Below, piece after piece: positions 1-64,000 of a stretch of DNA of 64,000 nt (position 1 is the stretch's first letter; the number at the start of each line of letters is the position of its first letter). The translations under genes were made by a program, and so were the position numbers. The notes beneath the pieces are model-generated. The model saw nothing but the letters and a program-made list of their open reading frames with translations, did no database searches and was not told the DNA's origin. Source of the DNA: Phycisphaerae bacterium (GTDB lineage Bacteria > Planctomycetota > Phycisphaerae > SM23-33); the NCBI GenBank assembly GCA_011050235.1, contig DRGC01000097.1, positions 1 to 64,000 on the forward strand, written 5' to 3'.

Positions 1-129
1 GGCTACGAGGCCGCCTGCCTGCCGAACTGGGGCGGGCACGGCACATGCACCCGCCACTTCGGCCCACCGGCCGTTGGCGGCGAACAGATCATCAAGGACA
101 CCATCGCCGCATGCTGGCAGAAGGCCTGA
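1..129 (+). CDS. Neutral/alkaline ceramidase-like protein, C-terminal fragment (cut by window edge)
   Basis: An open frame runs from base 1 to a TGA at 127-129 and encodes 42 residues starting GYEAACLPNWGGHG. This resembles the C-terminus of the next gene, where GGYEAGSAPCWWASN is followed by a similar basic helix. It is therefore most likely the tail of a tandem paralogue of the neutral-ceramidase N-domain family. Only the last 42 codons are present, so function rests entirely on that similarity. The two genes are separated by about 155 bases. Confidence 0.6.
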   Translation, partial: GYEAACLPNWGGHGTCTRHFGPPAVGGEQIIKDTIAACWQKA

Positions 130-284
130 GGCACATTGTGCCAACCCGCCGCGGCGGCTGGCGGGGTGGGAGCGCCACCACGCGATACGCAAATGATGAA
201 AGCGCTCTAGACGGTGTTCGAGGAGACGTCCATGAAAGCAGGAGCCCTTCGACAAGCTCAGGACGCCAAGGTCGGAGGTGTCCG

Positions 285-1622
285 ATGAAGGCAGGCGCAG
301 CTCAACGAGATATCACCCCGCCGGTTGGCATGACCATCGACGCGCCGACGCGCGACAGCATCGGCGTGCACGACCCGCTCTTCGTCCGCACACTCGTATT
401 GGACGACGAGGCCGGTACATCGGTGGCCATCGTGTGCTTCGACCTGATCGGCTGTGGGTTCGATGTCACCGAGCAGGTCCGCCGCGCCGTCAAGGAAGCC
501 ACGGGCATCGAGCACATCCTGCTGAACTTCGCGCATCAGCATTCGTCGCGACCCCTGGGGGCGCGGGGTGACGGCACGACCGATGCGGAGATCGCGTGGA
601 ATGAAAGCGTGCATGACGCGATTGTCCAGATCATCGCCGAGGCCCAGGCCGCCGCCGTGCCGGCGGTGCTGCGAGCGGGACGGGCCACCGTACAGGTAGG
701 CTACAACCGGCGGATTATGCTGGAGGGCGGCCAGATCCATATGGGCGACAACACCGAAGGCGCCGTCGTGCCATGGGTGAACGTGCTTGTCGCCGAGCCC
801 CTCGACGGCGCTCGGGACAGGCTCATCAGTGTGCTGTTCGAGCACGCGGCGCATCCGGTGATCGTGCCGGATACGAATTGCCTGACCAGCGCCGACTTTC
901 CCGGAGCGGCTGTCGCGCGGGTCAACGAGGTCTTCGGCGGCGACTGCATCGCCATGTTCGCCCAAGGCTGTGGGGCGAACATCAACGCCCATCCCTTACG
1001 GACCACGCACGAAAACGCCGACGCCGCCGGCCGCAAGCTGGGTGACGCTGTCTTGCAGGCCGTCGCCGGCGCCGAGCCCATCAGCGCCGACAAGCTCACG
1101 ATCCGCTCGGCCCGGGTCGATCTTCCCAGCCAGCCCCTGCTGTCGATGGACGTCTGGCAGCAGACGGTCGACAATCTCGAAGCCGACTGGAAGCGCGGCA
1201 CCGAATCGGGCCGCCCCGTCGATTGGATTACCGAGGACGTCTACCACAACATGCTCAAGCAGCTCGATACGATCAAGGACAAGATCGAGCGCGGCGAAAC
1301 GCCCGAACCGCATCGGCTGGACGTGACGGTCGTCATGCTCGGGGGCGACTGGGGCCTGGTCTCGTTTGGCGGCGAGATATTCTGCGAGTATGAGTTGTGG
1401 GTCGACCAAGCCGCCCCGTTCGACCACATCATGACCTTCGGCTACACCAACGGCATCGGCGGCTACGTCGCCTCCGACGAAGCCCTGGCCATGGGCGAAA
1501 AGGGCGGCTACGAAGCCGGCTCCGCCCCCTGCTGGTGGGCCAGCAACCTAGGCCGAGCCATGGCCGTCGGCACGGAACAGCGCATTCATGAGGCGGTAGA
1601 GTCTCTTTGGAAAGACCGATAG
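285..1622 (+). CDS. Neutral/alkaline non-lysosomal ceramidase-type hydrolase
   Basis: This 445-residue protein begins MKAGAAQRDITPPVG, the typical opening of the ceramidase N-terminal (alkaline_ceram) fold, and continues with NFAHQHSSRP and FEHAAHPV, where the histidines probably bind the catalytic zinc. Planctomycete genomes carry many such proteins, and most have no tested substrate; amide hydrolysis of sphingolipid-like or other N-acyl compounds is the family expectation. I chose the ATG at 285 because GGAGGTG lies at 274-280 and because the family motif starts exactly there, although the frame stays open to base 45. No signal peptide is visible, so it is probably cytoplasmic. It sits directly behind a partial paralogue. 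Confidence 0.8.
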   Translation: MKAGAAQRDITPPVGMTIDAPTRDSIGVHDPLFVRTLVLDDEAGTSVAIVCFDLIGCGFDVTEQVRRAVKEATGIEHILLNFAHQHSSRPLGARGDGTTDAEIAWNESVHDAIVQIIAEAQAAAVPAVLRAGRATVQVGYNRRIMLEGGQIHMGDNTEGAVVPWVNVLVAEPLDGARDRLISVLFEHAAHPVIVPDTNCLTSADFPGAAVARVNEVFGGDCIAMFAQGCGANINAHPLRTTHENADAAGRKLGDAVLQAVAGAEPISADKLTIRSARVDLPSQPLLSMDVWQQTVDNLEADWKRGTESGRPVDWITEDVYHNMLKQLDTIKDKIERGETPEPHRLDVTVVMLGGDWGLVSFGGEIFCEYELWVDQAAPFDHIMTFGYTNGIGGYVASDEALAMGEKGGYEAGSAPCWWASNLGRAMAVGTEQRIHEAVESLWKDR

Positions 1623-1967
1623 CAATGACAACACCCATTCGTCTCGACACCGTCATCGCCCCAACCCACACAACCCTCGACCCACCCGCCGGCCCCACCG
1701 AACACACCTTCCCCGGCCATTCCTTCACGATCCTACGATTCCAGGCAGATTGGCCGCCCCAGCGGTTCGCACCACCACCCCGGCCGACGCAAACACAAAG
1801 AACGCTTTACCTGACGGCCTTCCCGCGGGACAATCGCCTTCGCCGGGGACGGTCCCGGCATGTGGGCCTGGGGAAGATGCGATGGTGCGGGACGGCCCCT
1901 TTCCGTTGAGCATGGCCCAGGGCCTTGGCGCGGTGGACTTCCGTTCAATCAACCATTGGAGTCACAA
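1623..1967. other. Intergenic gap without a convincing gene
   Basis: These 345 bases are proline/arginine-rich in every translated frame. I see no plausible start with a ribosome-binding site other than that of the following lipoprotein. An ATG at 1625 overlaps the preceding stop and opens 94 codons, but the product has no recognisable motif and looks like decayed or random high-GC sequence. Confidence 0.4.
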
Positions 1968-2459
1968 ATGAAGATGATCAGACTGACCGTTGCCCTTCCC
2001 ATCCTTCTGGCGTCATGCACCGACATCGCCGGCAGTGGCCTGAACCCTCTTTGGTCCGACATTAGAGAGTCGGTCGTGTGCATGCCCGGTGGAATGATGT
2101 GGACCGAACATGAAGTTGGAAGAAGTAGACATCAAGAGATGTATTCGGCCGTTCTCCGGTTCAAAGAGATCCCTAAGGACCAGACGGTCCCCTTCTTGCT
2201 CAGCCGTATTGACTCGACTGACGTAACGTCCGTGCATATCTGCCCCCTCGACAGCGCGACCGAAGGTGAACTGGCGGTCTATTTGCTGGAAGAGATAACC
2301 GGACGACCATGGTTCTCGGCCATCGGTTTGGCGGCCCGACCGGATAACCAAAAGGCAGAATTGTCCAGAGCTCTCCGCGACCACAAGAAAAGACAGCAAC
2401 TGGTTGACTTCTACAGAATGAGAGATCCCAACAAGGCGGCCGCAGACGATGGCTCATAG
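1968..2459 (+). CDS. Small putative lipoprotein of unknown function
   Basis: The 163-residue product starts MKMIRLTVALPILLASC, a short lipoprotein signal peptide with the lipidated cysteine at residue 17. The mature part contains no domain I recognise. It is rich in charged residues near the C-terminus (LRDHKKRQQLVDFYRMRD), which resembles a helix, and an earlier stretch (LLSRIDSTDVTSVHICPL) suggests a HEAT-like or small alpha/beta fold. The start is supported by the signal peptide; the frame is open upstream but without a signal-like sequence. It is followed at short distance by two other small genes on the same strand. Confidence 0.6.
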   Translation: MKMIRLTVALPILLASCTDIAGSGLNPLWSDIRESVVCMPGGMMWTEHEVGRSRHQEMYSAVLRFKEIPKDQTVPFLLSRIDSTDVTSVHICPLDSATEGELAVYLLEEITGRPWFSAIGLAARPDNQKAELSRALRDHKKRQQLVDFYRMRDPNKAAADDGS

Positions 2460-2498
2460 TCGCGCCTGATCCACACTGGCCCGAGAAGAGGATTGAGC

Positions 2499-2699
2499 AT
2501 GGAATCGTTCAAACTGAAGATGCCCACTTGTCCGGAGTGCGGATCGACCGACACGAAGATCGACATCCGGGACTACTCCAACCTTGTGAGAATTCCGGCC
2601 GCCGTTGGCTCGGCCGGGTTGATTGGCATCCCCATCGCCTCCATGTCGTTCGTGTGCCGGAAGTGTGAGACCCGGTTCAAAGACAAAGGTGAAGAATAG
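2499..2699 (+). CDS. Small zinc-ribbon protein
   Basis: The 66-residue product has a CPECGSTD pair near the N-terminus and a CRKCE pair near the C-terminus, a classical four-cysteine zinc ribbon. A hydrophobic glycine-rich stretch (AAVGSAGLIGIPIASM) lies between them and may insert into or lie on the membrane. The ATG at 2499 follows an AGAAGAGGA ribosome-binding site at 2484-2492; a TTG two codons earlier is the alternative. The role is unknown. It lies between a lipoprotein and a DUF6868-like membrane protein, all in the same direction. Confidence 0.6.
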   Translation: MESFKLKMPTCPECGSTDTKIDIRDYSNLVRIPAAVGSAGLIGIPIASMSFVCRKCETRFKDKGEE

Positions 2700-2706
2700 G
2701 AACCGC

Positions 2707-2734
2707 GTGGGCAATCCGCCATGGGCGGACCCAC
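2707..2734. repeat. REP-like palindrome
   Basis: GTGGG at 2707-2711 pairs with CCCAC at 2730-2734, enclosing TCCGCC and GGCGGA arms around an ATG loop. The TCCGCC/GGCGGA core recurs at 9556-9569 and, as GGCGGATT/AATCCGCC, at 35757-35799, so it looks like a dispersed repeat rather than a gene-specific terminator. Confidence 0.5.
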
Positions 2735-2833
2735 CCTACGGAATTTCTGGAATCCTTGAACCAACAGGACCCCAGGGCGACTAGGGAATAGGATACACGC
2801 CGCAACGTTAGACAAAGGTGAAAGGAAAACATC

Positions 2834-3088
2834 ATGAACATTGACACACTGACAACGTTCTTCATGTGGTGCACGATCATTGGCGGCGGCGTGCTTATCT
2901 TCTCGAGCATCCTGTGCATGTTGCTCAAGAATGTGATCGGCCGCATGCACGGCAAGATGTTCGGCATGTCCCCGGACACGGTCAAGGCGGCCATCTACGG
3001 GTACCTGGGGCTGTTCAAGATCCTCTGGCTGATCTTCAATGTCGTCCCCTACGTGGCGTTGCTGATTATCACATGCCCATCTAAGTAG
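2834..3088 (+). CDS. DUF6868-like small membrane protein
   Basis: The product has 84 residues and two predicted membrane helices: WCTIIGGGVLIFSSILCMLL near residues 12-31 and GLFKILWLIFNVVPYVALLIIT near residues 59-80. Between them lies a conserved-looking loop with IGRMHGKMFGMSPDTVKAAIYGYLG. The opening MNIDTLTTFFMWCT and the loop agree with what I remember of DUF6868, a short membrane family of unknown function. GGTGAAAGG lies upstream of the ATG. It has no obvious functional partner here. Confidence 0.7.
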   Translation: MNIDTLTTFFMWCTIIGGGVLIFSSILCMLLKNVIGRMHGKMFGMSPDTVKAAIYGYLGLFKILWLIFNVVPYVALLIITCPSK

Positions 3089-3165
3089 GGCGTGTCCGCC
3101 TCGGTGGACTGCACGCGCAACGAAAAGCCGCGGCGGCAGGTGCAACCCGGGCGCGCCATGTCGGC

Positions 3166-3194
3166 TTGTTTGTGGCGCGGCGAGATGCTATCGT
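3166..3194 (+). promoter_or_regulatory. Candidate sigma70-type promoter
   Basis: TTGTTT at 3166-3171 and TATCGT at 3189-3194 are separated by 17 bases and lie 35 bases ahead of the ATG at 3229. The match is moderate. Confidence 0.35.
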
Positions 3195-3228
3195 GGAGGC
3201 TAATCCCTCAGACAAAGGAGCGCACCCT

Positions 3229-4101
3229 ATGCCAACTGGAACGGACACGGCAGCACTGCCCAAGGGCAAGATCGGCGATTTGGAGGTTTCCCGGATCATC
3301 CTGGGCGGTAATCTGCTGACCCACTACCACCACTGCCGCGACCAGAGCTATGTCTACGGCCTGGTGACCCACTACAACACTGAGGAGAAGCTGCTCGAAA
3401 CCTTCGCGGTCGCTGAGGAAAACGGCATCAACACCATGAGCGTCCACACGGTCGACTGGACGCATCAACTGCTCAAGAAACACCGCGACCGCGGCGGCAA
3501 GCTGCAGTGGATCTTCTGCCCGACGGCTGACGTCGACGATCCGGACCTCACCGAATACAAAGAGGAAATCGCCCGCCTGACCGATCTCGGGGCCAACGCG
3601 TTCTATGTCTGGGGCGAGCATACCGACGTGCTGGTCAGCGAGGGCAAGGCCGACGTCATCCCCCGCATCCTGGATATCTTCCGCTCGCACAACGTCCCGG
3701 CCGGCGTGGGCGCGCACGACTTGGCCGTGATCAAGGCCAGCGAAGACGGCGGGTTCGACCCGGACTTCTACGTCAAGACGCACCACCACCATGACTATCC
3801 GACGGCCCCCAAGGACATCTCGGCCCTGACGACCCCCCAAGAGGAAATCCCCGGCTACTGGGACCGCGACCCGGCGGCGACGGCCGAATACATGGCCGGC
3901 GTGGAGAAGCCCTGGATCGCCTTCAAGACGATGGCCGCCGGCACGATCCCGCCGGAGAGCGCCTTCGATTACGTCTTCAAGAACGGGGCCGACTTCGTCT
4001 TCGCCGGCATGTTCGACTTCGAGATCGCCGACGACGTCGAGATCGCCTCGGGCATCATCAGCAACCTGGGCGCCGACAGATCGCGCCCCTGGCGCGGATA
4101 G
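3229..4101 (+). CDS. TIM-barrel-like protein, HYHHCRD family (paralogue 1)
   Basis: This 290-residue cytoplasmic protein is closely related over its whole length to the product of 9630-10508. Shared blocks are GKIGDLEVSR, GGNLLTHYHHCRDQ, VHTVDW, FYVWGEH, PAGVGAHDL, KTHHHHDYP, GYWDRDPAATAEYM and WIAFKTMAAGTIPPESA. The alternating beta/alpha pattern and the late KTMAAGTIPP block suggest a TIM barrel related to aldo/keto reductases, but I see no complete AKR Asp-Tyr-Lys-His tetrad. The histidine-rich motifs could bind metal. AAAGGAG at 3214-3220 selects the ATG at 3229 over an in-frame start at 3166. The function is not known to me. Confidence 0.6.
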   Translation: MPTGTDTAALPKGKIGDLEVSRIILGGNLLTHYHHCRDQSYVYGLVTHYNTEEKLLETFAVAEENGINTMSVHTVDWTHQLLKKHRDRGGKLQWIFCPTADVDDPDLTEYKEEIARLTDLGANAFYVWGEHTDVLVSEGKADVIPRILDIFRSHNVPAGVGAHDLAVIKASEDGGFDPDFYVKTHHHHDYPTAPKDISALTTPQEEIPGYWDRDPAATAEYMAGVEKPWIAFKTMAAGTIPPESAFDYVFKNGADFVFAGMFDFEIADDVEIASGIISNLGADRSRPWRG

Positions 4102-4369
4102 GCTGCGGACGTTTCTGCAGCATCGCAGCCTGCATGAGGCCGCGCCGCAGCACTGGCCCGGTCACTCTCGAACACCGCGCGCCGCGGCGCCAAGGTGTTT
4201 ACCGCGCTAGCAGTACAGGCCACAGGCCTGCCAAATACATCTCTTAACTATTGACACGGATATCGCCGCGCGCGAGTATTGGGGATTGCCAGGTGACGGC
4301 GGGTAATCGTGTCGCGGTTGGGGCAACTCGACGCCTGGCGGCGACAACGCTTCGGAAAGGAGACCGACC

Positions 4370-7300
4370 ATGTTCGCACGGGATGTCTTATGCGCTGCGG
4401 TGATCATGGCGATCATCCTCACCGGCTGTAAGAAGACTGACGGGCAAGCGACAACCCAAGACCAAACCGAGGAGACGACCATGTCTGAGCAATTCCAATA
4501 CGGCTTCCGATATGATCCCGTTGAGGTCGTCGCCAGCGACGGGAGCTTGGATGCTTCTCTCGTGCGGACGCTGCTCTTGAAGACGCCCTACCCGGGCGAT
4601 GCCGCCGAGGTCGAGGCGCACTTTGCGAAGGTCATCGGCGCGCAGAACGACGACGGCAGCCTCAAGGACGAGGACGACCGACCGCCCTTGGAGGCGACCG
4701 CGCTGAAGCTGCGGCGCCTGCTGCAAGAGGGCTACTCGCCGAAAAGGCCCCAGATGCAACGGGCCATCGCCTTCGTGGAAAAGGCCCTGGCTGAACTTCC
4801 GGAAGCCGACTGGCCCGAAGCGCCGGGCGATGCGGTGCACGTGATGTGTCTGCTAGGCAAGACCGACCGCCCCGTCATCAAGGTCCGGCTGGAGGCCCTG
4901 GCTGAGAAGATGCCCGAGCTGTGGGGGGGAGGCTGTCCCGGCACGCCGTTCGCCCAGCTGGTGGACCTATGGGCCGGGCGCGACGTCGCGGACGTCAATA
5001 GCGCCATCGAATCGACGCTGGTCTGGGCCGACGAAGCTATCGCAGCGCCCGGCTGCAGCAGCAAACTAGCCCTGTGTTCGTCCTGGACCATGATCGAGGT
5101 GCTCGGCGAGATCGACCACCCCACCGCAACGCGGCTGGCCAGGAGGCTCGTGCCCATGCTGCTTCGCGCCCAACAGGCTGACGGCCATTGGCGGGAAGGC
5201 CACGGCGGCGACAAGACGTTCTTCGTCCTTCGCATGCTGTCGGTTCACGGTCTGCTGGACGAACTGCGCGATCTGCCACCCCTTCCGGCGGACTGGCGAA
5301 TCGTTCGAGCCCTGCCGCTCCCGGGAGGCCGCGCTATGAACATCTGCGCGCTGGACGGCCACCTGTGGGTGCTGGACATGGCCGGCCCGGCCATCATCGA
5401 AATATCACCGACCGACGGCGCGGTCATCAAGACGCTCGAGTTCGGGCCGGTCCCCGGGCTCAATGCCTTCACCCTCGCCGCCGGCGACGGTGTGTTCTAC
5501 GTATCAGCCTTCGGCCACAAGGATGAGCGCCCCGACCTCAGGCGCCCCGACGCGATCCACGAAATCGACGCCGCCACCGGCAAGGTCCTCCGCAAGTTCG
5601 ACATGACGCGGACCGGCGACATCACCGGTGCGACCCGAGTCGGCCGGGAGCTGCTGGCCTGTGACGGATGGGGCGGTGGCGTGTGGGTGGTCGATCTGGA
5701 CAATCCCGATGCGGAGTTGACTCAGACCTTCGACCGCGTCGCAGCCGGGATGCCCGACTACCTCGCCAGCGACGGCGAGACGATCTGGGCCGTCGAGTTC
5801 ATGGCTCCTTCGCTGGTCAAAAGCACGTCTGACGGTAAGCTGCTCGACTGGACGGAACGCCCCTTCGGTCTTAACCCCGTCGCCTGGGACGGCAAGAATC
5901 TCTGGGCGTTCGACTCGGACAACAATCGAATCTGCCTGATCGAACGTGCGTCGGCCGACGAGGCCCCGTCGATCGAACTGACCCGCCAGCTTATCCAGGC
6001 CGAGCCAACGTTCGACATCCCTAACTTGGATGGCGCCGCACGGCGCCAGGCGTTCGCCGTCAATTTGCTCTCACCGATCTCCCAGCCGCAAGACACCGAC
6101 GATTTCGATGCCCAGTTCACGCTCGGCTGGTCTGATGACGCCCTGCTGGTGGGGGCTCGCATCCACGATGACGACTTCGTCGCCGCGAAGGACCTCAAGA
6201 AGCTGTGGGGCAACCAGGCTGACTGCGTCTTGGTGTATGTCAAGGCGCCCGACGGCGAGATGCTGCGCGTCGTCGTCGAGCCGGGCATGACCGACGACCA
6301 GCCCGAGCCCCGCATCATGCACGAGCCCCACACCAACCGCACGCGAGAGGCCACTGTCCAGCGCCGCAAGCTTGATGACGGATACGCCCTGCAGATCTCG
6401 CTGCCGTGGGACCTGATCGGCATCGAGCCGGCTGAGGGGAAGGACCTGCGCGTCCAGTTGATCGCGTTGGACGTCGACGCGGCCGGTGAGGACATGGAGA
6501 TGCATGGCCTGATGTGGTATCCGGCCACGGGTACGCCGGAGAATCCGATGATCTCATACCGCGTGAGTCTCGCCCAGCAGGCCAGCCCGGCCGCGACGGC
6601 CTTGGTCACGCCGGTCAAGAACGCTCACGGCCTGATCGATAGCATCCGCGTGGCCGCACGGGCCGAGCGCGTGGGCCAGACCGTCACCATCGCAGGCAAT
6701 GGCGCAGTCTCGGGCGAGACGGCCCTCACTATCGATAGGGCCGGTATGGCCGTCGCTTGGATCCCCCTGCCCGCGGGCAACCAATGGCCGCTGACACTCA
6801 CGCTCGACGGCGAGACCATCGCCACCTTCGACCCCGCCGCAGCAACCGTCAGCGGACGCGTGATCATCGAGGGCGTGCCCAGCCTCGGCTGGGGCAAGAG
6901 CGGCGATACGACCTTCGCCGGCGCGCTGGAGTCGGCGCTATCGGTCACGGAGCATCCCTACAGCTACGCCCAGATCATGGGCTATTCGGGCCTGGCGTTT
7001 CGGTTCCGATGGGGGCCGAGGAGCGAGGGGTGGTGTCCGTCGGTACCGGTCGGCGAGTTCCCCGAAGAACAGGCAGCCGTCATCTGGGCGACCGGCTGGC
7101 AAGTGCAGGATGAAGACAACATGGACAACGAAGACGATCCGCACATGGAACGCTTCGCCGCCGACATGGTGGCCAGCATCGACGCGGGATTCCCGGTGGT
7201 CGGATACGGGCCCGGCCGGCCCGCTCTGAACGTGGCCGTCGCCTTCGGCTACGACAACGGCGGCGAGTCGTTCCTGTGGTGGGACTTTTTCGGCGGCGAC

Positions 7301-7876
7301 ACGCCGGTGGTCCTGCCGGCGACCCAGACCGGCCCGTGGATTTGGATCCTGAAAAGCTTCAACGAGCCGCCCAGCCGGCGCAAGCAATTGCTGGCATCGC
7401 TGAAGATCGCGGTTCGCAACTGGCATCGGCCGGATGAAAAGCTACCCCCGGGCAAGTATTACTATCTGTGGGGCGATGTGGCCTACACCGCCTGGGCCGC
7501 CGACATCCGTAAGGCCGCAACATTCGATGACGAACAGCAAGGGCCGCTCTTCTTCGCCAACTGGTGGTGCTTTGGGATCCTCGTCGACGCTCGCAACACG
7601 GCCGCCGTGTTCCTGCGTGAATACGCCGACGCCGCCGGCGACGACCAGGCAGCAACCCATATCCGCAAAGCAGCCGACCTCTATCAGCAGGAAGGACAAC
7701 TGCTCGGGGCTTTCTACGGGACCAAGGATGCATTCATTGGCCCGTGGTCGGGCAAGAGCGCCGAAGACTGGACCGACGAGGTCCGCCAGCGGGAGTTCGC
7801 CGCCATCGCCCAGGCCCACAGCCTCGACCGTCAGGCCATCGCCGAACTCGAAGCCGCCCTGGCGGCGATGGAATAG
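4370..7876 (+). CDS. Large mosaic lipoprotein (helical toroid, beta-propeller, CBM9-like and BtrH-like parts)
   Basis: The 1168-residue product has a lipoprotein signal (MAIILTGCKK, cysteine 20), so it is probably anchored in a membrane facing the periplasm. I read four parts. Residues about 55-300 form helix-pair repeats with a prenyltransferase/squalene-cyclase flavour (HWREGHGGDKTFFVLRML). Residues 305-540 look like an NHL/SMP-30 beta-propeller with repeated LWVLD, GVFYVSAF and LWAFDSDN strands. Residues 565-740 resemble a CBM9/DOMON-like sandwich. Residues 820-1168 resemble BtrH_N/C39-like proteins (IMGYSGLAFRFRW). A ribosome-binding site GGAAAGGAGA precedes the ATG. The domain borders are estimated by eye, and no enzymatic activity can be assigned. 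Confidence 0.6.
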   Translation: MFARDVLCAAVIMAIILTGCKKTDGQATTQDQTEETTMSEQFQYGFRYDPVEVVASDGSLDASLVRTLLLKTPYPGDAAEVEAHFAKVIGAQNDDGSLKDEDDRPPLEATALKLRRLLQEGYSPKRPQMQRAIAFVEKALAELPEADWPEAPGDAVHVMCLLGKTDRPVIKVRLEALAEKMPELWGGGCPGTPFAQLVDLWAGRDVADVNSAIESTLVWADEAIAAPGCSSKLALCSSWTMIEVLGEIDHPTATRLARRLVPMLLRAQQADGHWREGHGGDKTFFVLRMLSVHGLLDELRDLPPLPADWRIVRALPLPGGRAMNICALDGHLWVLDMAGPAIIEISPTDGAVIKTLEFGPVPGLNAFTLAAGDGVFYVSAFGHKDERPDLRRPDAIHEIDAATGKVLRKFDMTRTGDITGATRVGRELLACDGWGGGVWVVDLDNPDAELTQTFDRVAAGMPDYLASDGETIWAVEFMAPSLVKSTSDGKLLDWTERPFGLNPVAWDGKNLWAFDSDNNRICLIERASADEAPSIELTRQLIQAEPTFDIPNLDGAARRQAFAVNLLSPISQPQDTDDFDAQFTLGWSDDALLVGARIHDDDFVAAKDLKKLWGNQADCVLVYVKAPDGEMLRVVVEPGMTDDQPEPRIMHEPHTNRTREATVQRRKLDDGYALQISLPWDLIGIEPAEGKDLRVQLIALDVDAAGEDMEMHGLMWYPATGTPENPMISYRVSLAQQASPAATALVTPVKNAHGLIDSIRVAARAERVGQTVTIAGNGAVSGETALTIDRAGMAVAWIPLPAGNQWPLTLTLDGETIATFDPAAATVSGRVIIEGVPSLGWGKSGDTTFAGALESALSVTEHPYSYAQIMGYSGLAFRFRWGPRSEGWCPSVPVGEFPEEQAAVIWATGWQVQDEDNMDNEDDPHMERFAADMVASIDAGFPVVGYGPGRPALNVAVAFGYDNGGESFLWWDFFGGDTPVVLPATQTGPWIWILKSFNEPPSRRKQLLASLKIAVRNWHRPDEKLPPGKYYYLWGDVAYTAWAADIRKAATFDDEQQGPLFFANWWCFGILVDARNTAAVFLREYADAAGDDQAATHIRKAADLYQQEGQLLGAFYGTKDAFIGPWSGKSAEDWTDEVRQREFAAIAQAHSLDRQAIAELEAALAAME

Positions 7877-7904
7877 TCCCCGGACAGGCGGAAGGAGCAG
7901 TGCA

Positions 7905-9020
7905 ATGAAGGCGACACACCTCTGTGCTCTTGTTGTATTGGCTGCGGCCGCACTTGCCTTCGCGCTCAGCCTGGCCGGGTGCGAGGAAACCGATAGGCAA
8001 GCCAAAATGAAAGGCCATGCCCAAGTCGTTGCTGTCGACGGAGACCAGCCGACCCGCGACGTCGCCGCGCTGCACCGCGCCGCTGAAGCCGGTGACGTCG
8101 ACGCGATGCGTCAACTGGGCAATGCGTACTGGCGCGGTCGTGATGGTGTCGAGCAAGATGAGGTCGAAGCCGTCAAATGGTATCGCATGGGGGCCGAGGC
8201 CAGAGACCCCAAAGCAATGCTGTACCTCGCACTGTCTTATGGTACCGGTGATGGGGTTGCCCAAGATGACGGCGAGGCCGCCCGGTGGCTGCGCCAAGCT
8301 GCTGAGGCCGGTAATGTGGATGCCATGAACCTGCTTTCTGGGATTTATCACGAGGGCAGAGGCGTCGACCAGGACGATGCCGAAGCGATCCGCTGGTGTC
8401 GCAACGCGGCGAACGCCGGAAGCATCCACGCCATGTTACTGCTCGGCATGATGTACGACTACGGGGATGGTGTTGACCGGGACTACGGCGAGGCCCTTCA
8501 TTGGTACGGCCTGGCCGCTGAGGCCGGCGATGCCGCGGCCATGCACGGACTGGCCATGATGTATCGCAGAGGCCATGGCGTTGAGCGAGACGATGTCGAG
8601 GCCGTGCGCTGGTGTCGCAAGGCCGCCGAAGGGGGAAACAGTGATGCCATGTGCAACCTTGGTGTGGCCTACTTCCACGGCACCGTGGTGGCACAAGACT
8701 ATGCCGAGGCCATTCGTTGGTTTCATCAGGCCGCGCAGAGCGGCAGCGCGATCGGAATGAGGGAGCTCGCGAAAATCTACTACTATGGGTACGGCGTTGA
8801 CAAGAACGCCGACGAGGCTATTTCATGGTTCCGCCGCGCTGCCGAGGCCGGCGACACGGAAAGCATGGTCCAGATCGGCCTGATATACGAGCAAGGACGT
8901 GACCTCAAGAAGGACCTAGTCGAAGCTGAGAAGTGGTACCGCGCCGCACTGGCGGACCCAAACGCGCCGCAGCGCGACCGGGCGCGCGCACAAGAACGCT
9001 TGGACCTTCTGACCGACTAG
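7905..9020 (+). CDS. Sel1-repeat lipoprotein
   Basis: The 371-residue protein starts with a lipoprotein signal ending ALSLAGC and then carries eight consecutive Sel1-like repeats of about 36 residues. Each has the pattern A.AG-(D/N)-.AM..L...Y..G.GV..D..EA..W.R.AAE, for example GDVDAMRQLGNAYWRGRDGV. Sel1 repeats form an alpha-solenoid that binds protein or peptide partners, often in envelope assembly or signalling. GGAAGGAG lies ahead of the ATG at 7905; the frame stays open far upstream, but that portion merely shadows the previous gene. It lies 28 bases behind the mosaic lipoprotein gene and is probably cotranscribed with it. Confidence 0.85.
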   Translation: MKATHLCALVVLAAAALAFALSLAGCEETDRQAKMKGHAQVVAVDGDQPTRDVAALHRAAEAGDVDAMRQLGNAYWRGRDGVEQDEVEAVKWYRMGAEARDPKAMLYLALSYGTGDGVAQDDGEAARWLRQAAEAGNVDAMNLLSGIYHEGRGVDQDDAEAIRWCRNAANAGSIHAMLLLGMMYDYGDGVDRDYGEALHWYGLAAEAGDAAAMHGLAMMYRRGHGVERDDVEAVRWCRKAAEGGNSDAMCNLGVAYFHGTVVAQDYAEAIRWFHQAAQSGSAIGMRELAKIYYYGYGVDKNADEAISWFRRAAEAGDTESMVQIGLIYEQGRDLKKDLVEAEKWYRAALADPNAPQRDRARAQERLDLLTD

Positions 9021-9046
9021 ACGGCCGACCGAGGGAGACACGACCC

Positions 9047-9517
9047 ATGAATGACGGCGACCGTGAGATCATTGACCATTTTTCCTGGGTGCGGGAGCAG
9101 ACGTTGGAACTCCTGCGGCGCTTGCCGGATAAGTTGCTGAGTCAGACCTCGGCCGGGTGTGATGAGACGCTCGGCGACGCGCTGACCCATGCCGGATGCG
9201 GCGAGGACTGGTGGATGGCCAACGTCCTGGGCGATGGCGGGCCGGCGCACCACCCCTACCCCGGCGACAGGCAGGCCCTCATCGATCAGATCGCTAGCTG
9301 TCGCGACCGCGTGGTGGGCTTCTTCTCAGCCGACAACGGGGGCCCGATGGGCCGGACCTTCTCCTTCACGGCAGACGACGGCCGCGTCGAACAGTGGACC
9401 GGGCGGGATCGCCTGATGTACTTCATCGACCACGAAGTCCACCACCACGCCCGGATCACACAGGCCTTGCGACAACTGGGCTTCGACGACTTCCCTTGGC
9501 CGGGGTGCGAGGCCTAA
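9047..9517 (+). CDS. DinB-like four-helix protein
   Basis: The 156-residue protein fits the DinB/YfiT fold: helical throughout, with an early histidine in GDALTHAGCGEDWW and a late HEVHHHARITQAL cluster that would complete a three-histidine metal site. Family members include bacillithiol or mycothiol S-transferases and uncharacterised stress proteins; the substrate cannot be told here. GAGGGAGA precedes the ATG at 9047. It follows the Sel1 gene after 26 bases. Confidence 0.75.
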   Translation: MNDGDREIIDHFSWVREQTLELLRRLPDKLLSQTSAGCDETLGDALTHAGCGEDWWMANVLGDGGPAHHPYPGDRQALIDQIASCRDRVVGFFSADNGGPMGRTFSFTADDGRVEQWTGRDRLMYFIDHEVHHHARITQALRQLGFDDFPWPGCEA

Positions 9518-9555
9518 GAATAGTAAGGCCGGCCCGCGTGCAAGCAAGGCAAAGG

Positions 9556-9569
9556 TCCGCCATGGCGGA
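9556..9569. repeat. REP-like palindrome TCCGCCATGGCGGA
   Basis: A perfect 14-base palindrome in the gap between convergent genes. The same core occurs at 2715-2729 and in longer form at 35757-35799. Confidence 0.45.
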
Positions 9570-9629
9570 TTGCACGCCCTGCAGGCTGCGGCCGTAGTCG
9601 GAGACCGCCCTGCCGTCGGCCAGCGGGTC

Positions 9630-10508
9630 TTAGCCGCACCAGGGGCGGGCGCGGTCTTTGGCGAGTTGTTCGGTGAGGATGGTTGAGGCGAGTTCAACGT
9701 CGCCGGCGATCTCGTAGTCGAACATGCCGAAGAAGACGAAGTCGGCGCCGTTTTCGAAGATGTATTTCAAGGCGCTCTCCGGCGGAATCGTGCCGGCGGC
9801 CATCGTCTTGAAGGCGATCCACGGCTGGTCCACGGTCTCCATGAACTTGGCCGTACCGGCTGGGTCGCGGTCCCAGTAGCCGATGTGTTCATCGGTGGCG
9901 TGCTCGAGTTGGTCGGGCGGGACCTGCGGGCCGGAGGGGTAGTCGTGATGGTGGAAGGTCTTGACGTAGAAGTCCGGGTTCAGCCCGTTGGCTTCGGAGG
10001 CCTTGATGACTTCGAGGTCGTGGGCGCCCACGCCGGCCGGCAGGCCGCATTCGCGGAAGATATCCAGGCACTTGCCGATCACGTCGATCTTGCCGTCGGC
10101 CACCAAGCCATCGGAGTGGCAGCCCCACACGTAGAACGCATCGGCGCCCAGTTCGGCCAGGCGCATGATCTCTTCCCGATAGGCGGGCAGGTCGTCGCCT
10201 TCGGTGGAGGCCGTCGCGCAGAGAATCCACTGCATCTTGCCGCCGCGGTCGCGGTGTTGCTTCATGAGCTGGTGCACCCAGTCGACCGTGTGGATGTTCA
10301 TGCCGTTGATGCCGTGCTCTTCAGCGATCGCCAGGGTTTCGAGGACCTTCTCGGGCGTGTTGTAGTGCTCGACCAGCTTGAACACATAGTGCTGATCGCG
10401 GCAATGGTGGTAGTGGCTCAGCAGGTTCCCGCCCAGCATCATGCGGGAGATCTCCAGGTCGCCGATTTTTCCGGTGGGAAGCGCTGCGGTGTTCGTTTCC
10501 GTGGTCAT
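9630..10508 (-). CDS. TIM-barrel-like protein, HYHHCRD family (paralogue 2)
   Basis: The 292-residue product is the second copy of the family at 3229-4101 and retains all its blocks: GGNLLSHYHHCRDQ, NIHTVDWVHQLMK, FYVWGCH, PAGVGAHDLEVIKA, KTFHHHDYP, GYWDRDPAGTAKFM and WIAFKTMAAGTIPPESA. It has a slightly longer loop after the KTFHHHDYP block. The conserved His/Asp-rich motifs point to an enzyme with metal or polar-substrate chemistry, but I cannot name a reaction. The ATG at 10508 matches the start of paralogue 1 (MTTETNTAALPTGK versus MPTGTDTAALPKGK). Confidence 0.6.
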   Translation of the reverse strand: MTTETNTAALPTGKIGDLEISRMMLGGNLLSHYHHCRDQHYVFKLVEHYNTPEKVLETLAIAEEHGINGMNIHTVDWVHQLMKQHRDRGGKMQWILCATASTEGDDLPAYREEIMRLAELGADAFYVWGCHSDGLVADGKIDVIGKCLDIFRECGLPAGVGAHDLEVIKASEANGLNPDFYVKTFHHHDYPSGPQVPPDQLEHATDEHIGYWDRDPAGTAKFMETVDQPWIAFKTMAAGTIPPESALKYIFENGADFVFFGMFDYEIAGDVELASTILTEQLAKDRARPWCG

Positions 10509-10597
10509 AACGGGTCCTCGTCTTGGTGTATTCGGCCGTCCGGCTGGGGAGTGTAGGATATCGCCTCGTCGTTTCGTGAACAAGCGATCCCGGCGGC

Positions 10598-12358
10598 CTA
10601 CCCAACCTGGCGGCGCCAGAGGTCGGCGTAGATTCCCCCCCGCTCGAGCAGGTCGTCGTGATGGCCCTGTTCGACAAGACGCCCATCTTCGATGACCAGG
10701 ATCATGTCCGCCGAGCGCGCCACCGACAGACGATGGGCGACAACGAACGTGGTGCGCCCCTCGGCCAGGCGGTCGATGGCCTCGAGAATCAGCGACTCGC
10801 TGATGGCGTCGAGGTTGCTCGTGGGCTCGTCCATGATGAGGATCGGTGGGTTCTTGAGGAACGCCCGGGCGATGGCGATGCGCTGGATCTGCCCGCCGCT
10901 GAGGCCCACGCCGCGCTCGCCGACGACAGTATCGTAGCCGGATTCCTGCTCCATGATGAAATCATGGGCATTGGCGGCGGTGGCGGCGTGGAGTATGTCG
11001 TTCTCTGATGCGCCCTGGCGGCCATAGAGGATGTTCTCGCGAATCGTGCCGGAAAACAGCACCGGCTCCTGCGGCACGAGGCCGATGGCCTTTCGCAGCG
11101 ATCGGACCGTCACGTCGCGGACCTCATGGCCGTCGATCAGAATCCGCCCGCCCTGGACGTCGTAGAACCGCGGCAGCAGGCTGAGCGTGGTGGTCTTGCC
11201 CCCGCCGCTGGGCCCGACCAGGGCCACGCGAGACCCGGCCGGGATTTCGAACGACAGGTCCTTCAAAACGATCTGCGGCTTGTCGACAGGGTAGCTGAAA
11301 CGCACATCCTCAAAGCGCACCGTCGGGGCGGCCCCCAGTTCCAGCAGCGTTGCGCCGGGGGTGTTCTGGATCTTCGGCTCGGTGTCGAGGAACTCAAAGA
11401 TGCGCTCGGTGGCCGAAACGGCGGACTGCAGTTGCCCGTACGAGCCCGTCATCCACTGGACCGGCGTGAACAGTCTGTCCGTGTAGAGGTAGAACATCAT
11501 GATCGCGCCGATGCTGACCTGTTCGATCGAGGCAAAATACACGCCGGCCAGCAGCACGATCGCCAGGCCCAGGAACCGCGTTGCCTCGCCACCGGCCGTC
11601 AGCAGGCCGGTCAGCAGACTGTGGCGCAGAGCATGCGTCCGCAGCTGTTCGGTGTGCTCCAAGACCCGCGCCTGCTCGGCGTGCTCGGCCCCGAACGACT
11701 GCACCTCGCGGATCATGCCGAACCGCTCGTGCACGTGGCCCGACATCTGCTCGGTGCTCTCCAGCATGTGGCGGCTGGCCGTGCGCAGCGGGCGGCTGAG
11801 CAGTCGCGTGGTGATCAGAAACAGCGGGAGCACCGCAAACGACACCAGCGCCCAAGGCCAGTTGATTGCGAGCATGATGCACGCGATGGTGATCATCTGC
11901 AGCACCCCCTGGCAGGTGACGATAATGCCGAGTTCGATGGCCTGCTGGGCGGTCGCGACATCGGTGATTACCCGCGAGGCGATCGCCCCGCTCGGCCGGG
12001 CGGCGTGGAAGCCCAGTGACAGCCGCTGCACGTGCGCGAAGAGCTGATAGCGTATGTCGCGGATGACCGATGCACTCGCTCGCTGGGGCAGGTGAAGGCG
12101 GCCGACCGTCACGATCGCGTGCATGACCAAAAGTCCGAGGAACACGCCCGTCAGAACGGCGATCTTCTGCCACGCCTCGTCGGCAAGCATGGTCCTGCCG
12201 GTCACGCGGAACGCAGCATCGGCGAAATCGACCACCTTCCCGACGTAATAGGGCATGTAAGTCGACATCACCATCCGCAGCAGCGACGCGATCAGCGCGA
12301 TGATCATCACCTTGCGGTACGGCCGCGCGTACGCCAGAAATCGCCACAGATTCCGCAT
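10598..12358 (-). CDS. ABC exporter, fused membrane and ATPase domains (MsbA/MDR type)
   Basis: The 586-residue protein has an N-terminal six-helix exporter domain (about residues 15-310) and a C-terminal ATPase. The ATPase shows Walker A GPSGGGKTT, Q-loop VPQEPVLFSG, signature LSGGQ, Walker B ILIMDEPTS and H-loop VAHRLS. It would work as a homodimer in the inner membrane to export lipids, peptides or drugs; the substrate cannot be deduced. The ATG at 12358 starts MRNLWRFLAYARPYRK, the usual elbow helix of these exporters. It lies about 90 bases upstream of the HYHHCRD paralogue on the same strand. Confidence 0.9.
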   Translation of the reverse strand: MRNLWRFLAYARPYRKVMIIALIASLLRMVMSTYMPYYVGKVVDFADAAFRVTGRTMLADEAWQKIAVLTGVFLGLLVMHAIVTVGRLHLPQRASASVIRDIRYQLFAHVQRLSLGFHAARPSGAIASRVITDVATAQQAIELGIIVTCQGVLQMITIACIMLAINWPWALVSFAVLPLFLITTRLLSRPLRTASRHMLESTEQMSGHVHERFGMIREVQSFGAEHAEQARVLEHTEQLRTHALRHSLLTGLLTAGGEATRFLGLAIVLLAGVYFASIEQVSIGAIMMFYLYTDRLFTPVQWMTGSYGQLQSAVSATERIFEFLDTEPKIQNTPGATLLELGAAPTVRFEDVRFSYPVDKPQIVLKDLSFEIPAGSRVALVGPSGGGKTTTLSLLPRFYDVQGGRILIDGHEVRDVTVRSLRKAIGLVPQEPVLFSGTIRENILYGRQGASENDILHAATAANAHDFIMEQESGYDTVVGERGVGLSGGQIQRIAIARAFLKNPPILIMDEPTSNLDAISESLILEAIDRLAEGRTTFVVAHRLSVARSADMILVIEDGRLVEQGHHDDLLERGGIYADLWRRQVG

Positions 12359-12429
12359 GGCCCTACCCTACCCCTTTCCCCTGTCCAGGGCAACGTGCCC
12401 CCCCCGAACGGTCAGGGGTGTTCCCATCC

Positions 12430-12459
12430 TTGCCACGACCGAAGACGAAACAGTAAGAT
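12430..12459 (+). promoter_or_regulatory. Candidate promoter of the DUF3857 gene
   Basis: TTGCCA at 12430-12435 and TAAGAT at 12454-12459 with an 18-base spacer, about 88 bases ahead of the ATG at 12547. Confidence 0.35.
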
Positions 12460-12546
12460 ATCGGCACTGAAGCCGCTGATTGGGCTGTCCTTCAAAGCAG
12501 CCCGCAGCATAGGGGCAGGCTAACGCCGCCACCCGAGGAGAACCTG

Positions 12547-15500
12547 ATGAAACATGCGCGCAACATTCTCGTCCTGAGCTTGATCCTGCTAACAGCCGTT
12601 CCGGCTTGTGCGCAGGACTACACCAAGGGCATTCTCGATCGCGACACCGTCATCGAGGCCGCCAAGAGCGTCACCACCGAAGCCTACCCCAACGCCGATA
12701 TGGTCGTCGTCGACGGCCACGTTATCGTGCAATACAACGCCGACGGCACATCCACGCGATGGGACGATACCGTCATCAAGGCGCTCACCGAAAAGGGCAA
12801 GCGCAGCAGCCAGGAGAACGGCCTCTACTTCACCATCCCCTATGACACGGTCAAGCTCACCCTCCTGGAGATCATCAAGCCCGACGGCCAGGTCGACCCC
12901 ATCAACATCACCATGAACAGCCGCATCATGGTCGACCCTTCGCAGATGGCCATGAACATCTACAACCCCAACCGAAAGGTCCTTGGGTTCCGCGTGCCGG
13001 GCCTGGAAATTGGCGACATGGTGCGGTACGTCTATCGCCGCCAAACCGTCAAGACGCGCATGCCCGACGCCTGGTACGACTACGAGCTCGCGCAATACAC
13101 CTTCCCCATCAAGCATTTCGTCTACGAGGTGCTGGGGCCCAAGGAGCTGCCGCTCAAGAAGATCATCGTCAAGGACGAGGTCGCCGGGACCATCGAGCAC
13201 ACCACCGGCGAGAAGGACGGCCTGCTGCACAACCGCTGGGAAGTCAGCGACGTCCCTCGCGTATTCTCCGAGCCCAGCATGCCGCCGCTATCGCGCGTGG
13301 TGCAGCGAGTGCGGGCCAGCACGATCCCCGACTGGCAGACCGTCTCGCGGTGGTACTGGAATCTGTGCGAGCCGCACATCAAGACCACCACGCCCGAGAT
13401 GGCCGAGATGGTCGCCGAACTGACCAAAGGCCTGACGGATCGGCAAGCGAAAATCGAGGCCATCTTCCGCTGGGCGTCGCAGAAGGTCCGATACATGGGC
13501 ATCACCACGGAGACCGAAGCGCCGGGCTATGAGCCGCACGACGCGTCGATCACCTTCGAGAACAAGTACGGTGTCTGCCGCGACAAGGCCGCCCTGCTGA
13601 CGGCTATGCTGCGGCTGGCCGGGCTCGACGCCAATGTCGCGCTCATCCACGCCGACATCAAGAAGGACCGCGAAGCGCCGGATTCCTTCTTCAATCACGC
13701 CGTGGTCGCGGTGCGAGAGGCCGATGGATCGTGGCAACTGATGGACTGCACGCCCGCGATCACCAAGCAACTGCTGCCCAGCTACCTGTGCGACCGCAGC
13801 TATCTCGTCGCGTCGGAGGCCGGCGACGACCTGGCCACCTCGCCCATCATCCCGGCGGAGGAAAATCTCGTCCACATCGAGACCACCGGCGCGATCAGCG
13901 AGGCGGGCGATCTGACGCTCCAGAGCGTTCTGCGATTCGAGGGCATCAACGACAATAACTACCGCGGCTACTTCTCTCGCATCAAGCCTGCTGAGCGCCG
14001 CCAGTTCTTCGAGCGGGTGGCCAAGAGCATCGTCGCCGGTGCGACGCTGACGCGATTGTCCATCGAACCGGCTGACATGCAGGACACATCCCAGCCGCTG
14101 ACGGTGCGGATGGACATCACCGCGCCTGACGTTCTGGTCTCAAGCGACCGCTGCAGCACGATGCAGCCTCCCCTGGTGGGCACGTCGGTGGGCATGGTGA
14201 ACTTCATCCTGCGCAGCACCGGCCTGGATAAGCGCACCTACCCGATGACCACCGACATGGCCTGCGGCGTCCGCGAGACGCTACGGATTACGCTGCCTGA
14301 CTCGCTCGGCCAGGCGGTCATGCCGACCTTCACCCCGATCGACGACCCGACCCTCACCTGGAACCGTTCGCTGCGAATCGATGACGGCCAACTCGTCGGA
14401 ACCAACGAGTTCCTCATCAACGTCGTGGAGTTCAGCCCCACCCAGTATCTCCAACTCAAGGAACACCTGCGCACGATCGAATACAACGAGCGCAAGATGC
14501 CGATCTTCGCCGGCCCGGCTAGCCCGTCGCCCGCAACGGACCTCGTCGGCCCGGACGACGATTACGTTACGCTCGATCGACGCCGCATCTACACACTCAA
14601 GGACGCTCGCAACTGGACGCTCACAGCGTCGATGACCAAGAAGATCCTTACCCACGCCGGCAAGACCGAAAGCGCCGAACTGAAGTTCAGCTACAACCCC
14701 GCGTGGGAGGATGTCAAACTGGTCAAAGCCACCGTCACCGCTCCCGATGGGACGGTCAAAGAAGTCCGAAAGGAAGAGATCAACCTGATGGACGCCGAGT
14801 GGGTGGCGATGGCGAAGCGCTACCCGGCCGGTAAGACATTGGTGGTCAACCTGCCCAACGTCGAAATCGGCAGCATCATTCATTACGAGGTCAAGCGGAC
14901 GTATCGAGATCGGCCGTTCTTCTGGATGGGCGAAATCTTCGCTGACTTCAATCCCATCGTCAGCAAGGTTGTGCAGATCCACGCCCCGACGGACCTGCCG
15001 CTGACGGTCCACTCCGTCGCGGCCGAGGCGCTGACGGCCACCAAGCGAACCGAAGGCGCCACAACCATCTACGAATGGTCCATCGCCAATCAGCCCGGGC
15101 TGAAGCAGGAACGCATGGTGCCCCCTTTGTGGAGCTTTGCCCCCACGGTCAACGCATCCGTCGGCGAGTGGTCGGCCTACGCCAACGAGATTGACACCGT
15201 CTTCGAAGCCGCTGCCGGCAAATCGAAGGTCGCCGCCGCCAAGGCCCGAGAGCTTGTCGAAGATCTCGACGGCGACGACGCCAAGGTGATCGCCATCCGC
15301 GATTTCGTCGCCAAGACCATTCGGACGCTCGGCTTTTCGGTCTACTTCGAGCCCAGCATCGACGAGTTGCCGCTGACGACCATCACGCCGGCCGACCGCG
15401 TGCTGGCTGACGGCTACGGCAACCCGACCGACCGAGCCGTTCTCCTGACGGCCATGCTGCGAGCGGCGGGCTTCAAGCCGGAGCTTGTTCTGGCCATCAG

Positions 15501-16365
15501 CATACCCGACGTACATGGCATCCATAACATGCTGACCCAATGCCCTCAAACCGACTCCTTCACCGTCGCCCTCGTTCGTGTCACCTCTGAAGGTCGCGAG
15601 GTCTACCTCAACGATTCCGATCAGTACGGCGCATTGGGTGCGACCGGGTACGATCGGGGCCTCGGCCTCACCGTGGCTACCGCCCAATTTCGGCCCATTG
15701 CCGCCGCGCCCGACAGACGCGAACTCACCGAGTTGACATACAACATCCGCCTGTCTGCTGAAGGCGATGCGACGATTCTCAGGGGCCGACGGTGGCGGGG
15801 GGACACCTTTGGCATCGTCAATCGGATGTACGCGGAAATGACCCCTGAAGAACGGCGACGGTCCCATCAGGAATCCATCAGCCGTATTTCGCAGTCGGCG
15901 ACCGCCAACGGCGAACTCGTGACCGACTTCACGCAGTATCCGGCCATCGGGAAGCTACCGGTCGTGGCGACTAAGTACGCTGTGCGCGACGGGGATCACC
16001 TGTACCTCAAGCTCCCCACCGATCTATGCAGCCTGTCTCTGCCCGGAACGGACAAGCGGGCCAACGACGTCTACTGGTCCAGCCCCAACCGACAGACCGG
16101 CCGCGTGACCATCGAGTTGCCCGAGGGCTTCACCGACGTGCTCCTGGCCCCCCCCGACATCGATTGGCAAGCCCCGGCCGGCGCAGGCCACGTGCGCGTC
16201 CGCGTTACGCAGGAGGCCAACCCCCCGCGACTGGTGATCGATTACGACGTTGACCTCAAGGCCGCCGTCATTCCAGCCTCGGAGTACGACAAGCTACTCG
16301 AGATCGGGCGCCGCCTGTCGCATCCGAGCGCCCGCACGATTGTTCTACGCAAGAGCAAGCCCTAA
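12547..16365 (+). CDS. Tandem DUF3857-transglutaminase-like secreted protein
   Basis: The 1272-residue protein has a signal peptide (MKHARNILVLSLILLTAVPACAQ) and then two copies of a DUF3857 plus transglutaminase-like module, roughly residues 25-650 and 660-1272. The first module keeps a complete cysteine-protease-like triad: Cys344 in YGVCRDKAALL, His384 in FFNHAVVAV and Asp400 in LMDCTPA. In the second the equivalent sites read YGNPTDRAVLL (Asn959) and SFTVALV (Thr1006), while YLNDSD keeps the Asp, so it is probably inactive. Such proteins occur in many envelope-rich bacteria, without a firm substrate. CGAGGAGAACC precedes the ATG. The gene stands alone. Confidence 0.85.
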   Translation: MKHARNILVLSLILLTAVPACAQDYTKGILDRDTVIEAAKSVTTEAYPNADMVVVDGHVIVQYNADGTSTRWDDTVIKALTEKGKRSSQENGLYFTIPYDTVKLTLLEIIKPDGQVDPINITMNSRIMVDPSQMAMNIYNPNRKVLGFRVPGLEIGDMVRYVYRRQTVKTRMPDAWYDYELAQYTFPIKHFVYEVLGPKELPLKKIIVKDEVAGTIEHTTGEKDGLLHNRWEVSDVPRVFSEPSMPPLSRVVQRVRASTIPDWQTVSRWYWNLCEPHIKTTTPEMAEMVAELTKGLTDRQAKIEAIFRWASQKVRYMGITTETEAPGYEPHDASITFENKYGVCRDKAALLTAMLRLAGLDANVALIHADIKKDREAPDSFFNHAVVAVREADGSWQLMDCTPAITKQLLPSYLCDRSYLVASEAGDDLATSPIIPAEENLVHIETTGAISEAGDLTLQSVLRFEGINDNNYRGYFSRIKPAERRQFFERVAKSIVAGATLTRLSIEPADMQDTSQPLTVRMDITAPDVLVSSDRCSTMQPPLVGTSVGMVNFILRSTGLDKRTYPMTTDMACGVRETLRITLPDSLGQAVMPTFTPIDDPTLTWNRSLRIDDGQLVGTNEFLINVVEFSPTQYLQLKEHLRTIEYNERKMPIFAGPASPSPATDLVGPDDDYVTLDRRRIYTLKDARNWTLTASMTKKILTHAGKTESAELKFSYNPAWEDVKLVKATVTAPDGTVKEVRKEEINLMDAEWVAMAKRYPAGKTLVVNLPNVEIGSIIHYEVKRTYRDRPFFWMGEIFADFNPIVSKVVQIHAPTDLPLTVHSVAAEALTATKRTEGATTIYEWSIANQPGLKQERMVPPLWSFAPTVNASVGEWSAYANEIDTVFEAAAGKSKVAAAKARELVEDLDGDDAKVIAIRDFVAKTIRTLGFSVYFEPSIDELPLTTITPADRVLADGYGNPTDRAVLLTAMLRAAGFKPELVLAISIPDVHGIHNMLTQCPQTDSFTVALVRVTSEGREVYLNDSDQYGALGATGYDRGLGLTVATAQFRPIAAAPDRRELTELTYNIRLSAEGDATILRGRRWRGDTFGIVNRMYAEMTPEERRRSHQESISRISQSATANGELVTDFTQYPAIGKLPVVATKYAVRDGDHLYLKLPTDLCSLSLPGTDKRANDVYWSSPNRQTGRVTIELPEGFTDVLLAPPDIDWQAPAGAGHVRVRVTQEANPPRLVIDYDVDLKAAVIPASEYDKLLEIGRRLSHPSARTIVLRKSKP

Positions 16366-16378
16366 GCATCCGACGCGC

Positions 16379-17437
16379 TTACGGCCGGATGTAGATCGGG
16401 GTGGAGAAGGCGTGTCGGCCGTTGGCATCGGCGGTTTCGATGCGGAAGTAGCTGGCCTTGCGCGCCGCCTTGCGGCCCAGCGCCAAATCCACGACCGGCT
16501 CGTGCTTGGGCCAGACTTCCTTGATGACCTTTCCGTTGGAGATGACTCGCACCCACGCCACGCCGGCCGCGGCCGCCACGCGGGCCCGGAGCTTCAGCTT
16601 GGCGCCCACCTTGGGCTTCAGCGTTGATCCCATCGGCTTGCCGTTGCACGTAACGTCCAGCAGCGGCGCCTCGGAAGCGAAACAGTTGCCCGCCCGCAAG
16701 GCCTCGATCAGCGCCTTGGACGTGCAGCGCTCGGCGTAGATGCCGGTCCAGGCCGTGCCGATTTCGACGACCAGGTGACAGTCGCTCGCCCCCACCAGCG
16801 TTACCCGCTGCCCGCGACAGAGCAGATCGTCGGCCAGTCGCGACCCGGCCGCGCCGGTCAGGAAATACGCATCCGCCACCTCGCCACAGCCGTTGGCCAT
16901 CTCGAAGGCCATATCCCCCAGTTCGCTCATATCGGAGAGCACGTGCTGATACTGCTCCTCGGGCGGCTGCTCGTAGGCCCAGAAGGGATGGGCCACCCAC
17001 TGGAACCGCGTGAGGGCTTTGACCTCCTCCCAGGCCTCCGGGAGCGTGGCCTCGTTGCGGTACTTGTGCGCGGGCGTCGGCTCGAGGATGCCGATGTGGT
17101 ACCACCCGCCGCCGGTCTCCTCGCCCCAACTGACGCTGCGGAGCTTGCCGGTGACGCGTTTGGGCTTGGTCGTCCCGTGATCGGTCGCGAAGATAAAGTC
17201 CAGCCCCGCCATGGCCGCCCATTCGGCGTTCTCTTCCACAAGGCCCGCCCCGTCGCTGTAGGCCGAATGCGTGTGCAAGTCAGCCAAGTACAGCCGTTCA
17301 CCGAGAGCACCCAGCAGCTTCCGGCTATCTGCAATCAGCCCGGCCAGCCGCTTGCGATAGCTGGTCACACTCTTATAGACGCCCGCCTCCCGAACGCCCT
17401 TCAACCACGTCACCTTCTGCGCCCGCGCGTTGGTCAT
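16379..17437 (-). CDS. PHP-domain metal-dependent phosphoesterase-like protein
   Basis: The 352-residue protein has the PHP signature LADLHTHSAYSDG near residue 53 and FATDHGTTKPKRV shortly after, providing His and Asp ligands for a metal cluster. Further histidines occur in the middle (QWVAHPFW). The last hundred residues, with KPMGSTLKPKVGAKLKLRARV, look like a beta-rich C-terminal domain as in CehA/McbA-type proteins. It may hydrolyse a phosphoester or an organic ester; the substrate is unknown. The ATG at 17437 follows AGAGGACGAGAGC. It converges with the DUF3857 gene, whose stop lies 13 bases away. Confidence 0.75.
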   Translation of the reverse strand: MTNARAQKVTWLKGVREAGVYKSVTSYRKRLAGLIADSRKLLGALGERLYLADLHTHSAYSDGAGLVEENAEWAAMAGLDFIFATDHGTTKPKRVTGKLRSVSWGEETGGGWYHIGILEPTPAHKYRNEATLPEAWEEVKALTRFQWVAHPFWAYEQPPEEQYQHVLSDMSELGDMAFEMANGCGEVADAYFLTGAAGSRLADDLLCRGQRVTLVGASDCHLVVEIGTAWTGIYAERCTSKALIEALRAGNCFASEAPLLDVTCNGKPMGSTLKPKVGAKLKLRARVAAAAGVAWVRVISNGKVIKEVWPKHEPVVDLALGRKAARKASYFRIETADANGRHAFSTPIYIRP

Positions 17438-17628
17438 GCTCTCGTCCTCTCTATCAAAGGGGCACACAATCTAACGGAGCACGCCCGCCCAGGCCAGGCC
17501 CACGTGGCGCTGCGGCGGGCGGCGATCGGAGGCCGGCGCCGGCGCGGACATCAAAAACACTCTGGCGGTGTAGGTGTAGACTGCATACAAACAGGGCTGC
17601 CCGATGAGACGAATGAAAAGGATAGGCC

Positions 17629-18630
17629 ATGCATCCGATTGACGAGTACGTGATTGAAGATACCAGTGCAGCGAAGTTGCGGGTTAGTGTGGAGGGGTTG
17701 CAGCGGTTTGTGGAGGCGCCGTTGGCGATGTCGGTGCATTGGGGGCTGTATGCGCTGAGCACTGAGGGCAACGAGTGGATCTACTTCACGCATCGCATTC
17801 CGAACGAGGAGTACCTCAAGCGAATGGAGCGGTTCAACCCCACGCGGTTCTGCGCGGATGAGTGGGCTGACCTGATGGTCGAGGCCGGGCTGAAGTTCCT
17901 GCTGATTACGTCCAAGCATCACGACGGCTTCTGCCTGTGGGACACGCAGCATACGGACTTCAAGTCCACCAACACCGCGTTCGGCCGGGACATATTGGCT
18001 GAGCTGGCTGAGGCCCTGCACGCGCGCGGGCTGGGGCTGCACTTCTATTACTCGCTGGTGGATTGGACGCACCCGGCCTACCGGGAGGATTGGCCCGCCT
18101 ACATCGCCTACTACCAGGACCAACTCCGCGAACTGCTGACGAACTTCGGGCAGATTGACGGCGTTCTGTTCGACGGCTATTGGCCGCGGTATGCGTTCGA
18201 GGACGGCGAGGAGGCCCGCTACTTCCGGCCGGGCGGCGAGTGGGATTTGGCCGGCACGTACGATCTCATCCACGAGCTTCAACCGGGCGCGATGGTGACC
18301 AACAACGCCCACATCCCGCTGCAGCCGGGCGAGGACTACCAGGTATTCGAACTGGACCTGCCAGGTGAGAACACATCCGGCTTCAACACCACCGAGATCG
18401 GCGACTGGCCCAAGGCCACCTGGTGGAACGTCAACACCGGCTGGTCGTATCAGCCGTGGCGCCACTGTGTCAAGAGCGCCCACGAGCTGCTGCGACACTA
18501 CCAGGCCGCCCGGGCGGTGGACTCGTCGCTGTTCCTGAACGTGGGCCCGCGGAGTTTCGGCGACATTCATCCCCAGGAGCAGGCCATCCTCCGCGACCTC
18601 GGCCAAACCATCCGCGAGTTGCGGCTCTAG
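17629..18630 (+). CDS. Short GH29-type alpha-L-fucosidase
   Basis: The 333-residue protein shows GH29 hallmarks: SVHWGLYAL near residue 35, ITSKHHDGFCLWDT near 93, FYYSLVDW near 139 and QIDGVLFDGYW, where Asp182 is the expected nucleophile. It ends soon after the barrel and lacks the C-terminal beta-sandwich of typical family members, and there is no signal peptide, so it is probably cytoplasmic. Substrate could be fucosyl or related residues from imported oligosaccharides. AAAAGGATAGGCC lies ahead of the ATG. It converges with an oxidoreductase gene (8-base gap) that may act on the same sugars. Confidence 0.8.
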   Translation: MHPIDEYVIEDTSAAKLRVSVEGLQRFVEAPLAMSVHWGLYALSTEGNEWIYFTHRIPNEEYLKRMERFNPTRFCADEWADLMVEAGLKFLLITSKHHDGFCLWDTQHTDFKSTNTAFGRDILAELAEALHARGLGLHFYYSLVDWTHPAYREDWPAYIAYYQDQLRELLTNFGQIDGVLFDGYWPRYAFEDGEEARYFRPGGEWDLAGTYDLIHELQPGAMVTNNAHIPLQPGEDYQVFELDLPGENTSGFNTTEIGDWPKATWWNVNTGWSYQPWRHCVKSAHELLRHYQAARAVDSSLFLNVGPRSFGDIHPQEQAILRDLGQTIRELRL

Positions 18631-18638
18631 AGCGAAGG

Positions 18639-19730
18639 CTACAAAGTGATGACCTTGTCCGGGCCTTCGGCGAAGGCTTCGAAGATTCGCGTCACCTGCC
18701 AGGCCTGCTCGAGCGTGCCCTTGCCCGGTGGCCGATCGGCCAGGATGCTCTGGACGAACTCGTTTAGCTCGCCCCAGTAGCCCAGGATGAACACGCCCTT
18801 GTTGTAGAGCTGGCCGAGGGAGAACTCCGGCTCCCATACGAGTGATGCGCCGTCGACGCCCGGGGTGCAGAAGCTCGGGTCTACGCCGTAGCCGAGCCCG
18901 GAGCTGCGATGGAGCGTGACGCGGGTGTTGTTCTCGATGGTGACGGCCTGGGTCTGGCCGACGAGCATGGTCCGCTCGAACAGCGGGCCCATGGGAATGC
19001 CGCGGGACATCGCGAGCGACGCCACCGCGCCGGAATCGAAGGTGAAGGTCGCGACGCCCGCCTGGCTGGGGCCGACCTGGAACAGGAGCGTCCGCGGCAT
19101 GCCCAGCAGCATCAGCATCAGCGCGACCGGGTGACACAGGTGGTCGAGAAAGCCGACCACCGAGTCCACGCACTCACCGGCTGCGTAGCGGGCCAGCTCG
19201 TCGGGGGTCGGGATGTGGAGCGGATACTGGAACGTCGCCAGCGAGATCGGTCCGAAGTCGTCTGCGTCGATGAGCTCCTTGGTCTTTTCGTTGGCGGGGG
19301 CGAACATCTTCTTGAAGCCCACGACAACGTTTCGCCCTGCGGTCGCAGCCGCCTGCTGCATCGAATCGATTTCGGCAGTCGTTACGGCGGGAGGCTTTTC
19401 GATCCACACGTGCTTGCCGGCGGCCAGCGCCTGGCGGGCGAGCTGCGGATACTGCGGCCGACCGCGATCGTCGTAGCTGGTGACGATCAGCACGGCCTCC
19501 AGATCATCGCGGGCCAGCAGGTCGTCGGCACGGTCATAAGCAGCCTCGGCACCGAACTGGCGGGCGAAGGCCTGGGCCTTGGCCATGTCCCAATCGCACA
19601 CAGCCGCCAGGTCCACCGGCAGGAATTGCAGCGCCGAGTAGATATTCCGAAACGCATGGCTGCCGCAGCCGACAAAGCCAACGCGGACCTGACGCTCGTC
19701 ACTCAGCCCACCGGTGATCGAAAGACCCAT
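18639..19730 (-). CDS. Gfo/Idh/MocA family NAD(P)-dependent oxidoreductase
   Basis: The 363-residue protein has a Rossmann motif VGFVGCGSHAFRN near the N-terminus, VIVTSYDDRGRPQY, the family motif WIEKPPAV (in place of EKP) around residue 120 and the C-terminal alpha/beta domain. Members oxidise or reduce hydroxyl groups of sugars, inositols and related compounds. The presence of a neighbouring fucosidase makes a sugar substrate likely but does not identify it. GGAGAAGGG precedes the ATG at 19730. Confidence 0.85.
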   Translation of the reverse strand: MGLSITGGLSDERQVRVGFVGCGSHAFRNIYSALQFLPVDLAAVCDWDMAKAQAFARQFGAEAAYDRADDLLARDDLEAVLIVTSYDDRGRPQYPQLARQALAAGKHVWIEKPPAVTTAEIDSMQQAAATAGRNVVVGFKKMFAPANEKTKELIDADDFGPISLATFQYPLHIPTPDELARYAAGECVDSVVGFLDHLCHPVALMLMLLGMPRTLLFQVGPSQAGVATFTFDSGAVASLAMSRGIPMGPLFERTMLVGQTQAVTIENNTRVTLHRSSGLGYGVDPSFCTPGVDGASLVWEPEFSLGQLYNKGVFILGYWGELNEFVQSILADRPPGKGTLEQAWQVTRIFEAFAEGPDKVITL

Positions 19731-19933
19731 TCCCTTCTCCTTGAAACGGCGTCATCCCTGATCGAGCTGGACGCGAGTGTACCATATCCCCCACCGTAGG
19801 GCCTCGGTGTGACCGGGCCGGCCAGGCCGGTTCGGCCATGCCAATCTCTTTCGTATTGTCTCGATAAGCCATCGTGATGTCTCCTTCAGGCGCGGTGTCC
19901 CGACGTACGTCGGGGCACCGCGCATGTGCGCTA

Positions 19934-20734
19934 TTACTTGATGCCCAACGACGTGCTCGTCAGGCAGTCGTACCAGTGGACGAACAGGCAGCCGTCGATG
20001 ACGATCTGCTTGACCTCGCCCATGTCGTCCCACGTCAGGCCGCGGCCCCGCAGCAGGCCTTCCTGCCACAGCCGGCCGTTGTAACGGCGCCAAAACGCCG
20101 TGCGGCCGCTGCGCGTAAGGTACGCTTCCAGCAACATGCCCTTCTCATCCGGCGGGCCGTCCGTGTCCAACACGCGCAAACACGTAAACGCCCGGCTGCC
20201 GATGCGGACGCGAAACACTCCCGCACCGATCGCGCCGGGCTTGTTCCGCAGACCGGCCCGCGTTGCGTACGTGCCATCCCTGCGAAGGATGTATCGGCCG
20301 CGATCTTCGAGCTTGCGCGGCTCCTCGCCGCGCCAGTCATGCTCAAAGCCTTCGTCGCCGAACGTATCCAGCACACACTCGTCGTCCTGCACCTTCAACA
20401 TAGCCAGCCACTGCACCGACGTATCCGTCAGCCGGCCGAACATCCGACGCCAGTCGACCTCCCAGCCCGTTTCCGGCGACCAATCGTTGACCTGGAACTC
20501 CACACCGGCGACATCGTTGACCCGCGCCGGACGCACTGCCAGCATCTCGGTCGCGCTCGTCAGGCGCCAGTCCGGTGCGTCGTAACTGGCCCACAGCGTT
20601 CGCTCGCCCACGATCGGCCGGCCGGACCACCAGCGCAGCTCGCGACAGTCCACGGCGAACGGCTTCGCCCGGCTCGGCGTGATCACAATCTCCGGCCGCT
20701 TGGCCGGGAACGGTTGTTTCTTTGACGCTTTCAT
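19934..20734 (-). CDS. Unrecognised conserved-looking protein
   Basis: The 266-residue product has a strong start (GAGGAG seven bases before the ATG at 20734) and normal codon use for the window, so it is probably real. I do not recognise the family. It is rich in tryptophan and acidic/arginine pairs (WSGRPIVGERTLWASYD, VNDWSPETGWEVDWRRMFG, DRGRYILRRDGTYATRAG, GRTAFWRRYNGRLWQEG), a pattern typical of beta-sandwich lectin-like or carbohydrate-binding proteins. No signal peptide is visible. It might handle a saccharide, given the nearby sugar genes, but that is a guess. Confidence 0.5.
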   Translation of the reverse strand: MKASKKQPFPAKRPEIVITPSRAKPFAVDCRELRWWSGRPIVGERTLWASYDAPDWRLTSATEMLAVRPARVNDVAGVEFQVNDWSPETGWEVDWRRMFGRLTDTSVQWLAMLKVQDDECVLDTFGDEGFEHDWRGEEPRKLEDRGRYILRRDGTYATRAGLRNKPGAIGAGVFRVRIGSRAFTCLRVLDTDGPPDEKGMLLEAYLTRSGRTAFWRRYNGRLWQEGLLRGRGLTWDDMGEVKQIVIDGCLFVHWYDCLTSTSLGIK

Positions 20735-20786
20735 GACTTGCTCCTCAGGCGCGCAGTGGCGCGCCGAAAGGTTGTCGTGTGTTCAG

Positions 20787-20808
20787 GCGGGCGCAACAAA
20801 ACGCCCGC
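20787..20808. repeat. Short inverted repeat in the 5' leader of the 20734 gene
   Basis: GCGGGCG at 20787-20793 and CGCCCGC at 20802-20808 form a 7-base stem with an 8-base loop, between the frameshifted methyltransferase and the next gene. It could be a terminator for the former, but no run of T follows on the minus strand. Confidence 0.3.
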
Positions 20809-21023
20809 TCCTGGAGAGAAACGGGCACTCAATGTGATGACAACTTGTCAGCCAATTCCTCTCGATCAGCGCAGACGGCCTCCAGCGTGTGCCGTGACGG
20901 GCATTGTGGGCAGAAAGCATCCTGCCAAGGACCAGCGCCCTCGGCCACCTGCGAGTTAACGAGAGGATTAGCTGAACGTGCGATGCATAGTGACTGAATT
21001 ATACGCCGCTATCGCGGCGCCGG

Positions 21024-21871
21024 CTACGGTTTCTCGCCGACGACCACCAGGTTGGTCGACTGACTCTCATCGACCACGCCGATCAGTGACGGCAGTAGGC
21101 GGACGTTCTCAAAGCCGGCCTCGGTGAGTATCTCGCGGAATTGCTCATCCGTGTAGGCCTGGTTGCTCTGGGCATGCCGCGTTACGTCGCCGGTGGCGGT
21201 GTCGATGATCAAGAACCGTTCGGTGCTCGTCTGTGTCTCGGCATCCCAGAAGTTCTCCTGGAGCCACAGGTGGGGCCGATCGGAGAACAGCCCGGATTCA
21301 TGCGAGTGCCAAGCTGCGCCCTTCCTGCCCTCTGCCTCGATCTGGGCGAACGTCTGCGGCTCGAGCAACGGCGCCCGCCGGACGCCAGGGCCGCATGGGC
21401 CTTGGCCAGGATGGCCCGGGCGTCGGATCGCCGAAACACGTTGAACTGCCCGAAGATCATCATCACCAACCCAAAGCCCTGGCCATAGGCCGCCTGGCGA
21501 ACGTCATCTAACCGATACGTGCATGCGAGGCCGTCCTTGCGGGCGTTGTCTTGGGCATACCGAATCGCCGCCGGCGCGTAGTCGATGCCCACGCACTCAT
21601 GGCCGAGCCTAGCCAGGCGACTCGTATACAGCCCCGGCCCGCAGGTCAGCTCGAGGACCTTCGTCGGCTGCCCCGCCAGCAGGTCGCCGTGGATCCACGC
21701 GACTTGCTCATCGATCTTCTCGGTCCGCCGGCTGGCGGCGTCGTGATCCTGGCGCAGATGCTCCTTGAGCATCCGTTCGCTAAAGGCCGGGTCGGACCAG
21801 GGGATGCAGTCTCCCTCTTCCCACGGGGTGGGCGGAAGCTTGCGATTGACTATGTCTAGTAGCTGATTCAT
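21024..21871 (-). pseudogene. SAM-dependent methyltransferase, frameshifted
   Basis: The first frame begins MNQLLDIVNRKLPP at 21871 and carries the SAM-binding motif VLELTCGPGLYTSRLARLG and the acidic VGIDYAP turn. It reaches AKAHAALASGG and then becomes arginine-rich nonsense. The expected continuation, LLEPQTFAQIEAEG through NLVVVGEKP, is in another frame from about 21368 down to 21024. One missing base (or two extra) in the GC-rich stretch at about 21369-21378 explains the break. Joined, the product would be a class I methyltransferase of about 282 residues, similar to small-molecule methyltransferases. It may be a true pseudogene or a sequencing/assembly error. Confidence 0.75.
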
Positions 21872-22120
21872 GGTTCATATCCTTCTGCAGCCCGTTGCCG
21901 GTTCGCGCAAGCGCAGACACCGGGCCGCGGTGAGTGTGAATGTTACAAATACGAGATGGCCTCCGGGCGAGCGCACAGACTTTCGCCCGACTAGCCGTAG
22001 TGATCCGAGATGGAAATGATCAAATGCACATGCCGACATTATCGCCGGAACGCCCCGGGCCGTCAAGCATCGCACCGCTATCGCGGGACATGCGGCTGCC
22101 AGAGCCTCGGCTGCCTGGCG

Positions 22121-22537
22121 CTAGTCGCCACTGACGGTCACGACGACGGTTCGGCGCCGGCCCTTAACGTCGCATTCGAGGTGGAAGATCTGCTGCCACG
22201 TGCCCAGCACCGGCCGGCCTGCGGAAATCGGCACGGTCAGCGACGGGCCCAGCAGCGTGGCCTGCAGGTGCGAATGCCCGTTGCCGTCGTGCCAGGTCTG
22301 CTCGTGACCGTATTGGCGCGAGGGAGGCATGAGCTTGTTGAGGATCGCGGGGATGTCTTCCCTCAGGCCCGGCTCGAACTCCACGCAACCGATCGCGCCC
22401 GTCGAACCGACGTTGAACACGTGCACCGTGCCGGTTTCGATGCCGGACTCAGCCACGATGGCCGCGACGTCGTCCGTGATGTCGTGCATGTCCCCATGCC
22501 CGGCGGTGTCGATTTCGATCTCTTGTTGATGGACCAT
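22121..22537 (-). CDS. yjbQ: YjbQ family protein (UPF0047)
   Basis: The 138-residue protein matches the YjbQ/UPF0047 fold: VHVFNVGSTGAIGCVEFEPGL near the middle, HEQTWHDGNGHSHLQATLLGPSLTVP, and GTWQQIFHLECD near the C-terminus. The histidines in GNGHSH and the trailing QIFHLECD region form the conserved pocket. Some homologues have weak thiamine-phosphate-synthase activity, but the physiological role is unsettled. Its ATG overlaps the TAA of the upstream serine hydrolase gene (TAATG), which implies translational coupling. Confidence 0.9.
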   Translation of the reverse strand: MVHQQEIEIDTAGHGDMHDITDDVAAIVAESGIETGTVHVFNVGSTGAIGCVEFEPGLREDIPAILNKLMPPSRQYGHEQTWHDGNGHSHLQATLLGPSLTVPISAGRPVLGTWQQIFHLECDVKGRRRTVVVTVSGD

Positions 22538-23892
22538 TACTCGTCGGCCTGCTGGTCTGCCTCGCCCAGCAGACGAAGCGCCGCTTCGATGAGGCCCATG
22601 AACTTGCCGTCATCCAGGGCGCTGTCGGGGTTGTTCCAGGTGCCGACCACGGTAAACCAGGCGCCGTCGGTCCGCTTCAGCAGGAACGATAGGTTCAGCA
22701 CGCCGACCTCCGAGCCGCCCTTGTAGCCCCAGTAGTCCCACTGGCCGGCCGCCGGGGGTAGCCCGGGGTTAACGGCCAGGATGTCTCGCGCCGGTGCGCC
22801 GGCGTCGTCGGGTGTGGAATGATCTCGCAGCCAGATCAGCGCGCGGGCCAGGTCGGCCGTCGAGGCGAACCACTCCAACTCGTTGACGTACCGCGGCGTG
22901 CCGGCAAGTAATTCCAGCCGAACGTCGTCACGGCTCATTGCGGCCACGTCATCGGCCAGCAAGGCCCGTCGTGCCTGCTGGTCGCCGGAAAGGTAGCGAT
23001 CCGTCAGTTCCGAATCGGGCCCGGCCTTGAGCTTGCACAGTTCCAGCGTGGTCAGCAGCGGCGCGTTCCGGTCCGGCTGGTGGTGACCGGTCGAAGCAAG
23101 GATCGCTTCAACCTTTTCCCGGCCCAACGCATGAATGAGATGATCGGTCGCGGTGTTGTCGCTGACGGAAATCATCAGCGTCGCCAGGGCCTGCAGCGTC
23201 ATCGGCGTTCCAGCCGGCCAGTCCTGCAGGATGCCCGTCGGCAGCGTGATGATTTTTGCGTCCAAGGTGATGACGTCCGCCCACTGTCGCTCGCCGGCGT
23301 TGGTGGCCCGTACCAATTCGGCAAGAACGTACAGCTTAAAGGCCGAGCCGATAGCCAAAGTCGCGTCGACATTCAGGGCGGCCAACTGCTCGGGCCCATC
23401 ATCACCGTATCGGGTCACACATAACGACGCGGTTCCCGGAAGCTTCTCGAGGGCGGCGACGACCTCATCCAGCGACGCCATCAGCGGCGCCCCCATGCCA
23501 AAGTTCAGGCCGATGATTTGATGCGGCGGCTGACCTTCGATCACCAGGTGGACCGGAAAGCTGTACCCCTTGTCCGTGATGAAATCGAATTTGCCTTGAA
23601 ACGACGACTCGACTGCGACCGGCCGAACGTCGATGACGGCCCCGTACTCTTCGAAGTACCCGCTGCCGATCTCCTCGAGCGCCTCGGCGGGGACCTGATT
23701 CAAGAAGCTCTCACTGAACGCGCCTTCAAACTCAGCCGGCTTGGCCACAATCATGGCCCGGACGTCCGCGGCGCGTCCGTCCAAGGCGGCTGTGTCCTGC
23801 GACGGTTCATCGGCAGGGATGGCCGTCGTCAACAGAACGCAGCAAACGATCCCCACCAGCCAATGTCGCCACGTCATCGCATTCCCACGCAT
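22537..23892 (-). CDS. Secreted class A beta-lactamase-fold serine hydrolase with Cpe/LpqF-type N-domain
   Basis: The 451-residue protein starts with a signal peptide (WLVGIVCCVLLTTAIPA). Residues 45-135 resemble the Cpe/LpqF N-terminal domain (SESFLNQVPAEALEEIGSGYFEEYG). The rest is a beta-lactamase/transpeptidase fold with Ser183 in SAFK, SDN at 244-246 and a KGG motif in GYKGGSEVGVLNL. Proteins of this architecture are more likely esterases or peptidase-like enzymes than antibiotic-resistance lactamases; the Glu166-type deacylation residue could not be verified. A GGGAG site lies ahead of the ATG at 23892; an alternative ATG is at 23877. Confidence 0.8.
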   Translation of the reverse strand: MRGNAMTWRHWLVGIVCCVLLTTAIPADEPSQDTAALDGRAADVRAMIVAKPAEFEGAFSESFLNQVPAEALEEIGSGYFEEYGAVIDVRPVAVESSFQGKFDFITDKGYSFPVHLVIEGQPPHQIIGLNFGMGAPLMASLDEVVAALEKLPGTASLCVTRYGDDGPEQLAALNVDATLAIGSAFKLYVLAELVRATNAGERQWADVITLDAKIITLPTGILQDWPAGTPMTLQALATLMISVSDNTATDHLIHALGREKVEAILASTGHHQPDRNAPLLTTLELCKLKAGPDSELTDRYLSGDQQARRALLADDVAAMSRDDVRLELLAGTPRYVNELEWFASTADLARALIWLRDHSTPDDAGAPARDILAVNPGLPPAAGQWDYWGYKGGSEVGVLNLSFLLKRTDGAWFTVVGTWNNPDSALDDGKFMGLIEAALRLLGEADQQADE

Positions 23893-24031
23893 AGTCTTGC
23901 TCCCATTTCCAGTGCGCCTTCACGTTACCACGCCAGCCCAGCCGCCGAAAGCGCGCCGTCCGACGGCTGGGCTCCCAGGGAGCTCCGGCAGCGGTCGACG
24001 CCCTCTCGCCTTTGACCTCGGCTGGCCTCCT

Positions 24032-24061
24032 TTGTCGGAGATGCCGCCGCTGTGGTATACT
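24032..24061 (+). promoter_or_regulatory. Candidate hyp operon promoter
   Basis: TTGTCG at 24032-24037 and TATACT at 24056-24061 have an 18-base spacer. Transcription would start near 24068, about 30 bases before the hypC ATG. The -10 is a 5/6 match. Confidence 0.5.
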
Positions 24062-24097
24062 GTCCGGTTCGTTGCACGATTGGCGGAGGTCGTAACT

Positions 24098-24382
24098 ATG
24101 TGCTTGGCTGTACCGGGAAAGATTATCGACATCGCTCAGCCTGCCGGCGCTGACCCCGCTGCGGCGATCGGCCCGACGGGGACTGTGGATTTTTGCGGCA
24201 ACCGTGTGGAGGTCTCGCTGGCGATGACGCCCGAGGCCGCCGTGGGCGACTGGGTACTCGTCCACGCGGGCTTCGCCATCACGATGCTGGATGAGGACGA
24301 GGCCCGCGAGACCTGGGCCGTCCTGACCGAAGTGATCGGCGCGGACGCGCCGCTGCCCGGCAGCCCCGCCGCCGACGCTTAA
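24098..24382 (+). CDS. hypC: Hydrogenase maturation chaperone HypC
   Basis: The 94-residue product begins MCLAVPGKI, the invariant HypC start whose Cys2 binds the Fe(CN)2CO unit and the large subunit of [NiFe] hydrogenase. GDWVLVHAGFAITMLDEDEA is the second conserved block. GGCGGAGGT at 24082-24090 selects this ATG over upstream in-frame codons. It is the first gene of hypC-D-A-B, with hypD 13 bases downstream. Confidence 0.95.
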   Translation: MCLAVPGKIIDIAQPAGADPAAAIGPTGTVDFCGNRVEVSLAMTPEAAVGDWVLVHAGFAITMLDEDEARETWAVLTEVIGADAPLPGSPAADA

Positions 24383-24395
24383 GGCCACCGCGACC

Positions 24396-25481
24396 ATGAA
24401 CGCCCACCCAGCCACCGCCCGAGCGCTCGTCGAGCAGATCAACCGGGCCGCTGCGCCCCTCGGCGGCGTGGGTGTCATGGAAGTCTGCGGCACGCACACC
24501 GTCAGCCTGTTTCGCAGCGGCGTGCGGAGCCTGTTGACCGACCGCATCGAGCTGATCTCGGGGCCGGGCTGTCCGGTCTGCGTCACCAGCCAGGGCTACC
24601 TCGACGCGGCGTGCGAACTGGCGGCCCGCGACGACGTGACGATCTGCACCTATGGCGACATGGTCCGCGTGCCCGGCTCGCACGGAAGCCTGAGCGAGAT
24701 GCGGGCCAAGGGCGCCGACGTGATGGTGGTCTATTCCGCGCGAGATGCGCTGGCCCACGCCCGGAACAACCCCGACCGGCAGGTGGTCTTCCTGGCCGTC
24801 GGCTTCGAGACCACCACGCCGGCGACGGCCGCCACCGTCATCGACGCCGACCGCTGCGGCGCCGAGAACTTCACCGTCCTGCCCGCCCACAAGCTCGTGG
24901 TCCCGGCGATGGCCGCCCTGCTGGCCGCCGGCGACGTGCCCATCGACGGGTTCCTGTGTCCGGGCCACGTGAGCGTCATCATCGGCGCGGGCGCCTATCA
25001 GCGGCTTGTCGACGACTATCGCCGCCCGTGCGTGGTGGCCGGCTTCGAACCGACCCAGATGCTCGACGGCATCTTGCACATCGTCCGACAGGTCGCCGCC
25101 GGCGACGCCCGCGTCGAGAACGTCTACGGCGTCGCCGTCACCGACGAAGGCAACGCCGCCGCCCGCCGGCTGATCGACCGGGTATTCGTCCCCGCCGACA
25201 CCGTCTGGCGAGCGATGGGCACGATCCCGGCCAGCGGCCTGGACCTGCGCGAGGAATACAAACGCTTCGACGCGCGGGAGCGCTTCGATGTCCAAGAAGG
25301 CCCGGACGTCTGCCCGCCGGGCTGTCTGTGCGGGGACGTCATCCAGGGCAAGGCCCACCCGCCCGAGTGCACACTGTTCGGCGTCGCCTGCACGCCCGTC
25401 AAACCCGTCGGGCCGTGCATGGTCAGCTCCGAAGGCGCCTGCGCGGCGTGGTACAAATACGGACGAACCGGTGAACGCTAG
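24396..25481 (+). CDS. hypD: Hydrogenase maturation protein HypD
   Basis: The 361-residue protein carries the HypD motifs EVCGTHT, SGPGCPVCVT and the C-terminal cluster CPPGCLCGDVIQG with ECTLFGVACTP and PCMVSSEGACAAWY, which binds a 4Fe-4S cluster. Together with HypC it assembles the Fe(CN)2CO group. The length matches the family. It ends with tandem stops TAG TAA. Confidence 0.97.
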   Translation: MNAHPATARALVEQINRAAAPLGGVGVMEVCGTHTVSLFRSGVRSLLTDRIELISGPGCPVCVTSQGYLDAACELAARDDVTICTYGDMVRVPGSHGSLSEMRAKGADVMVVYSARDALAHARNNPDRQVVFLAVGFETTTPATAATVIDADRCGAENFTVLPAHKLVVPAMAALLAAGDVPIDGFLCPGHVSVIIGAGAYQRLVDDYRRPCVVAGFEPTQMLDGILHIVRQVAAGDARVENVYGVAVTDEGNAAARRLIDRVFVPADTVWRAMGTIPASGLDLREEYKRFDARERFDVQEGPDVCPPGCLCGDVIQGKAHPPECTLFGVACTPVKPVGPCMVSSEGACAAWYKYGRTGER

Positions 25482-25500
25482 TAACGCCCCGAACGGGTCC

Positions 25501-25574
25501 CACGCCTTTGCTTGCAAAGGCGTGCCTCCGCTCCGCACGCTGAGGCGCAGCACGCTTCTGCGAGCAGAAGCGTG
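25501..25574. repeat. Twin perfect hairpins between hypD and hypA
   Basis: CACGCCTTTG at 25501-25510 pairs perfectly with CAAAGGCGTG at 25515-25524 around loop CTTG. CACGCTTCTG at 25551-25560 pairs perfectly with CAGAAGCGTG at 25565-25574 around loop CGAG. The two stems differ at two positions and each change is compensated in the opposite arm. A GCCTC/GAGGC pair lies between them (25524-25528, 25542-25546). Confidence 0.7.
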
Positions 25575-25612
25575 GCACCCAAGACGACGGATGTGGCGGG
25601 AGCGCCGCAGCC

Positions 25613-25981
25613 ATGCATGAGATGTCGATCGCCATTCCGCTGGTTGAGCAACTGCAGGCCCTGGCCGCCGAGCACAACGCCGCGCGCGTGGAAGCGTTGA
25701 CCGTCGCGGCCGGCGTGATGCGACAGGTGGTTCCCGAGGCCCTGGTGGTCGCCTTCGAGGTCGCCGCGGCCGAGACCTGCGCAGCCGGTGCGAGTCTCAC
25801 AGTCGAGAGCGTCCCCCTCGCCGCTCGCTGTCGGCAATGCGGCCGGCAGTTCGAGCCGTCCATTGACTCGTTCGTGTGCGACCGGTGTAATCAGGCCGAC
25901 GTCGAGATCATCGACGGAAACGACATAGTCCTGACGTCCGTAACCTTCCAACAGGCCGACGATGAAGATCAACCTGGTTAA
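25613..25981 (+). CDS. hypA: Hydrogenase nickel-incorporation protein HypA
   Basis: The 122-residue product starts MHEMSIA, giving the N-terminal Ni ligand His2, and has a zinc-binding loop with CRQCG and CDRC about 30 residues apart. It passes nickel with HypB into the large subunit of [NiFe] hydrogenase. Its end overlaps the start of hypB by 20 bases. The 131-base hairpin-bearing gap separates it from hypD. Confidence 0.95.
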   Translation: MHEMSIAIPLVEQLQALAAEHNAARVEALTVAAGVMRQVVPEALVVAFEVAAAETCAAGASLTVESVPLAARCRQCGRQFEPSIDSFVCDRCNQADVEIIDGNDIVLTSVTFQQADDEDQPG

Positions 25982-26606
25982 GAACGTTCTCGAAGCCAAC
26001 GAAGCCGCCGCCGAGCAGAACCGCCGGCGCCTCGACGACGCCTGCGTCCTGGCCGTCAACATCACCAGCGCGCCCGGCAGCGGCAAGACATCGCTGCTGG
26101 AGGCGACCGTGCCAGCCCTGGCCGACGAGCTGCCGGCGGCCGTGATCGTCGGCGATCTGCAGACCACGCGCGATGCCGAGCGACTGGCCGCCATCGGCGC
26201 GGCGACGACGCAGATCAACACTGAGGGCGGCTGTCATCTCTCGGCCGCCCAGGTCGCCAAGGCGCTGGACACGCTCGACTTGACCTCGCTGCGGCTGCTG
26301 TTTATCGAAAACGTCGGCAACATGGTCTGCCCGGCAGCATTCGACCTCGGCGAGCACGTTCGCGTCGCGATGCTGTCGGTGCCCGAAGGCGACGACAAGG
26401 TCGCCAAGTACCCCACGCTGTTCCAGCCGGCCGACGTGATCCTGATCCACAAGATCGACCTTGTCGATGCGCTCGATTGCGATCTGGCCCGCATCCACGC
26501 CGATATCGCCAAACTCAACACCCGCGCGCCGGTCTTCGAGACCTCCACGAAGACAGCCGCAGGCCTGGACCAATGGTACAACTGGCTCCGCACGAAATGC
26601 CCGTGA
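25962..26606 (+). CDS. hypB: Hydrogenase nickel-incorporation GTPase HypB
   Basis: The 214-residue protein has the P-loop SAPGSGKTSLLE, the metal-site EGGCHLSA at the dimer interface, ENVGN and the base-recognition HKIDL. It lacks the histidine-rich N-terminal extension of some HypB, so it is a short-form GTPase. It works with HypA in nickel delivery. No hydrogenase structural genes and no hypE or hypF are present here. Confidence 0.95.
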   Translation: MKINLVKNVLEANEAAAEQNRRRLDDACVLAVNITSAPGSGKTSLLEATVPALADELPAAVIVGDLQTTRDAERLAAIGAATTQINTEGGCHLSAAQVAKALDTLDLTSLRLLFIENVGNMVCPAAFDLGEHVRVAMLSVPEGDDKVAKYPTLFQPADVILIHKIDLVDALDCDLARIHADIAKLNTRAPVFETSTKTAAGLDQWYNWLRTKCP

Positions 26607-26761
26607 GGGGGGGCAAGGCCACCGCCGGCAAGAAGGTCCACGGCACCGGCGCGATCCCGGGTGGGATGAACAAGAATTTGTCCATCGCCGAGCGCGACTC
26701 CTTACTGGCCGATGTCGACCAGATGCACGAATGGGCTCGCGGCGCGCTCAGTCCTTTTTGA
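26597..26761 (+). CDS. Possible small ORF overlapping the hypB end
   Basis: An ATG at 26597 inside the last hypB codons opens 54 codons (MPVRGGKATAGKKVHGTGAIPGG and then MNKNLSIAERDSLLADVDQMHEW). It overlaps hypB by 10 bases and the convergent gene by 14 bases. The composition, with a basic N-terminus and an amphipathic C-terminal helix, looks protein-like. There is no clear ribosome-binding site and I know no homologue. Confidence 0.35.
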   Translation: MPVRGGKATAGKKVHGTGAIPGGMNKNLSIAERDSLLADVDQMHEWARGALSPF

Positions 26762-28856
26762 CCTGCAGGGCCGGGTCGCGGATCTGGCGGAAGTCCAGGT
26801 GTGGCGGGCAGGTGACGGTATCGCGAACGGTCTGGCGATGGGTCTCGGCGACGGCTGCGCCTTCGGCCAGGGCCAACTGCCTGGCCTTGAGTTCGTAGAA
26901 CAGCCTGCTCAGCGTCGGTTCGCCCTCATGCATGTCGGCCGGCTCGGCGGGGCGGGCCAGAAACTCCTCCACCTCCGGCCAGACGGCGGGATCGTCCTTC
27001 TCCAGCAGGCATATCACACGCAGAATCTCCAGCCGCGGATGCGACCGGATCTCGGGCGGCATGGTTTCGAGCAAGGCCAGGAACTCCTCGCCCCGCCCTG
27101 TCCGCACGAGCGATTGGGCGGCCTCGCGGGCCAGGCGAATGTCCGTGCATCGCAGTTGCCACGCCTGCATCCACTGGCCGGCCGCCTCGTCGCGCCGATC
27201 GGCATGCCAAGCCGACAGGGCCAGGTTCCGATGCGCCCACGGCGTCTGGGCCAATTCCAACGAACGCCGCCACGCCTGCTGGGCCCCGGCGACATCGGCC
27301 GATCCGTCATCGGTTGCATAGCGAAGCACGCCCAGTTGCAGCCACGCATACCAGTTGTCCTTGCAGCCGCCCTCGACGGCCCGCTCGAGCATGTCCCGCC
27401 ACGGGGCCTGGACCATGAACGATGGCGGGCACTCGCCGTCGGCCGGCTCGGCCATCGCGCCGCTTTCCAGCAGCTCCAGCCACGGGGCCTGCTCGTCGCC
27501 CATCGACTCGTCGTCGAACACCAACGACGTCGGCCAGCCCGTCTGCTGCCCGGCGGCCCCGAGCCGTCGACGCTCCAGCGATGCCCAGCCGCTGCCGCGT
27601 TGAAGAATCTCGTCGGCCGGGCGGTCGGCCATCGCCTCGGTGCTCTTCAACAGCGCCTCCAACCGATCTTGCGGCAGCACCGCATCCAGCTGCGCCTCGA
27701 CCTCGCCGCGGGCGGCCGACCAGTCCGGGCCGTGGACTTTGGCGGCATCCGTCGTGGTCAGCCCGAACGCCTCGACCCACGCCCAATCGGCCCCCGGCGA
27801 CATGGGGATGGTCGTGTACTGCGTCTGCGTCAGGCCGGCCTGCAGCTCGATATAGGGCCATCCGCCCGGCGCCAGGAACTCCTGCCATCGCTGCCCGCCC
27901 GGGCCTGTGCCCCAGGCGAACAGCTTTCGTCCGCAGAGACGGCTGGTCGAGGCATGCACCAGTCCCTGTCCCCGCTGATCCAGGTACGCCAGCCAGGGCC
28001 GTTGCCCCTGCTCGATGCCGTAGTAGAAATCGCACGTCCCCTCCAGGTTGGTCGCCACGGTGACGTCCTTATCGTGGACAACGGGGATCGGCACGGGCCC
28101 GGCCTCGCCGGAGTAGCCCCAACTGATCGCGTCGACGGCGGGGACGATCACGCGGTAGCCCTCGCGCAGATCGACGGCGATATTCGTCCACCAGTACATC
28201 GGGATCGACTCGCCGTGGGGGTTGGTGACGCGCACGCGGGCAAAGAGGAACTCCGACCCGTCCGGCAGCCAGCAGTCGACCTGGTAGCCGATCTTCGCGA
28301 TCCGCTCCCACTCATACAGCCGCAGCACGGGCGTGCCGTCATCGGCTGCCAGTCGCGCCGCAAAGGGAGGATCGCAGTTCTGCGGCGAATGTCCGCCCGG
28401 CGTGGCGTTCCACTCGCACCCGCCCGAGATCCACGCGCCGCGCCTGGCCAGCAGCGTCGGCTGAAACACCACGTTCGGATCGATCAGTCGCTTGCCCGTC
28501 GGCTTGTGGATCAGCGACCACAGCCGCCCGCCCAGGGCCAGGATAAACGTCGCCTCGAGGTGTTCGTTCTCCAGCACGACGGTCCGGAACTCCCGCGGCT
28601 GTCGCTGGCGTCCGAAATCGTCCAGCACTGCATAGGGCAGGCAATCGGACTGCTGGTAGATGCCGCCATACCGGATGGCCGGGTCGTTCGGATCGCGGGG
28701 CCAGGCCTTGCGCTGCTCTTTGCTGTCGGCGACGGCGGCTTTGATGTCCTCGCGCGGGAAGCGATGCTGTCCCGGCCTCTGCAAGGCCGGCAGGGGGCTC
28801 ATCAGGCCCATCGACGCTGCCGGCATCGTTAGTGTGTCCAGCCGAAACTCGCTCAT
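26748..28856 (-). CDS. DUF5107 domain protein
   Basis: The 702-residue protein shows the DUF5107 pattern: an N-terminal beta-rich region with GGRLWSLIHKPTGKRLI, WISGGCEWNATPGGHSP, NPHGESIPMYWWTNIAV and FFYG-like FYYGIEQGQRPW, followed by helix-rich TPR-like repeats from about residue 470 (LERAVEGGCKDNWYAWLQLGVL). Such proteins are common in polysaccharide-degrading bacteria and resemble aldose-epimerase/glycosidase-associated beta-sandwiches; function is unproven. The ATG at 28856 follows GGAGGCACG and is preferred over an upstream codon at 28892. No signal peptide is visible. Confidence 0.75.
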   Translation of the reverse strand: MSEFRLDTLTMPAASMGLMSPLPALQRPGQHRFPREDIKAAVADSKEQRKAWPRDPNDPAIRYGGIYQQSDCLPYAVLDDFGRQRQPREFRTVVLENEHLEATFILALGGRLWSLIHKPTGKRLIDPNVVFQPTLLARRGAWISGGCEWNATPGGHSPQNCDPPFAARLAADDGTPVLRLYEWERIAKIGYQVDCWLPDGSEFLFARVRVTNPHGESIPMYWWTNIAVDLREGYRVIVPAVDAISWGYSGEAGPVPIPVVHDKDVTVATNLEGTCDFYYGIEQGQRPWLAYLDQRGQGLVHASTSRLCGRKLFAWGTGPGGQRWQEFLAPGGWPYIELQAGLTQTQYTTIPMSPGADWAWVEAFGLTTTDAAKVHGPDWSAARGEVEAQLDAVLPQDRLEALLKSTEAMADRPADEILQRGSGWASLERRRLGAAGQQTGWPTSLVFDDESMGDEQAPWLELLESGAMAEPADGECPPSFMVQAPWRDMLERAVEGGCKDNWYAWLQLGVLRYATDDGSADVAGAQQAWRRSLELAQTPWAHRNLALSAWHADRRDEAAGQWMQAWQLRCTDIRLAREAAQSLVRTGRGEEFLALLETMPPEIRSHPRLEILRVICLLEKDDPAVWPEVEEFLARPAEPADMHEGEPTLSRLFYELKARQLALAEGAAVAETHRQTVRDTVTCPPHLDFRQIRDPALQVKKD

Positions 28857-28881
28857 CGTGCCTCCACAACTCAGGTTGAGG

Positions 28882-29781
28882 TCATTTGACAAACAGGGCG
28901 ATCAGGACCATCCCGACCGTAATCAGCACCGCGCCGGTTAGCCGCACGGCTCGGCCGCGTTCCTTGAACACCACGAAGGCCAGCACCACGCCGATGACGA
29001 TGCTGAACTGCCGCATCCCCCACACGTAGCCAGCCTGCGCGACCCTCTGGTAGCAAACCAGGATCATGCTATAGGCGCTGAAGTTCAGCGCCGCCGCCAG
29101 CGCCGGGATCGCCCACCCGACCAACTTGCTCTCGCCGGCTGCCGCCGCGCGGGTCCGCATCCGCCGGCCCACCACCGCCACCGTCAACATGCTGGCCACC
29201 AGGTGGAAGTATTGATACCGAAGGGCCGAACCGACCGCCATCTGGGCGTCGCCGCGGATCAGGTCCATCGCCAGCTTGTCGGGGATCGTATAGCCGACCG
29301 CACAGGCCGCCGCAGCCAACATCCACAGACTCGACCGCCGCCAATAGTGATGGTGCGACAGACTGCCGAAGCTCTCCTGCGGCGTCAGCGTACACCCGCC
29401 CGTTACCATCAATAGCGCCAGCCAGCCGACGGGCGATGGCGGGCGACCCATCGCCACATCGCCCAGGGCAATCAGCACCACTGGCAGGCCGCGAATGATC
29501 GGGAATACCGTACCGAAGTCAGCCGCCGCCAGCGACCGGGCCATGCACACGTAGTAGAGCCCGTTGGCCACCCCCGCCCCCGCCGCAATCAGCCACAGCG
29601 TGGGCGTCATGCTCCGGGCTGTCCATTCGCTGATCACCGACGGCACCAACCCGCCGAACGCAATGATCAGCAGCATGCGGTAGACCATGGTCTGCTTGTC
29701 GCCGCGCCCGCGAACCAACAGGTTCCACACCGCGTGCATCACCGCAGAAACCAACACCAGGCCTATCACAGCACCGGACAC
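28882..29781 (-). CDS. EamA/DMT-family transporter
   Basis: About 299 residues and roughly ten hydrophobic helices in two repeats make this a drug/metabolite transporter-type permease of the inner membrane. The EamA-like second half includes WAIPALAAALNFSAYSMIL and VLAFVVFKERGRAVRLTGAVLITVGMVL. The substrate is unknown. The start is uncertain: a GTG at 29781 follows GGAGGCGGT and begins just ahead of the first helix, whereas the frame extends to 29820. Its stop lies 25 bases ahead of the DUF5107 start, so the two are probably cotranscribed. Confidence 0.75.
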   Translation of the reverse strand: MSGAVIGLVLVSAVMHAVWNLLVRGRGDKQTMVYRMLLIIAFGGLVPSVISEWTARSMTPTLWLIAAGAGVANGLYYVCMARSLAAADFGTVFPIIRGLPVVLIALGDVAMGRPPSPVGWLALLMVTGGCTLTPQESFGSLSHHHYWRRSSLWMLAAAACAVGYTIPDKLAMDLIRGDAQMAVGSALRYQYFHLVASMLTVAVVGRRMRTRAAAAGESKLVGWAIPALAAALNFSAYSMILVCYQRVAQAGYVWGMRQFSIVIGVVLAFVVFKERGRAVRLTGAVLITVGMVLIALFVK

Positions 29782-29933
29782 ACCGCCTCCATCCAGGCCG
29801 CACCACCGCGACCCAACCACAGGAAGGCCAGCTTGTACGCCATTTGAACTCGTCGATCAATGGCGCAGAGCAGGGCCGGCTTGCATATACCAACGCGCCG
29901 AAGAGGACCCCTTCACCTACTGACACGCACTCC

Positions 29934-31427
29934 CTACTGGGCGGCGAAGTAGTCGGCCACGTCAACCGCGTTGGGGCGGCTGGCAAGTAGGGCTGACAGG
30001 TCCGTTCGCGTCTCGATCGCGTGGCGAGCGGCGCTGCCGACTGAGGCGTCGCCAAACAGGATTGCCCCGACCAAGCCTCCGTCATGGAAGACGAAGCGAC
30101 GGTAGACGTCGTCTCGTAGATCTTCGATCACATCGTAGCTGCCGTCCTCGGGATCACTGATCCCCATGGAGACGACGTCGACGTCCATTACCTTCAGCGT
30201 GCTCGACGGCGGCAGGCCTCCGAATTCGGCGTCCACACCGACGGCGTTCATCCCGGCGATGCCGCCCTGGTATTGCGAAGCCGCCCAGTGGCCGTAGAGC
30301 CGACCCAAGTGCTCGGCCACGTCGCCGGCGGCTAGGACGTGCGGGGCCGAAGTCCGCAGACGGCCGTTGACGACCACGCCGGAGTCCACCTCCAGGCCGG
30401 CCCGGCGAGCAAGGTAGCTGTTGGGGCGGACACCGGTAGCAACGATGACCAGGCCCGCCGACACCATGCGCCCGTCTCTTAGCGCCACGCCGGCGACCGT
30501 CTCGTCGCCAACGATCTGGTCGGTCCGCGCCTCGGTCAGCAGGTTAATGCCCAGTTCCCGCACGCGCGCCGCTAGCAGCTCGCCGGCCGTACGGTTGAGT
30601 TGCCGGGGCATGAGGTAGGCGTGGCTTTCCAGCAGCGTCACGTCAGCGCCTCGTTTGGCCAGCGCCCCGGCCGTTTCCAGCCCTAGCAGTCCGCCGCCGA
30701 TAACGACGCCCGCCTCGCCCGCCTTGGCCGCAGCGAGGATCTCCTGCGCGTTGTCCAGCGTTCGCAGGCAGTGCACACCATCGAGCGTCGCGCCGCCAAA
30801 CGGCGGCACGAACGGATGCGCCCCCATCGCCAGAATGGCTGTATCGAACGCAATCGCCTCCCCGCCGCGAAGCGTCGCCGTACGGTTGGCCGGTGAAAGT
30901 TCCGCCACCTCCAGCCCCGCCCGAAAGTCGATGCGTTGCTCGGCGAACCATTCACGGGGTCTGAGCGGCAAGTCGTCCGTGCCGACCTCGCCAGCGAGGT
31001 ACCGCGTGAGGTTCAGCCGGTAGTAAGGGCCTTCGGTCTCCTTGGAGATCAAAACAATCTCTGCATCGGGCGCGCTGCGGCGGATGGCTTCGACAGCTGA
31101 GATGCCCGCGATGCCCGCCCCGACGATGAGGATCCGCCCCACATCCTTGCCGGCCTGTTCGACGGCCGGGGCTGGAGCCTCAGGCTCGAAGCGATCCTTG
31201 GCCGCCCCGCAAACCGGGCAGACCTCCGGAGCATCGGCCCCGGCCTGCTCGTAGTTGCAGTTCAAGCACCGCCAGGCCGTCGCCGCCAGTGGGGATGCCT
31301 CCGGCTCGACATACGCCTGAAACTCCTCCCGGCCAGCCCCGCAGATAGGACACATCGCCGGCGGCTGGTCGCCGCGATGCACGTACCCGCAAACGGAACA
31401 TCGCCACGCGCTGGACTGGCTCATCAT
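29934..31427 (-). CDS. Double-rubredoxin FAD/NAD-dependent oxidoreductase
   Basis: The 497-residue protein begins with two rubredoxin-like domains, WRCSVCGYVHRG...CPICG and WRCLNCNYEQAG...CPVCG, each with two CxxC pairs for one iron. A pyridine-nucleotide-disulphide-type flavoprotein follows: GRILIVGAGIAGISA (FAD), GVVIGGGLLGLE (NAD) and PHVLAAGDVAE. This architecture resembles NADH:rubredoxin oxidoreductase with its electron acceptor fused and duplicated, suited to oxygen or peroxide reduction in anaerobes. The paired ATGs at 31427/31424 follow GGAAGGAAG; upstream codons in the frame look non-native. Confidence 0.85.
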   Translation of the reverse strand: MMSQSSAWRCSVCGYVHRGDQPPAMCPICGAGREEFQAYVEPEASPLAATAWRCLNCNYEQAGADAPEVCPVCGAAKDRFEPEAPAPAVEQAGKDVGRILIVGAGIAGISAVEAIRRSAPDAEIVLISKETEGPYYRLNLTRYLAGEVGTDDLPLRPREWFAEQRIDFRAGLEVAELSPANRTATLRGGEAIAFDTAILAMGAHPFVPPFGGATLDGVHCLRTLDNAQEILAAAKAGEAGVVIGGGLLGLETAGALAKRGADVTLLESHAYLMPRQLNRTAGELLAARVRELGINLLTEARTDQIVGDETVAGVALRDGRMVSAGLVIVATGVRPNSYLARRAGLEVDSGVVVNGRLRTSAPHVLAAGDVAEHLGRLYGHWAASQYQGGIAGMNAVGVDAEFGGLPPSSTLKVMDVDVVSMGISDPEDGSYDVIEDLRDDVYRRFVFHDGGLVGAILFGDASVGSAARHAIETRTDLSALLASRPNAVDVADYFAAQ

Positions 31428-31509
31428 CGCTTCCTTCCCCCCGCCTGCACACCCGCTTGTACGCCATCCGGCCGCGCCGATCAACACCCCCCGAGGGGCC
31501 TGTGCGGTG

Positions 31510-31538
31510 TTGATTTTCGAGGCCTGTTGACATAGAGT
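31510..31538 (+). promoter_or_regulatory. Candidate promoter of the citrate-synthase-like operon
   Basis: TTGATT at 31510-31515 and TAGAGT at 31533-31538 are 17 bases apart, about 50 bases ahead of the first ATG. An exact TTGACA lies inside the spacer but has no good -10. Confidence 0.35.
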
Positions 31539-31589
31539 TTCCCGACTACCTGAGCCCACAAGATGCCTGCTGAAGCTGGAGAGGAATAC

Positions 31590-32486
31590 ATGAGCAGAGA
31601 ACCGCTATTACCCAGAAAGACGGCGATCTCCTACAAGACCGAGGAGAAGACCGTTCTGCGGGGATACGACCTGAGCGAGTTGGCTGAGCAGGGGTATTCG
31701 TTCTGCGATGCACTGTTCGTTCTGTTCCAGGACCGCATCCCCACCGACAGCGAAGAGAAGATGCTCAAATACGAGATGGGCGCATTCATGGAGCACTCCA
31801 TGTCCCCCTCGGCGGTGGGCGCGATCGGCGTAATCACCGGACGGCCGAACCTGCCCTGCGCGGTGGCTGCATCGATCATGACCTTCGGCGGCGTGCACGG
31901 CCCGGGCGCAGCGCACGGGTACATGATGAACCAGTACATCGAGCGCGCCGAGGCCGAGGGCAAGAGCCTCGACGAGATGGCCAAGATCCTGGTCGACGAG
32001 CATCTCGACAACAAGGTGCCCGTGATGGGCATGGGCCAGCCCCAGCACACCGACAGCGACCCCCGGGCCGAACCCATCCACTGCAAGCAGGAAGAGCTCG
32101 AGATCGGCGGCGTGTACCTGGAGTTCCAGCGCGCGCTCGAGAAACACTTCCACGCTCGCCGCAAGGCCGAGGGCCGCTCCTATGTCGGCGTCAATGTCGT
32201 CGGCGCGGGCAATACGGCTCTGTGCGATATCGGTTTCTCCCCCAACGCAGCCTGGTGCTTGGGAAGCGTGTGTCGCGGGTTCAGTTGCGCCGCCCACGCA
32301 CTGTATTCCATGAAAAAAGGCCGAGCCTGGGGCGCCTCGCGGCGCGAACCGATGGTGCAGATGATCGACCTGAGCATGATCAAGTACGTCGGCCCCCCAG
32401 ATCGGCGCGTGCCCAAGCAGGACGAGCGGCAGGAGTATGCCAGGAAGCAGAAAGAGGAAGGTGAATACAAGCAATGGCTGATCTAG
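31590..32486 (+). CDS. Citrate-synthase-superfamily protein (citryl-CoA lyase-like) A
   Basis: The 298-residue product begins MSREPLLPRKTAISYKTEEKT, with the VLRGYDLSELAEQGYSFCDALFVL block typical of short citryl-CoA lyase/citrate synthase proteins. Histidine candidates lie in GGVHGPGAAHGYM and GQPQHTDSDPRAEP, and the third block is ALCDIGFSPNAAWCLGSVCRG. It lacks the large N-terminal extension of canonical citrate synthase. Possible reactions are cleavage or formation of citryl-CoA or a related acyl-oxaloacetate adduct. GGAGAGGA precedes the ATG at 31590. The next gene overlaps by 13 bases, so the pair may form a hetero-oligomer. Confidence 0.7.
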   Translation: MSREPLLPRKTAISYKTEEKTVLRGYDLSELAEQGYSFCDALFVLFQDRIPTDSEEKMLKYEMGAFMEHSMSPSAVGAIGVITGRPNLPCAVAASIMTFGGVHGPGAAHGYMMNQYIERAEAEGKSLDEMAKILVDEHLDNKVPVMGMGQPQHTDSDPRAEPIHCKQEELEIGGVYLEFQRALEKHFHARRKAEGRSYVGVNVVGAGNTALCDIGFSPNAAWCLGSVCRGFSCAAHALYSMKKGRAWGASRREPMVQMIDLSMIKYVGPPDRRVPKQDERQEYARKQKEEGEYKQWLI

Positions 32487-33523
32487 GCGACAAGAAGGGC
32501 ATCGGGAACCTCGACGACCCGAAGATGCCGTATGACTATAGCCAACGAGAGTACGGCACCGTGGAGACCGATGACGAGCGGGCCCGCTTTCAGTGGGTCT
32601 CGGAAGTGGCCTACAAGAACGTCCACCGCATCGTCGCCCGAGGCTACGATACGACCGAACTGGTGGAAGAAGGCTACGGCGTCGTCGATCTTCTCTTCGT
32701 GGACTTCCAGGCCCGCCTGCCCCTGATCGAAGAGGAGAAGATGTTGAACTACATCATGATCCTCTCGCTGGAGGACGGACTGTCCATCCCGGCCGTGATG
32801 TCGCGAATGGTGGCCAGGACCAAGACCTTCCTCACCCAGGCCTGCGGGGCGGCTGTGCTGTCGTTCGGGCACGCCTACGGGGCGTACTCGTCGTTCGGCA
32901 ACATGCTGGACGGCTATCTCTCCGAGGCCGACCAAGGCGCGGACCTCAAGGCGCTCGCCGAGGCCCTCGTCGCCGAGAACCTCGGCTGCGACCATCTGGG
33001 CGTGTCGGACCTGATGCTCAAGGACCCCGCCGCCAAGCGCATGGTCGCCCGGGCCGAGAAGCTCGGCGTCGCCGGCAAGCATATCGAGTTCATGACCCAC
33101 ATCGTCGCCGCGGCCAAGAAGGCCTCCGACAAGCCTGTCGACATCGACCTGCTCGGCGCGATCGGGGCGACGATGATGGATCTCGGCTTTACGCCCGAGG
33201 CCACCTGGGCCATCCTGGCCGTGACGCGGTCCTTCGGGGCCGGCGCCCATTACATCGAGGAAGTCGAGCGTGAAGAGTACACCCATCTGGGCGAGACGCT
33301 GACGCCCAAGGACACCTACGACGGCCCGGCCGACCGGCCCGTTCCTCCCATCGGCGAGCGGGACAAGCACGCCAGGCCCGCCCAGACCTTCACCACCACC
33401 GAGTGGAAGAAGGCCTTCGACCAGCGGAAGAAACTCCACGGCAGCGGCTTTGCCATCATTGAAGAAGTCGAAGACCCCAGCAAGATGACGGGCACCAAGA
33501 GCGTGGGCAAGAAACTGCACTAG
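32474..33523 (+). CDS. Citrate-synthase-superfamily protein B
   Basis: The 349-residue product is a second, clearly different member of the same superfamily: VHRIVARGYDTTELVEEGYGVVDLLFVDFQARLP, VLSFGHAYGAYSSFG, CDHLGVSDLMLKDPAAKRM and ATMMDLGFTPEATWAILAVTRSFGAGAHY. It has an additional N-terminal arm and a charged C-terminal tail ending KSVGKKLH. The overlap with gene A and the similar domain plan suggest cotranslation and perhaps one complex. Whether it is catalytic or a regulatory partner cannot be told, because its active-site histidines align only loosely. Confidence 0.65.
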   Translation: MADLGDKKGIGNLDDPKMPYDYSQREYGTVETDDERARFQWVSEVAYKNVHRIVARGYDTTELVEEGYGVVDLLFVDFQARLPLIEEEKMLNYIMILSLEDGLSIPAVMSRMVARTKTFLTQACGAAVLSFGHAYGAYSSFGNMLDGYLSEADQGADLKALAEALVAENLGCDHLGVSDLMLKDPAAKRMVARAEKLGVAGKHIEFMTHIVAAAKKASDKPVDIDLLGAIGATMMDLGFTPEATWAILAVTRSFGAGAHYIEEVEREEYTHLGETLTPKDTYDGPADRPVPPIGERDKHARPAQTFTTTEWKKAFDQRKKLHGSGFAIIEEVEDPSKMTGTKSVGKKLH

Positions 33524-33538
33524 CGCCCGTTGATAATC

Positions 33539-33566
33539 GGTTGGCGGGGCTCCTGTCCCGCCAACC
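33539..33566. repeat. Perfect 10-base hairpin within the operon
   Basis: GGTTGGCGGG at 33539-33548 and CCCGCCAACC at 33557-33566 surround loop GCTCCTGT. The left arm recurs as CGGTTGGCGGG near 36090, so it is probably a dispersed repeat. It lies between the second and third genes of the operon and could stabilise or attenuate the transcript. Confidence 0.6.
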
Positions 33567-33604
33567 TGACGACACCATCAATCGAGAGAACGCAGAGACA
33601 AGAC

Positions 33605-34993
33605 ATGGCAGACGACATCAGAGAAATGTACGTGCGAGCGCGGAAGGCCTTCGAAGAGGTCGAGTTCTGGTCGCAGGAGAAGGTCGACGAAATGGTCGCC
33701 GCCGTCGGCTGGGAGTGGCAAAAGCCCGAAACGGCCGTCGCCCTGGCCCGCCTGGCGGTGGACGAATCCGGCATCGGCAGGTACGAAGACAAGGTCCACA
33801 AGGTCCAAGCCAAGACGCGCGGCACGATGCGCGATCTGATCGGCCAGAAGACCTGCGGCCTGGTGCGGGAGGAGCCCGACAAGGGCCTGCGCATCTTCGC
33901 CAAGCCCATGGGCGTCATCGCCAACGTCGTCCCCTGCACCAACCCCGAGTCGACGGTCTGCTGCATCGGCCTGAGCACGCTCAAGACGCGAAACGCGATG
34001 ATTGTCTCCCCCCACCCCCGCACGCCGGGCAGCACGTCGCTGGCCGTCGATTACGGGCGAAAGGCGCTGGCCAAGGTCGGAGCGCCGGTCGACCTGATGC
34101 AGTGCATCCAGGAGCCCAGCCGCGAGATGACCCGGGACCTTATGGCCGGCTGTGATTTCGCCATCGCCACCGGCGGGGCCGCCCTGGTCCGCGTGGTCTA
34201 CGACGCCGGCAAGCCCTGCCACACCGTCGGCGCGGGCAACGTGATCTCGATCGTCGACGAAACCGCCGACTTCAAAGCCGTCGCCGCCAAGATCGTCAAG
34301 AGCAAGTGCGCCAACAACTCCGCGTCCTGCTCGAGCGAAAACGCCGTCGCCATCGAGGCCAGTGTATACGACGAGATGGTCGACGCCCTCCGGGCCGAGG
34401 GCGGCCATCTGTGCAGCGAGGCCGAGCGCGAGAAACTCCGCACCTACATGTGGCCGGACGGCAAGACGCTCAACCGCGACATCGTCGCCAAGCCCGTCGC
34501 CTATATCGCCGAGCATGCCGGGATCGACATCCCCGACAGCACACGGTTCCTGATGGTCGTCGGTACCGAGGCCGGCCCGAAGGACCGCTTCAGCGGTGAG
34601 AAGATCTCACTGACGCTGACGCTGTGGCAGTGGACCGACTTCAGCGAAATGGTCGAGCGGATGAAAGAGATGCAGCGGTTCAGCGGCGAGGGCCATTCCT
34701 CGTCGATCCACACCCAGCGCGACGAGCGCAAGGTGGAGCTCGCCCTCAAGGCCAACGTCGGCCGGGTCAACTGCAACATGCCCCACGCCGCCGCCAACAG
34801 CGGTAGCTGGTTCAACGGCCAGCCCACCACGGACTCGCTGGGCTGCGGCAGCTGGGCGGGCAACATGACGACCGACAACCTCAACTGGCGTCATTTCCTG
34901 AATTACACCTGGCTGTCAGACCCCATCCCCGAGCACATCCCCACAGATGACGAGTTATTCGGCGACTATCTGGCCAAGTATGGACGTGACTAG
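33605..34993 (+). CDS. CoA-acylating aldehyde dehydrogenase
   Basis: The 462-residue protein is an aldehyde-dehydrogenase-superfamily member of the acylating class: KPMGVIANVVPCTNPESTVCC, GGAALVRVVYDAGKPCHTVGAGNV and a catalytic Cys242 in NNSASCSSENAVAI. It would convert an aldehyde, CoA and NAD(P) to acyl-CoA. The closest types I can recall are sulfoacetaldehyde dehydrogenase (SauS) and EutE/AdhE-type acetaldehyde dehydrogenases; I cannot choose between them. No microcompartment-targeting peptide or shell genes are seen. ATG at 33605. Confidence 0.85.
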   Translation: MADDIREMYVRARKAFEEVEFWSQEKVDEMVAAVGWEWQKPETAVALARLAVDESGIGRYEDKVHKVQAKTRGTMRDLIGQKTCGLVREEPDKGLRIFAKPMGVIANVVPCTNPESTVCCIGLSTLKTRNAMIVSPHPRTPGSTSLAVDYGRKALAKVGAPVDLMQCIQEPSREMTRDLMAGCDFAIATGGAALVRVVYDAGKPCHTVGAGNVISIVDETADFKAVAAKIVKSKCANNSASCSSENAVAIEASVYDEMVDALRAEGGHLCSEAEREKLRTYMWPDGKTLNRDIVAKPVAYIAEHAGIDIPDSTRFLMVVGTEAGPKDRFSGEKISLTLTLWQWTDFSEMVERMKEMQRFSGEGHSSSIHTQRDERKVELALKANVGRVNCNMPHAAANSGSWFNGQPTTDSLGCGSWAGNMTTDNLNWRHFLNYTWLSDPIPEHIPTDDELFGDYLAKYGRD

Positions 34994-35024
34994 CGGCCCG
35001 CAACGCGGACCGCAGAGGTGACGA

Positions 35025-35735
35025 TTGGCGATTGAGGCCGTACTTCTCGACTACTGCCAGACCCTGGTCGATTCTTCCGACGGGTTCCGCGCCGCTGAGA
35101 AGCTCATTCAGGAAAAGATCTTTGAGGACCTTGCCCTGACGGACTGGGAGGAGTTCCTCGAGGATTACCGCCGGATCAGGAAGCAGGCTCACGAGAAACT
35201 CGTCCTGTCCAGAGAGGCCATCTGGCAGGAAGTTTATTGGTACTACTGTCGCGAGCCCCATCGGCAAGACCTGCAGCGATGGGAATCCGAGTACTGGCTG
35301 CAGGTTAGCACGACCACCGTCATCTTTCCCGAGACCTCGCGCGTGTTGGAGGCCCTTGCGGCCAAGTACAAGCTGGCGCTGATCACCAACGCCGACGCGC
35401 GAACCAGCTCGGCCAAAGAGCAGATCGATCATTACCCCCAATTGAAGGCGTTCTTCGACGTCATCGTTCTGGCCGGCAAGGACGACGTGCCGGCCAAGCC
35501 CGACCCGGCGGCCTTCATCCCGTGTCTGGAGGCGCTGGGCGTGCGGCCCGATCAGGCCGTCTACGTCGGCGATGACTGGCGGATCGATATCTGTGGAGCG
35601 CGCGGGGCCGGCATCCAGCCGATCTGGATCCAACATCACACCGTACCTCGGACCTTCCCCGACGTGGAAACCTCCACCCCCATCATCACCAGCCTCGACC
35701 CCCTGCTCGACCTGGACAGAGTTCTCGGGCGATAG
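35025..35735 (+). CDS. HAD-superfamily hydrolase with atypical first motif
   Basis: The 236-residue protein has a C1-type helical cap and motifs LLDYCQTLVDS (Asp9 nucleophile), LITNADA, KPDPAAF and VYVGDDWRIDICGARGAG. The residue two after the nucleophile, an Asp general acid in HAD phosphatases, is Cys11 here; phosphonoacetaldehyde hydrolase and haloacid dehalogenase also lack that Asp. A TTG start at 35025 follows AGAGGTG. It lies 31 bases behind the aldehyde dehydrogenase and is probably in the same operon. Phosphonatase-like chemistry is possible given the PhnW gene 5 kb away, but most HAD members of this shape are phosphatases. Confidence 0.7.
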   Translation: MAIEAVLLDYCQTLVDSSDGFRAAEKLIQEKIFEDLALTDWEEFLEDYRRIRKQAHEKLVLSREAIWQEVYWYYCREPHRQDLQRWESEYWLQVSTTTVIFPETSRVLEALAAKYKLALITNADARTSSAKEQIDHYPQLKAFFDVIVLAGKDDVPAKPDPAAFIPCLEALGVRPDQAVYVGDDWRIDICGARGAGIQPIWIQHHTVPRTFPDVETSTPIITSLDPLLDLDRVLGR

Positions 35736-36270
35736 AGCATGTTCACAGTTAGTAGCGTGGCGGATTCCTGCCTGCCGCAGGCAGGTCCCAATCCGCCACG
35801 TAGGTTTGCCGAAGAACAGTTGGCGCCCTCCCGATGTATCCCGATGTACATCGGGAGGACACATCGGGATGTCCCGCCGCGCAGCGCCGACCTGCACATT
35901 CCAATCCGTCAGGGCGAACCATGCCAGCCCATAGCGGAAGCTATGGGTCAGCGGCGTTGCTATTCTTTCCCGCCAGCCCCGTCATGGGCGACACAATCAG
36001 TCGTCGATTCTTGGCGGAGTCCCATGATGTCATGCGCCGACACCCCCGGGCCCATCCGGTTATTGTGTCGCCCCCAAGGGGCTCAATGACGGTTGGCGGG
36101 CGCCTGTTTACCCACGGCTTCCGCCGTGGGCTCGCATGTTTTGCGTGGGACCAGGATCACCCAAGTCAAACGGGGGACCGCGGCTTGGGCCACTTGTCGG
36201 CAGGTCGTGTTCTTGATAAGCTCTTCGGTGTGCCCGGCTTCTTCATCGCCGGAATAGTGGGACCAAACTT
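35736..36270. other. Repeat-rich intergenic region without a gene
   Basis: This 535-base gap holds the palindrome at 35757-35799, copies of ATCGGGA/ATCGGGAT near 35837-35880, the perfect hairpin CCCATAGC-GGAA-GCTATGGG at 35928-35947, and CCCACGGC-TTCC-GCCGTGGG at 36111-36130. No frame looks coding. It probably accumulated dispersed repeats or transposon debris. Confidence 0.55.
35757..35799. repeat. REP-like double-stem palindrome
   Basis: GTGGCGGATT at 35757-35766 and AATCCGCCAC at 35790-35799 enclose a second stem CCTGCCTG/CAGGCAGG. The arms match the TCCGCC/GGCGGA family at 2715 and 9556. Confidence 0.6.
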
Positions 36271-36681
36271 ATGTGCAGATCATATTGCGCGTTGATGCTC
36301 CTGCTTGTCATGCTGGTGTTGACCGCCGTTCAATGCGACCCAACGGCATCGCCTTCGCTACAGCAGGTCGCAATCGCCGAGCGACGGCATGAGGCCTTTT
36401 CGATCACAATTCCCGGAAAGGCCCCGATCCAACTGGATGGCCAGCCCATCGAAGGCGCCACGCTGGAGCAACAGCTAAGCCGGCTGAAAGAAGTCCTGAT
36501 CGAAAGGCAAAACCAAGCGACAGCCAACAGCGTGCAGCTCTCTGCGATCATCACCCCTAAGGACAACGCGCCTTGGCGCACGGTGGTGGAGGTGTTCAAT
36601 GTTTGCGTGGTTGCCAAGATTAAGACCATCGGCTTTGCGCCGGTCGACAGCCAAGATCCCGAAGGGCCGGCCACCGAATAG
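36271..36681 (+). CDS. Orphan ExbD/TolR-like periplasmic domain protein
   Basis: The 136-residue product has an N-terminal hydrophobic segment (CALMLLLVMLVLTAVQC) and a soluble domain resembling the periplasmic part of ExbD/TolR: ISITIPGKAPIQLDGQPIEG, LSRLKEVLIERQ, VQLSAIITPKDNAPWRTVVEVFNVCVVAKIKTIGFAP. No ExbB/TolQ partner is nearby. The hydrophobic segment lacks the invariant membrane aspartate of ExbD that couples to the proton motive force, so energy transduction is unlikely without a partner. Confidence 0.55.
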   Translation: MCRSYCALMLLLVMLVLTAVQCDPTASPSLQQVAIAERRHEAFSITIPGKAPIQLDGQPIEGATLEQQLSRLKEVLIERQNQATANSVQLSAIITPKDNAPWRTVVEVFNVCVVAKIKTIGFAPVDSQDPEGPATE

Positions 36682-36757
36682 CCGCCCGGGGCGATAGGGC
36701 CGAGCTGCCTGCTTCGCCAAAGCTTCGCAGTCCAGGTCCCTCGACCGTTGCCGCCTT

Positions 36758-38140
36758 CTATCTCTCCGCCGGTTTGAAGGGCACGCCTAGCTTGGCCAGG
36801 TCGCCCTTGATGGCCTCAACCACCTTCACGTGCTCGGCTGTGGGCTGGCCGGTCTTGATGTCGAAGCACTCGGGGTAGCTCTTGCCGCGGTCCGGGTCGG
36901 TGAGCTTGTTCTCGTAGATCGTCAGGAGTTTGGCGACCACCGGCGAGGCTTCCTTGCGCGTCATGCCTGTGGCGCCGAGGGCGATCTCCACACAGCCGCG
37001 CATTTCCATCGGCGTCAGGAAATCCGGGAATAGGGCCCCAGCCGGGTGAGTGGTCTGGCACGATACGCCCGAGGCGATCGCTGCGATCGTGGCGGCGGCG
37101 GCCTCGTAGTAGTAGCTTTCCGTCATCGGCCCGCCGGCTGCGTAGGGCAAGGCCAGCGTCGGCACGTTCGTGTTGCGAGAAATCGCCTGGTTCGAAACAC
37201 TCCACGCCCACAGCACGGGCCGGCTGGTCGAACAGCCCAGCCGCAGGTCCATCGGCAACGACAGGAAGTAGTCGCACTGGTAGACCACGACGCCGAGGAT
37301 GGCATACGCGGTGTTGATTATGGCCATCGCCTCCGGCCCGCCGGCAAAGCCCCCCATGAGCGGGGCGCTGGCCAGCACGCACCGCGTTGGGGAATCTTGA
37401 CACCAGACGACCTTGGTCATCATCTCGAAGTTCGTCTTGAACTCCGCCAGCGTGCCGACGATCACGCAGTCCGATTCCCGCCAGCCGGACGCCTGGCTCG
37501 AGGCCGCTATCGTCCCGCGGGCCGTCCCGGCAGCCGCGACGCCGTTGATGATCGCCAAGCCCTCTCGGCCGACGTCTTTGCACGCCTGCCGCGCGATGCG
37601 AATCGACCGGATCGCGCCGCGGACCTCCGCCGGCGTGTTGGCCATAATCAGGTGGCCGTCGACGTGGTCCAACGCCGGAACACTCATCGAATCGGCCGCC
37701 GCGATCGACGCGTTGCCGCGCACGATCTGCATGGCGATCTCTTCGGTCGACGCCACCGTGCCCGCTCCGACGTGGCACCACGGCCGCGTGTCGCTGTCCG
37801 GCTTGCGAGGGGTAAAGACCCGGGCCTCGGCGCCGTCGCCGAAGTGGCACTGACCGCTGTAGGCAGCTAGGTCGGCCCGGACCTCGTCGGGTGAAAACGT
37901 CACCACCCGCTGGGTATCCTTGAAGTACACGCCGCACCCGACGAAAAACTCCACCGCCGCGGCGAACACACAGTCGGCCAGGGCGTCGTCGGAGGGGACA
38001 GGATCGTCACCGTCGAAGTGCAGATCATACGTCTCGATCAACCCCACCAGCGTCGCGTAGACATAATCGATGTCGAAGTCCTGCTCGTCGAGCTTCGGCC
38101 CTTCGGTCGCCTGCTGACAAATATCAAGAATGTCGCGCAT
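36758..38140 (-). CDS. MtmB-like corrinoid methyltransferase without pyrrolysine (copy 1)
   Basis: The 460-residue product aligns along its full length with monomethylamine:corrinoid methyltransferase MtmB. Matching blocks are VPSDDALADCVFAAAVEFFVGCGVYFKDTQRVV, GREGLAI, GGFAGGPEAMAIINTAYAIL, TPMEMRGCVEIALGATGMTRKE and a C-terminal ECFDIKTGQPTAEH. In MtmB, as I recall its sequence, pyrrolysine 202 follows GRPGMGV; here the equivalent position is Ile198 after GREGLAI, and there is no in-frame TAG. It is therefore a Pyl-independent relative, whose methyl donor is unknown. It needs a corrinoid protein not seen in the window. The ATG at 38140 is 20 bases behind copy 2. Confidence 0.75.
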   Translation of the reverse strand: MRDILDICQQATEGPKLDEQDFDIDYVYATLVGLIETYDLHFDGDDPVPSDDALADCVFAAAVEFFVGCGVYFKDTQRVVTFSPDEVRADLAAYSGQCHFGDGAEARVFTPRKPDSDTRPWCHVGAGTVASTEEIAMQIVRGNASIAAADSMSVPALDHVDGHLIMANTPAEVRGAIRSIRIARQACKDVGREGLAIINGVAAAGTARGTIAASSQASGWRESDCVIVGTLAEFKTNFEMMTKVVWCQDSPTRCVLASAPLMGGFAGGPEAMAIINTAYAILGVVVYQCDYFLSLPMDLRLGCSTSRPVLWAWSVSNQAISRNTNVPTLALPYAAGGPMTESYYYEAAAATIAAIASGVSCQTTHPAGALFPDFLTPMEMRGCVEIALGATGMTRKEASPVVAKLLTIYENKLTDPDRGKSYPECFDIKTGQPTAEHVKVVEAIKGDLAKLGVPFKPAER

Positions 38141-38160
38141 CGCTATCTCTTCGTCATGTC

Positions 38161-39534
38161 CTACGACTTGTACGCAAAGCCCATGGCACGGAGTTCCTCT
38201 TTGACCTCGCCGTAGAGGTTCACGTACTCGGCCGACGGCTTGCCGGTGGCGATGTCGAAGCAGTCCTGATAGCGACAACCCACCGACGCGGTGTCGATGT
38301 TGTCTTCATACTTGGTCAGTAGCTCCAGCGCCAGATCGTTGCCCTGCGAGCGGCTCATGCCGGTGCAGGCCTCGATCAACTCGACGGCCCCGCGCATTTC
38401 CATCGGCGTCACATGGTCGGTCAGCACCGCCTTGGCCGGGTGGGTCGTCTGGGCCGACAGGCCCGAGGGGATCGCCGCGGCGATGTAGGCGGCCGACTCG
38501 TAGAAGAACTGCTTGGTCATCGGCCCAGCGGCGATGTAGCCCAGCGACCAGACGAGTTCCCTGGTGTTGCGGCTGATGGCCTGGCAACTGACGGCTGTGG
38601 GCCAGAGACAATCACGCGGCGTCGAGCAGCCCCGCGTCACGTGGACGGGGAAGACCAGGTGATAGTCGGCGTTGAGCACCAGCCGGCCGAGCAGAACGTA
38701 GGCGGTGTTGAGTACGGCGATCGCGGCCGGGCCGCCGCCGTAGCCGCCGACCAGCACGCCCGACTCGCCGCACACGTTGGCGCCCCAACTGTTTAAGTAG
38801 GTGGCCTTGTTGAGCGCGGCGAAGTTGTACTTCATCTCCGCCAGCGCGCCGACCAGCCAGCCGTCGGATTTCCGCAAGCCGAACTGTGGGACGCTGGCGG
38901 CGATGGTCGCCATCGACGTGCCGGCCGTCGAAATGCTGTTGCCGATCGCCAACCCCGGCCGGCCCGCTTCTCGCGACGCATTGCGGGAAATCTGCACGCC
39001 GCGGATGGCGGCCAGAATCTCCAGCGGCGTGCCGGACAGCACCGGCTCGCCGTCGACGGCGCCAATCGCCGGGCAACTAATCGAATTGGCCTGGCGAATT
39101 CCCGAGTAGGCCTTGACCAGGTTGAAGGCGATCTTCTCGTCGGAAACGAAAATGCCCGTGCCCACGTGGAACCACGGGGGCGTGTCGCTATCGGGCCGGC
39201 GCGGTGTCCACTCGTAGCGGTCCTTGCCTTCGCCCATCACGCATCGCCCGCGCGAGTCGCGCACCGCCGCCAGGACTTCATCGGCGGTGAACTGCGCGAC
39301 GGTGTGCGTGTCCGGGCACCAGAAGCCCGTCGCCTCAACGAACTCCACCGCCGCCTGGAAAACGCGATCGGCCAGATCGTCGTCGGACGGCACGGGCGTA
39401 TTGGGATCGTAGACGATGTTGTGTTTCTCACAAACCGTCCGCAGATTGGCGAAGACAACGTCGAGATCGAACGATTCCGCGTCCATCGTGGGGCCGGTCT
39501 TGATCCGACGACAGATTTCAACGATGTTGAGCAT
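38161..39534 (-). CDS. MtmB-like corrinoid methyltransferase without pyrrolysine (copy 2)
   Basis: This 457-residue protein is the second MtmB homologue and the middle gene of the operon. Key blocks are VPSDDDLADRVFQAAVEFVEATGFWCPDTHTV, GRPGLAIGNSISTAGTS (Gly198 in place of pyrrolysine), VGGYGGGPAAIAVLNTAYVLL, TPMEMRGAVELIEACTGMSRSQ and QDCFDIATGKPSAEYVNLY. The length (457 against 458 in MtmB) and the C-terminal pattern support a TIM-barrel methyltransferase acting with a corrinoid protein. GAGGAG lies six bases before the ATG at 39534. The gene ends with an ordinary TAG stop, as do other genes here. Confidence 0.75.
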   Translation of the reverse strand: MLNIVEICRRIKTGPTMDAESFDLDVVFANLRTVCEKHNIVYDPNTPVPSDDDLADRVFQAAVEFVEATGFWCPDTHTVAQFTADEVLAAVRDSRGRCVMGEGKDRYEWTPRRPDSDTPPWFHVGTGIFVSDEKIAFNLVKAYSGIRQANSISCPAIGAVDGEPVLSGTPLEILAAIRGVQISRNASREAGRPGLAIGNSISTAGTSMATIAASVPQFGLRKSDGWLVGALAEMKYNFAALNKATYLNSWGANVCGESGVLVGGYGGGPAAIAVLNTAYVLLGRLVLNADYHLVFPVHVTRGCSTPRDCLWPTAVSCQAISRNTRELVWSLGYIAAGPMTKQFFYESAAYIAAAIPSGLSAQTTHPAKAVLTDHVTPMEMRGAVELIEACTGMSRSQGNDLALELLTKYEDNIDTASVGCRYQDCFDIATGKPSAEYVNLYGEVKEELRAMGFAYKS

Positions 39535-39554
39535 GGGGCTCCTCGGGGGCTACG

Positions 39555-40703
39555 TTACTGGCTGGGGGTGGTCTTCAGTGTCGTGATGTTCATGTCGCAA
39601 ACGGTCTGCCGAATCGCACCGAGCAGGGCCCGGACGTCGGCGGCGAAAATATGGCCGATATTGCCAATGCGGAAACACGCCGCCTGTGTCAGCTTGCCCG
39701 GGTAGATCACATAGCCCCGGTCGCTCAGGCGGTGATAGAACTGCTCGAAGTCGAAAGCGGGATCATCGGGATAATGGAATGTCGTGATGATATGGCCCAT
39801 GTGCTCCGGCTTGAGATACGGCCGAAATCCCATGGCCGTCATGCCCTCGGTCAACACACGGAAGTTCTCCTCGTATCGCCGCGCCCGGGCGGCGACGCCG
39901 CCCTCGGCCTCCAGCTCCAGCAGGGCCTGGTGGAACGCCAGCAGCGAACTGGTCGGCGGGGTGAAACGGAACTGGCCGTTCGCCTCCAACCCCTCGTACT
40001 GGGCGAGCAGGTCCATCGTCAGCGACCGCGCCCACCCACCGGTCGCCTTGAGGCTGGCGAGCTTGGCCAGAATGAAGCTGAACCCCGGCAGGCCCTGGAT
40101 GCACTTGTTGGCTGAGGAGACCAGGTAGTCCACGCGGCAATCGGCCAGGTTGGTCCGGACCGCGCCGAAGCAGCTCATCGCGTCGACGAAGAACACCTTG
40201 CCGGCCTCGGCGACGACCTCGCCGATGGCTTGGAGTGGGTTCATGATGCCGGTCGTCGTCTCACAGTGCGTCACGCACACGTGCGTGATGGCTCCGTCGG
40301 CGGCGAGTGTGTCGGCGACGGCCGCCGGGTCGATGGGCTGATCTTCGGCGAACTCCAGCGCCTCGACGGCGATGCCCAGCATCCGGGTCATCGTGACCAC
40401 GCGCTGCCCGTACGCGCCGTTGACGGCCACCAGCAGCTTGCCATCGGGCGGAATCGTCGAGGCGACGACCGACTCGAGCCCGCACGTGCCGCTGCCCTGC
40501 ATGAGAATGCAGGTGTATTCATCCTCGCTCGCCTCGCCGACGGCCACCAGGCGGCGGCGAATGTCGCGGACGGTGGCGATGAACTCGGTATCGCGCGAGC
40601 CGACGTCGCGCAGCATGGCTTGCTTGACCGTGGGACTGGTCGTGATCGGCCCCGGAGTGAACAACCGTTTGTCCCGGCCGGGGACCTCTTCAAAACTCGT
40701 CAT
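39555..40703 (-). CDS. phnW: 2-Aminoethylphosphonate--pyruvate transaminase-type aminotransferase
   Basis: The 382-residue protein is a convincing PhnW match: [65 protein letters not shown], the PLP-lysine block [16 protein letters not shown], and [23 protein letters not shown]. It would transfer the amino group from 2-aminoethylphosphonate, or a similar 2-aminoalkyl compound, to pyruvate, yielding an aldehyde. GAGAGGATACG precedes the ATG at 40703. It is the first gene of a minus-strand operon with the two MtmB homologues (20-base gaps). Confidence 0.9.
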
Positions 40704-40862
40704 CGTATCCTCTCTGTGCCGCTTGGTCAGCCCAGCCCCCAACGAGACCGGCCGGCCAGTGAACTGGCAATAGTGCAGAAGTTCGCTGGAGATGTCAAAC
40801 GTCAGGCCGGAGGGATTTCCCGGCCCGTGCGGGCGGCGGAATCGCCAATCGCCCCGGCCGGT

Positions 40863-40891
40863 TTGGACATTGCCGGACGTGCGAGTATACT
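40863..40891 (+). promoter_or_regulatory. Candidate promoter for the GH123-like/buk/ptb operon
   Basis: TTGGAC at 40863-40868 and TATACT at 40886-40891, 17-base spacer, about 65 bases ahead of the ATG at 40956. The -10 is strong and the -35 weak. Confidence 0.4.
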
Positions 40892-40955
40892 ACCGCGCTA
40901 CGCAGCCTGAGCCGCAGCGCACAGGCCACAGGCAGGAATTTCGCTGGAGTCCACA

Positions 40956-42965
40956 ATGAGTGATTGGGCAGGTCAAGTTGCCCGGATTCACCCCTGGCCG
41001 CCGATGAGAGTCCATCAAGGGGACGCCGGCATCGACGTCAGCGTGTGGGGTCGAACATACCGTTTCGGCAATCGTCCGCTTCCGACGAGCATCGAATCGG
41101 CGGGACGGGAGATCCTGGCTGGGCCCGTTCGCCTGGTCGGCGAGCTAGATGGCGAACTCATCGAATGGGCCGACCAGGGTGCCGGGGTGATGCTCCACAG
41201 CCACAACGACGCCCAGACCGTGCTGGTCGGCTACCAGCGCTGTCAGCGGCTGGTGCTCAATACGGCTGTGTGGATCGATTTCGACGGAGCGATGTTTGTT
41301 GACGTCAAGGTCTTGCCCGGCGAAGGCGTGGAGGATGAGAGCCCCCTCGTCGTGCCGCGCCTGCATCTGGAGATTCCGCTGCGGGCCGAGGCGGCTACGT
41401 TGTTCCACTACTGGCCGCACCGAGGCCAGGGCATCCTGCTGGACCACAGCGCCGACAACAGCGGCGGCATCCCGGCCGAGGGCATGGCCTTGCCGTTCAA
41501 GCCGTTCGTCTGGCTGGGCTGGGAGGAAGGCGGCCTGGGCTGGTTCGCCGAGTCGGCTAAGGGCTGGCAGCCGGCGGATGCGGACCGGGCGATCGAAGTC
41601 GAGCGCGACGGCGACACAGTTGTCCTTCGCCTGCGACTGCTGGACAGTGAGCCGGCCGCCTGGAAGGACCAGCCGCTGACGTGGGCGCGCCGCCCGGGGC
41701 CATTGCTGTTCCGTATGGGCCTGCAGGCCACGCCCGTGAAGCCCTGGCCCGCCGATCTGCACAAGCAGCGCGTGGCGTTTCATGGCAGCCACCACATCGC
41801 CCAAAGCCGCGACCGCCACCAGCCGGACAAGACGGTGTTTGATCGGATGCTCGAAGACGGCATCAACACCGTCATCTTCCATGAGGGATGGCAACCGATC
41901 CAAAACTACGGCTTCTCCGACGAGCCGGACAAGGTCCGCGAGGCGGTCGATCTCTGCCACGATAACGGCATGAAGGTTCTGGCGTATTACGGCTACGAGC
42001 TGGCCAGTCTCGCCCCCGAATGGGGCGACGTGGCCGACGACGTGCTAGTGCTCAACCCCGACGGCGTGCCCGCCGGCGGCTGGCGACGACACCCCCACCA
42101 GCGCGATTACGTCTCCTGCACGAACTCGATCTGGGGCGATGAGCTTGTGCGGCGAATCATCGAGTCGATGGCGACATTCGGCTTTGACGGCCTGTACCTG
42201 GATCAAACCAACGTGCCGTTCGGATGCTGTAACGAGCGTCACGGCTGCGGGTGGCGCGACGCAGCCGGCCAGCTTCATCCGACCTATCCCATCCGGGCTG
42301 CCCGGACGGTCATGCGGCGGCTGTACGATTACATTCACCCGCGCGGCGGCTGGATCGAACTCCATCAGAGCAGTTGCTGCGTGACGCCGACGCTGACGTT
42401 CGCCCATTCCTACTACGACGGCGAGCACCTGCACTGGGAGGAGAAGTTCCGCAACGATCCACTGAACACGGTCGGCTTGGCGGCGTTTCGGGCGGAGTTT
42501 ATGGGCTGGAACTTCGGTATCCCGGCCGATTACATGGCCTCCGGCGAGAAACAGGCCTTCCCGCTGGTCCATGGCTTGCTCAACCGCCCCCTGCCGACGA
42601 AGGCCGAGACCCGTCACCGCCTGTGGGAGGCGTTCGAAACGTTCGATGTTGGCTCGGCTGAGTTCCTGGGGTACTGGCGCAGCGAACTGCCCGTCTCGGC
42701 CGCCCCGGAGACCGTCAAGGCCAGCGCCTACGTCCGCCGGACCCGGGGCGATGGGCCGGCTGAAATGCTGATGGTGGTCGCCAACCTCTCCGGCGATCAG
42801 CCCGTCGACGCTCAAGTCACCGTCGACCTGGCCGCCCTCGGCCTTGATGGCGGCGCATCAGCCCACGACGTCATCGCCGACAAGGCCGTCCCCACCGACG
42901 ACGGGCGAATGGGCTTTGAGCTCGATCCGTTGGACTTCCGCGTGATTCGCCTGGCGGCCACCTAG
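40956..42965 (+). CDS. GH123-like glycoside hydrolase domain protein (DUF6067/DUF4091 type)
   Basis: The 669-residue protein has an N-terminal beta-sandwich (about residues 1-250) and a TIM barrel (270-570) followed by a beta-rich C-terminal part. The sequence FVWLGWEEGGLGWFAESAKGWQ is characteristic of the GH123/DUF6067 group. The barrel has FHEGWQPIQNYG and GFDGLYLDQTNVPFGC as catalytic-region candidates. GH123 enzymes hydrolyse N-acetyl-beta-galactosaminides, but related families are broader. It has no signal peptide. A TGGAG site precedes the ATG; the butyrate-kinase gene follows 20 bases after the stop. Confidence 0.65.
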   Translation: MSDWAGQVARIHPWPPMRVHQGDAGIDVSVWGRTYRFGNRPLPTSIESAGREILAGPVRLVGELDGELIEWADQGAGVMLHSHNDAQTVLVGYQRCQRLVLNTAVWIDFDGAMFVDVKVLPGEGVEDESPLVVPRLHLEIPLRAEAATLFHYWPHRGQGILLDHSADNSGGIPAEGMALPFKPFVWLGWEEGGLGWFAESAKGWQPADADRAIEVERDGDTVVLRLRLLDSEPAAWKDQPLTWARRPGPLLFRMGLQATPVKPWPADLHKQRVAFHGSHHIAQSRDRHQPDKTVFDRMLEDGINTVIFHEGWQPIQNYGFSDEPDKVREAVDLCHDNGMKVLAYYGYELASLAPEWGDVADDVLVLNPDGVPAGGWRRHPHQRDYVSCTNSIWGDELVRRIIESMATFGFDGLYLDQTNVPFGCCNERHGCGWRDAAGQLHPTYPIRAARTVMRRLYDYIHPRGGWIELHQSSCCVTPTLTFAHSYYDGEHLHWEEKFRNDPLNTVGLAAFRAEFMGWNFGIPADYMASGEKQAFPLVHGLLNRPLPTKAETRHRLWEAFETFDVGSAEFLGYWRSELPVSAAPETVKASAYVRRTRGDGPAEMLMVVANLSGDQPVDAQVTVDLAALGLDGGASAHDVIADKAVPTDDGRMGFELDPLDFRVIRLAAT

Positions 42966-42985
42966 CCGCCGGCAGGAGACAGCGC

Positions 42986-44071
42986 ATGGCCGGCCCGGTC
43001 ATTCTGGTGATCAACCCTGGCTCGACCTCCACACGGACGGCGCTCTACGCCGGCGAGGAGTTGCTGGCCGACCAGCACATCGTCTGCAGCGCCGAGGACC
43101 TGGCCGGCTGTGAACAGATCGCCGACCAGAAGGCGTTTCGCGCGCGAGAGGTGCAGGCGCTGCTGGACACACTCGGCCGGTCGATCGGCGACTGCGACGC
43201 GGTCGCCGCGCGCGGCGGGCCGCTCCAGCCTGTGCCCGGCGGCGTATACCGCATCAATGACTCCATGCTCGCCGACGCCGCCAGCGAGGCCTTCACTGAA
43301 CACGTCTCGAAACTGGCCTGCATCATCGCCGCCGAGCTAACAGCCGGGACCGACGTGCCGGGCTTTATCGTCGATCCGGTCTCGACGGACGAGTTCGACG
43401 AGCTGTCCCGCATCAGCGGGCTGAAGGAGCTGCCCCGAAAAAGTCTCCTGCATGCGCTGAACATCAAACGGGCCGCCCGCCGTTTCGCCGAGCAGGCTGG
43501 GCGCGGTGTCGATGAGCTAAACCTGATCGTCGCGCATCTCGGCGGGGGGATCTCGATCGCCGTCTCGCGCGGCGGACGGCTGATCGACGCCGTCGACGCC
43601 AATGGCGAGGGGCCGTTCTCCCCGGAGCGCAGCGGCGGGCTGCGAGTCGATGCGCTGGTGAAACTGGTCACCCAAGGCGATGCGGATTTCGCCGCCATTC
43701 GTAAGCGTCTGACGCGCGAGGGTGGGCTGATGAGCCATCTGGGCACGACCGACGCCCGCGACGTTGAGCGGCGAGCGGGCGACGGCGACGAGCGGGCGAA
43801 GCTGATTTACGAGGCGATGGCTTACGGCATCGCCAAGCACATTGCCGCCCTCGCCGCCGCCGTCGCCGGGCAGGTCGACGCTGTGGTCTTGACCGGCGGG
43901 CTGGCCCGTTCAACAATGCTGACCGACTGGATCGGCCAGCGGGTGGGGTTCCTCGCGCCGGTGCATCTCGAGCCCGGCGAGAATGAAATGGACGCCTTAC
44001 GAGAAGGGGCCGCCCGCGCACTGGCCGGCCAGGAAGCGATTAGGATCTACCCAACAGGACAATGTGAATGA
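42986..44071 (+). CDS. buk: Butyrate kinase-type acyl kinase
   Basis: The 361-residue protein carries the acetokinase-family start ILVINPGSTSTRTALY, the VAARGGPLQPVPGGVYRIN block, HLGGGISIAV, GPFSPERSGGLRVDAL and VLTGGLARSTMLTDWI. Butyrate kinases convert acyl phosphate and ADP to ATP and a carboxylate; branched-chain acyl phosphates are also used by this family. GGCAGGAGA precedes the ATG. It overlaps ptb by 4 bases (ATGA). Confidence 0.93.
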   Translation: MAGPVILVINPGSTSTRTALYAGEELLADQHIVCSAEDLAGCEQIADQKAFRAREVQALLDTLGRSIGDCDAVAARGGPLQPVPGGVYRINDSMLADAASEAFTEHVSKLACIIAAELTAGTDVPGFIVDPVSTDEFDELSRISGLKELPRKSLLHALNIKRAARRFAEQAGRGVDELNLIVAHLGGGISIAVSRGGRLIDAVDANGEGPFSPERSGGLRVDALVKLVTQGDADFAAIRKRLTREGGLMSHLGTTDARDVERRAGDGDERAKLIYEAMAYGIAKHIAALAAAVAGQVDAVVLTGGLARSTMLTDWIGQRVGFLAPVHLEPGENEMDALREGAARALAGQEAIRIYPTGQCE

Positions 44072-44862
44072 ACTCGTTTACAGACGTTCTCACCGAAGCC
44101 CAGCGCATCGGGCCCAAGAAGATCGCCATCGCCGGGCCGCCCAACGAGGAGCTGACCGAGGCGCTCGGCCTGGCCGGCGAGATGGGCATCTGCGAGCCGG
44201 TGATCTTTGACGATGCTCTTTCGGCCGTTGCCGCCACTCGCAGCGGCGAAACCGATGTGTTGATGAAGAGCAGCGTCTCGACCAAGGACTTCATGAAGGC
44301 TGTGCTCGACAAGGACCACGGCCTGCGGAAGGGCAGGTTGATCAGCCATGTGTTTATCTTCGAGGCGTTCGGCCGGCTGCTGATGGTGACCGACGGCGGC
44401 ATCTGCATTCGGCCGACACTGGAGGAAAAGGCCGAGATCATCAAGAACATCATCCCCATCGCGCATCGGCTCGGCATCGAAACGCCCAAGGTCGCCGTGC
44501 TGACGGCCATCGAGAAGGTCAACCCCAAGATGCCCGAGACCGTCGATGCGGCCAAGCTGGCGGAGATGACTATCCCCGGCTGTCTGGTGCAGGGGCCGCT
44601 GGCCGTGGACAACGCCGTCTCGCCCGAGGCGGCTGAGACCAAGGGCATCCCCGGGCCGGTGGCCGGCCATGCCGATGTCCTGCTGGTTTCCTCGGTGGAG
44701 GTGGGCAACATCTTCGCCAAGGGCATCGTCTACTTCTCGAGTTGCCCTGTCGGCGGCGTGGTGGGCGGCACGTCGCGGTCGGTGACGCTTCTGTCGCGAT
44801 CCGACACGACTGCCACAAAGCTTAACACGCTGGCGCTGGGCGTGCTGATGAGCGAGCCGTAG
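44068..44862 (+). CDS. ptb: Phosphate butyryltransferase
   Basis: The 264-residue protein belongs to the phosphate acetyl/butyryltransferase family: KIAIAGPPNEELTEALGLA, HVFIFEAFGRLLMVTDGGICIRPTLEEKAEIIKN, VAVLTAIEKVNPKMPET, QGPLAVDNAVSPEAAETKGI and VGGVVGGTSRSVTLLSRSDT. It interconverts acyl-CoA and acyl phosphate, and with butyrate kinase completes substrate-level phosphorylation from acyl-CoA. It ends the operon. Confidence 0.93.
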   Translation: MNSFTDVLTEAQRIGPKKIAIAGPPNEELTEALGLAGEMGICEPVIFDDALSAVAATRSGETDVLMKSSVSTKDFMKAVLDKDHGLRKGRLISHVFIFEAFGRLLMVTDGGICIRPTLEEKAEIIKNIIPIAHRLGIETPKVAVLTAIEKVNPKMPETVDAAKLAEMTIPGCLVQGPLAVDNAVSPEAAETKGIPGPVAGHADVLLVSSVEVGNIFAKGIVYFSSCPVGGVVGGTSRSVTLLSRSDTTATKLNTLALGVLMSEP

Positions 44863-44888
44863 CCCGCCGGGCGGTGCGATCCAACAAA

Positions 44889-44914
44889 ACGGGCGACCCG
44901 CATGGGCCGCCCGT
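44889..44914 (-). terminator. Rho-independent terminator, mainly for the minus-strand gene
   Basis: ACGGGCG at 44889-44895 and CGCCCGT at 44908-44914 form a stem extended inward by CCC/GGG around a GCAT loop, with one A-C mismatch. On the minus strand the stem is followed by TTTTGTTGG. It lies between convergent ptb and the Arg/Gly-rich gene. Confidence 0.7.
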
Positions 44915-44943
44915 TGCTGTTGCGCTGATTTGCCCGGCCGCGA

Positions 44944-46233
44944 TTAGCGCGTCCGGAAGCTGATCCGCAGCCCACTGCTACGGAACGTCACACCGCTGCC
45001 GCGGCGACTGCCGCGTGCGCCGCGGTAACCCGTGCGTCCCCGGCTACTGCGGCTCACGTTGCGTTGGCGGGCACGACCTTGGTGGGTGCTGGTACTGGCC
45101 CTGTGCCGGCTCTGACGGTTTCCACGACGAGTCACCACCGCTCGATGATTGCGCCCGCGGCTCCGGCCGGAATAGCCTCGGCTGGAATAGCCGCGGCCGG
45201 AATAGCCCCGGCCGCGCGAGCTCACGATAACGTAGCCGCCATAGTAGGCACTGCCGCGCGAGAGGTAACTGCTGTAGGTCAACCGTCGGGGGCTCCGGTA
45301 ACGCGCACTTGTGCGATACACGACCTGCGCCGGCCGATACACCCGCGGCACGCCGGAAGTATAGGTATTGGTGAAGTATCCCCCATAGTGGACGTCGTCG
45401 TCGACATGGTCATCGGCATCGTCATCGGCATCGTCGATCACCTGGCGAGACCGGCTGGCCACCTCGTAGTGGCGCTGGTCGTAGGGCACGGGGTGCGTGT
45501 CGAACTCGAACGAGTGCGACCCGACCTTAACCTTGACCTCGCTGTCCGGCTCGTCCAAGATCAGCCGCACCACCACGCCGTCCGTGCCGCCCCACGTGGT
45601 CGACGTCCAGGTGACTTTCTCACCCCGGCCCCGGCCGATGGCGTCGGGGCCGGCGTAGACGTCCTGGGTCAGCTTGCGACGCTTTCCGGCCAGGTCATCG
45701 ACCGCCTTGAAGTCGAAACCGGCGAGCCGCTGGTCGTAGCGAGTGTTGATCCGGCGCAGCTCTCGCTGAAACGCGGGGCCGTTGCCGAACGTCTTCATCG
45801 CCTTGTGGCGTTCTTTCTGGCGTTTTGCGTCCAACGTCTGGACGAACGCTTTGCGCTTTGCGTGGTATGCGTCGACCGCACGCCAATAGGCGGCCTCGTC
45901 CAGGACCGTGCCGCGATGCGATTGCGTCTCGAACCCTTCGGTCTGGACGATCTCGGCAACACCATCGTCCACTTTCACCTCGCCATTCCATCGGCTGAAG
46001 ACCTCGTCGTCGCCGTCGAGAGTGTCGTCCACGTCACCCCACTGCAGATGGAGGTAGGCGACATACTTGCCGTCGACCTCTCTGGCGTAGGTCACGTAGC
46101 CGCGGAGCAAACTATCGTCACTGTTGCCGCGATTGAAAACCTGGTCGCGCCCGTCGAACTTGTCCTCACCGACAGCCACAGCCGCAAGCATACCTATCAG
46201 CGCCATCATCGTAAGGATCGTTGCGTGTTTCAT
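44944..46233 (-). CDS. Secreted protein with acidic linker and Arg/Gly/Ser-rich basic tail
   Basis: The 429-residue protein has a signal peptide (MALIGMLAAVAVGED), a folded region (about 25-275) with helices such as AYHAKRKAFVQTLDAKRQKERHKAMK, a highly acidic stretch DDADDDADDHVDDDVH near residue 270 and, from about 310, a low-complexity basic tail rich in Arg, Gly, Ser and Tyr with YSGRGYS-type repeats. The fold is unknown to me. The tail could bind polyanions such as polysaccharide, phosphate or nucleic acid, or participate in matrix formation. AGAAGGAGAACG precedes the ATG. Confidence 0.65.
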   Translation of the reverse strand: MKHATILTMMALIGMLAAVAVGEDKFDGRDQVFNRGNSDDSLLRGYVTYAREVDGKYVAYLHLQWGDVDDTLDGDDEVFSRWNGEVKVDDGVAEIVQTEGFETQSHRGTVLDEAAYWRAVDAYHAKRKAFVQTLDAKRQKERHKAMKTFGNGPAFQRELRRINTRYDQRLAGFDFKAVDDLAGKRRKLTQDVYAGPDAIGRGRGEKVTWTSTTWGGTDGVVVRLILDEPDSEVKVKVGSHSFEFDTHPVPYDQRHYEVASRSRQVIDDADDDADDHVDDDVHYGGYFTNTYTSGVPRVYRPAQVVYRTSARYRSPRRLTYSSYLSRGSAYYGGYVIVSSRGRGYSGRGYSSRGYSGRSRGRNHRAVVTRRGNRQSRHRASTSTHQGRARQRNVSRSSRGRTGYRGARGSRRGSGVTFRSSGLRISFRTR

Positions 46234-46329
46234 GATCGTTCTCCTTCTGCTCGGATCCGATACCTTGCTGTCTGTCCGATGATCTAAACGGGAACGACTC
46301 CGGGTCAGTTCATTTTATTCGACAAAACC

Positions 46330-46342
46330 GATAATCATTATC
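46330..46342 (-). promoter_or_regulatory. Fur-box-like palindrome GATAATCATTATC
   Basis: The 13 bases equal two of the three hexamers of the Fur consensus (GATAAT-x-ATTATC). The site lies 97-109 bases upstream of the secreted Arg/Gly-rich gene on the minus strand, just ahead of a TAAAAT that could be its -10. The first consensus hexamer is missing. Confidence 0.4.
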
Positions 46343-46358
46343 AAATAACCAAGAATCA

Positions 46359-46393
46359 TTGACCGTTGACCGTCAGTCACTGACCGGCGGTCA
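46359..46393. promoter_or_regulatory. Repeated operator-like TGACCG motifs
   Basis: TTGACCG occurs in direct tandem at 46359-46365 and 46366-46372, followed by the palindrome TGACCGGCGGTCA at 46381-46393. A regulator binding array is plausible; its identity is unknown. Confidence 0.35.
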
Positions 46394-46570
46394 TTTTCCA
46401 AGGGCGCAAAAGCGAACGAGCGATCGTTAATGATCGCCCGTGTGTCATCGCTGCGCTCCTTGAGGACTTGTCTCCCCCGGGTGGATCTGCCCGCTTGCCC
46501 GACAGGGCCCGGTGTCCTTTACAAGACGTGCGAACGCATACAGCCAGGCCATATTTCATGGAACTGAGTT

Positions 46571-46653
46571 AAGGGGACGGATCGCTAATTAGCAACCCAA
46601 GACCAGACGCACCGGGGGGAGTAAATGGCTAATTAGTGCTCCGTCCCCCTTTT
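46571..46653. mobile_element. MITE-like element with imperfect terminal inverted repeats
   Basis: The left end reads AAGGGGACGG then a CTAATTAGC motif (46571-46593); the right end is its near-complement with GCTAATTAG and CCGTCCCC (46628-46653). The arms match at roughly 20 of 23 positions. The 83-base element contains no gene and abuts the 3' end of the NTPase gene. It might also fold as a terminator, since on the minus strand the arm begins AAAAGG and on the plus strand ends CCCCCTTTT. Confidence 0.5.
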
Positions 46654-46658
46654 ATCCC

Positions 46659-48590
46659 TCATCGCTTCCTGGGCTCAAGCGCGTCTTCGGCCTCTGATTC
46701 ACTGATGAGGGCACGAAGCCTCCGCACATTCGTCTCCCACCGCTCTCGCATATTGTCTATCGCCTTCTGCGGCGCCTCATACGATGGTAGCCGCTGCTCC
46801 CTCTCCAAATACTGACTCACAACATAGTGTGTCACACAAGGCAGCCTCAACGCTTTCCGGAAATGTGAGAACGACAGGAAGTTCTCAAATTGCCGGGACG
46901 TATCCTGCGAGAAGATCGGCAGTAGCTTTTCTGCCTCCCACAGCCTATTCATGAACCACAGGCTTCCGTCAAAGCGAGGCAGGATTTGACGCGGATCCAA
47001 GGGGTCCGTTGGCCGGGCCTCTTCCTGAGCGTCCCACGACTGGGCGCATGCCACAGCCATGTTGTCAGTGTACGCGCGTTCCTTAAGAAGCTGCCAGTGC
47101 CCATCGACAACGGGAATCTCCACCTGGTGCCCGCCGTGCCACAGCTCCTTCAAGAGTTCCTTATTCACAAGCTGCCTCTCACACTCCAGTAGGGCATTCT
47201 GTGGAAAGCCAATCCTGTTTAGATCGCTGACAACATCAGCCCACGGCCTCCCTTGTCTAAGAAGATAGATGGCGTAAGGGCCGACGAGGATTGAGTATGC
47301 ACTTCCCGGCGTCAGGCCCAAGTCATACAGGTTCAACACTAGGCACCTGTCATCGTCGGGAGTGAACATAACATCATTCCCACAAATGAGCCCATTGAAG
47401 TAATAGAAAGGCGTAACGAGGGGGGGGGCCCAGTTCTTCTCAACAGCATGTGCTCTTCGTTCGCTGAAGGAGGGACTGAAGGCAATCCGAGGGAGCAGAG
47501 CCAGCCGACGTCGGGCGGAACCATTTACGAGCTGATTGACAATCTCCTGCGCCTTCCTCGATGTCAGGCCATGGCTGCTCTCCAGATTGCTCGCAGCCAG
47601 AAGGTCCTCGCACAGATGCTGGGCCATTTCGGCGGGCGTCATCATGTCAAACCCTGCGCGAGCCTCGGTAATGTCGTACAGATCTATTCGTGCATGTTTG
47701 GTCGACGCGCCTACCACATGAGCCAGCCACTGCGAACGTTTCTCAATCAAGATCTCAGGGTTGACAGGATCGAGATTGACGCTCATTTTGTTGCGAAATG
47801 AGTTCCAGAATCGCGCGAGGTTTGTCCTTGTCTCTGGTCGGATAGGAATCAGAATCCGCCACAGTTCTCGTCCCTGCCCTTCTCTTACGGGATCGCATCC
47901 GTAGATTGCGGGGGGCTCTTCTGGAATGTAATCATGAATGATCCTGGCCAGCTCAGATTGACTCTCCTCTTCCAATAGATCGGAATTGTCGAAGATCCAA
48001 GAAATATACCATCTGCGTTCGTCCCCTCGGACATCCCGTGCGAGTCGGCACAAGTTGCGACTCAGCCATTCTTCCGTCAATTCGTCCCCGCCTTGAAGAT
48101 CCTCGGCAAGGCCCAACAGTGCTGTCCGCTTCAGGCTCTCGCTGAGTTTGCAGAATAACTCAGTTCGACGAAGTGGCTGTTCCACATGCGCCAGATCTAC
48201 ATACAAAAGGATATGCTGGCCGTAGGCCTCAGCTTGGATGGCATTTTCTTCGGGGGATGGCTTGCCCGCGGCACGCCGTAGCTTGTGACGGTGTAACAGG
48301 TAGTACTGCAAGAAGTACCGAGTGAACGTCGATTTTCCGGCACCGGCCCCACCTACGATGTGAATTACCTGCGGTCCTTCGGCGGGCGGCCAGAATCTCC
48401 GGAATAGCTCCTCTTCGGCAGTGTATCTTGCACTATCAGCCGAGGTGGGCGATTGTCGATCGAGAACGTAGTATTGGATCTTGGGATCTTCGAACGCAAG
48501 TGGCCAGAACTCGCTCGGCGCCCCCAATAGGTACTCGGTCAGAATTTCGTCAATCTCCTTGCGGACGGTTTCGCTAATGGCTTTGTTCAT
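46659..48590 (-). CDS. Large P-loop NTPase of unknown family
   Basis: The 643-residue protein has Walker A GGAGAGKST near residue 80 and a Walker B-like WYISWIFDNSD near residue 200, an AAA+/STAND or KAP-like arrangement. The C-terminal 350 residues are mainly helical with no domain I recognise; FYYFNGLICGNDVMFTPDDDRCLVLNLYDLG resembles a winged-helix or sensor region. There is no membrane segment. AGGAGAG precedes the ATG at 48590. It is the third gene of a minus-strand trio, eight bases behind the TIM-barrel gene, in an AT-richer island. Such NTPases are often the core of defence or signalling systems, but no homologue is identified. Confidence 0.6.
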   Translation of the reverse strand: MNKAISETVRKEIDEILTEYLLGAPSEFWPLAFEDPKIQYYVLDRQSPTSADSARYTAEEELFRRFWPPAEGPQVIHIVGGAGAGKSTFTRYFLQYYLLHRHKLRRAAGKPSPEENAIQAEAYGQHILLYVDLAHVEQPLRRTELFCKLSESLKRTALLGLAEDLQGGDELTEEWLSRNLCRLARDVRGDERRWYISWIFDNSDLLEEESQSELARIIHDYIPEEPPAIYGCDPVREGQGRELWRILIPIRPETRTNLARFWNSFRNKMSVNLDPVNPEILIEKRSQWLAHVVGASTKHARIDLYDITEARAGFDMMTPAEMAQHLCEDLLAASNLESSHGLTSRKAQEIVNQLVNGSARRRLALLPRIAFSPSFSERRAHAVEKNWAPPLVTPFYYFNGLICGNDVMFTPDDDRCLVLNLYDLGLTPGSAYSILVGPYAIYLLRQGRPWADVVSDLNRIGFPQNALLECERQLVNKELLKELWHGGHQVEIPVVDGHWQLLKERAYTDNMAVACAQSWDAQEEARPTDPLDPRQILPRFDGSLWFMNRLWEAEKLLPIFSQDTSRQFENFLSFSHFRKALRLPCVTHYVVSQYLEREQRLPSYEAPQKAIDNMRERWETNVRRLRALISESEAEDALEPRKR

Positions 48591-48598
48591 GGGCTCTC

Positions 48599-49438
48599 CT
48601 AGCTTGGCCAGTCCTCTGGCGAGGCTGCAAGGGAATGCCACAACTGAGGCCACAGTGACACGCACTGCTTCACAGTCGTAGGCAGCAATGAGTCGTTGTG
48701 CATCGCCGCCTCATCCGACGGATCGTTCTCTAGGATCCAATCGATTGGCTCCTGCCGTCTTATCAATGGACGAACGAATTTGACGCACCTGTCGTCATGT
48801 GTCCCAAGTGGGCAACAATGGCCGTTGTCGTCTCGTTCGTTTAGATGAACAGAATGGACTGGCAACAGCCTGCAAACATCCGGTTCAGCCTGGGCGTAGT
48901 TCCACCAGAAGGTATCCAACTGAAGGCCACAGTTGCTTGGAATGGAGTCTCTCGAAAATACTCTGGCGACCAGGCAGGTCCCGTCAAACGGAGCAAGATC
49001 GTGGGGAAAACAGTGATAACTAACGCGTACTCCGGATCTCGAAAGCTCGTCAGCAACTTCCAGGAGGACGGACGTTACCTCCTGGTAGCGAGTCATCCAG
49101 CGATCCCGGCGGCCTGAGGGGAAGTCCTTCGTTGAGCACTGCAGGATCAGAGTTGTTGTTTCAAAAAGCTCAAGATATTCCCTAGCCCAGGTTACGTAGA
49201 AGCTGGATCCACGGCCAGGCTTCAAGGGGGGGGCAACAAGACTACAAACACGAAGTTTGTGATGCCTCAACTCCTTCGCAAAGTCGGCCGCCTTCCAATC
49301 ACAGAAGCCAGCGACTTCGACTTGTGAGAAACCCCATGCACCGATGAGACTAAGTGTCTCGCGAAGTTCAGTATCCATTCTGTGTCGCAGGGACCAGAGG
49401 GATAGGCATAGTGGCGGGCTAGCGTTCTCCGTTGTCAC
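48599..49438 (-). CDS. IolE-like sugar-phosphate isomerase/epimerase-family TIM barrel
   Basis: The 279-residue protein shows the xylose-isomerase-like barrel: LSLWSLRHRMDTELRETLSLIGAWGFSQVEVAG at the start, VSYHCFPHD in the middle, GLQLDTFWWNYAQAEPDV and VHLNERDDNG, with LENDP near the end. The Asp, His and Glu of the late motifs could bind a divalent metal as in sugar isomerases or endonuclease IV-type enzymes. The conserved YHNHDFEF of typical members is altered to YHCFPHDLAPF. The start is GTG at 49438, which shares GTGA with the upstream stop, so it is translationally coupled to the membrane gene. Confidence 0.65.
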   Translation of the reverse strand: MTTENASPPLCLSLWSLRHRMDTELRETLSLIGAWGFSQVEVAGFCDWKAADFAKELRHHKLRVCSLVAPPLKPGRGSSFYVTWAREYLELFETTTLILQCSTKDFPSGRRDRWMTRYQEVTSVLLEVADELSRSGVRVSYHCFPHDLAPFDGTCLVARVFSRDSIPSNCGLQLDTFWWNYAQAEPDVCRLLPVHSVHLNERDDNGHCCPLGTHDDRCVKFVRPLIRRQEPIDWILENDPSDEAAMHNDSLLPTTVKQCVSLWPQLWHSLAASPEDWPS

Positions 49439-50550
49439 GAGGACTTCTCCTTGTGTGATCTTGCAGTGCTCAAGACTAGGCGAAGGTAGGCTGTGAAAAG
49501 AAGCACCAGTAGGAGTCCGCTACCAACCCAAGCCGAATACATGACTGGGACCGATACCCACTGACCTGCCGGTAGCAGGAGAATCGCAGTGCCGGCGAAC
49601 ATGATCGTCCCACCAAACGCAAGCGACAGTGCACGATGCAGCTTGACCTTGCGTGAGTGAAGAACGCACCCACGCTCAACGAGGGACTCAACAAAGCCTC
49701 TCGACTCGACATACCGATCGGAAGAAGAGAAGCTGTTCTCCGACTCGCTGGCCAGCCCTGCAACGTCTTCGAAGTATGTGTGCCAGTCTTCGTTCAAGAA
49801 ATGTACAAAGGCAGTGCCTCGATAGTGGTCCTGTTTGTCTATTCGAAAGAAGGCGTCCGCTATCAAACGTTCAATTCCGTTAAGCGAGTTGTCGATAGAT
49901 TGAAGCCTGATGACGGCAAGCGCTACTAGGATGGCTGATGCTCCTGCGACTGTCTGGGCCAGCGAGCTGAAGTAATAGGACCATAAGTTTCTCGGATCGC
50001 CAGCGCTTGCTCGATTAGTCGATTCCTTGGCTGTGGAGGATAGAATGCTTCCGCCATAGTGTTCGAGAGGGTAATGAGTCCCTTTCCGGATCAAATCGTT
50101 CCTGCCGTCGTGCAGCTCTCCAGAGGGATCGGCCCCGATGGTTGAAGGTCCCGAAGCAAGGGGCCGCATGCAGGTGGGGGCCAGGCCCGCCAATTGAGAG
50201 GGAGCAGACGGATAAGTCAGTTCACAGCGCCACTGCTCCCGACACAGGGCTGACGCTCCGGACGCCGCGGCAAAGAGGCGATCTTGTGGACCTGCCATTA
50301 GCATAAGCGCGGCCAAGGCCAGCACAATCGTTGTGATAGTCGTCGTAGTCGGCCTCTTTGGGAACGGACATACAGCCGTGAAAAAGCTCGGAGCCAATCC
50401 GATTCGCTTAGTCTCCCGTGGTTCTCTCATAATCGGTTTCATCCTCGGGCTCTTCGAGGCGAAGCCCTGTCCAAGGTTGGCTTCTGTATTTGAAGACCTT
50501 CCACCAAAACACAGGCCCAAGCCACAAAGCAAATCAAGAACAGCATTCAC
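49435..50550 (-). CDS. Membrane protein of unknown function (first gene of the trio)
   Basis: The frame encodes up to 371 residues; starts at 50550, 50442 or 50430 are possible and none has a strong ribosome-binding site. Hydrophobic segments lie near residues 73-87 (TIVLALAALMLMAG), 203-220 (VAGASAILVALAVIRL), 308-327 and 333-355. A cytoplasmic-looking central helix bundle (IDNSLNGIERLIADAFFRIDKQDHYRG) lies between the second and third. I recognise no family. Its stop overlaps the next gene's GTG, tying it to the TIM-barrel/NTPase genes as a membrane component. Confidence 0.5.
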   Translation of the reverse strand: MNAVLDLLCGLGLCFGGRSSNTEANLGQGFASKSPRMKPIMREPRETKRIGLAPSFFTAVCPFPKRPTTTTITTIVLALAALMLMAGPQDRLFAAASGASALCREQWRCELTYPSAPSQLAGLAPTCMRPLASGPSTIGADPSGELHDGRNDLIRKGTHYPLEHYGGSILSSTAKESTNRASAGDPRNLWSYYFSSLAQTVAGASAILVALAVIRLQSIDNSLNGIERLIADAFFRIDKQDHYRGTAFVHFLNEDWHTYFEDVAGLASESENSFSSSDRYVESRGFVESLVERGCVLHSRKVKLHRALSLAFGGTIMFAGTAILLLPAGQWVSVPVMYSAWVGSGLLLVLLFTAYLRLVLSTARSHKEKSS

Positions 50551-50640
50551 CGGGCGGCTAGGACGAAATGATCCGCCCTCCCTCGACCAAGGAGTGATGA
50601 ATCGATAAAGGCCCGCCAGGCTTGCATTCTAGCCAAAACA

Positions 50641-50685
50641 CTTGACAACCTTTCAAATGTACGCTAAACCGGCCAATTTGTCAAG
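50641..50685. promoter_or_regulatory. 8-base inverted repeat around the trio promoter
   Basis: CTTGACAA at 50641-50648 and TTGTCAAG at 50678-50685 are exact inverted copies 29 bases apart. The right arm contains the minus-strand -35; the left arm lies at the expected start point. It could be an operator. Confidence 0.45.
50656..50684 (-). promoter_or_regulatory. Strong sigma70-type promoter of the trio
   Basis: On the minus strand a perfect TTGACA (50684-50679) is followed after 17 bases by TACATT (50661-50656). The start point would be near 50649, giving a leader of roughly 100-210 bases depending on the start codon. Confidence 0.65.
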
Positions 50686-50768
50686 ATTGGAAACGGCATT
50701 TCCCCCTTATATTCTTCTACGAGCGAGTTGAAACATTCCTTATGCTCTGGGGCGGCGGTCAAACTTCC

Positions 50769-50797
50769 TTGACTTGGCCGGGAGAGGTCACTACCAT
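50769..50797 (+). promoter_or_regulatory. Candidate promoter of the ETF/acyl-CoA dehydrogenase operon
   Basis: TTGACT at 50769-50774 and TACCAT at 50792-50797, 17-base spacer, about 175 bases ahead of the etfB start. Confidence 0.4.
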
Positions 50798-50972
50798 TGC
50801 CCGCCTGCATCGAGGACGGTCCCTGTAGGGGGCCGTTGTTGCATTAGGCAGACAAACGTCGGACGCCTTAAGGTTGGAGTTCATCCCCGGCCCGGCGGCG
50901 GCCGGAATCGCATTTTGGATGCCGCTCGCCGCCCAGTGGCGGTGCGGGCCACCGACACGCGAGGAGACCATT

Positions 50973-51896
50973 GTGGCACTCAACTGCGTTGTTTGCGTCA
51001 AACAGGTGCCGGACACCAAGCGCATCACCGGTGAGGCGATGACCGAAGAAGGCACCGTCAACCGCCGCGCCCTGCCGGCCATCTTCAACCCCGAGGACCT
51101 CAACGCCCTCGAGACGGCCCTGACCCTCCGCGCCGAGCATGGCGGGACGGTCACCGTCGTGACCATGGGCCTGCCATCGGCCTGCGAGGTGCTCCGCGAC
51201 GCCCTGGTCCGCGGGGCCGACCGCGCGATTCTCATCACCGACAGGCGAGCGGCCGCCAGCGATACGCTGGCGACCAGCTATATCCTGTCGTGTGCGGTCA
51301 AGAAGCTTGAGGCGGACATCGTGCTTTGCGGGCGCCAGGCCATCGACGGCGACACGGCCCAGGTCGGCCCGCAGTTGGCGGAAAAGCTTTCCCTGCCCGT
51401 AATCAGCTACGTCGAGGAGCTGGTGGGCATCTCCGACGGCAAGATCACGGCCAAACGGAACGTGGGCAATGGCTGGGAAGTCGTCACCTGCACACTGCCG
51501 GCGCTGCTGACGGTGATGGAGACGGCCAACACGCCGCGGCCGCCCGCTGCCAGGCGCGTGATGAAGTTCAAGAAGGCCCGCGCCAAGAGCGAGGTGGAGG
51601 CGATGGCCGCCGACCTGCTCGAAGGCGACTACGAGAACTACACGGCCGAGCTGAAGGCGACCGAGGTCGAAAAGTACTGCGCCAACCTCGCCGACCGCGG
51701 CCTGCTGATCGAGCAGTGGGACCTGGATGACCTCGAGGCCGATCTGACCTGGTGCGGCCGCAGCGGCAGCCCCACCAAGGTCCATCGTATCCAGTCCGTC
51801 GTGCTGACCGGCGGCGAGTACCGCGAGTTTGCCGCGACCGACGACGGCATCGCCGAACTGATCGGCGAACTCATCCACGACCACACGGTTGGTTAA
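50973..51896 (+). CDS. etfB: Electron-transfer flavoprotein beta subunit
   Basis: The 307-residue protein begins LNCVVCVKQVPDTK and carries GADRAILITDRR and GRQAIDGDTAQVGPQLAEKL, diagnostic of EtfB/FixA. It accepts electrons from acyl-CoA dehydrogenase. It is longer than typical (about 250) because of a C-terminal extension. The GTG start at 50973 follows GAGGAG at 50961-50966; upstream frame sequence is not coding-like. It is the first gene of etfB-etfA-acd. Confidence 0.92.
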   Translation: MALNCVVCVKQVPDTKRITGEAMTEEGTVNRRALPAIFNPEDLNALETALTLRAEHGGTVTVVTMGLPSACEVLRDALVRGADRAILITDRRAAASDTLATSYILSCAVKKLEADIVLCGRQAIDGDTAQVGPQLAEKLSLPVISYVEELVGISDGKITAKRNVGNGWEVVTCTLPALLTVMETANTPRPPAARRVMKFKKARAKSEVEAMAADLLEGDYENYTAELKATEVEKYCANLADRGLLIEQWDLDDLEADLTWCGRSGSPTKVHRIQSVVLTGGEYREFAATDDGIAELIGELIHDHTVG

Positions 51897-51914
51897 CGAC
51901 TCAACGAGATAATC

Positions 51915-52979
51915 ATGATTGAAGTCAACAGACAAGGTGAGGTTTGGATCTTCGCGGAGCAGGAAGACGGCAAGCTGTCCGACGTGCCTCTGGAGTTGAT
52001 GAGCAAGGGCCGAGAACTGGCCGACAAGCTGAGCGTGCCGCTGGCGGCGGTGCTGTTGGCCGCCGATGGGGGCGACATGCCCGCCGCCCTGATCGCCCAG
52101 GGCGCCGACAAGGTCTACGTCGTCATCGATGAGCGGCTGGGTCACTATCAGGCCGCCGGCTACGGTCACGTGCTGTGCAGCCTTATCGAGCAGCACACGC
52201 CGCAGATCTTCCTGTATGGCGCCACCCCCATCGGCCGCGACCTGGCCCCCACCGTCGCCTCGGCCATGAAGTGCGGTCTGACGGCCGACTGCACCGACTT
52301 GCAGATCGGCGACCACAAGCCGGCCGGGAGCGATGAGGTCCATAAGAACCTGCTTCTGCAGATTCGCCCGGCCTTTGGCGGCAATATCATCGCGACAATC
52401 GTCAACTTCGATCGCTGGCCTCAGATGGCCACCGTCCGGGAGGGCGTTATGCCCCTGGGCGAGCCCGACACCGCTCGCAGCGGCGAGATCGTCGAGTGCG
52501 CAGCCAACCTCGACGGCGTCCAACTGCCGTTGGAGATCATCGAGAGCCATCGCCGCGAGAAGGCCGTCAACCTCAAGGCCTCCCGAATCATCGTCGCCGG
52601 CGGCGCGGGCGTCGGCAGCAAAGACAATTTTCAGTTGATCTGGGACCTGGCCCATTGCCTCGGCGCCGCCGTGGGCGGTTCGCGGGCAGCCATCGATCTG
52701 GGGTTCGTCGACCACGACCACCAGATCGGCCAGACCGGCACGACCGTCCGCCCCGCGCTGTACATCGCCTGCGGGATCAGCGGAGCGGTTCAGCACGCAG
52801 CCGGCATGAGCGAGGCCGGCAAGATCCTGGCTATCAACACCGACGCGGACGCGCCGATCATGGGCTTGGCCCATTTCGGCATCGTCGGCGATCTGAACGT
52901 TGTAATCCCCAAGATGATCAAGATCATCCGCAGCGGCGCCGGCGTCGAGCAGGCCGCCCAACAAGTCGCCGACGCCTAG
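51915..52979 (+). CDS. etfA: Electron-transfer flavoprotein alpha subunit
   Basis: The 354-residue protein has the EtfA FAD-binding domain: GGAGVGSKDNFQLIWDLA, GSRAAIDLGFVDHDHQIGQTG and YIACGISGAVQHAAGM, followed by INTDADAPIMGLAHFGIVGD. It forms the FAD-containing ETF heterodimer with EtfB. The gene begins 18 bases behind etfB and ends 16 bases before the acyl-CoA dehydrogenase. Confidence 0.95.
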   Translation: MIEVNRQGEVWIFAEQEDGKLSDVPLELMSKGRELADKLSVPLAAVLLAADGGDMPAALIAQGADKVYVVIDERLGHYQAAGYGHVLCSLIEQHTPQIFLYGATPIGRDLAPTVASAMKCGLTADCTDLQIGDHKPAGSDEVHKNLLLQIRPAFGGNIIATIVNFDRWPQMATVREGVMPLGEPDTARSGEIVECAANLDGVQLPLEIIESHRREKAVNLKASRIIVAGGAGVGSKDNFQLIWDLAHCLGAAVGGSRAAIDLGFVDHDHQIGQTGTTVRPALYIACGISGAVQHAAGMSEAGKILAINTDADAPIMGLAHFGIVGDLNVVIPKMIKIIRSGAGVEQAAQQVADA

Positions 52980-52995
52980 AGCACGGAACATTCCC

Positions 52996-54744
52996 ATGGC
53001 CAATTTCTTCACCGACAACGACGACATCCAGTTCCTTTTCGAACACATGGACGTGCGGTACCTCGCCGAGCTTGTCGAAGACGGCTTCCGCTTCGCCGAT
53101 GAGTTCGATTTCGCCCCCACCGACGCCGATGACGCGCTGGACAACTACCGCCGCATCCTGACGGCCGTCGGCGAAATCACCGCCGACGAGATCGCTCCCA
53201 CGGCCGAGGAGACCGACCTGGTCGGCAATGTCCTCGGCGACGACGGGTTGGTCACCTATGCGCCCGGCATCGCCAACGCGATCAAGGTTCTCGGCCAGGC
53301 CGACCTGATGGGCTTTACGCTGCCCTACCGTTTCGGCGGCATCAACTGCCCGCAGTTGGTCTACACGATGAGCAACGAGATGATCAGCCGGGCTGACGCT
53401 TCGCTGATGAACATCTATGGCCTGCAGGGCATCGCCGAGACGATCAACGCCTTCGCCTCCGACCAGATCAAGAACGACTACCTGCCCGACATGGCCTCCG
53501 GCAAGCACACCGGCGCGATGGTCCTCACCGAGCCGGACGCCGGCAGCGACCTGCAGGCCGTCAAGACCCAGGCCTACCAGGACGACCAGGGCAACTGGTT
53601 CGTCCGCGGCGTCAAACGCTTCATCACCAACGGCTGCGGCGAAATCCTGCTCGTGCTGGCCCGGACCGAGCCGGAGATCACCGACGGTCGCGGGCTGAGC
53701 CTGCTGCTGGTCGAGCGCGACCCCAAGGTCAAGATCCGCCGCCTGGAGAACAAGCTCGGCATCCACGGCAGCCCCACGTGCGAGATCTTCTTCGACGACG
53801 CCCCGGCCAAGCTCATCGGCGAGCGCCAGCGCGGGCTGATCACCTACGTGATGAGCCTGATGAACGGCGCGCGGATCGGCATCGCGGCCCAGTCGCTGGG
53901 CATCGGCGAGGCCGCCTACCGCGTGGCCCGCGACTACGCCCACAGGCGCAAGCAGTTCGACACCGCCATCGAGAACTTCCCCGCCGTCCGCGAGCTGCTG
54001 GTCAACATGAGCGTCGATGTCCAGGCCGCCCGGGCGTTGACGTACTTCGCGACATTCTCGGTGGATATCGAAAATGCCGCCCTGCGAAAGATCGAACTGG
54101 GCGAAGGCGCCGAACTCGACGCCGCCGAGCGCAAGACGCTCAAGCAGAGGGCGCGAAAGCACAAGCGCTTCAACACGCTGCTGACGCCCATGAGCAAGTA
54201 TTATGCCTCGGAGATGTCCATGCGGGTCAGCAACGACTCGATGGCCGTCCTCGGCGGCAGCGGCTACATGAAGGACTACCCGGTCGAGCGGCACCTGCGC
54301 GACTCGCGGATCACGACGATCTACGAGGGCACGTCACAGTTGCAGGTCATCGCCGCCGTCCGCGGCGTGGCGTCCGGCACGGCGCATACCATTATCGAAA
54401 ACCTGCTCGACCGCGACTGGCCCGAGGAGATCCAGGGCCTGATCCAGCAGATTCGCGACGGCCTGGCTGTCCTTGATGAAGACGTGGCCTTCGTCAAAGA
54501 ACAAGGCATGGAGTACATGGACCTGGTCGCGCGAAAGATCGTCGACAACGCCATCACGCTGCTGGTGGGCGCGTTGTTCTGCGACTACGCCACGGCCAAG
54601 GACCAGAAGAAGGCCGTCGCCCGTCGTTGGCTGGCGGACCGAATGCCGCAGGTGCACATGAACCACGAGGTCATAGGCTCCGGCGACCGCCAGATCATCA
54701 GCGACTTCGAGATCCTCGCCGGCCCGGTTCCGGTAGCCGAATAG
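52996..54744 (+). CDS. Acyl-CoA dehydrogenase
   Basis: The 582-residue flavoprotein has the N-terminal helical domain, AMVLTEPDAGSDLQAVKTQA, the RRKQFDTAIENFPAVRELLVNM helical block, NDSMAVLGGSGYMKDYPVERHLRDSRITTIYEGTSQLQV with the catalytic Glu in YEGTSQ, and a C-terminal extension of about 130 residues. It introduces a double bond into an acyl-CoA and passes electrons to ETF. Its chain-length preference is not readable. The operon context (ETF) and the buk/ptb genes elsewhere in the window suit short-chain acyl-CoA metabolism. Confidence 0.93.
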   Translation: MANFFTDNDDIQFLFEHMDVRYLAELVEDGFRFADEFDFAPTDADDALDNYRRILTAVGEITADEIAPTAEETDLVGNVLGDDGLVTYAPGIANAIKVLGQADLMGFTLPYRFGGINCPQLVYTMSNEMISRADASLMNIYGLQGIAETINAFASDQIKNDYLPDMASGKHTGAMVLTEPDAGSDLQAVKTQAYQDDQGNWFVRGVKRFITNGCGEILLVLARTEPEITDGRGLSLLLVERDPKVKIRRLENKLGIHGSPTCEIFFDDAPAKLIGERQRGLITYVMSLMNGARIGIAAQSLGIGEAAYRVARDYAHRRKQFDTAIENFPAVRELLVNMSVDVQAARALTYFATFSVDIENAALRKIELGEGAELDAAERKTLKQRARKHKRFNTLLTPMSKYYASEMSMRVSNDSMAVLGGSGYMKDYPVERHLRDSRITTIYEGTSQLQVIAAVRGVASGTAHTIIENLLDRDWPEEIQGLIQQIRDGLAVLDEDVAFVKEQGMEYMDLVARKIVDNAITLLVGALFCDYATAKDQKKAVARRWLADRMPQVHMNHEVIGSGDRQIISDFEILAGPVPVAE

Positions 54745-54776
54745 CCGGCGTTTAGAAAATACACCGGCCTCTTTCA

Positions 54777-54814
54777 CAGCGCGGCGTCCTTCGGGAAGCC
54801 TCGCTGTTCTTTTA
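54777..54814 (+). terminator. Rho-independent terminator after the acyl-CoA dehydrogenase
   Basis: A GC-rich hairpin CAGCG...CGCTG with inner TCC-TTCG-GGA is followed by TTCTTTT. It lies about 30 bases after the stop codon. A smaller GCCGG/CCGGC hairpin at 54744-54768 precedes it. Confidence 0.65.
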
Positions 54815-54878
54815 ACTTCTCAAAAGAATATGCCCTGCATCGCATGCATCCCTGCTAAAAAGGGCCCACGAACATTCC

Positions 54879-56042
54879 ATGTGGTCGCTTGAAGACAAAC
54901 TCATGCCGTCGGCTGATCGGCATTCGTGGCTGCGCGACGCGCTGGGCGTGGTCCCGCTGGCGCTGCTGCTGGTGGTGCTGTTTCCTTCGTGGAGTCAGCC
55001 TGACAGCACCTACGTTACCGACGTGGCCGGGCAGGTTGCCTCTCCGCGGCTGCTGGCGGCGTTGGGGATGACGTTGGCGCTGCGGATGGGGGCGATCGAT
55101 CTGAGCGTCTGGGCGATCACGGCCGGCGGATCGCTAACGGCGGCGGCGGCGATCGTGGCGGGGGTTTCGCCCATGTGGGCATTCGCCCTGGCCGCTGCTG
55201 TGGGGGCCGGTTGCGGGGCCGTCAACGCAGCGCTGGTCGTCACAGCCCGTCTGCCCAGCCCCGTTGCGACGCTGCTGGTGGCTGGGGGTGTGATCGGACT
55301 GACTTGGGCCCTGGTCCCCGGTGGCGGTATCGCGTTGCCCGACGATGCGTTCGACCGTTGGCTGTTGACGCCGCCGACTTCCGGCGAGGACGGGCAGGCG
55401 CCCGAACAGATCGGCCTGCCGCTGATCGTGACGCGAACGATGCTTGTGGCGGCGATCTACTCGGTCGTTATGGCTGTGCTGCTGTGGCGGCGGCGCCAGG
55501 GGGGGCACGTGCGGTTTCGGCGGACGGCGGCGCTGGTGGCCTGCGGGGCGCTGGCAGCGCTGGCGGGGGCGGGTTGGTTGCTGGACCACGGCCGGGCCGT
55601 CGCGCCCGCGCGGCTGGTCAGCGATTTCCGCATCCCGGCCGCTGCGCTGCTGGCGGGGGCGGTCTTTGTCGCCGGGCCCGGTCGCACGTTGGGTGTCTGC
55701 GCGTGTTTGCCGCTGGCTGTGCTGACGGCGATGATATGGCGTCAACAGGTCTGGGTGCAGTTGGGGAAGTGGGGGTATGAATGGCAGGTGGTCGTCCTGA
55801 TGGCGCTGGTGGTGCTGGCCCAGGCGTCGGCTGCGCGGGTGGCGCGATGGCCAGCGCCGGCGCGGCGCTGGGCCCAGGCGGGCTACGTGCTGGGTTTATT
55901 CGCGATCGCCCTGCCCGCACTCGCCGCAGTCGCAGGCGTCCAGGCCCTGCTCCAACCGGCTTACTGGGCGTCCATTCTCGCTGCGGGCGCGGCGGCGGTC
56001 CTGCTGATTGTCGCGCGACGCTATCGGTCCGCGGCGCCGTAG
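54879..56042 (+). CDS. ABC-type sugar/basic-substrate permease (BPD_transp_2-like)
   Basis: The 387-residue protein has eight to ten hydrophobic helices and the family motif LALRMGAIDLSVWAITAGGSL, seen in ribose/xylose-type permeases and branched-chain/nucleoside permeases. The central hydrophilic loop is unusually long. No ATPase or binding-protein gene adjoins it, which is atypical for such transporters. The ATG at 54879 or 54903 is the start; its stop overlaps the 3' end of the convergent M28 gene by 22 bases. Confidence 0.7.
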   Translation: MWSLEDKLMPSADRHSWLRDALGVVPLALLLVVLFPSWSQPDSTYVTDVAGQVASPRLLAALGMTLALRMGAIDLSVWAITAGGSLTAAAAIVAGVSPMWAFALAAAVGAGCGAVNAALVVTARLPSPVATLLVAGGVIGLTWALVPGGGIALPDDAFDRWLLTPPTSGEDGQAPEQIGLPLIVTRTMLVAAIYSVVMAVLLWRRRQGGHVRFRRTAALVACGALAALAGAGWLLDHGRAVAPARLVSDFRIPAAALLAGAVFVAGPGRTLGVCACLPLAVLTAMIWRQQVWVQLGKWGYEWQVVVLMALVVLAQASAARVARWPAPARRWAQAGYVLGLFAIALPALAAVAGVQALLQPAYWASILAAGAAAVLLIVARRYRSAAP

Positions 56043-57541
56043 GCGCTGTCCAGCCTTCGAATCGTTTCGAACATCAGCACGCCTATGCGGTGGACGCCGG
56101 TGATGTTGACGGTGTCCGGCGTGTCCGCCCGTTGATGGTAGGTGTCCTCGTTCCTCCCGCCATAGAAGAACAGCGTCTCCACGCCCTCGTCGGAGAAGAT
56201 CGCGTCGTCGGACCAGTAGATACCGGCCACGGGCAGCGGCCAAAGCGTCATGCCCACCTGGTCGTTGGCCTGCCGGACGGCCCCGCCGATCACGCCGTGC
56301 ATCACGCTGCCGACCACGTAGACCTGATCGCCGCTGACCGCACCAATCTGGTCAACGTTGATCATCACCGGGCAGTCGTCCAGCGGCTTGACCGGGTGTT
56401 TGACGTAGTGACTCGATCCCACGAAGCCGTACTCCTCGCCGGAGGACGCAATGAAGACGTAATCACAGTACCGCGTCGGCATGGCCGCCAGGGCCTCAGC
56501 GAGGCCCAGAAGCGCTGCAACGCCGGTGGCGTTGTCGTCGGCGCCCGGACGGACGCCCCAGCCTACGTCCTGCCGCCGGGGGTCGCCCCAGTTGGACAGG
56601 TGATCGTAATGGGTGCAGACGATGATGTGAGGCGCTTCCGACGAGGCATCGGTCGCGGGCAGGACGCCGATAACGTTTCGCCCGGCGCCGCGCTTGGTGT
56701 CCGCCGTGCCGCTGGCGGTGACGCCCAGGGCGAATGACTGCGGCGATTGGCCAGTGCGGATCTGCCGGACGACGTGCTCGAGCGAATCGAATCGTCCGGA
56801 CCGAGCGATCAGCCCGTCGGCAACGGCCCGCGATAGCCGCATCGCCGGAATCTCCTCTCGCGAGCGGTTCGCCATATAGACGTCTTCCAGGACGTCGACG
56901 GCGCCCAGGTACTCCGGCGCCACCACCAGGGCGCCGACGGCGCCGCGCTGCCTGGCGATGTGCAGCTTCCGACTGATTTCGACGCGAGAGTCCCACGCAT
57001 CATCATCGGCAGGTGAGCCGATCAGGACCATCGCCACCGCGCCGACGACGTCGACACCATCATAGTCGCCGTGACCATCGTCGGTCAGGCCGTAGCCGAC
57101 GAAGACCAAGCGGCCACGGAAATCGCCGGTTGACCCGGCCACCATGGTGTCGAAGTCCTCGCCCAGCCTCAGGACCTTCCCGTCGACGATCAGGGCGCTT
57201 TCGGCAGCGGCTACACGGACTTGGGGCATGTGAAAGGTCTGGAAGAACGTGCCCTCCTCGCCGGCAGGCTCGAGGCCGATCGCGGCCATGCGCGCGGCGA
57301 TGTATTCCCCGGCACGGGTGTTGCCACGCGTGCCCGTCATCCGCCCACCGAGCGCCGGATTGGCCAGGTAGTCAACGGTCTCCTGAAGACGGGTCGCTTC
57401 CAACGCCGCGTAAGCGTGCTCGTCGGCCGGCGTCACCGGCAGAGGCGTGCAGCCGACGCCTGCCGTCACCAACAGCAGCGCCACAGCGTTCCACCACCAC
57501 CGGGAGCGCAACAATCGATTGTCCGCTTGTCGTGACGTCAT
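56021..57541 (-). CDS. M28 family metallopeptidase lipoprotein
   Basis: The 506-residue protein starts with a signal ending TAGVGC (lipidated cysteine 31). It then has a PA-like insert and an M28 zinc-peptidase domain with VCTHYDHLSNWG, GADDNATGVAALLGLAEAL, ASSGEEYGFVGSSHY, MINVDQIGAV and DDAIFSDEG, giving the His, Asp and Glu ligands of two zinc ions. It probably cleaves aminopeptides or similar outside the cytoplasm. It lies 29 bases behind prfB on the same strand. Confidence 0.88.
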   Translation of the reverse strand: MTSRQADNRLLRSRWWWNAVALLLVTAGVGCTPLPVTPADEHAYAALEATRLQETVDYLANPALGGRMTGTRGNTRAGEYIAARMAAIGLEPAGEEGTFFQTFHMPQVRVAAAESALIVDGKVLRLGEDFDTMVAGSTGDFRGRLVFVGYGLTDDGHGDYDGVDVVGAVAMVLIGSPADDDAWDSRVEISRKLHIARQRGAVGALVVAPEYLGAVDVLEDVYMANRSREEIPAMRLSRAVADGLIARSGRFDSLEHVVRQIRTGQSPQSFALGVTASGTADTKRGAGRNVIGVLPATDASSEAPHIIVCTHYDHLSNWGDPRRQDVGWGVRPGADDNATGVAALLGLAEALAAMPTRYCDYVFIASSGEEYGFVGSSHYVKHPVKPLDDCPVMINVDQIGAVSGDQVYVVGSVMHGVIGGAVRQANDQVGMTLWPLPVAGIYWSDDAIFSDEGVETLFFYGGRNEDTYHQRADTPDTVNITGVHRIGVLMFETIRRLDSAYGAADR

Positions 57542-57570
57542 GGGGCTCCCCGCTGCGGCGCGATCCGGGC

Positions 57571-58678
57571 CTACTGGTTCAGCCGGTGCCGCAGGTAGGC
57601 ATCGATGAACTCCTGGATGTCCCCGTCGAGGACCTTGTCGGTATGAGAGTCCTTCAGCTCAGTTCGCTCATCCCGCACCAGTTGATACGGGTACAGCACA
57701 TACGATCGAATCTGGCTGCCGAAGGCGATCTGGCCCTTCTGGTCGTACATCTTGGCCAGGTCGGCGTCGCGCTTGGCCTGCTCGTGCTGGTACAGGCGGG
57801 CGGCCAGCATCTTGCGGGCCTCGGCGCGGTTCTTGTGCTGGGACCGTTCGTTTTGACACTGGGCGACGATGTGGGTCGCCAAGTGCGTCAGCCGAACGCC
57901 GCTGGCGGTCTTGTTGACGTGCTGACCGCCGGGGCCGGAGGCGGCAAACGTGTCCTCGCGAACATCCTTGGCCCAGTCGATGTCGATCTCCACGGCGGCG
58001 AGTTCCGGCAGGACGTCCACGGCGGCAAACGACGTATGGCGTCGCTTGGCGGAATCGTAGGGGCTGATGCGGACCAGCCGATGCACGCCGCGCTCGCAGG
58101 AGAGATACCCGAACGCATACGCCCCTTTGACGTGGATGGTCGCCGAGCGGACGCCGGCCTCCTCGCCGTCGACGCGGTCGACGAGCTCGGCGGCGAATCC
58201 CGTCCGCTCGAAATACCGCACGTACATCCGCAGCAGCATCTCGGCCCAGTCGCAGCTTTCCGTGCCGCCGGCGCCGGCGTGGACCGACAGGTAGCAGTTG
58301 CCCATATCGTGTTCGCCGGCCAGCAACGTCCGCAGTTCGAGGCGCTCGAGGTCGCCGGCGAGTTGGACGGCCTGGTCGTCGGCCTCGTCGAGATCGTCGG
58401 CGCTGTCGGCCTCGACGGCCAACTCGTAGAGGATGCGGGCATCCTCAATGCGCGCAAGCAGATCGACGATGGGGGTGACGATCGACTTGGCGGCCTTGAG
58501 CTTGGCGACGACGGGCTGGGCGGCCTCGGGGTTGTCCCAAAACCCCGGCGCAGCCATGTGGCGCTCGAGGTCGGCTAGCTCTTGTTCGCGCGCAGCGAGG
58601 TCAAAGAGAGTCCCGGATTTTTTCGATCCGGTCGTGCAGCGAATCCAGGCGTGTGCTGAGTTCGGCGGCGTCAGTCAT
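57571..58678 (-). CDS. prfB: Peptide chain release factor 2 with programmed +1 frameshift
   Basis: Translation starts at ATG 58678 with MTDAAELSTRLDSLHDRIEKIRDSL and meets an in-frame TGA at 58603-58601. The context CTT TGA C is the classical RF2 shift site; skipping the T at 58603 continues with DLAAREQELADLE and the rest of RF2 in the other frame from 58602. The product of about 368 residues has the GGQ motif (GPGGQHVNKT) and VRISPYDSAKRRHTS, where the usual SPF anticodon-like tripeptide reads SPY. Frameshifting self-regulates RF2 levels and implies that TGA is a real stop here. The upstream GGGAC is a weaker-than-usual Shine-Dalgarno stimulator. Confidence 0.93.
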
Positions 58679-58692
58679 AACGAATCGATCCT

Positions 58693-59424
58693 TTACGAAC
58701 GTGTGAATCTCGGTCGCACCGCGGACAAGCGGTCGCCTTTGGACCCCCGGCGGGGTCCGCGTTGAGACGGCATGAACGTATGGCCCACGACGTCGGCTAA
58801 CTTCGACTGCACGGCCATTCCCACCCCGGTCAGGCCCGCCGCCACCAGCAACAGCAGAAAGCCCACCCAGGGATGGCCCTTGGGGCCCAGCAGCGCTTCC
58901 TTGAGCCCCTCCCCATTGTGGATACCATGAACCAGCAGCGCGGCGGCGTACACCGTCATCACCCCGCCGCTGAGGCCTGTGGCGAAAATAATCACACTCC
59001 GTAGGTAGTGGTAGGCCAGCAGGCCCACGCCGGCGCCGACCAGCCCGCCGATGACCCACACAACCCGACGATCCGGCGCGCCTGTCACCCAGCCGACCAG
59101 CCATGCCGCCAGGGCCATCGCCATCCACGCCATCACCAGCGCAAAGGCCAGACGACACAGCCGCCACGCGATCAGCCCGCCCAGCACGCCCAGCACTGCG
59201 GCGGCGACGACGCAGGCGACGATGGATGGGTTCTCGCGGATCGCGCCGACCAGGTCGATCCCGCCGGCTACGCCCGCCAGCACGCCGTAGACAACCAGGA
59301 CCACCCGAAACAGCGGGTAGCCCAGCAGGCAGGTGGCCAGGCCCCACAGAATCATGACCACCAGGACCACCGCGTGGAGGTCCAACGTGAACAGATTATT
59401 GGGATGCAGAGCCATCGCCATCAT
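58693..59424 (-). CDS. Multi-helix membrane protein (DUF4203/TMEM198-like)
   Basis: The 243-residue protein has about seven hydrophobic helices (LDLHAVVLVVMILWGLATCLLG, LFRVVLVVYGVLAGVAGGI, IVACVVAAAVLGVLGGLIAWRLCRLAFALVMAW and others), as in DUF4203/TMEM198. A charged C-terminal tail (PSQRGPRRGSKGDRLSAVRPRF) faces the cytoplasm. The ATG at 59424 (MMAMALHPNN) is preferred over 59544, which would add a non-hydrophobic leader. It ends 14 bases before prfB and may be cotranscribed. Function unknown. Confidence 0.65.
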   Translation of the reverse strand: MMAMALHPNNLFTLDLHAVVLVVMILWGLATCLLGYPLFRVVLVVYGVLAGVAGGIDLVGAIRENPSIVACVVAAAVLGVLGGLIAWRLCRLAFALVMAWMAMALAAWLVGWVTGAPDRRVVWVIGGLVGAGVGLLAYHYLRSVIIFATGLSGGVMTVYAAALLVHGIHNGEGLKEALLGPKGHPWVGFLLLLVAAGLTGVGMAVQSKLADVVGHTFMPSQRGPRRGSKGDRLSAVRPRFTRS

Positions 59425-59798
59425 GATGTTTTCCGATCTGTCGCCCCCCCGCCCGTGTGCATGATGCGTCGCCCCCCCCCCGGCGTCAAGAGGCGTCAAT
59501 AAAAGGGCGGCGCCCAGGCGGAGGGAGACCTTGGCACCGCCCACATAGCCGCAACCCTAGATGCAGGTGGAGGGAGACCTACATCATCGTGGGTGCAGCG
59601 GACAACATGTCTCAGGCATAGCGGCTAACTGCAACCAGTCCTTTATGTGTTCGGCGGCCTGTCGGGATGTCCCTGCAATCTCAAGCGCAAAGGCCATTGG
59701 CGTGAAGGCCGAAAGACACTCACTCGCACGCTCACCCAATCGCCGGCACGTTCCAGCCGGGGCGTTGCGTTTCCGCCGACCAGGGTCAATGCAAGCGG
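59425..59798. other. Repeat-bearing intergenic gap downstream of nrdJ
   Basis: The gap contains two exact copies of GGAGGGAGACCT (59520-59531 and 59569-59580), long C-runs near 59447-59482 and a copy of the nrdJ 3' terminus (see findings). I see no gene. Confidence 0.45.
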
Positions 59799-62700
59799 CT
59801 AACTGCAGCCCAGCGAGGCGCCACAGTTGTGGCACTTGTAGCAGTTGCCGTTGCGCACGGTGAGCGACCCGCAGTTGTCGCACGGCGGCGCGTCCGCCTG
59901 GAAGTAGGCAAATTGTTGTTCGAACAGTTGTCCTTCTGTTTCGCGCAAGCGGCCTCCCGCGGCGCCGGTTGCGGTCGCGGTGCGTTGGCGCGGCTTGATC
60001 GCCTCGCCGGCGGAGTTGCGAGCCCCGCGGTCAAGTGCGCCGCCAGGCCTCCGGACATCCTTGTCGGAGGCCTGATCGGCGCGGCCAGGTTCCGAGGAAT
60101 CGTCGTCCTTGACAGCCTCGGGCGCTGTCGATTTCGCGGGTTCGGGCAAGGCGCTCTCTTCGCGTTTGGGCAGGTGCGCCTCGCGGTAGTCCGGAAGGAA
60201 CTGCAGGCCAAGCCATCGGAAGATGTAGTCCACGATGCTCTTGGCGAAGGGGATGTCGCGGTTGGCCGTCATCCCGTTGGGTTCAAACCGCTGGTTGGAG
60301 AATTTTCTCACCAGGTCGCTCAGGGGCACGCCGTACTGCAGGCACAGGCTGATGGCCGTGGCGAACGCGTCCATCAGGCCGCCGACGGTCGAGCCCTCCT
60401 TGGCCATCGCGATGAACAGTTCACCGGCCTCGCCGTTTTCGAACTGCCCCACCGTCAGGTATCCCTCGTGGTTGGCGACATTGAACTTATGGGTAATCGA
60501 GGGGCGGGTAGCCGGCAGGCGGCGGCGGTGCGGCGAGTAGATGGCGGCTTCGAGATCGGCCAAATCGATCTTGAGGGTCTTCTCCTTGCTCTCGAGTTTG
60601 TCCTTGCTGACCGACAGGGGCTGGACGCGCTTCGAGCCGTCGCGGTAGACGGCGACGGCCTTGAGGCCGAGCTTCCATCCGTCCATGTAGACCTGCATGA
60701 TCTCCTCGGGGGTCGTCTCGTTGGGCACGTTGACGGTCTTGGAGATCGCCCCCGACAGGAACGGCTGGGTGGCCGACATCATACGGATGTGGCCCATGTA
60801 GTGGATGCTTCGAACGCCCTTGATGGGCTTGAACGCGCAATCGAAGACAGCCTGGTGGTCCTCGTCGAAGTGCGGGGCGCCCTCGATGGTGTCCTTCTCG
60901 TCGATGTAGTGAACGATCTCGGTGACCTGCGTCGCCGAGTAACCCAGTCTGGCCAGCGCCAGCGGAACGGTCTGGTTGACCAGCTTGAAGTCCCCCCCGC
61001 CGGCGAGCTTCTTGTACTTGACCAGCGCCGTATCCGGCTCGATGCCGGTCGTGTCGCAGTCCATCATGAACCCGATCGTGCCCGTCGGCGCCAGGACCGA
61101 GACCTGAGCGTTGCGATAGCCGAAACGTTCACCGGCCTCGGTCGCCTGGGCCCACAGCCGCTGTGCCGCCGGGCGCAGCCGCTCGCTGCCGGCGGTCGCT
61201 TGGATGCCGTCGATGGCGTCGCGGTGCATGCCCATGACGCTCAGCATCGAGCGGCGGTTCTTGCGGAACTGCGCGAACGGCCCCAAGCGGCTGGCCAGTT
61301 CAGCCGAGGTGGCGTAGGCCTGTCCGGTCATGACGGCCGTCACGCCGGCGGCGATCGCCCGGCCGGCGTCGCTGTCATAGGCCAGCCCCAGTGACATGAT
61401 CATCGCGCCGAGGTTGGCGTAGCCCAGTCCCAGCGGCCGGAAGTCGTGGCTGTTGCGGCAAATTACGTCGGCCGGATAGCTGGAGTGATCGACCAGGATT
61501 TCCTGGGCGATGATGAACAGCCGCACGGCCGCGGTGAACTGCTCGATGTCGAAACTCCCGTCGTCGCAGCGGAACTTCATCAGATTCAGGCTCGCAAGGT
61601 TGCAGGCCGAGTCGTTGATGAACATGTACTCGCTGCACGGATTCGACGCGCAGATTTCGCCGCTGTTCTTGCAGGTGTGCCAGCGGTTGATTGTGCTGTG
61701 GTACTGCACCCCCGGGTCGCCGCAGACGTGCGTGCCATCGGCGATCGCCTCCATCAGCTCGCGGGCCTTGTGCGTTTCGACCGGCTCGCCGGTCGTCACG
61801 GCATGGGTGGTCCACTCGGCGTCGTCTTCGGTGGCCTTCATGAACTCATCGGTCACACGGATCGACAAGTTGGCGTTCTGATACATCACCGACGCGTAGG
61901 CCTCGCCGTTGAACGATCCGTCATAGCCTTCTTCGATGAGCGCCCAGGCTTTCTTCTCCTCGCGCGCCTTGCACTCGATGAACTCCTTGATGTCCGGATG
62001 CTCGACGCGCAGCGATTGCATCTTGGCGGCGCGGCGCGTCTTGCCGCCGGACTTGACCACGCCGGCGATCTGGTCGAACACCCGCATGAAACTGAGCGGG
62101 CCCGACGGCGTGCCCCCACCGGCGAGTTTTTCGCGGCTGGACCGCAGCGTCGAGAGGTCCGTGCCCGTGCCCGAGCCGTACTTGAACAGCATCGCCTCGG
62201 CGGCCGCCAGGCGCATAATGTCTTCCATCGTGTCGGAGACGCCCTGGATGAAGCACGCCGAGCCCTGTGGATACTCGTAGCTGCGCCGCGTGCGCACGGG
62301 CTGGTTGGTGGCTGCGTCCCAGTGAACGTTGCCTTCCGATCCTTCGATGCCACACTGATGATAGAGCCCCACGTTGAACCATACCGGCGAGTTGAACGCG
62401 CCGAATTGATTGATGCACAGGTAGGTCAGCTCGTTGTAGAAGCGCTCAGCATCTTCATCGCTGGCGAACACGCCGTCATCGCGTCCCCAGTCGGCGATCG
62501 TCCGCGTGACGCGGTGGACGAGCTGGCGAGCGGATGACTCGCGCTCCCCCGTGCCGTTCTCGCCGTAGAAGTATTTGCTGACGACAACATTCGTCGCCAG
62601 CGCGCTCCAGGAGGAAGGCACTTCCACGTCGTTCTGTTCGAAGATCGTATTGCCTTCGGTATCCGTGATGCGGGCGGAGCGTTTCTCCCATTCGATCTCG

Positions 62701-62819
62701 TCGAACGGATGAACGCCCGGCGTGGCGAAAACATTCCGGATCTCCAGCCCATCCGTTGCCGACACATCGCGCGCGGCGGCATCTTCTGATTCGCTCTTGC
62801 GTTTGCCTTGCTGCCCCAT
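59799..62819 (-). CDS. nrdJ: Adenosylcobalamin-dependent (class II) ribonucleoside-diphosphate reductase
   Basis: The 1006-residue protein is a NrdJ. Visible motifs are AFNSPVWFNVG, the ACFIQGVSDTMEDIMRLA segment, EICASNPCSEYMFINDSACNLASLNLMKF, VLAPTGTIGFMMDCDTTGIEPD and a C-terminal zinc ribbon CDNCGSLTVRNGNCYKCHNCG. It makes deoxynucleotides without oxygen and requires coenzyme B12, which fits an anaerobic or microaerobic lifestyle. GGAG precedes the ATG at 62819. Two NrdR boxes overlap its promoter. No NrdR gene is in the window. Confidence 0.96.
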   Translation of the reverse strand: MGQQGKRKSESEDAAARDVSATDGLEIRNVFATPGVHPFDEIEWEKRSARITDTEGNTIFEQNDVEVPSSWSALATNVVVSKYFYGENGTGERESSARQLVHRVTRTIADWGRDDGVFASDEDAERFYNELTYLCINQFGAFNSPVWFNVGLYHQCGIEGSEGNVHWDAATNQPVRTRRSYEYPQGSACFIQGVSDTMEDIMRLAAAEAMLFKYGSGTGTDLSTLRSSREKLAGGGTPSGPLSFMRVFDQIAGVVKSGGKTRRAAKMQSLRVEHPDIKEFIECKAREEKKAWALIEEGYDGSFNGEAYASVMYQNANLSIRVTDEFMKATEDDAEWTTHAVTTGEPVETHKARELMEAIADGTHVCGDPGVQYHSTINRWHTCKNSGEICASNPCSEYMFINDSACNLASLNLMKFRCDDGSFDIEQFTAAVRLFIIAQEILVDHSSYPADVICRNSHDFRPLGLGYANLGAMIMSLGLAYDSDAGRAIAAGVTAVMTGQAYATSAELASRLGPFAQFRKNRRSMLSVMGMHRDAIDGIQATAGSERLRPAAQRLWAQATEAGERFGYRNAQVSVLAPTGTIGFMMDCDTTGIEPDTALVKYKKLAGGGDFKLVNQTVPLALARLGYSATQVTEIVHYIDEKDTIEGAPHFDEDHQAVFDCAFKPIKGVRSIHYMGHIRMMSATQPFLSGAISKTVNVPNETTPEEIMQVYMDGWKLGLKAVAVYRDGSKRVQPLSVSKDKLESKEKTLKIDLADLEAAIYSPHRRRLPATRPSITHKFNVANHEGYLTVGQFENGEAGELFIAMAKEGSTVGGLMDAFATAISLCLQYGVPLSDLVRKFSNQRFEPNGMTANRDIPFAKSIVDYIFRWLGLQFLPDYREAHLPKREESALPEPAKSTAPEAVKDDDSSEPGRADQASDKDVRRPGGALDRGARNSAGEAIKPRQRTATATGAAGGRLRETEGQLFEQQFAYFQADAPPCDNCGSLTVRNGNCYKCHNCGASLGCS

Positions 62820-62956
62820 GAAACGGTCTCCAAACTAATTCTACGTACCATACATCTGGCAGTATCTACCGATTCCGATTACGCCATGGCCACGAAAGGA
62901 ATCACCGATGGTCGGCCGGAGGCCGATATGCTCCCGCAGGCGCAGTGACGAAGGTT

Positions 62957-62972
62957 ACGCAATATGTAGGGT
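62957..62972 (-). promoter_or_regulatory. NrdR box, proximal (ACCCTACATATTGCGT)
   Basis: Read on the minus strand, this 16-mer matches the NrdR-box consensus aCaCwAtATaTwGtgt at about 13 positions. Confidence 0.7.
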
Positions 62973-62983
62973 ATATCAAGACA

Positions 62984-63013
62984 ATTATATCAAAATATTG
63001 GGGGCTCGTGCAA
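62984..63013 (-). promoter_or_regulatory. nrdJ promoter
   Basis: On the minus strand TTGCAC (63013-63008) is followed after 18 bases by a perfect TATAAT (62989-62984). Transcription would start near 62977, giving a leader of about 158 bases. The -10 sits between the two NrdR boxes and overlaps the distal one. Confidence 0.65.
62988..63003 (-). promoter_or_regulatory. NrdR box, distal (CCCCAATATTTTGATA)
   Basis: The core C.CwAtATnTwG is well conserved. It is separated from the proximal box by exactly 15 bases, the usual spacing of paired NrdR sites. Confidence 0.65.
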
Positions 63014-63248
63014 CATCGCCAGTTTCAGCCTGTTACGGGCGGTTCGTTCTTTTTCCAACAGGCCCCAACAGATGCTCCAGAATCTCTGTCGGGTAAGCGC
63101 CTTGGCGGGCCCGTCGGGCCAGTGTCCGACAGTCCACCTGTGTGCAGAGCGCCGCCGAAGCGGTGCTGTTGGGCACAGGTGGAAAAGGAGATAAGCGTTG
63201 CCCGGCGGGGTGATGGCCCCCTTCCTTCGCCGTTGCGGTGTCGTCGTG
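63004..63248. other. Structured intergenic region between folC and nrdJ
   Basis: Contains a hairpin with perfect CCACCTGTG/CACAGGTGG arms at 63134-63182 whose interior forms a further AGC-CCGC-TTCG-GCGG-GCT stem with one mismatch, and a GCCTGTT/AACAGGC pair at about 63028-63063. No coding frame is evident. Confidence 0.45.
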
Positions 63249-64000
63249 TTACGTCCGCGCCGCGGCAGTCCGGGCGGTCTCTCGCGGGACCAGTCGTTTG
63301 GCCTCGCCGACCAGATAGAACGATCCGGCGATGACGATGATATCCTCGCGACTGGCAGCGCTGCGAGCGACGGCCAATGCGTCTTCGAGAGACTCGGCCA
63401 CTTGCCCGACCCGTCCGCAGCACTCGTCGTACATATCGGCCAGGTCCTTGGGCTTGGCCGATCGCGCGCAGTTCTTGGCGGCGGTGAAGATCACTTTGTC
63501 GGCGCCGGTGGCGATCTGCCCCATCATGCCCCGGATGTCCTTGTCGACGGCACAGCCGAAGATCATCACCATCGAGTCATAGGGAATGTGCTGCCCGACC
63601 GCCCGCATCAGCGCCTTGATCGACGCGGCGTTGTGCGCGCCGTCGACGAGGATGCGAGGCTTTTCATTGATCATTTCCATGCGCCCGGGCACGTAGACGC
63701 CGCCGAGGCCTTCGATGGCCTGCTCGTCATCGATCTTCATGCCCTTGGTCTTGAGTTGGTCCAGCAGCGCCAGCGCCAGGCCGCAGTTGAGGGCCTGGTG
63801 CTCGCCCAGCAGCGGCACGGGCAGATGCTCGAAACGGCTTTGCGGGGTCGTCAGGCACACACGCGCGTGGCAACCGTCGCGGCGCGACGATTCCACGCGA
63901 TAGCTAAACTCGATGTCCTCGCCGGTAAAGAGGAGTTGGCTCTTACTGGTCTTGGCGGCCTTGCGCAGCACGCGCGCGGCTTCGGGCGCCTGCGGCACGG
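63249..64000 (-). CDS. folC: Folylpolyglutamate/dihydrofolate synthase, C-terminal part (truncated)
   Basis: About 250 residues are open to the window edge. The blocks LLGEHQALNCGLALALLDQL, GLGGVYVPGRMEMI, ILVDGAHNAASIKALMRAV, MVMIFGCAVDKDIRGMM and IVIAGSFYLVGEAKRLV identify the C-terminal domain of the Mur-ligase-like FolC. It adds glutamate to folates. The start and P-loop lie beyond base 64000. Confidence 0.92.
   Translation of the reverse strand, partial: VPQAPEAARVLRKAAKTSKSQLLFTGEDIEFSYRVESSRRDGCHARVCLTTPQSRFEHLPVPLLGEHQALNCGLALALLDQLKTKGMKIDDEQAIEGLGGVYVPGRMEMINEKPRILVDGAHNAASIKALMRAVGQHIPYDSMVMIFGCAVDKDIRGMMGQIATGADKVIFTAAKNCARSAKPKDLADMYDECCGRVGQVAESLEDALAVARSAASREDIIVIAGSFYLVGEAKRLVPRETARTAAART

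Follow-up and report, generated by a model that had tools for sequence, protein, structure and literature searches.

Two pyrrolysine-free MtmB paralogues in a planctomycete gene cluster are probably tied to aminophosphonate catabolism

The 64,000-nt stretch of Phycisphaerae bacterium DNA analysed here (hereafter, the window) carries a tight minus-strand operon of three genes: phnW (39555..40703), encoding a 2-aminoethylphosphonate (AEP):pyruvate transaminase, followed by mtmBa (38161..39534) and mtmBb (36758..38140), which encode two paralogous members of the MtmB methyltransferase family. Both intergenic gaps are 20 nt long, and the coordinates, strands and gaps given for this operon in an earlier, sequence-only reading proved exact upon rechecking. 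The interval taken in that reading (36758-40703) was too small, as it missed the other half of the locus, located on the plus strand (31563-35735). This half comprises CS1 (31563..32486) and CS2 (32474..33523; 13 nt overlap with CS1), encoding two proteins of the citrate-synthase/citryl-CoA-lyase fold, a gene for a SauS-like CoA-acylating aldehyde dehydrogenase (33605..34993) and a gene for a HAD hydrolase other than PhnX (35025..35735). Judging from gene order in related genomes, CS1-CS2-SauS-HAD and phnW-mtmBa-mtmBb make up one conserved cluster. GC and GC3 of the cluster genes match those of the window, and recent foreign DNA was rejected as an origin; tblastn searches of PLSDB returned no match that would point to plasmid spread, and Rfam models had zero matches within the window.

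PhnW scores 459.2 bits against the TIGR02326 equivalog model (cut-off 400.8) and 475.8 bits against NF010006 (cut-off 296), its closest PDB structure is PhnW itself (1m32), and the SSANKCIQG stretch is retained. PhnW does not accept N-methyl-AEP and requires a free primary amine (PMC10590968).

MtmBa and MtmBb (457 and 460 aa) are within 2 residues of MtmB in length, share 45% identity and match PF05369 with 266.7 and 262.6 bits, respectively (cut-off 25), over positions 2-449 of the 450 in the profile; their placement in the MtmB family, proposed earlier with length and terminal blocks as evidence, thus holds in a profile search. The predicted MtmBa model superimposes on MtmB (1nth) with a Z-score of 47.5 (450 residues, rmsd 2.2), and the lower-confidence MtmBb model (mean pLDDT only 64) does so with a Z-score of 36.3. 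Membership of the MttB superfamily was considered and rejected, since MttB-family structures reached Z-scores of only ~21 (10% identity) and ~15 and Pfam reports MtmB alone. As had been read from the sequence, the position equivalent to Pyl202 is occupied by Gly198 (codon GGC) in MtmBa and Ile198 (ATC) in MtmBb, and neither gene contains the inner in-frame TAG typical of pyrrolysine-type MtmB. Both genes terminate with TAG, which is also the most frequent stop in the loci read from the host genome (39/74); the host therefore does not look like a pyrrolysine user, and pyrrolysine decoding is unlikely. No MtmB genes beyond these two were found in the 4.01-Mb host genome. Furthermore, MtmBa/b genes are absent from all 149 other close genomes examined, and of 392 genomes sampled across the phylum, 5 carry an MtmB of any kind; plain vertical inheritance within the family of the host was therefore rejected.

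Orthologues of MtmBa (64-71% identity) and MtmBb (55-58%) are encoded in other AEP clusters. In genome G582 the entire locus lies on one strand in the order phnW-pbfA-mtmBa-mtmBb-CS1-CS2-SauS-HAD, and G650 displays phnW-adh-PhnX-like-pbfA-mtmBa-mtmBb-CS1-CS2-SauS. The mtmBa-mtmBb pair stands immediately ahead of phnX and an aldehyde dehydrogenase gene in G392 (locus L016), while pbfA is directly followed by mtmBa in G532. Remnants of mtmB persist as well: in G583 they are flanked by pbfA and CS1, in G596 by pbfA and phnX. PbfA of linked clusters scores 700 and 715 bits (cut-off 525) and PhnX 328.8 bits (cut-off 220). An aminophosphonate link was found for 5 of 6 MtmBa/MtmBb-type loci and for none of 7 loci in two other Pyl-free MtmB clades (Fisher p = 0.005), the clusters coming mostly from one planctomycete order and the compared loci being not fully independent. 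The MtmB tree is small, and clade a is poorly resolved internally. A phnW-mtmBa adjacency across contigs in G392 was considered and is not claimed, as the contigs have no overlapping sequence and their two ends merely carry a ~20-nt repeat in inverted orientation. Locus L017, from a Pseudomonadota MAG, encodes an ABC transporter, a corrinoid protein, a class III aminotransferase and a partial MtmB; its transporter scores fall below cut-off and it was left out of the count of phosphonate-linked loci.

Because phnW, pbfA or phnX adjoins orthologous genes in other planctomycete clusters, the association of MtmBa/MtmBb with aminophosphonate catabolism, as judged by gene context, is well supported, and the link to phnW initially noted in a single operon recurs in relatives. 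The direction of the pathway deserves consideration, since PhnW also passes TIGR03301 (445 bits; cut-off 360.8), a model that covers AepZ, and the cluster could in principle synthesise methylated aminophosphonates for phosphonolipid or glycan head groups with PhnW acting as AepZ. This is very improbable given that PbfA and PhnX are catabolic enzymes, that the linked cluster genes have MFS importers of the organophosphate type and an aldehyde dehydrogenase as neighbours, and that no phosphonate-biosynthesis genes were seen within the clusters.

A second question concerns the substrate. Lipid head groups include both AEP and choline, and AEP genes might adjoin mtmB genes simply because both substrates share a lipid or glycan source, the MtmBs demethylating choline, phosphocholine-like or other quaternary amines. 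MtqB, the sole characterised Pyl-free MtmB, does act on tetramethylammonium and choline (PMC13044021). The linkage observed is, however, to phnW, pbfA and phnX, with no choline genes seen in the linked clusters, the mtmB remnants of G583 and G596 sit within phosphonate operons, and the need of PhnW for a primary amine would make a demethylase the missing piece of the pathway (PMC10590968); we accordingly regard a quaternary-amine substrate as rather unlikely.

Corrinoid machinery, on which MtmB-type demethylation would depend, is present in the host genome. Two RACo-type activases (309.6 and 242 bits on PF14574; the one scanned against NCBIfam is nearer RACo/AcsV than RamA) are encoded alongside CODH/ACS/CFeSP/methyl-H4F genes, and the candidate partner of the MtmBs, a 221-aa MtxC-like protein with B12-binding_2 and B12-binding domains on contig C49, scores 190.6 bits on TIGR02370, below the cut-off of 215.3. 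Corrinoid proteins were also found in G582, G650 and G617. No corrinoid gene lies inside the clusters of the window, G582, G650 or G392, and the MtmBa-bearing G392 and G532, both draft genomes of unstated completeness, yielded zero TIGR02370 matches. Together with the replacement of the Glu205, Glu229 and Gln333 equivalents in both proteins and of Glu259 by Ala in MtmBb, this could indicate that the fold has been reused for a corrinoid-free reaction, such as binding or modification of an aminophosphonate. Such reuse is improbable: the models predict a full-length MtmB fold, Tyr335 is present in 17/17 full-length MtmB sequences aligned, Glu259 is retained in clades a and c, and the operon of sister clade c includes dedicated genes for a corrinoid protein and a methyl-H4F methyltransferase, which the operons of clades a and b lack.

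We therefore favour, as reasonably probable, a single O2-free pathway for N-methylated AEP formed by the operon and CS1-CS2-SauS-HAD, in which the MtmBs are corrinoid-dependent N-demethylases feeding PhnW. The TIM-barrel proteins MtmBa and MtmBb would transfer N-methyl groups from methylated AEP or hydroxy-AEP (mono-, di- and trimethylated AEP and methylated HAEP are the candidate substrates) to a corrinoid protein in its reduced state. The probable acceptor is the MtxC-like protein, whose gene lies at another locus of this genome and which a RACo-type activase would keep active; from there the methyl group would pass to methyl-tetrahydrofolate and the Wood-Ljungdahl pathway. The two paralogues may remove successive methyl groups. 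Precedents are MtqB, a Pyl-free demethylase of quaternary amines (PMC13044021), and the FAD enzymes PbfB/C/D, which serve N-methyl-AEP aerobically in phnW clusters (PMC10590968). Demethylation is placed before PhnW because PhnW cannot take N-methyl-AEP (PMC10590968); the freed primary amine would be converted by PhnW to phosphonoacetaldehyde. The sequence-only reading had already suggested that an N-methylated AEP is demethylated to supply PhnW; independent clusters bear out the link to aminophosphonate catabolism, while the exact substrate and corrinoid dependence are parts that we infer, and no residue of the MtmBs could be assigned to phosphonate binding.

In the host, phosphonoacetaldehyde might be handled by SauS, HAD, CS1 and CS2 in place of PhnX. 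TIGR01422 has no match in the host genome at E <= 1e-20 (best 45.7 bits, under cut-off), the best TIGR02335 match for PhnA reaches 44.8 bits (cut-off 407.55), and among the CS-type genomes searched PhnX exceeds its cut-off in 0/4 and PhnA in 0/6; PhnX above cut-off is found in G392 and G596. Because the module is found in genomes that lack PhnX and PhnA by these searches, it may represent a new way to process phosphonoacetaldehyde. CS1 and CS2 score 57.2 and 31.8 bits on PF00285, CS1 orthologues (84-86% identity) stand beside phnW in five other genomes, and CS2 orthologues (71-74%) adjoin them. When aligned with 6hxp, CS1 keeps only the first His of the catalytic His-His-Asp triad of citrate synthase, the remaining two positions being occupied by Gln and Val/Ile, and CS2 keeps none of the three. 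The SauS-like protein matches the acylating sulfoacetaldehyde dehydrogenase model NF047625 best of all families (491.4 bits, below the cut-off of 600), the HAD hydrolase matches PF00702/PF13419, and orthologues in five other clusters are 71-76% and 50-54% identical, respectively. A complete anaerobic route, with MtmB demethylation, PhnW, formation of phosphonoacetyl-CoA by the SauS-like enzyme, and C-P cleavage to acetyl-CoA and phosphate by HAD and the triad-less CS1/CS2, is tentative and on balance doubtful; if true, it would constitute C-P hydrolysis distinct from PhnX, PhnA, PalA, C-P lyase and oxygenases. More generally, the module points to unrecognised phosphonoacetaldehyde processing and could bear on phosphorus recycling in anoxic settings. 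We know of no other O2-independent way to use N-methylated AEP, and the proposed demethylation, if true, would be the first. N-methylated AEP compounds have been reported to be frequent in nature (PMC10590968). The function of most Pyl-free MtmB sequences gathered in PMC13044021 is not known, and the present link would give one of their clades a defined pathway and class of substrates; we found no literature report of MtmB in phosphonate catabolism.

Among known systems, MtmB of Methanosarcina barkeri (1NTH) resembles MtmBa and MtmBb in whole-length family match, TIM-barrel over 450 residues, near-equal length and Tyr335, but it possesses pyrrolysine where ours have Gly or Ile, retains the three residues replaced in both, and is linked to mtmC and pyl genes rather than phnW, pbfA or phnX. 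MtqB (PMC13044021, 2026) is likewise a Pyl-free member of the family and is expected to work without a pyrrolysine adduct; it adjoins the corrinoid gene mtqC in a methanogen, whereas ours are paired in bacterial phosphonate operons. The view that no characterised Pyl-free MtmB is linked to phnW consequently stands with respect to linkage, though a characterised Pyl-free member does exist. The hydrolytic PhnWX/PhnWYA pathways with PbfA (PMC8154272, PMC10574752) share phnW, pbfA and, in G392 and G596, phnX with our clusters, which add the MtmB pair and, in the CS-type genomes searched, have neither PhnX nor PhnA over cut-off. The FAD oxidoreductases PbfB, PbfC and PbfD of the aerobic N-methyl-AEP route (PMC10590968) are also ancillary to phnW clusters and similarly admit N-methylated AEP to the pathway, but they oxidise it, releasing methylamine, and none acts on trimethyl-AEP, whereas transfer of the methyl group by MtmB would yield AEP. 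Finally, the TmpA/TmpB pathway (named in PMC10574752; chemistry in PMC10590968) also starts from a methylated AEP, trimethyl-AEP, but unlike our cluster employs iron-dependent oxygenases, needs O2 and yields trimethylglycine.

The phnW operon lies on the minus strand of the window and encodes PhnW (39555-40703), MtmBa (38161-39534) and MtmBb (36758-38140); its coordinates, strand and two 20-nt gaps agree with the sequence-only reading. PhnW passes its equivalog model (459.2 bits, cut-off 400.8), and both MtmB proteins, 45% identical to each other, span the PF05369 profile end to end, which confirms the transaminase and MtmB-family assignments made beforehand. As had also been claimed, alignment places Gly198 of MtmBa and Ile198 of MtmBb at Pyl202, the pyrrolysine position of Methanosarcina barkeri MtmB (PDB 1nth), and internal TAG codons are absent from both genes. 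Since both genes terminate in TAG, the most frequent stop among the genes called (39 of 74), this codon does not appear to be generally decoded as pyrrolysine. Elsewhere in the window, at 42986-44862 (+), a butyrate kinase adjoins a short phosphotransbutyrylase-like protein (264 aa).

In structure comparison, 1nth was far ahead of MttB-family structures (Z about 21 and 15) for the models of MtmBa (modelled on five sequences, mean pLDDT 76; Z 47.5, 450 residues, rmsd 2.2) and MtmBb (mean pLDDT 64; Z 36.3). We take Glu205, Glu229, Glu259, Gln333 and Tyr335 to line the Pyl pocket of MtmB. The equivalents of Glu205, Glu229 and Gln333 are substituted in both proteins, Tyr335 is conserved in all 17 full-length sequences, and Glu259 is retained in MtmBa and a sister clade (clade c), being Ala in all MtmBb. 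Such substitutions fit an enzyme no longer forming the Pyl adduct.

A scan of 84,980 species genomes yielded two loci. Contig L016, from a Planctomycetota MAG, carries MtmBa (70% identity) and MtmBb (58%), followed by the phosphonatase PhnX (328.8 bits, above the cut-off of 220) and then by an aldehyde dehydrogenase; phnW of the same genome (62% identity) ends a separate contig. A ~20-nt repeat (AAGTAGCGTTGTAGTAyTA) is present in inverted orientation at the L030 end, after phnW, and the L016 start, before mtmBa, and probably caused the assembly break. In the order of this genome, 9 of the 161 genomes searched contain the subfamily, other MtmBs or fragments. G582 has phnW-pbfA-mtmBa-mtmBb-CS1-CS2-SauS-HAD on a single strand (CS1 and CS2 being citrate-synthase-fold proteins, SauS a SauS-like CoA-acylating aldehyde dehydrogenase and HAD a HAD hydrolase), and G650 has phnW-adh-PhnX-like-pbfA-mtmBa-mtmBb-CS1-CS2-SauS, next to genes for HAD and an aldehyde dehydrogenase. 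G532 retains pbfA-mtmBa. A 78-aa mtmBa remnant separates pbfA from CS1 in G583, and the stretch between pbfA and phnX in G596 holds a short MtmB match of low score (28 bits, E 2.3e-6). The PbfA scores are 700 and 715 bits (cut-off 525). Orthologous mtmB genes in other planctomycete genomes, such as those of G582, G650 and L016, are accompanied by phnW, pbfA or phnX, a conserved linkage.

A contig in G617 (L053:1-3239) begins within mtmBa, whose coding region shares 4 nt with a gene for a D-2-hydroxyacid dehydrogenase, of the same family as the HAEP racemase PbfF, with an AraC-type regulator next; PbfF, a known PbfA partner, is thought to derive from that family (PMC12366243). A Pseudomonadota MAG (L017:1-4918) encodes a PhnU2/PhnT2-like ABC transporter, an MtxC corrinoid protein and a class III aminotransferase, together with a partial MtmB that shares 50% identity with MtmBa as well as with MtmBb.

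The Pyl-free clade c MtmBs (L048, L050, L051, L052; about 40% identity to MtmBa) are preceded in their operons by a corrinoid protein gene and followed by one for a methyltransferase of the methyl-H4F type, an arrangement that resembles a complete bacterial MtmB system; a third clade (L085-L087) has other contexts. No phnW, pbfA or phnX was found near the MtmBs of these seven loci. A phosphonate-catabolism gene shares the contig in 5 of 6 clade a/b loci versus 0 of 7 from other clades (Fisher p = 0.005, a rough guide only, the loci being related). We regard a role of MtmBa and MtmBb in aminophosphonate catabolism as highly likely.

Corrinoid-dependent N-demethylation of methylated aminophosphonates is the function we favour, with appreciably less assurance. 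The host genome encodes two RACo-type activases, one MtxC-like corrinoid protein and an operon for CODH, ACS, both CFeSP subunits and methyl-H4F:CFeSP methyltransferase, making its use of a methyl-corrinoid plausible. Counting against such use, no phnW cluster contains a corrinoid gene, and TIGR02370 has no match in the draft genomes G392 (that of L016) and G532. The proposed search of the rest of the genome recovered a candidate corrinoid protein, on another contig than the window, and RACo-type activases.

Convergent with the phnW operon are CS1, CS2, SauS and HAD (31563-35735, +). These genes also adjoin phnW in G582, G583, G650 and G519, and in G581 across a contig break; no MtmB was found in the stretches read of G519 and G581. 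In model searches of six genomes, PhnX exceeded its cut-off in the two without the module, G392 and G596, and in none of the host, G582, G583 and G650; the module therefore probably replaces or bypasses PhnX. Phosphonoacetate hydrolase (PhnA) was above cut-off in none of eight genomes searched. HAD might act as a phosphonatase unrelated to PhnX, followed by an acetaldehyde dehydrogenase. Its K/R-x-x-H stretch lines up with the region of PhnX that holds the catalytic Lys, perhaps by chance, and the usual second Asp of motif I is Cys in the window, Gly in G650 and Asp in the other four. Alternatively, phosphonoacetyl-CoA would be made first and its C-P bond then cleaved. SauS best matches acylating sulfoacetaldehyde dehydrogenase, below the family cut-off; sulfoacetaldehyde corresponds to phosphonoacetaldehyde with a sulfonate in place of the phosphonate. 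At the citrate synthase triad positions, which we assume from that enzyme, CS1 retains only the first His and CS2 none of the three residues. Among the papers searched, phosphonoacetyl-CoA is mentioned together with phosphonate in one, a preprint on flavophos, an antimicrobial phosphonate natural product. We consider a C-P route via an acyl-CoA rather unlikely. A second CS1-CS2 pair in G650 (L091:8956-10967, contig C152) lies apart from any SauS, HAD or phnW gene, so the two genes can also occur without the others.

The sequence-only reading knew of no characterised Pyl-free MtmB linked to phnW; MtqB, which is not linked to phnW, was reported in March 2026 as the first Pyl-free MtmB with a function, acting on tetramethylammonium and choline, and its authors, working from a set of 1,061 MtmBs with and without Pyl, termed the other Pyl-free ones of unknown function (PMC13044021). 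N-methyl-2-aminoethylphosphonate is not usable by PhnW and is oxidised by the FAD enzymes PbfB/C/D; the trimethyl form is not their substrate, and its sole described route is oxygenase-dependent (PMC10590968). A literature search combining aminoethylphosphonate, corrinoid and methyltransferase returned only unrelated work, and the aminoethylphosphonate-degradation papers searched mention no methyltransferase. We therefore judge the link between MtmB and aminophosphonates to be new, as a variation on two already known kinds of system.

Follow-up and report, generated by a model that had tools for sequence, protein, structure and literature searches.

A membrane protein, a TIM barrel and a P-loop NTPase are encoded, in that order, by three codirectional minus-strand genes at positions 46659-50550 of a 64,000-nt stretch of Phycisphaerae bacterium DNA (hereafter the window). 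The trio is a real, conserved and rare operon, because a complete copy recurs on a contig that its depositors assigned to an alphaproteobacterial MAG, and its composition and distribution indicate that it has probably been transferred horizontally. The best explanation is a three-component, NTPase-switched conflict module of the anti-phage type, in which the barrel and the membrane protein replace a nuclease; the defensive role is what we infer, and we assign this reading a probability of about 0.45.

A Low-GC Operon among Metabolic Genes

The preliminary description had placed three overlapping or nearly touching ORFs in an AT-richer island, and the island, the junctions and all three ORFs at the coordinates it gave were confirmed. 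The island has a GC content of 54.8%, against a mean of 64.8% (sd 1.5%, minimum 61.1%) for 1033 other segments of its size, and GC3 is 0.58-0.62 in the trio genes versus about 0.78-0.91 in most clearly coding neighbors. The gene for the membrane protein (P0003; 49435-50550, minus strand; 371 aa from its GTG) is followed by that for the barrel (P0002; 48599-49438, minus strand; 279 aa), whose GTG start, preceded by the Shine-Dalgarno sequence AAGGAG, overlaps the TGA stop of the membrane gene (GTGA, 49435-49438). A gap of eight bases separates the barrel stop from the ATG (48590) of the NTPase gene (P0001; 46659-48590, minus strand; 643 aa). A longer NTPase ORF extending to 48665 is unlikely because a second Shine-Dalgarno sequence, AGGAG, immediately precedes the ATG at 48590. 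The flanking etfBA, butyrate-kinase-like and phosphotransacetylase-like genes are metabolic. Adjoining the island, positions 44944-46233 encode an apparently secreted protein whose tail, rich in Arg, Gly and Ser, is RGG-like; such a protein is unusual for a bacterium.

The operon had also been credited with one strong promoter, a claim that did not survive the motif scan: the single promoter-like TTGACA-17-TACATT upstream of the operon (50684-50656, minus strand) does not rise above chance, with three sites found against 2.5 expected. The MITE-like element described beside the genes is real. It is an inverted repeat (46573-46648) with 21-nt arms (46573-46593 and 46628-46648) that are 90% complementary, it has three further copies of 86-92% identity in the same genome, and as RNA it is predicted to form a hairpin of -40.4 kcal/mol (z -2.8). 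Lying directly 3' of the NTPase stop, it may serve as a terminator. The four copies (GGGGACGGA...TAATTAG), all intergenic, are located at window 46573-46648, G000:C44:13606-13689, G000:C44:14581-14660 and G000:C77:8253-8333, the two on contig C44 about 1 kb apart, and possibly constitute a REP/MITE family.

A Second Complete Trio and Its Sparse Distribution

An alignment (A4) of P0001 with its distant relative P0004 was used as a query against 84,980 genomes and detected one full-length P0001 relative (E 1e-122), at the locus L104; the alphaproteobacterial assignment of the L104 contig is as deposited. There, a barrel (P0011) and a membrane protein (P0012) are encoded immediately upstream of the NTPase (P0010) in the same order as in the window, and the gene junctions are ATGA/ATGA overlaps, a tighter coupling than that of the window trio. 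The NTPases are 35% identical over 638 residues, the barrels 36% over 268 residues, and the membrane proteins, which occupy the same operon position, 29% over 177 residues (P0003 187-361). GC content again falls below that of the flanks, which contain DnaJ-like and SPFH-like genes identified by eye. Thus, rather than being scattered separately in related genomes, an outcome that the preliminary description had set against its own proposal, the genes recur as a full trio. It is very improbable that the three low-GC genes are coincidental neighbors acquired independently and lacking a joint function: P0004 has neither partner, as this explanation would allow, but the L104 locus keeps the full trio in the same order, with its coupling and with similar identities for barrel and NTPase, and this refutes coincidence unless the L104 contig is an artifact.

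These two are the only complete trios known. P0001 is absent from 34 genomes of the same family, and the trio is absent from all relatives sampled. In a 392-genome sample of the phylum, P0001 retrieved a single, distant relative, P0004 (L015; blastp E 2e-15), the closest stand-alone NTPase relative, which has neither a barrel nor a membrane protein as a neighbor. No barrel ortholog was found in the phylum sample; the one barrel match (L112/L113; E 5.7e-13) stands without an NTPase or membrane protein gene beside it, and relatives of the barrel from Phycisphaerae and plasmids resemble common sugar isomerases/epimerases and lack the trio. Single-sequence scans of genome-contig and viral-contig collections with P0001 yielded no relative, and P0001 had no match among plasmid and phage records. 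Neither P0003, P0004, P0010 nor P0012 had relatives in the collections against which each was searched, viral-contig scans with profiles A3, A5, A6 and A7 were likewise negative, and matches to P0003 in two genomes (G114 and G163) were at chance level and contained internal stops.

No relative offered a syntenic empty site: each of those examined differs in the sequence that precedes etfB in the etfBA operon (window 50973-52979; relatives L135-L140). This region may be a variable insertion site.

A Sugar-Enzyme Fold with a Remodeled Active Site

P0002 matches the Pfam family AP_endonuc_2 with an E value of 8.6e-4, below the curated cut-off. An AF2 model built from a two-sequence alignment (pLDDT 78, pTM 0.82) is a TIM barrel whose best PDB matches are 3-keto-beta-glucopyranoside 1,2-lyases, AtOGE, and sugar isomerases/epimerases (Foldseek E to 2.2e-13), with VIA Z scores of about 21-22 against AL1/BT1; the closest protein by profile is AtOGE (8bvk; E 1.1e-8). 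AF2, Foldseek and VIA together place P0002 among the eight-stranded TIM barrels of the xylose-isomerase-like superfamily (AP_endonuc_2). The preliminary description of an IolE-like barrel with altered motifs was therefore right about the xylose-isomerase-like fold and the altered motifs and too narrow in naming IolE, since 3-keto-glycoside lyases and sugar isomerases/epimerases are structurally closest to the barrel; IolE structures are among the fold matches, ranked below the lyases, and the three-gene unit holds no inositol gene. The suggestion that the barrel might be a nuclease found no footing, with nothing in the barrel pointing to nuclease activity.

In AtOGE the metal is bound by His132, Asp163, His189 and, weakly, Glu233, and the catalytic base is His134 (PMC10628242). 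Counting along the alignments, the first three ligands correspond to H142, D175 and H198 of P0002, and the equivalent of Glu233 would be E237, which lies where strand 8 of the model ends. The base His134 is replaced by F144 in P0002 and by Tyr in P0011. The two barrels share the motifs YHC[FY]xHD, HLNxR, a CC pair and LENDP, and QLDT is a further conserved motif of P0002. The barrel motifs are thus altered in a conserved way, so that metal binding has probably been kept and, as the aligned residues indicate, neither copy retains the lyase base. The 3-keto-glycoside beta-eliminases (AtOGE, AL1 and BT1) and xylose-isomerase-like TIM barrels have the fold and the H/D/H/E metal site in common with P0002; the trio barrel differs from the beta-eliminases in the replacement of the base His by Phe/Tyr, in having HLNxR in place of HxKD, in its conserved CC pair and in the lack of a partner oxidoreductase.

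The nearest relatives of the barrel, together with its retained metal-site residues and flanks counted as metabolic in both genomes, favor the main alternative to defense, namely an operon for carbohydrate sensing or envelope signaling with the barrel as a sugar-binding or sugar-converting component, the membrane protein as a reporter of the state of the envelope and the NTPase as a signal-transducing ATPase. We consider this unlikely, given the loss of the catalytic His in both barrels, the absence of any linked transporter, oxidoreductase, regulator or other sugar gene, the foreign composition and very sparse distribution of the trio, and the kinship of its NTPase with nuclease fusions found at defense-type loci.

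A Membrane Protein with a Conserved Core

Although its GTG start gives 371 aa, P0003 may truly begin at M37 or M41. Hydropathy indicates a signal or anchor helix at about 69-87, a variable linker, a transmembrane (TM) helix at 196-214, a soluble helical domain at about 215-305 and a TM hairpin at about 308-326 and 342-360. The TM helix, soluble helical domain and hairpin make up the conserved core (187-361), which P0003 and P0012 have in common together with the anchor. No family match for P0003 was found in Pfam, NCBIfam, PADLOC or PHROG.

Such a protein, encoded first in a compact, mobile cassette of overlapping genes with a sporadic distribution, could be imagined as the toxin of a toxin-antitoxin-like or plasmid/mobile-element maintenance cassette, restrained by the NTPase and the barrel. 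This is distinctly improbable: a search of 72,556 plasmid records gave no match, and an antitoxin as large as this NTPase (643 aa) would be unusual.

The NTPase Belongs to a Family of Nuclease Fusions

P0001 contains a Walker A motif (GGAGAGKST, 80-88), a Walker B-type FDNSD (200-204), RPET (251-254), R285 and RRRL (360-363), and it shares with P0010 the Walker A, DNxD, RPET, RRRL, NLYDLG and AYTDNM motifs. The AF2 model of P0001 is unusable (pLDDT 34). The preliminary label of a STAND/KAP-like NTPase holds to the extent that P0001 is a P-loop NTPase of the KAP/NACHT/AAA_16-like class; P0001 and P0010 match NACHT, nSTAND_NTPase5 and NPHP3_N only weakly, and neither matches the Pfam family KAP_NTPase (PF07693). 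Likeness to the KAP NTPases comes only through P0004, which scores above the Pfam cut-off for that family. No TM segment was found within the NTPases (maximum 19-residue hydropathy 1.15 for P0001 and 1.09 for P0010), and membrane association would, unlike in KAP NTPases, come from a separate protein.

Profile searches located further members of the family. Profile A7 matches P0004 (probability 99.1, E 1.6e-18) and the profile of the PDDEXK-NTPases (A1; probability 97.3, E 1.7e-11, 250 columns). Most other members of the family carry an N-terminal restriction-type nuclease domain: the PDDEXK-NTPases (PHROG 14719 type) are proteins of about 810-890 residues that combine an N-terminal HsdR_N-like PDDEXK domain with a KAP/NACHT/AAA_16-like NTPase. 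The NTPase core homologous to theirs is present in the trio NTPase, with GxxGxGK[ST]xF, DNxD and an RRxL/NLF region in common, as is the C-terminal half, where a winged helix is suggested. The trio NTPase, in contrast, has no nuclease domain, with no HSDR_N match in P0001 and only about 75 residues preceding its Walker A motif, and is coupled instead to the barrel and the membrane protein.

The wider NTPase family is often found at defense-type loci; the trio itself is not, and the nuclease-fused cousins in defense neighborhoods are about 14-22% identical to the trio NTPase. On one contig a HerA-like ATPase gene lies about 6 kb from a family member. At L099:1901-9194, DndC (E 5e-152), a short DndD/PbeC-like ATPase and an HNH nuclease are followed by a PDDEXK-NTPase gene that is split by an IS3-like element, and a DndA/SspA-like desulfurase gene lies on the other strand; this PDDEXK-NTPase is possibly a phosphorothioation-linked nuclease. 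In two genomes of one family (L101:7111-10020 and L102:6004-8940), a gene for an M78/CapP-like metallopeptidase lies directly upstream of the PDDEXK-NTPase gene, making the two a candidate two-gene defense pair.

A Candidate Conflict Module

Several findings count for a conflict module: the complete trio in L104, the GC dip at both sites, the absence from relatives, the variable sequence upstream of etfB, the barrel model with its active-site mapping, and the links of the NTPase family to PDDEXK fusions, a Dnd-type locus and CapP-like M78 peptidases. Counting against it, no known defense genes were found beside either copy of the trio, the proteins have no PADLOC match, P0004 occurs without partners, the defense neighborhoods are those of nuclease-fused cousins, and there are two trios only. 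The resemblance to modular defense operons noted in the preliminary description accordingly holds for the coherence of the operon and for the settings of the wider NTPase family, and fails in that neither copy lies in a recognizable defense island.

If the trio is such a module, the NTPase would be an ATP-driven sensor or switch, and the barrel, soluble and metal-binding, would act alongside it, either relaying the signal or producing or detecting a small molecule that resembles a sugar or nucleotide. The membrane protein would be the effector, damaging or depolarizing the host membrane by means of the conserved soluble domain and the TM hairpin, and would stand in for the PDDEXK nuclease of the sister systems. 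A bolder version is doubtful: that the trio represents a new class of NTPase-switched immunity, in which the PDDEXK nuclease has given way to a dedicated membrane protein and a metal-binding barrel with a remodeled active site, and membrane killing might be set off by an unusual signal, derived from a sugar or a nucleotide, that the barrel produces or detects.

The preliminary description could match the arrangement to no described system, and nor could we. No PADLOC family covers the three proteins: none has a significant match in PADLOC-DB 2.0.0, where the best E value (0.032, to mad3/mad8) involves the P-loop region only. Neither the membrane protein/barrel/NTPase trio nor the combination of such a barrel with a membrane protein was found in the open-access literature searched. 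Modular STAND/Avs-like anti-phage systems join a signal-transduction-type NTPase to separable effector modules, and their likeness to the trio is a working analogy; unlike them, the trio has no PADLOC family and no recognized effector domain.

The trio is a small, precise and testable cassette that is missing from catalogs of defense systems, recurs in two very distant bacteria and pairs a fold known from sugar enzymes with an NTPase of the switch type. Should the barrel prove central, the novelty would possibly be categorical. If the trio is immune in function, bacterial immunity would gain a barrel enzyme among its known components, and within one NTPase family a membrane protein would have taken the place of a nuclease as the effector.
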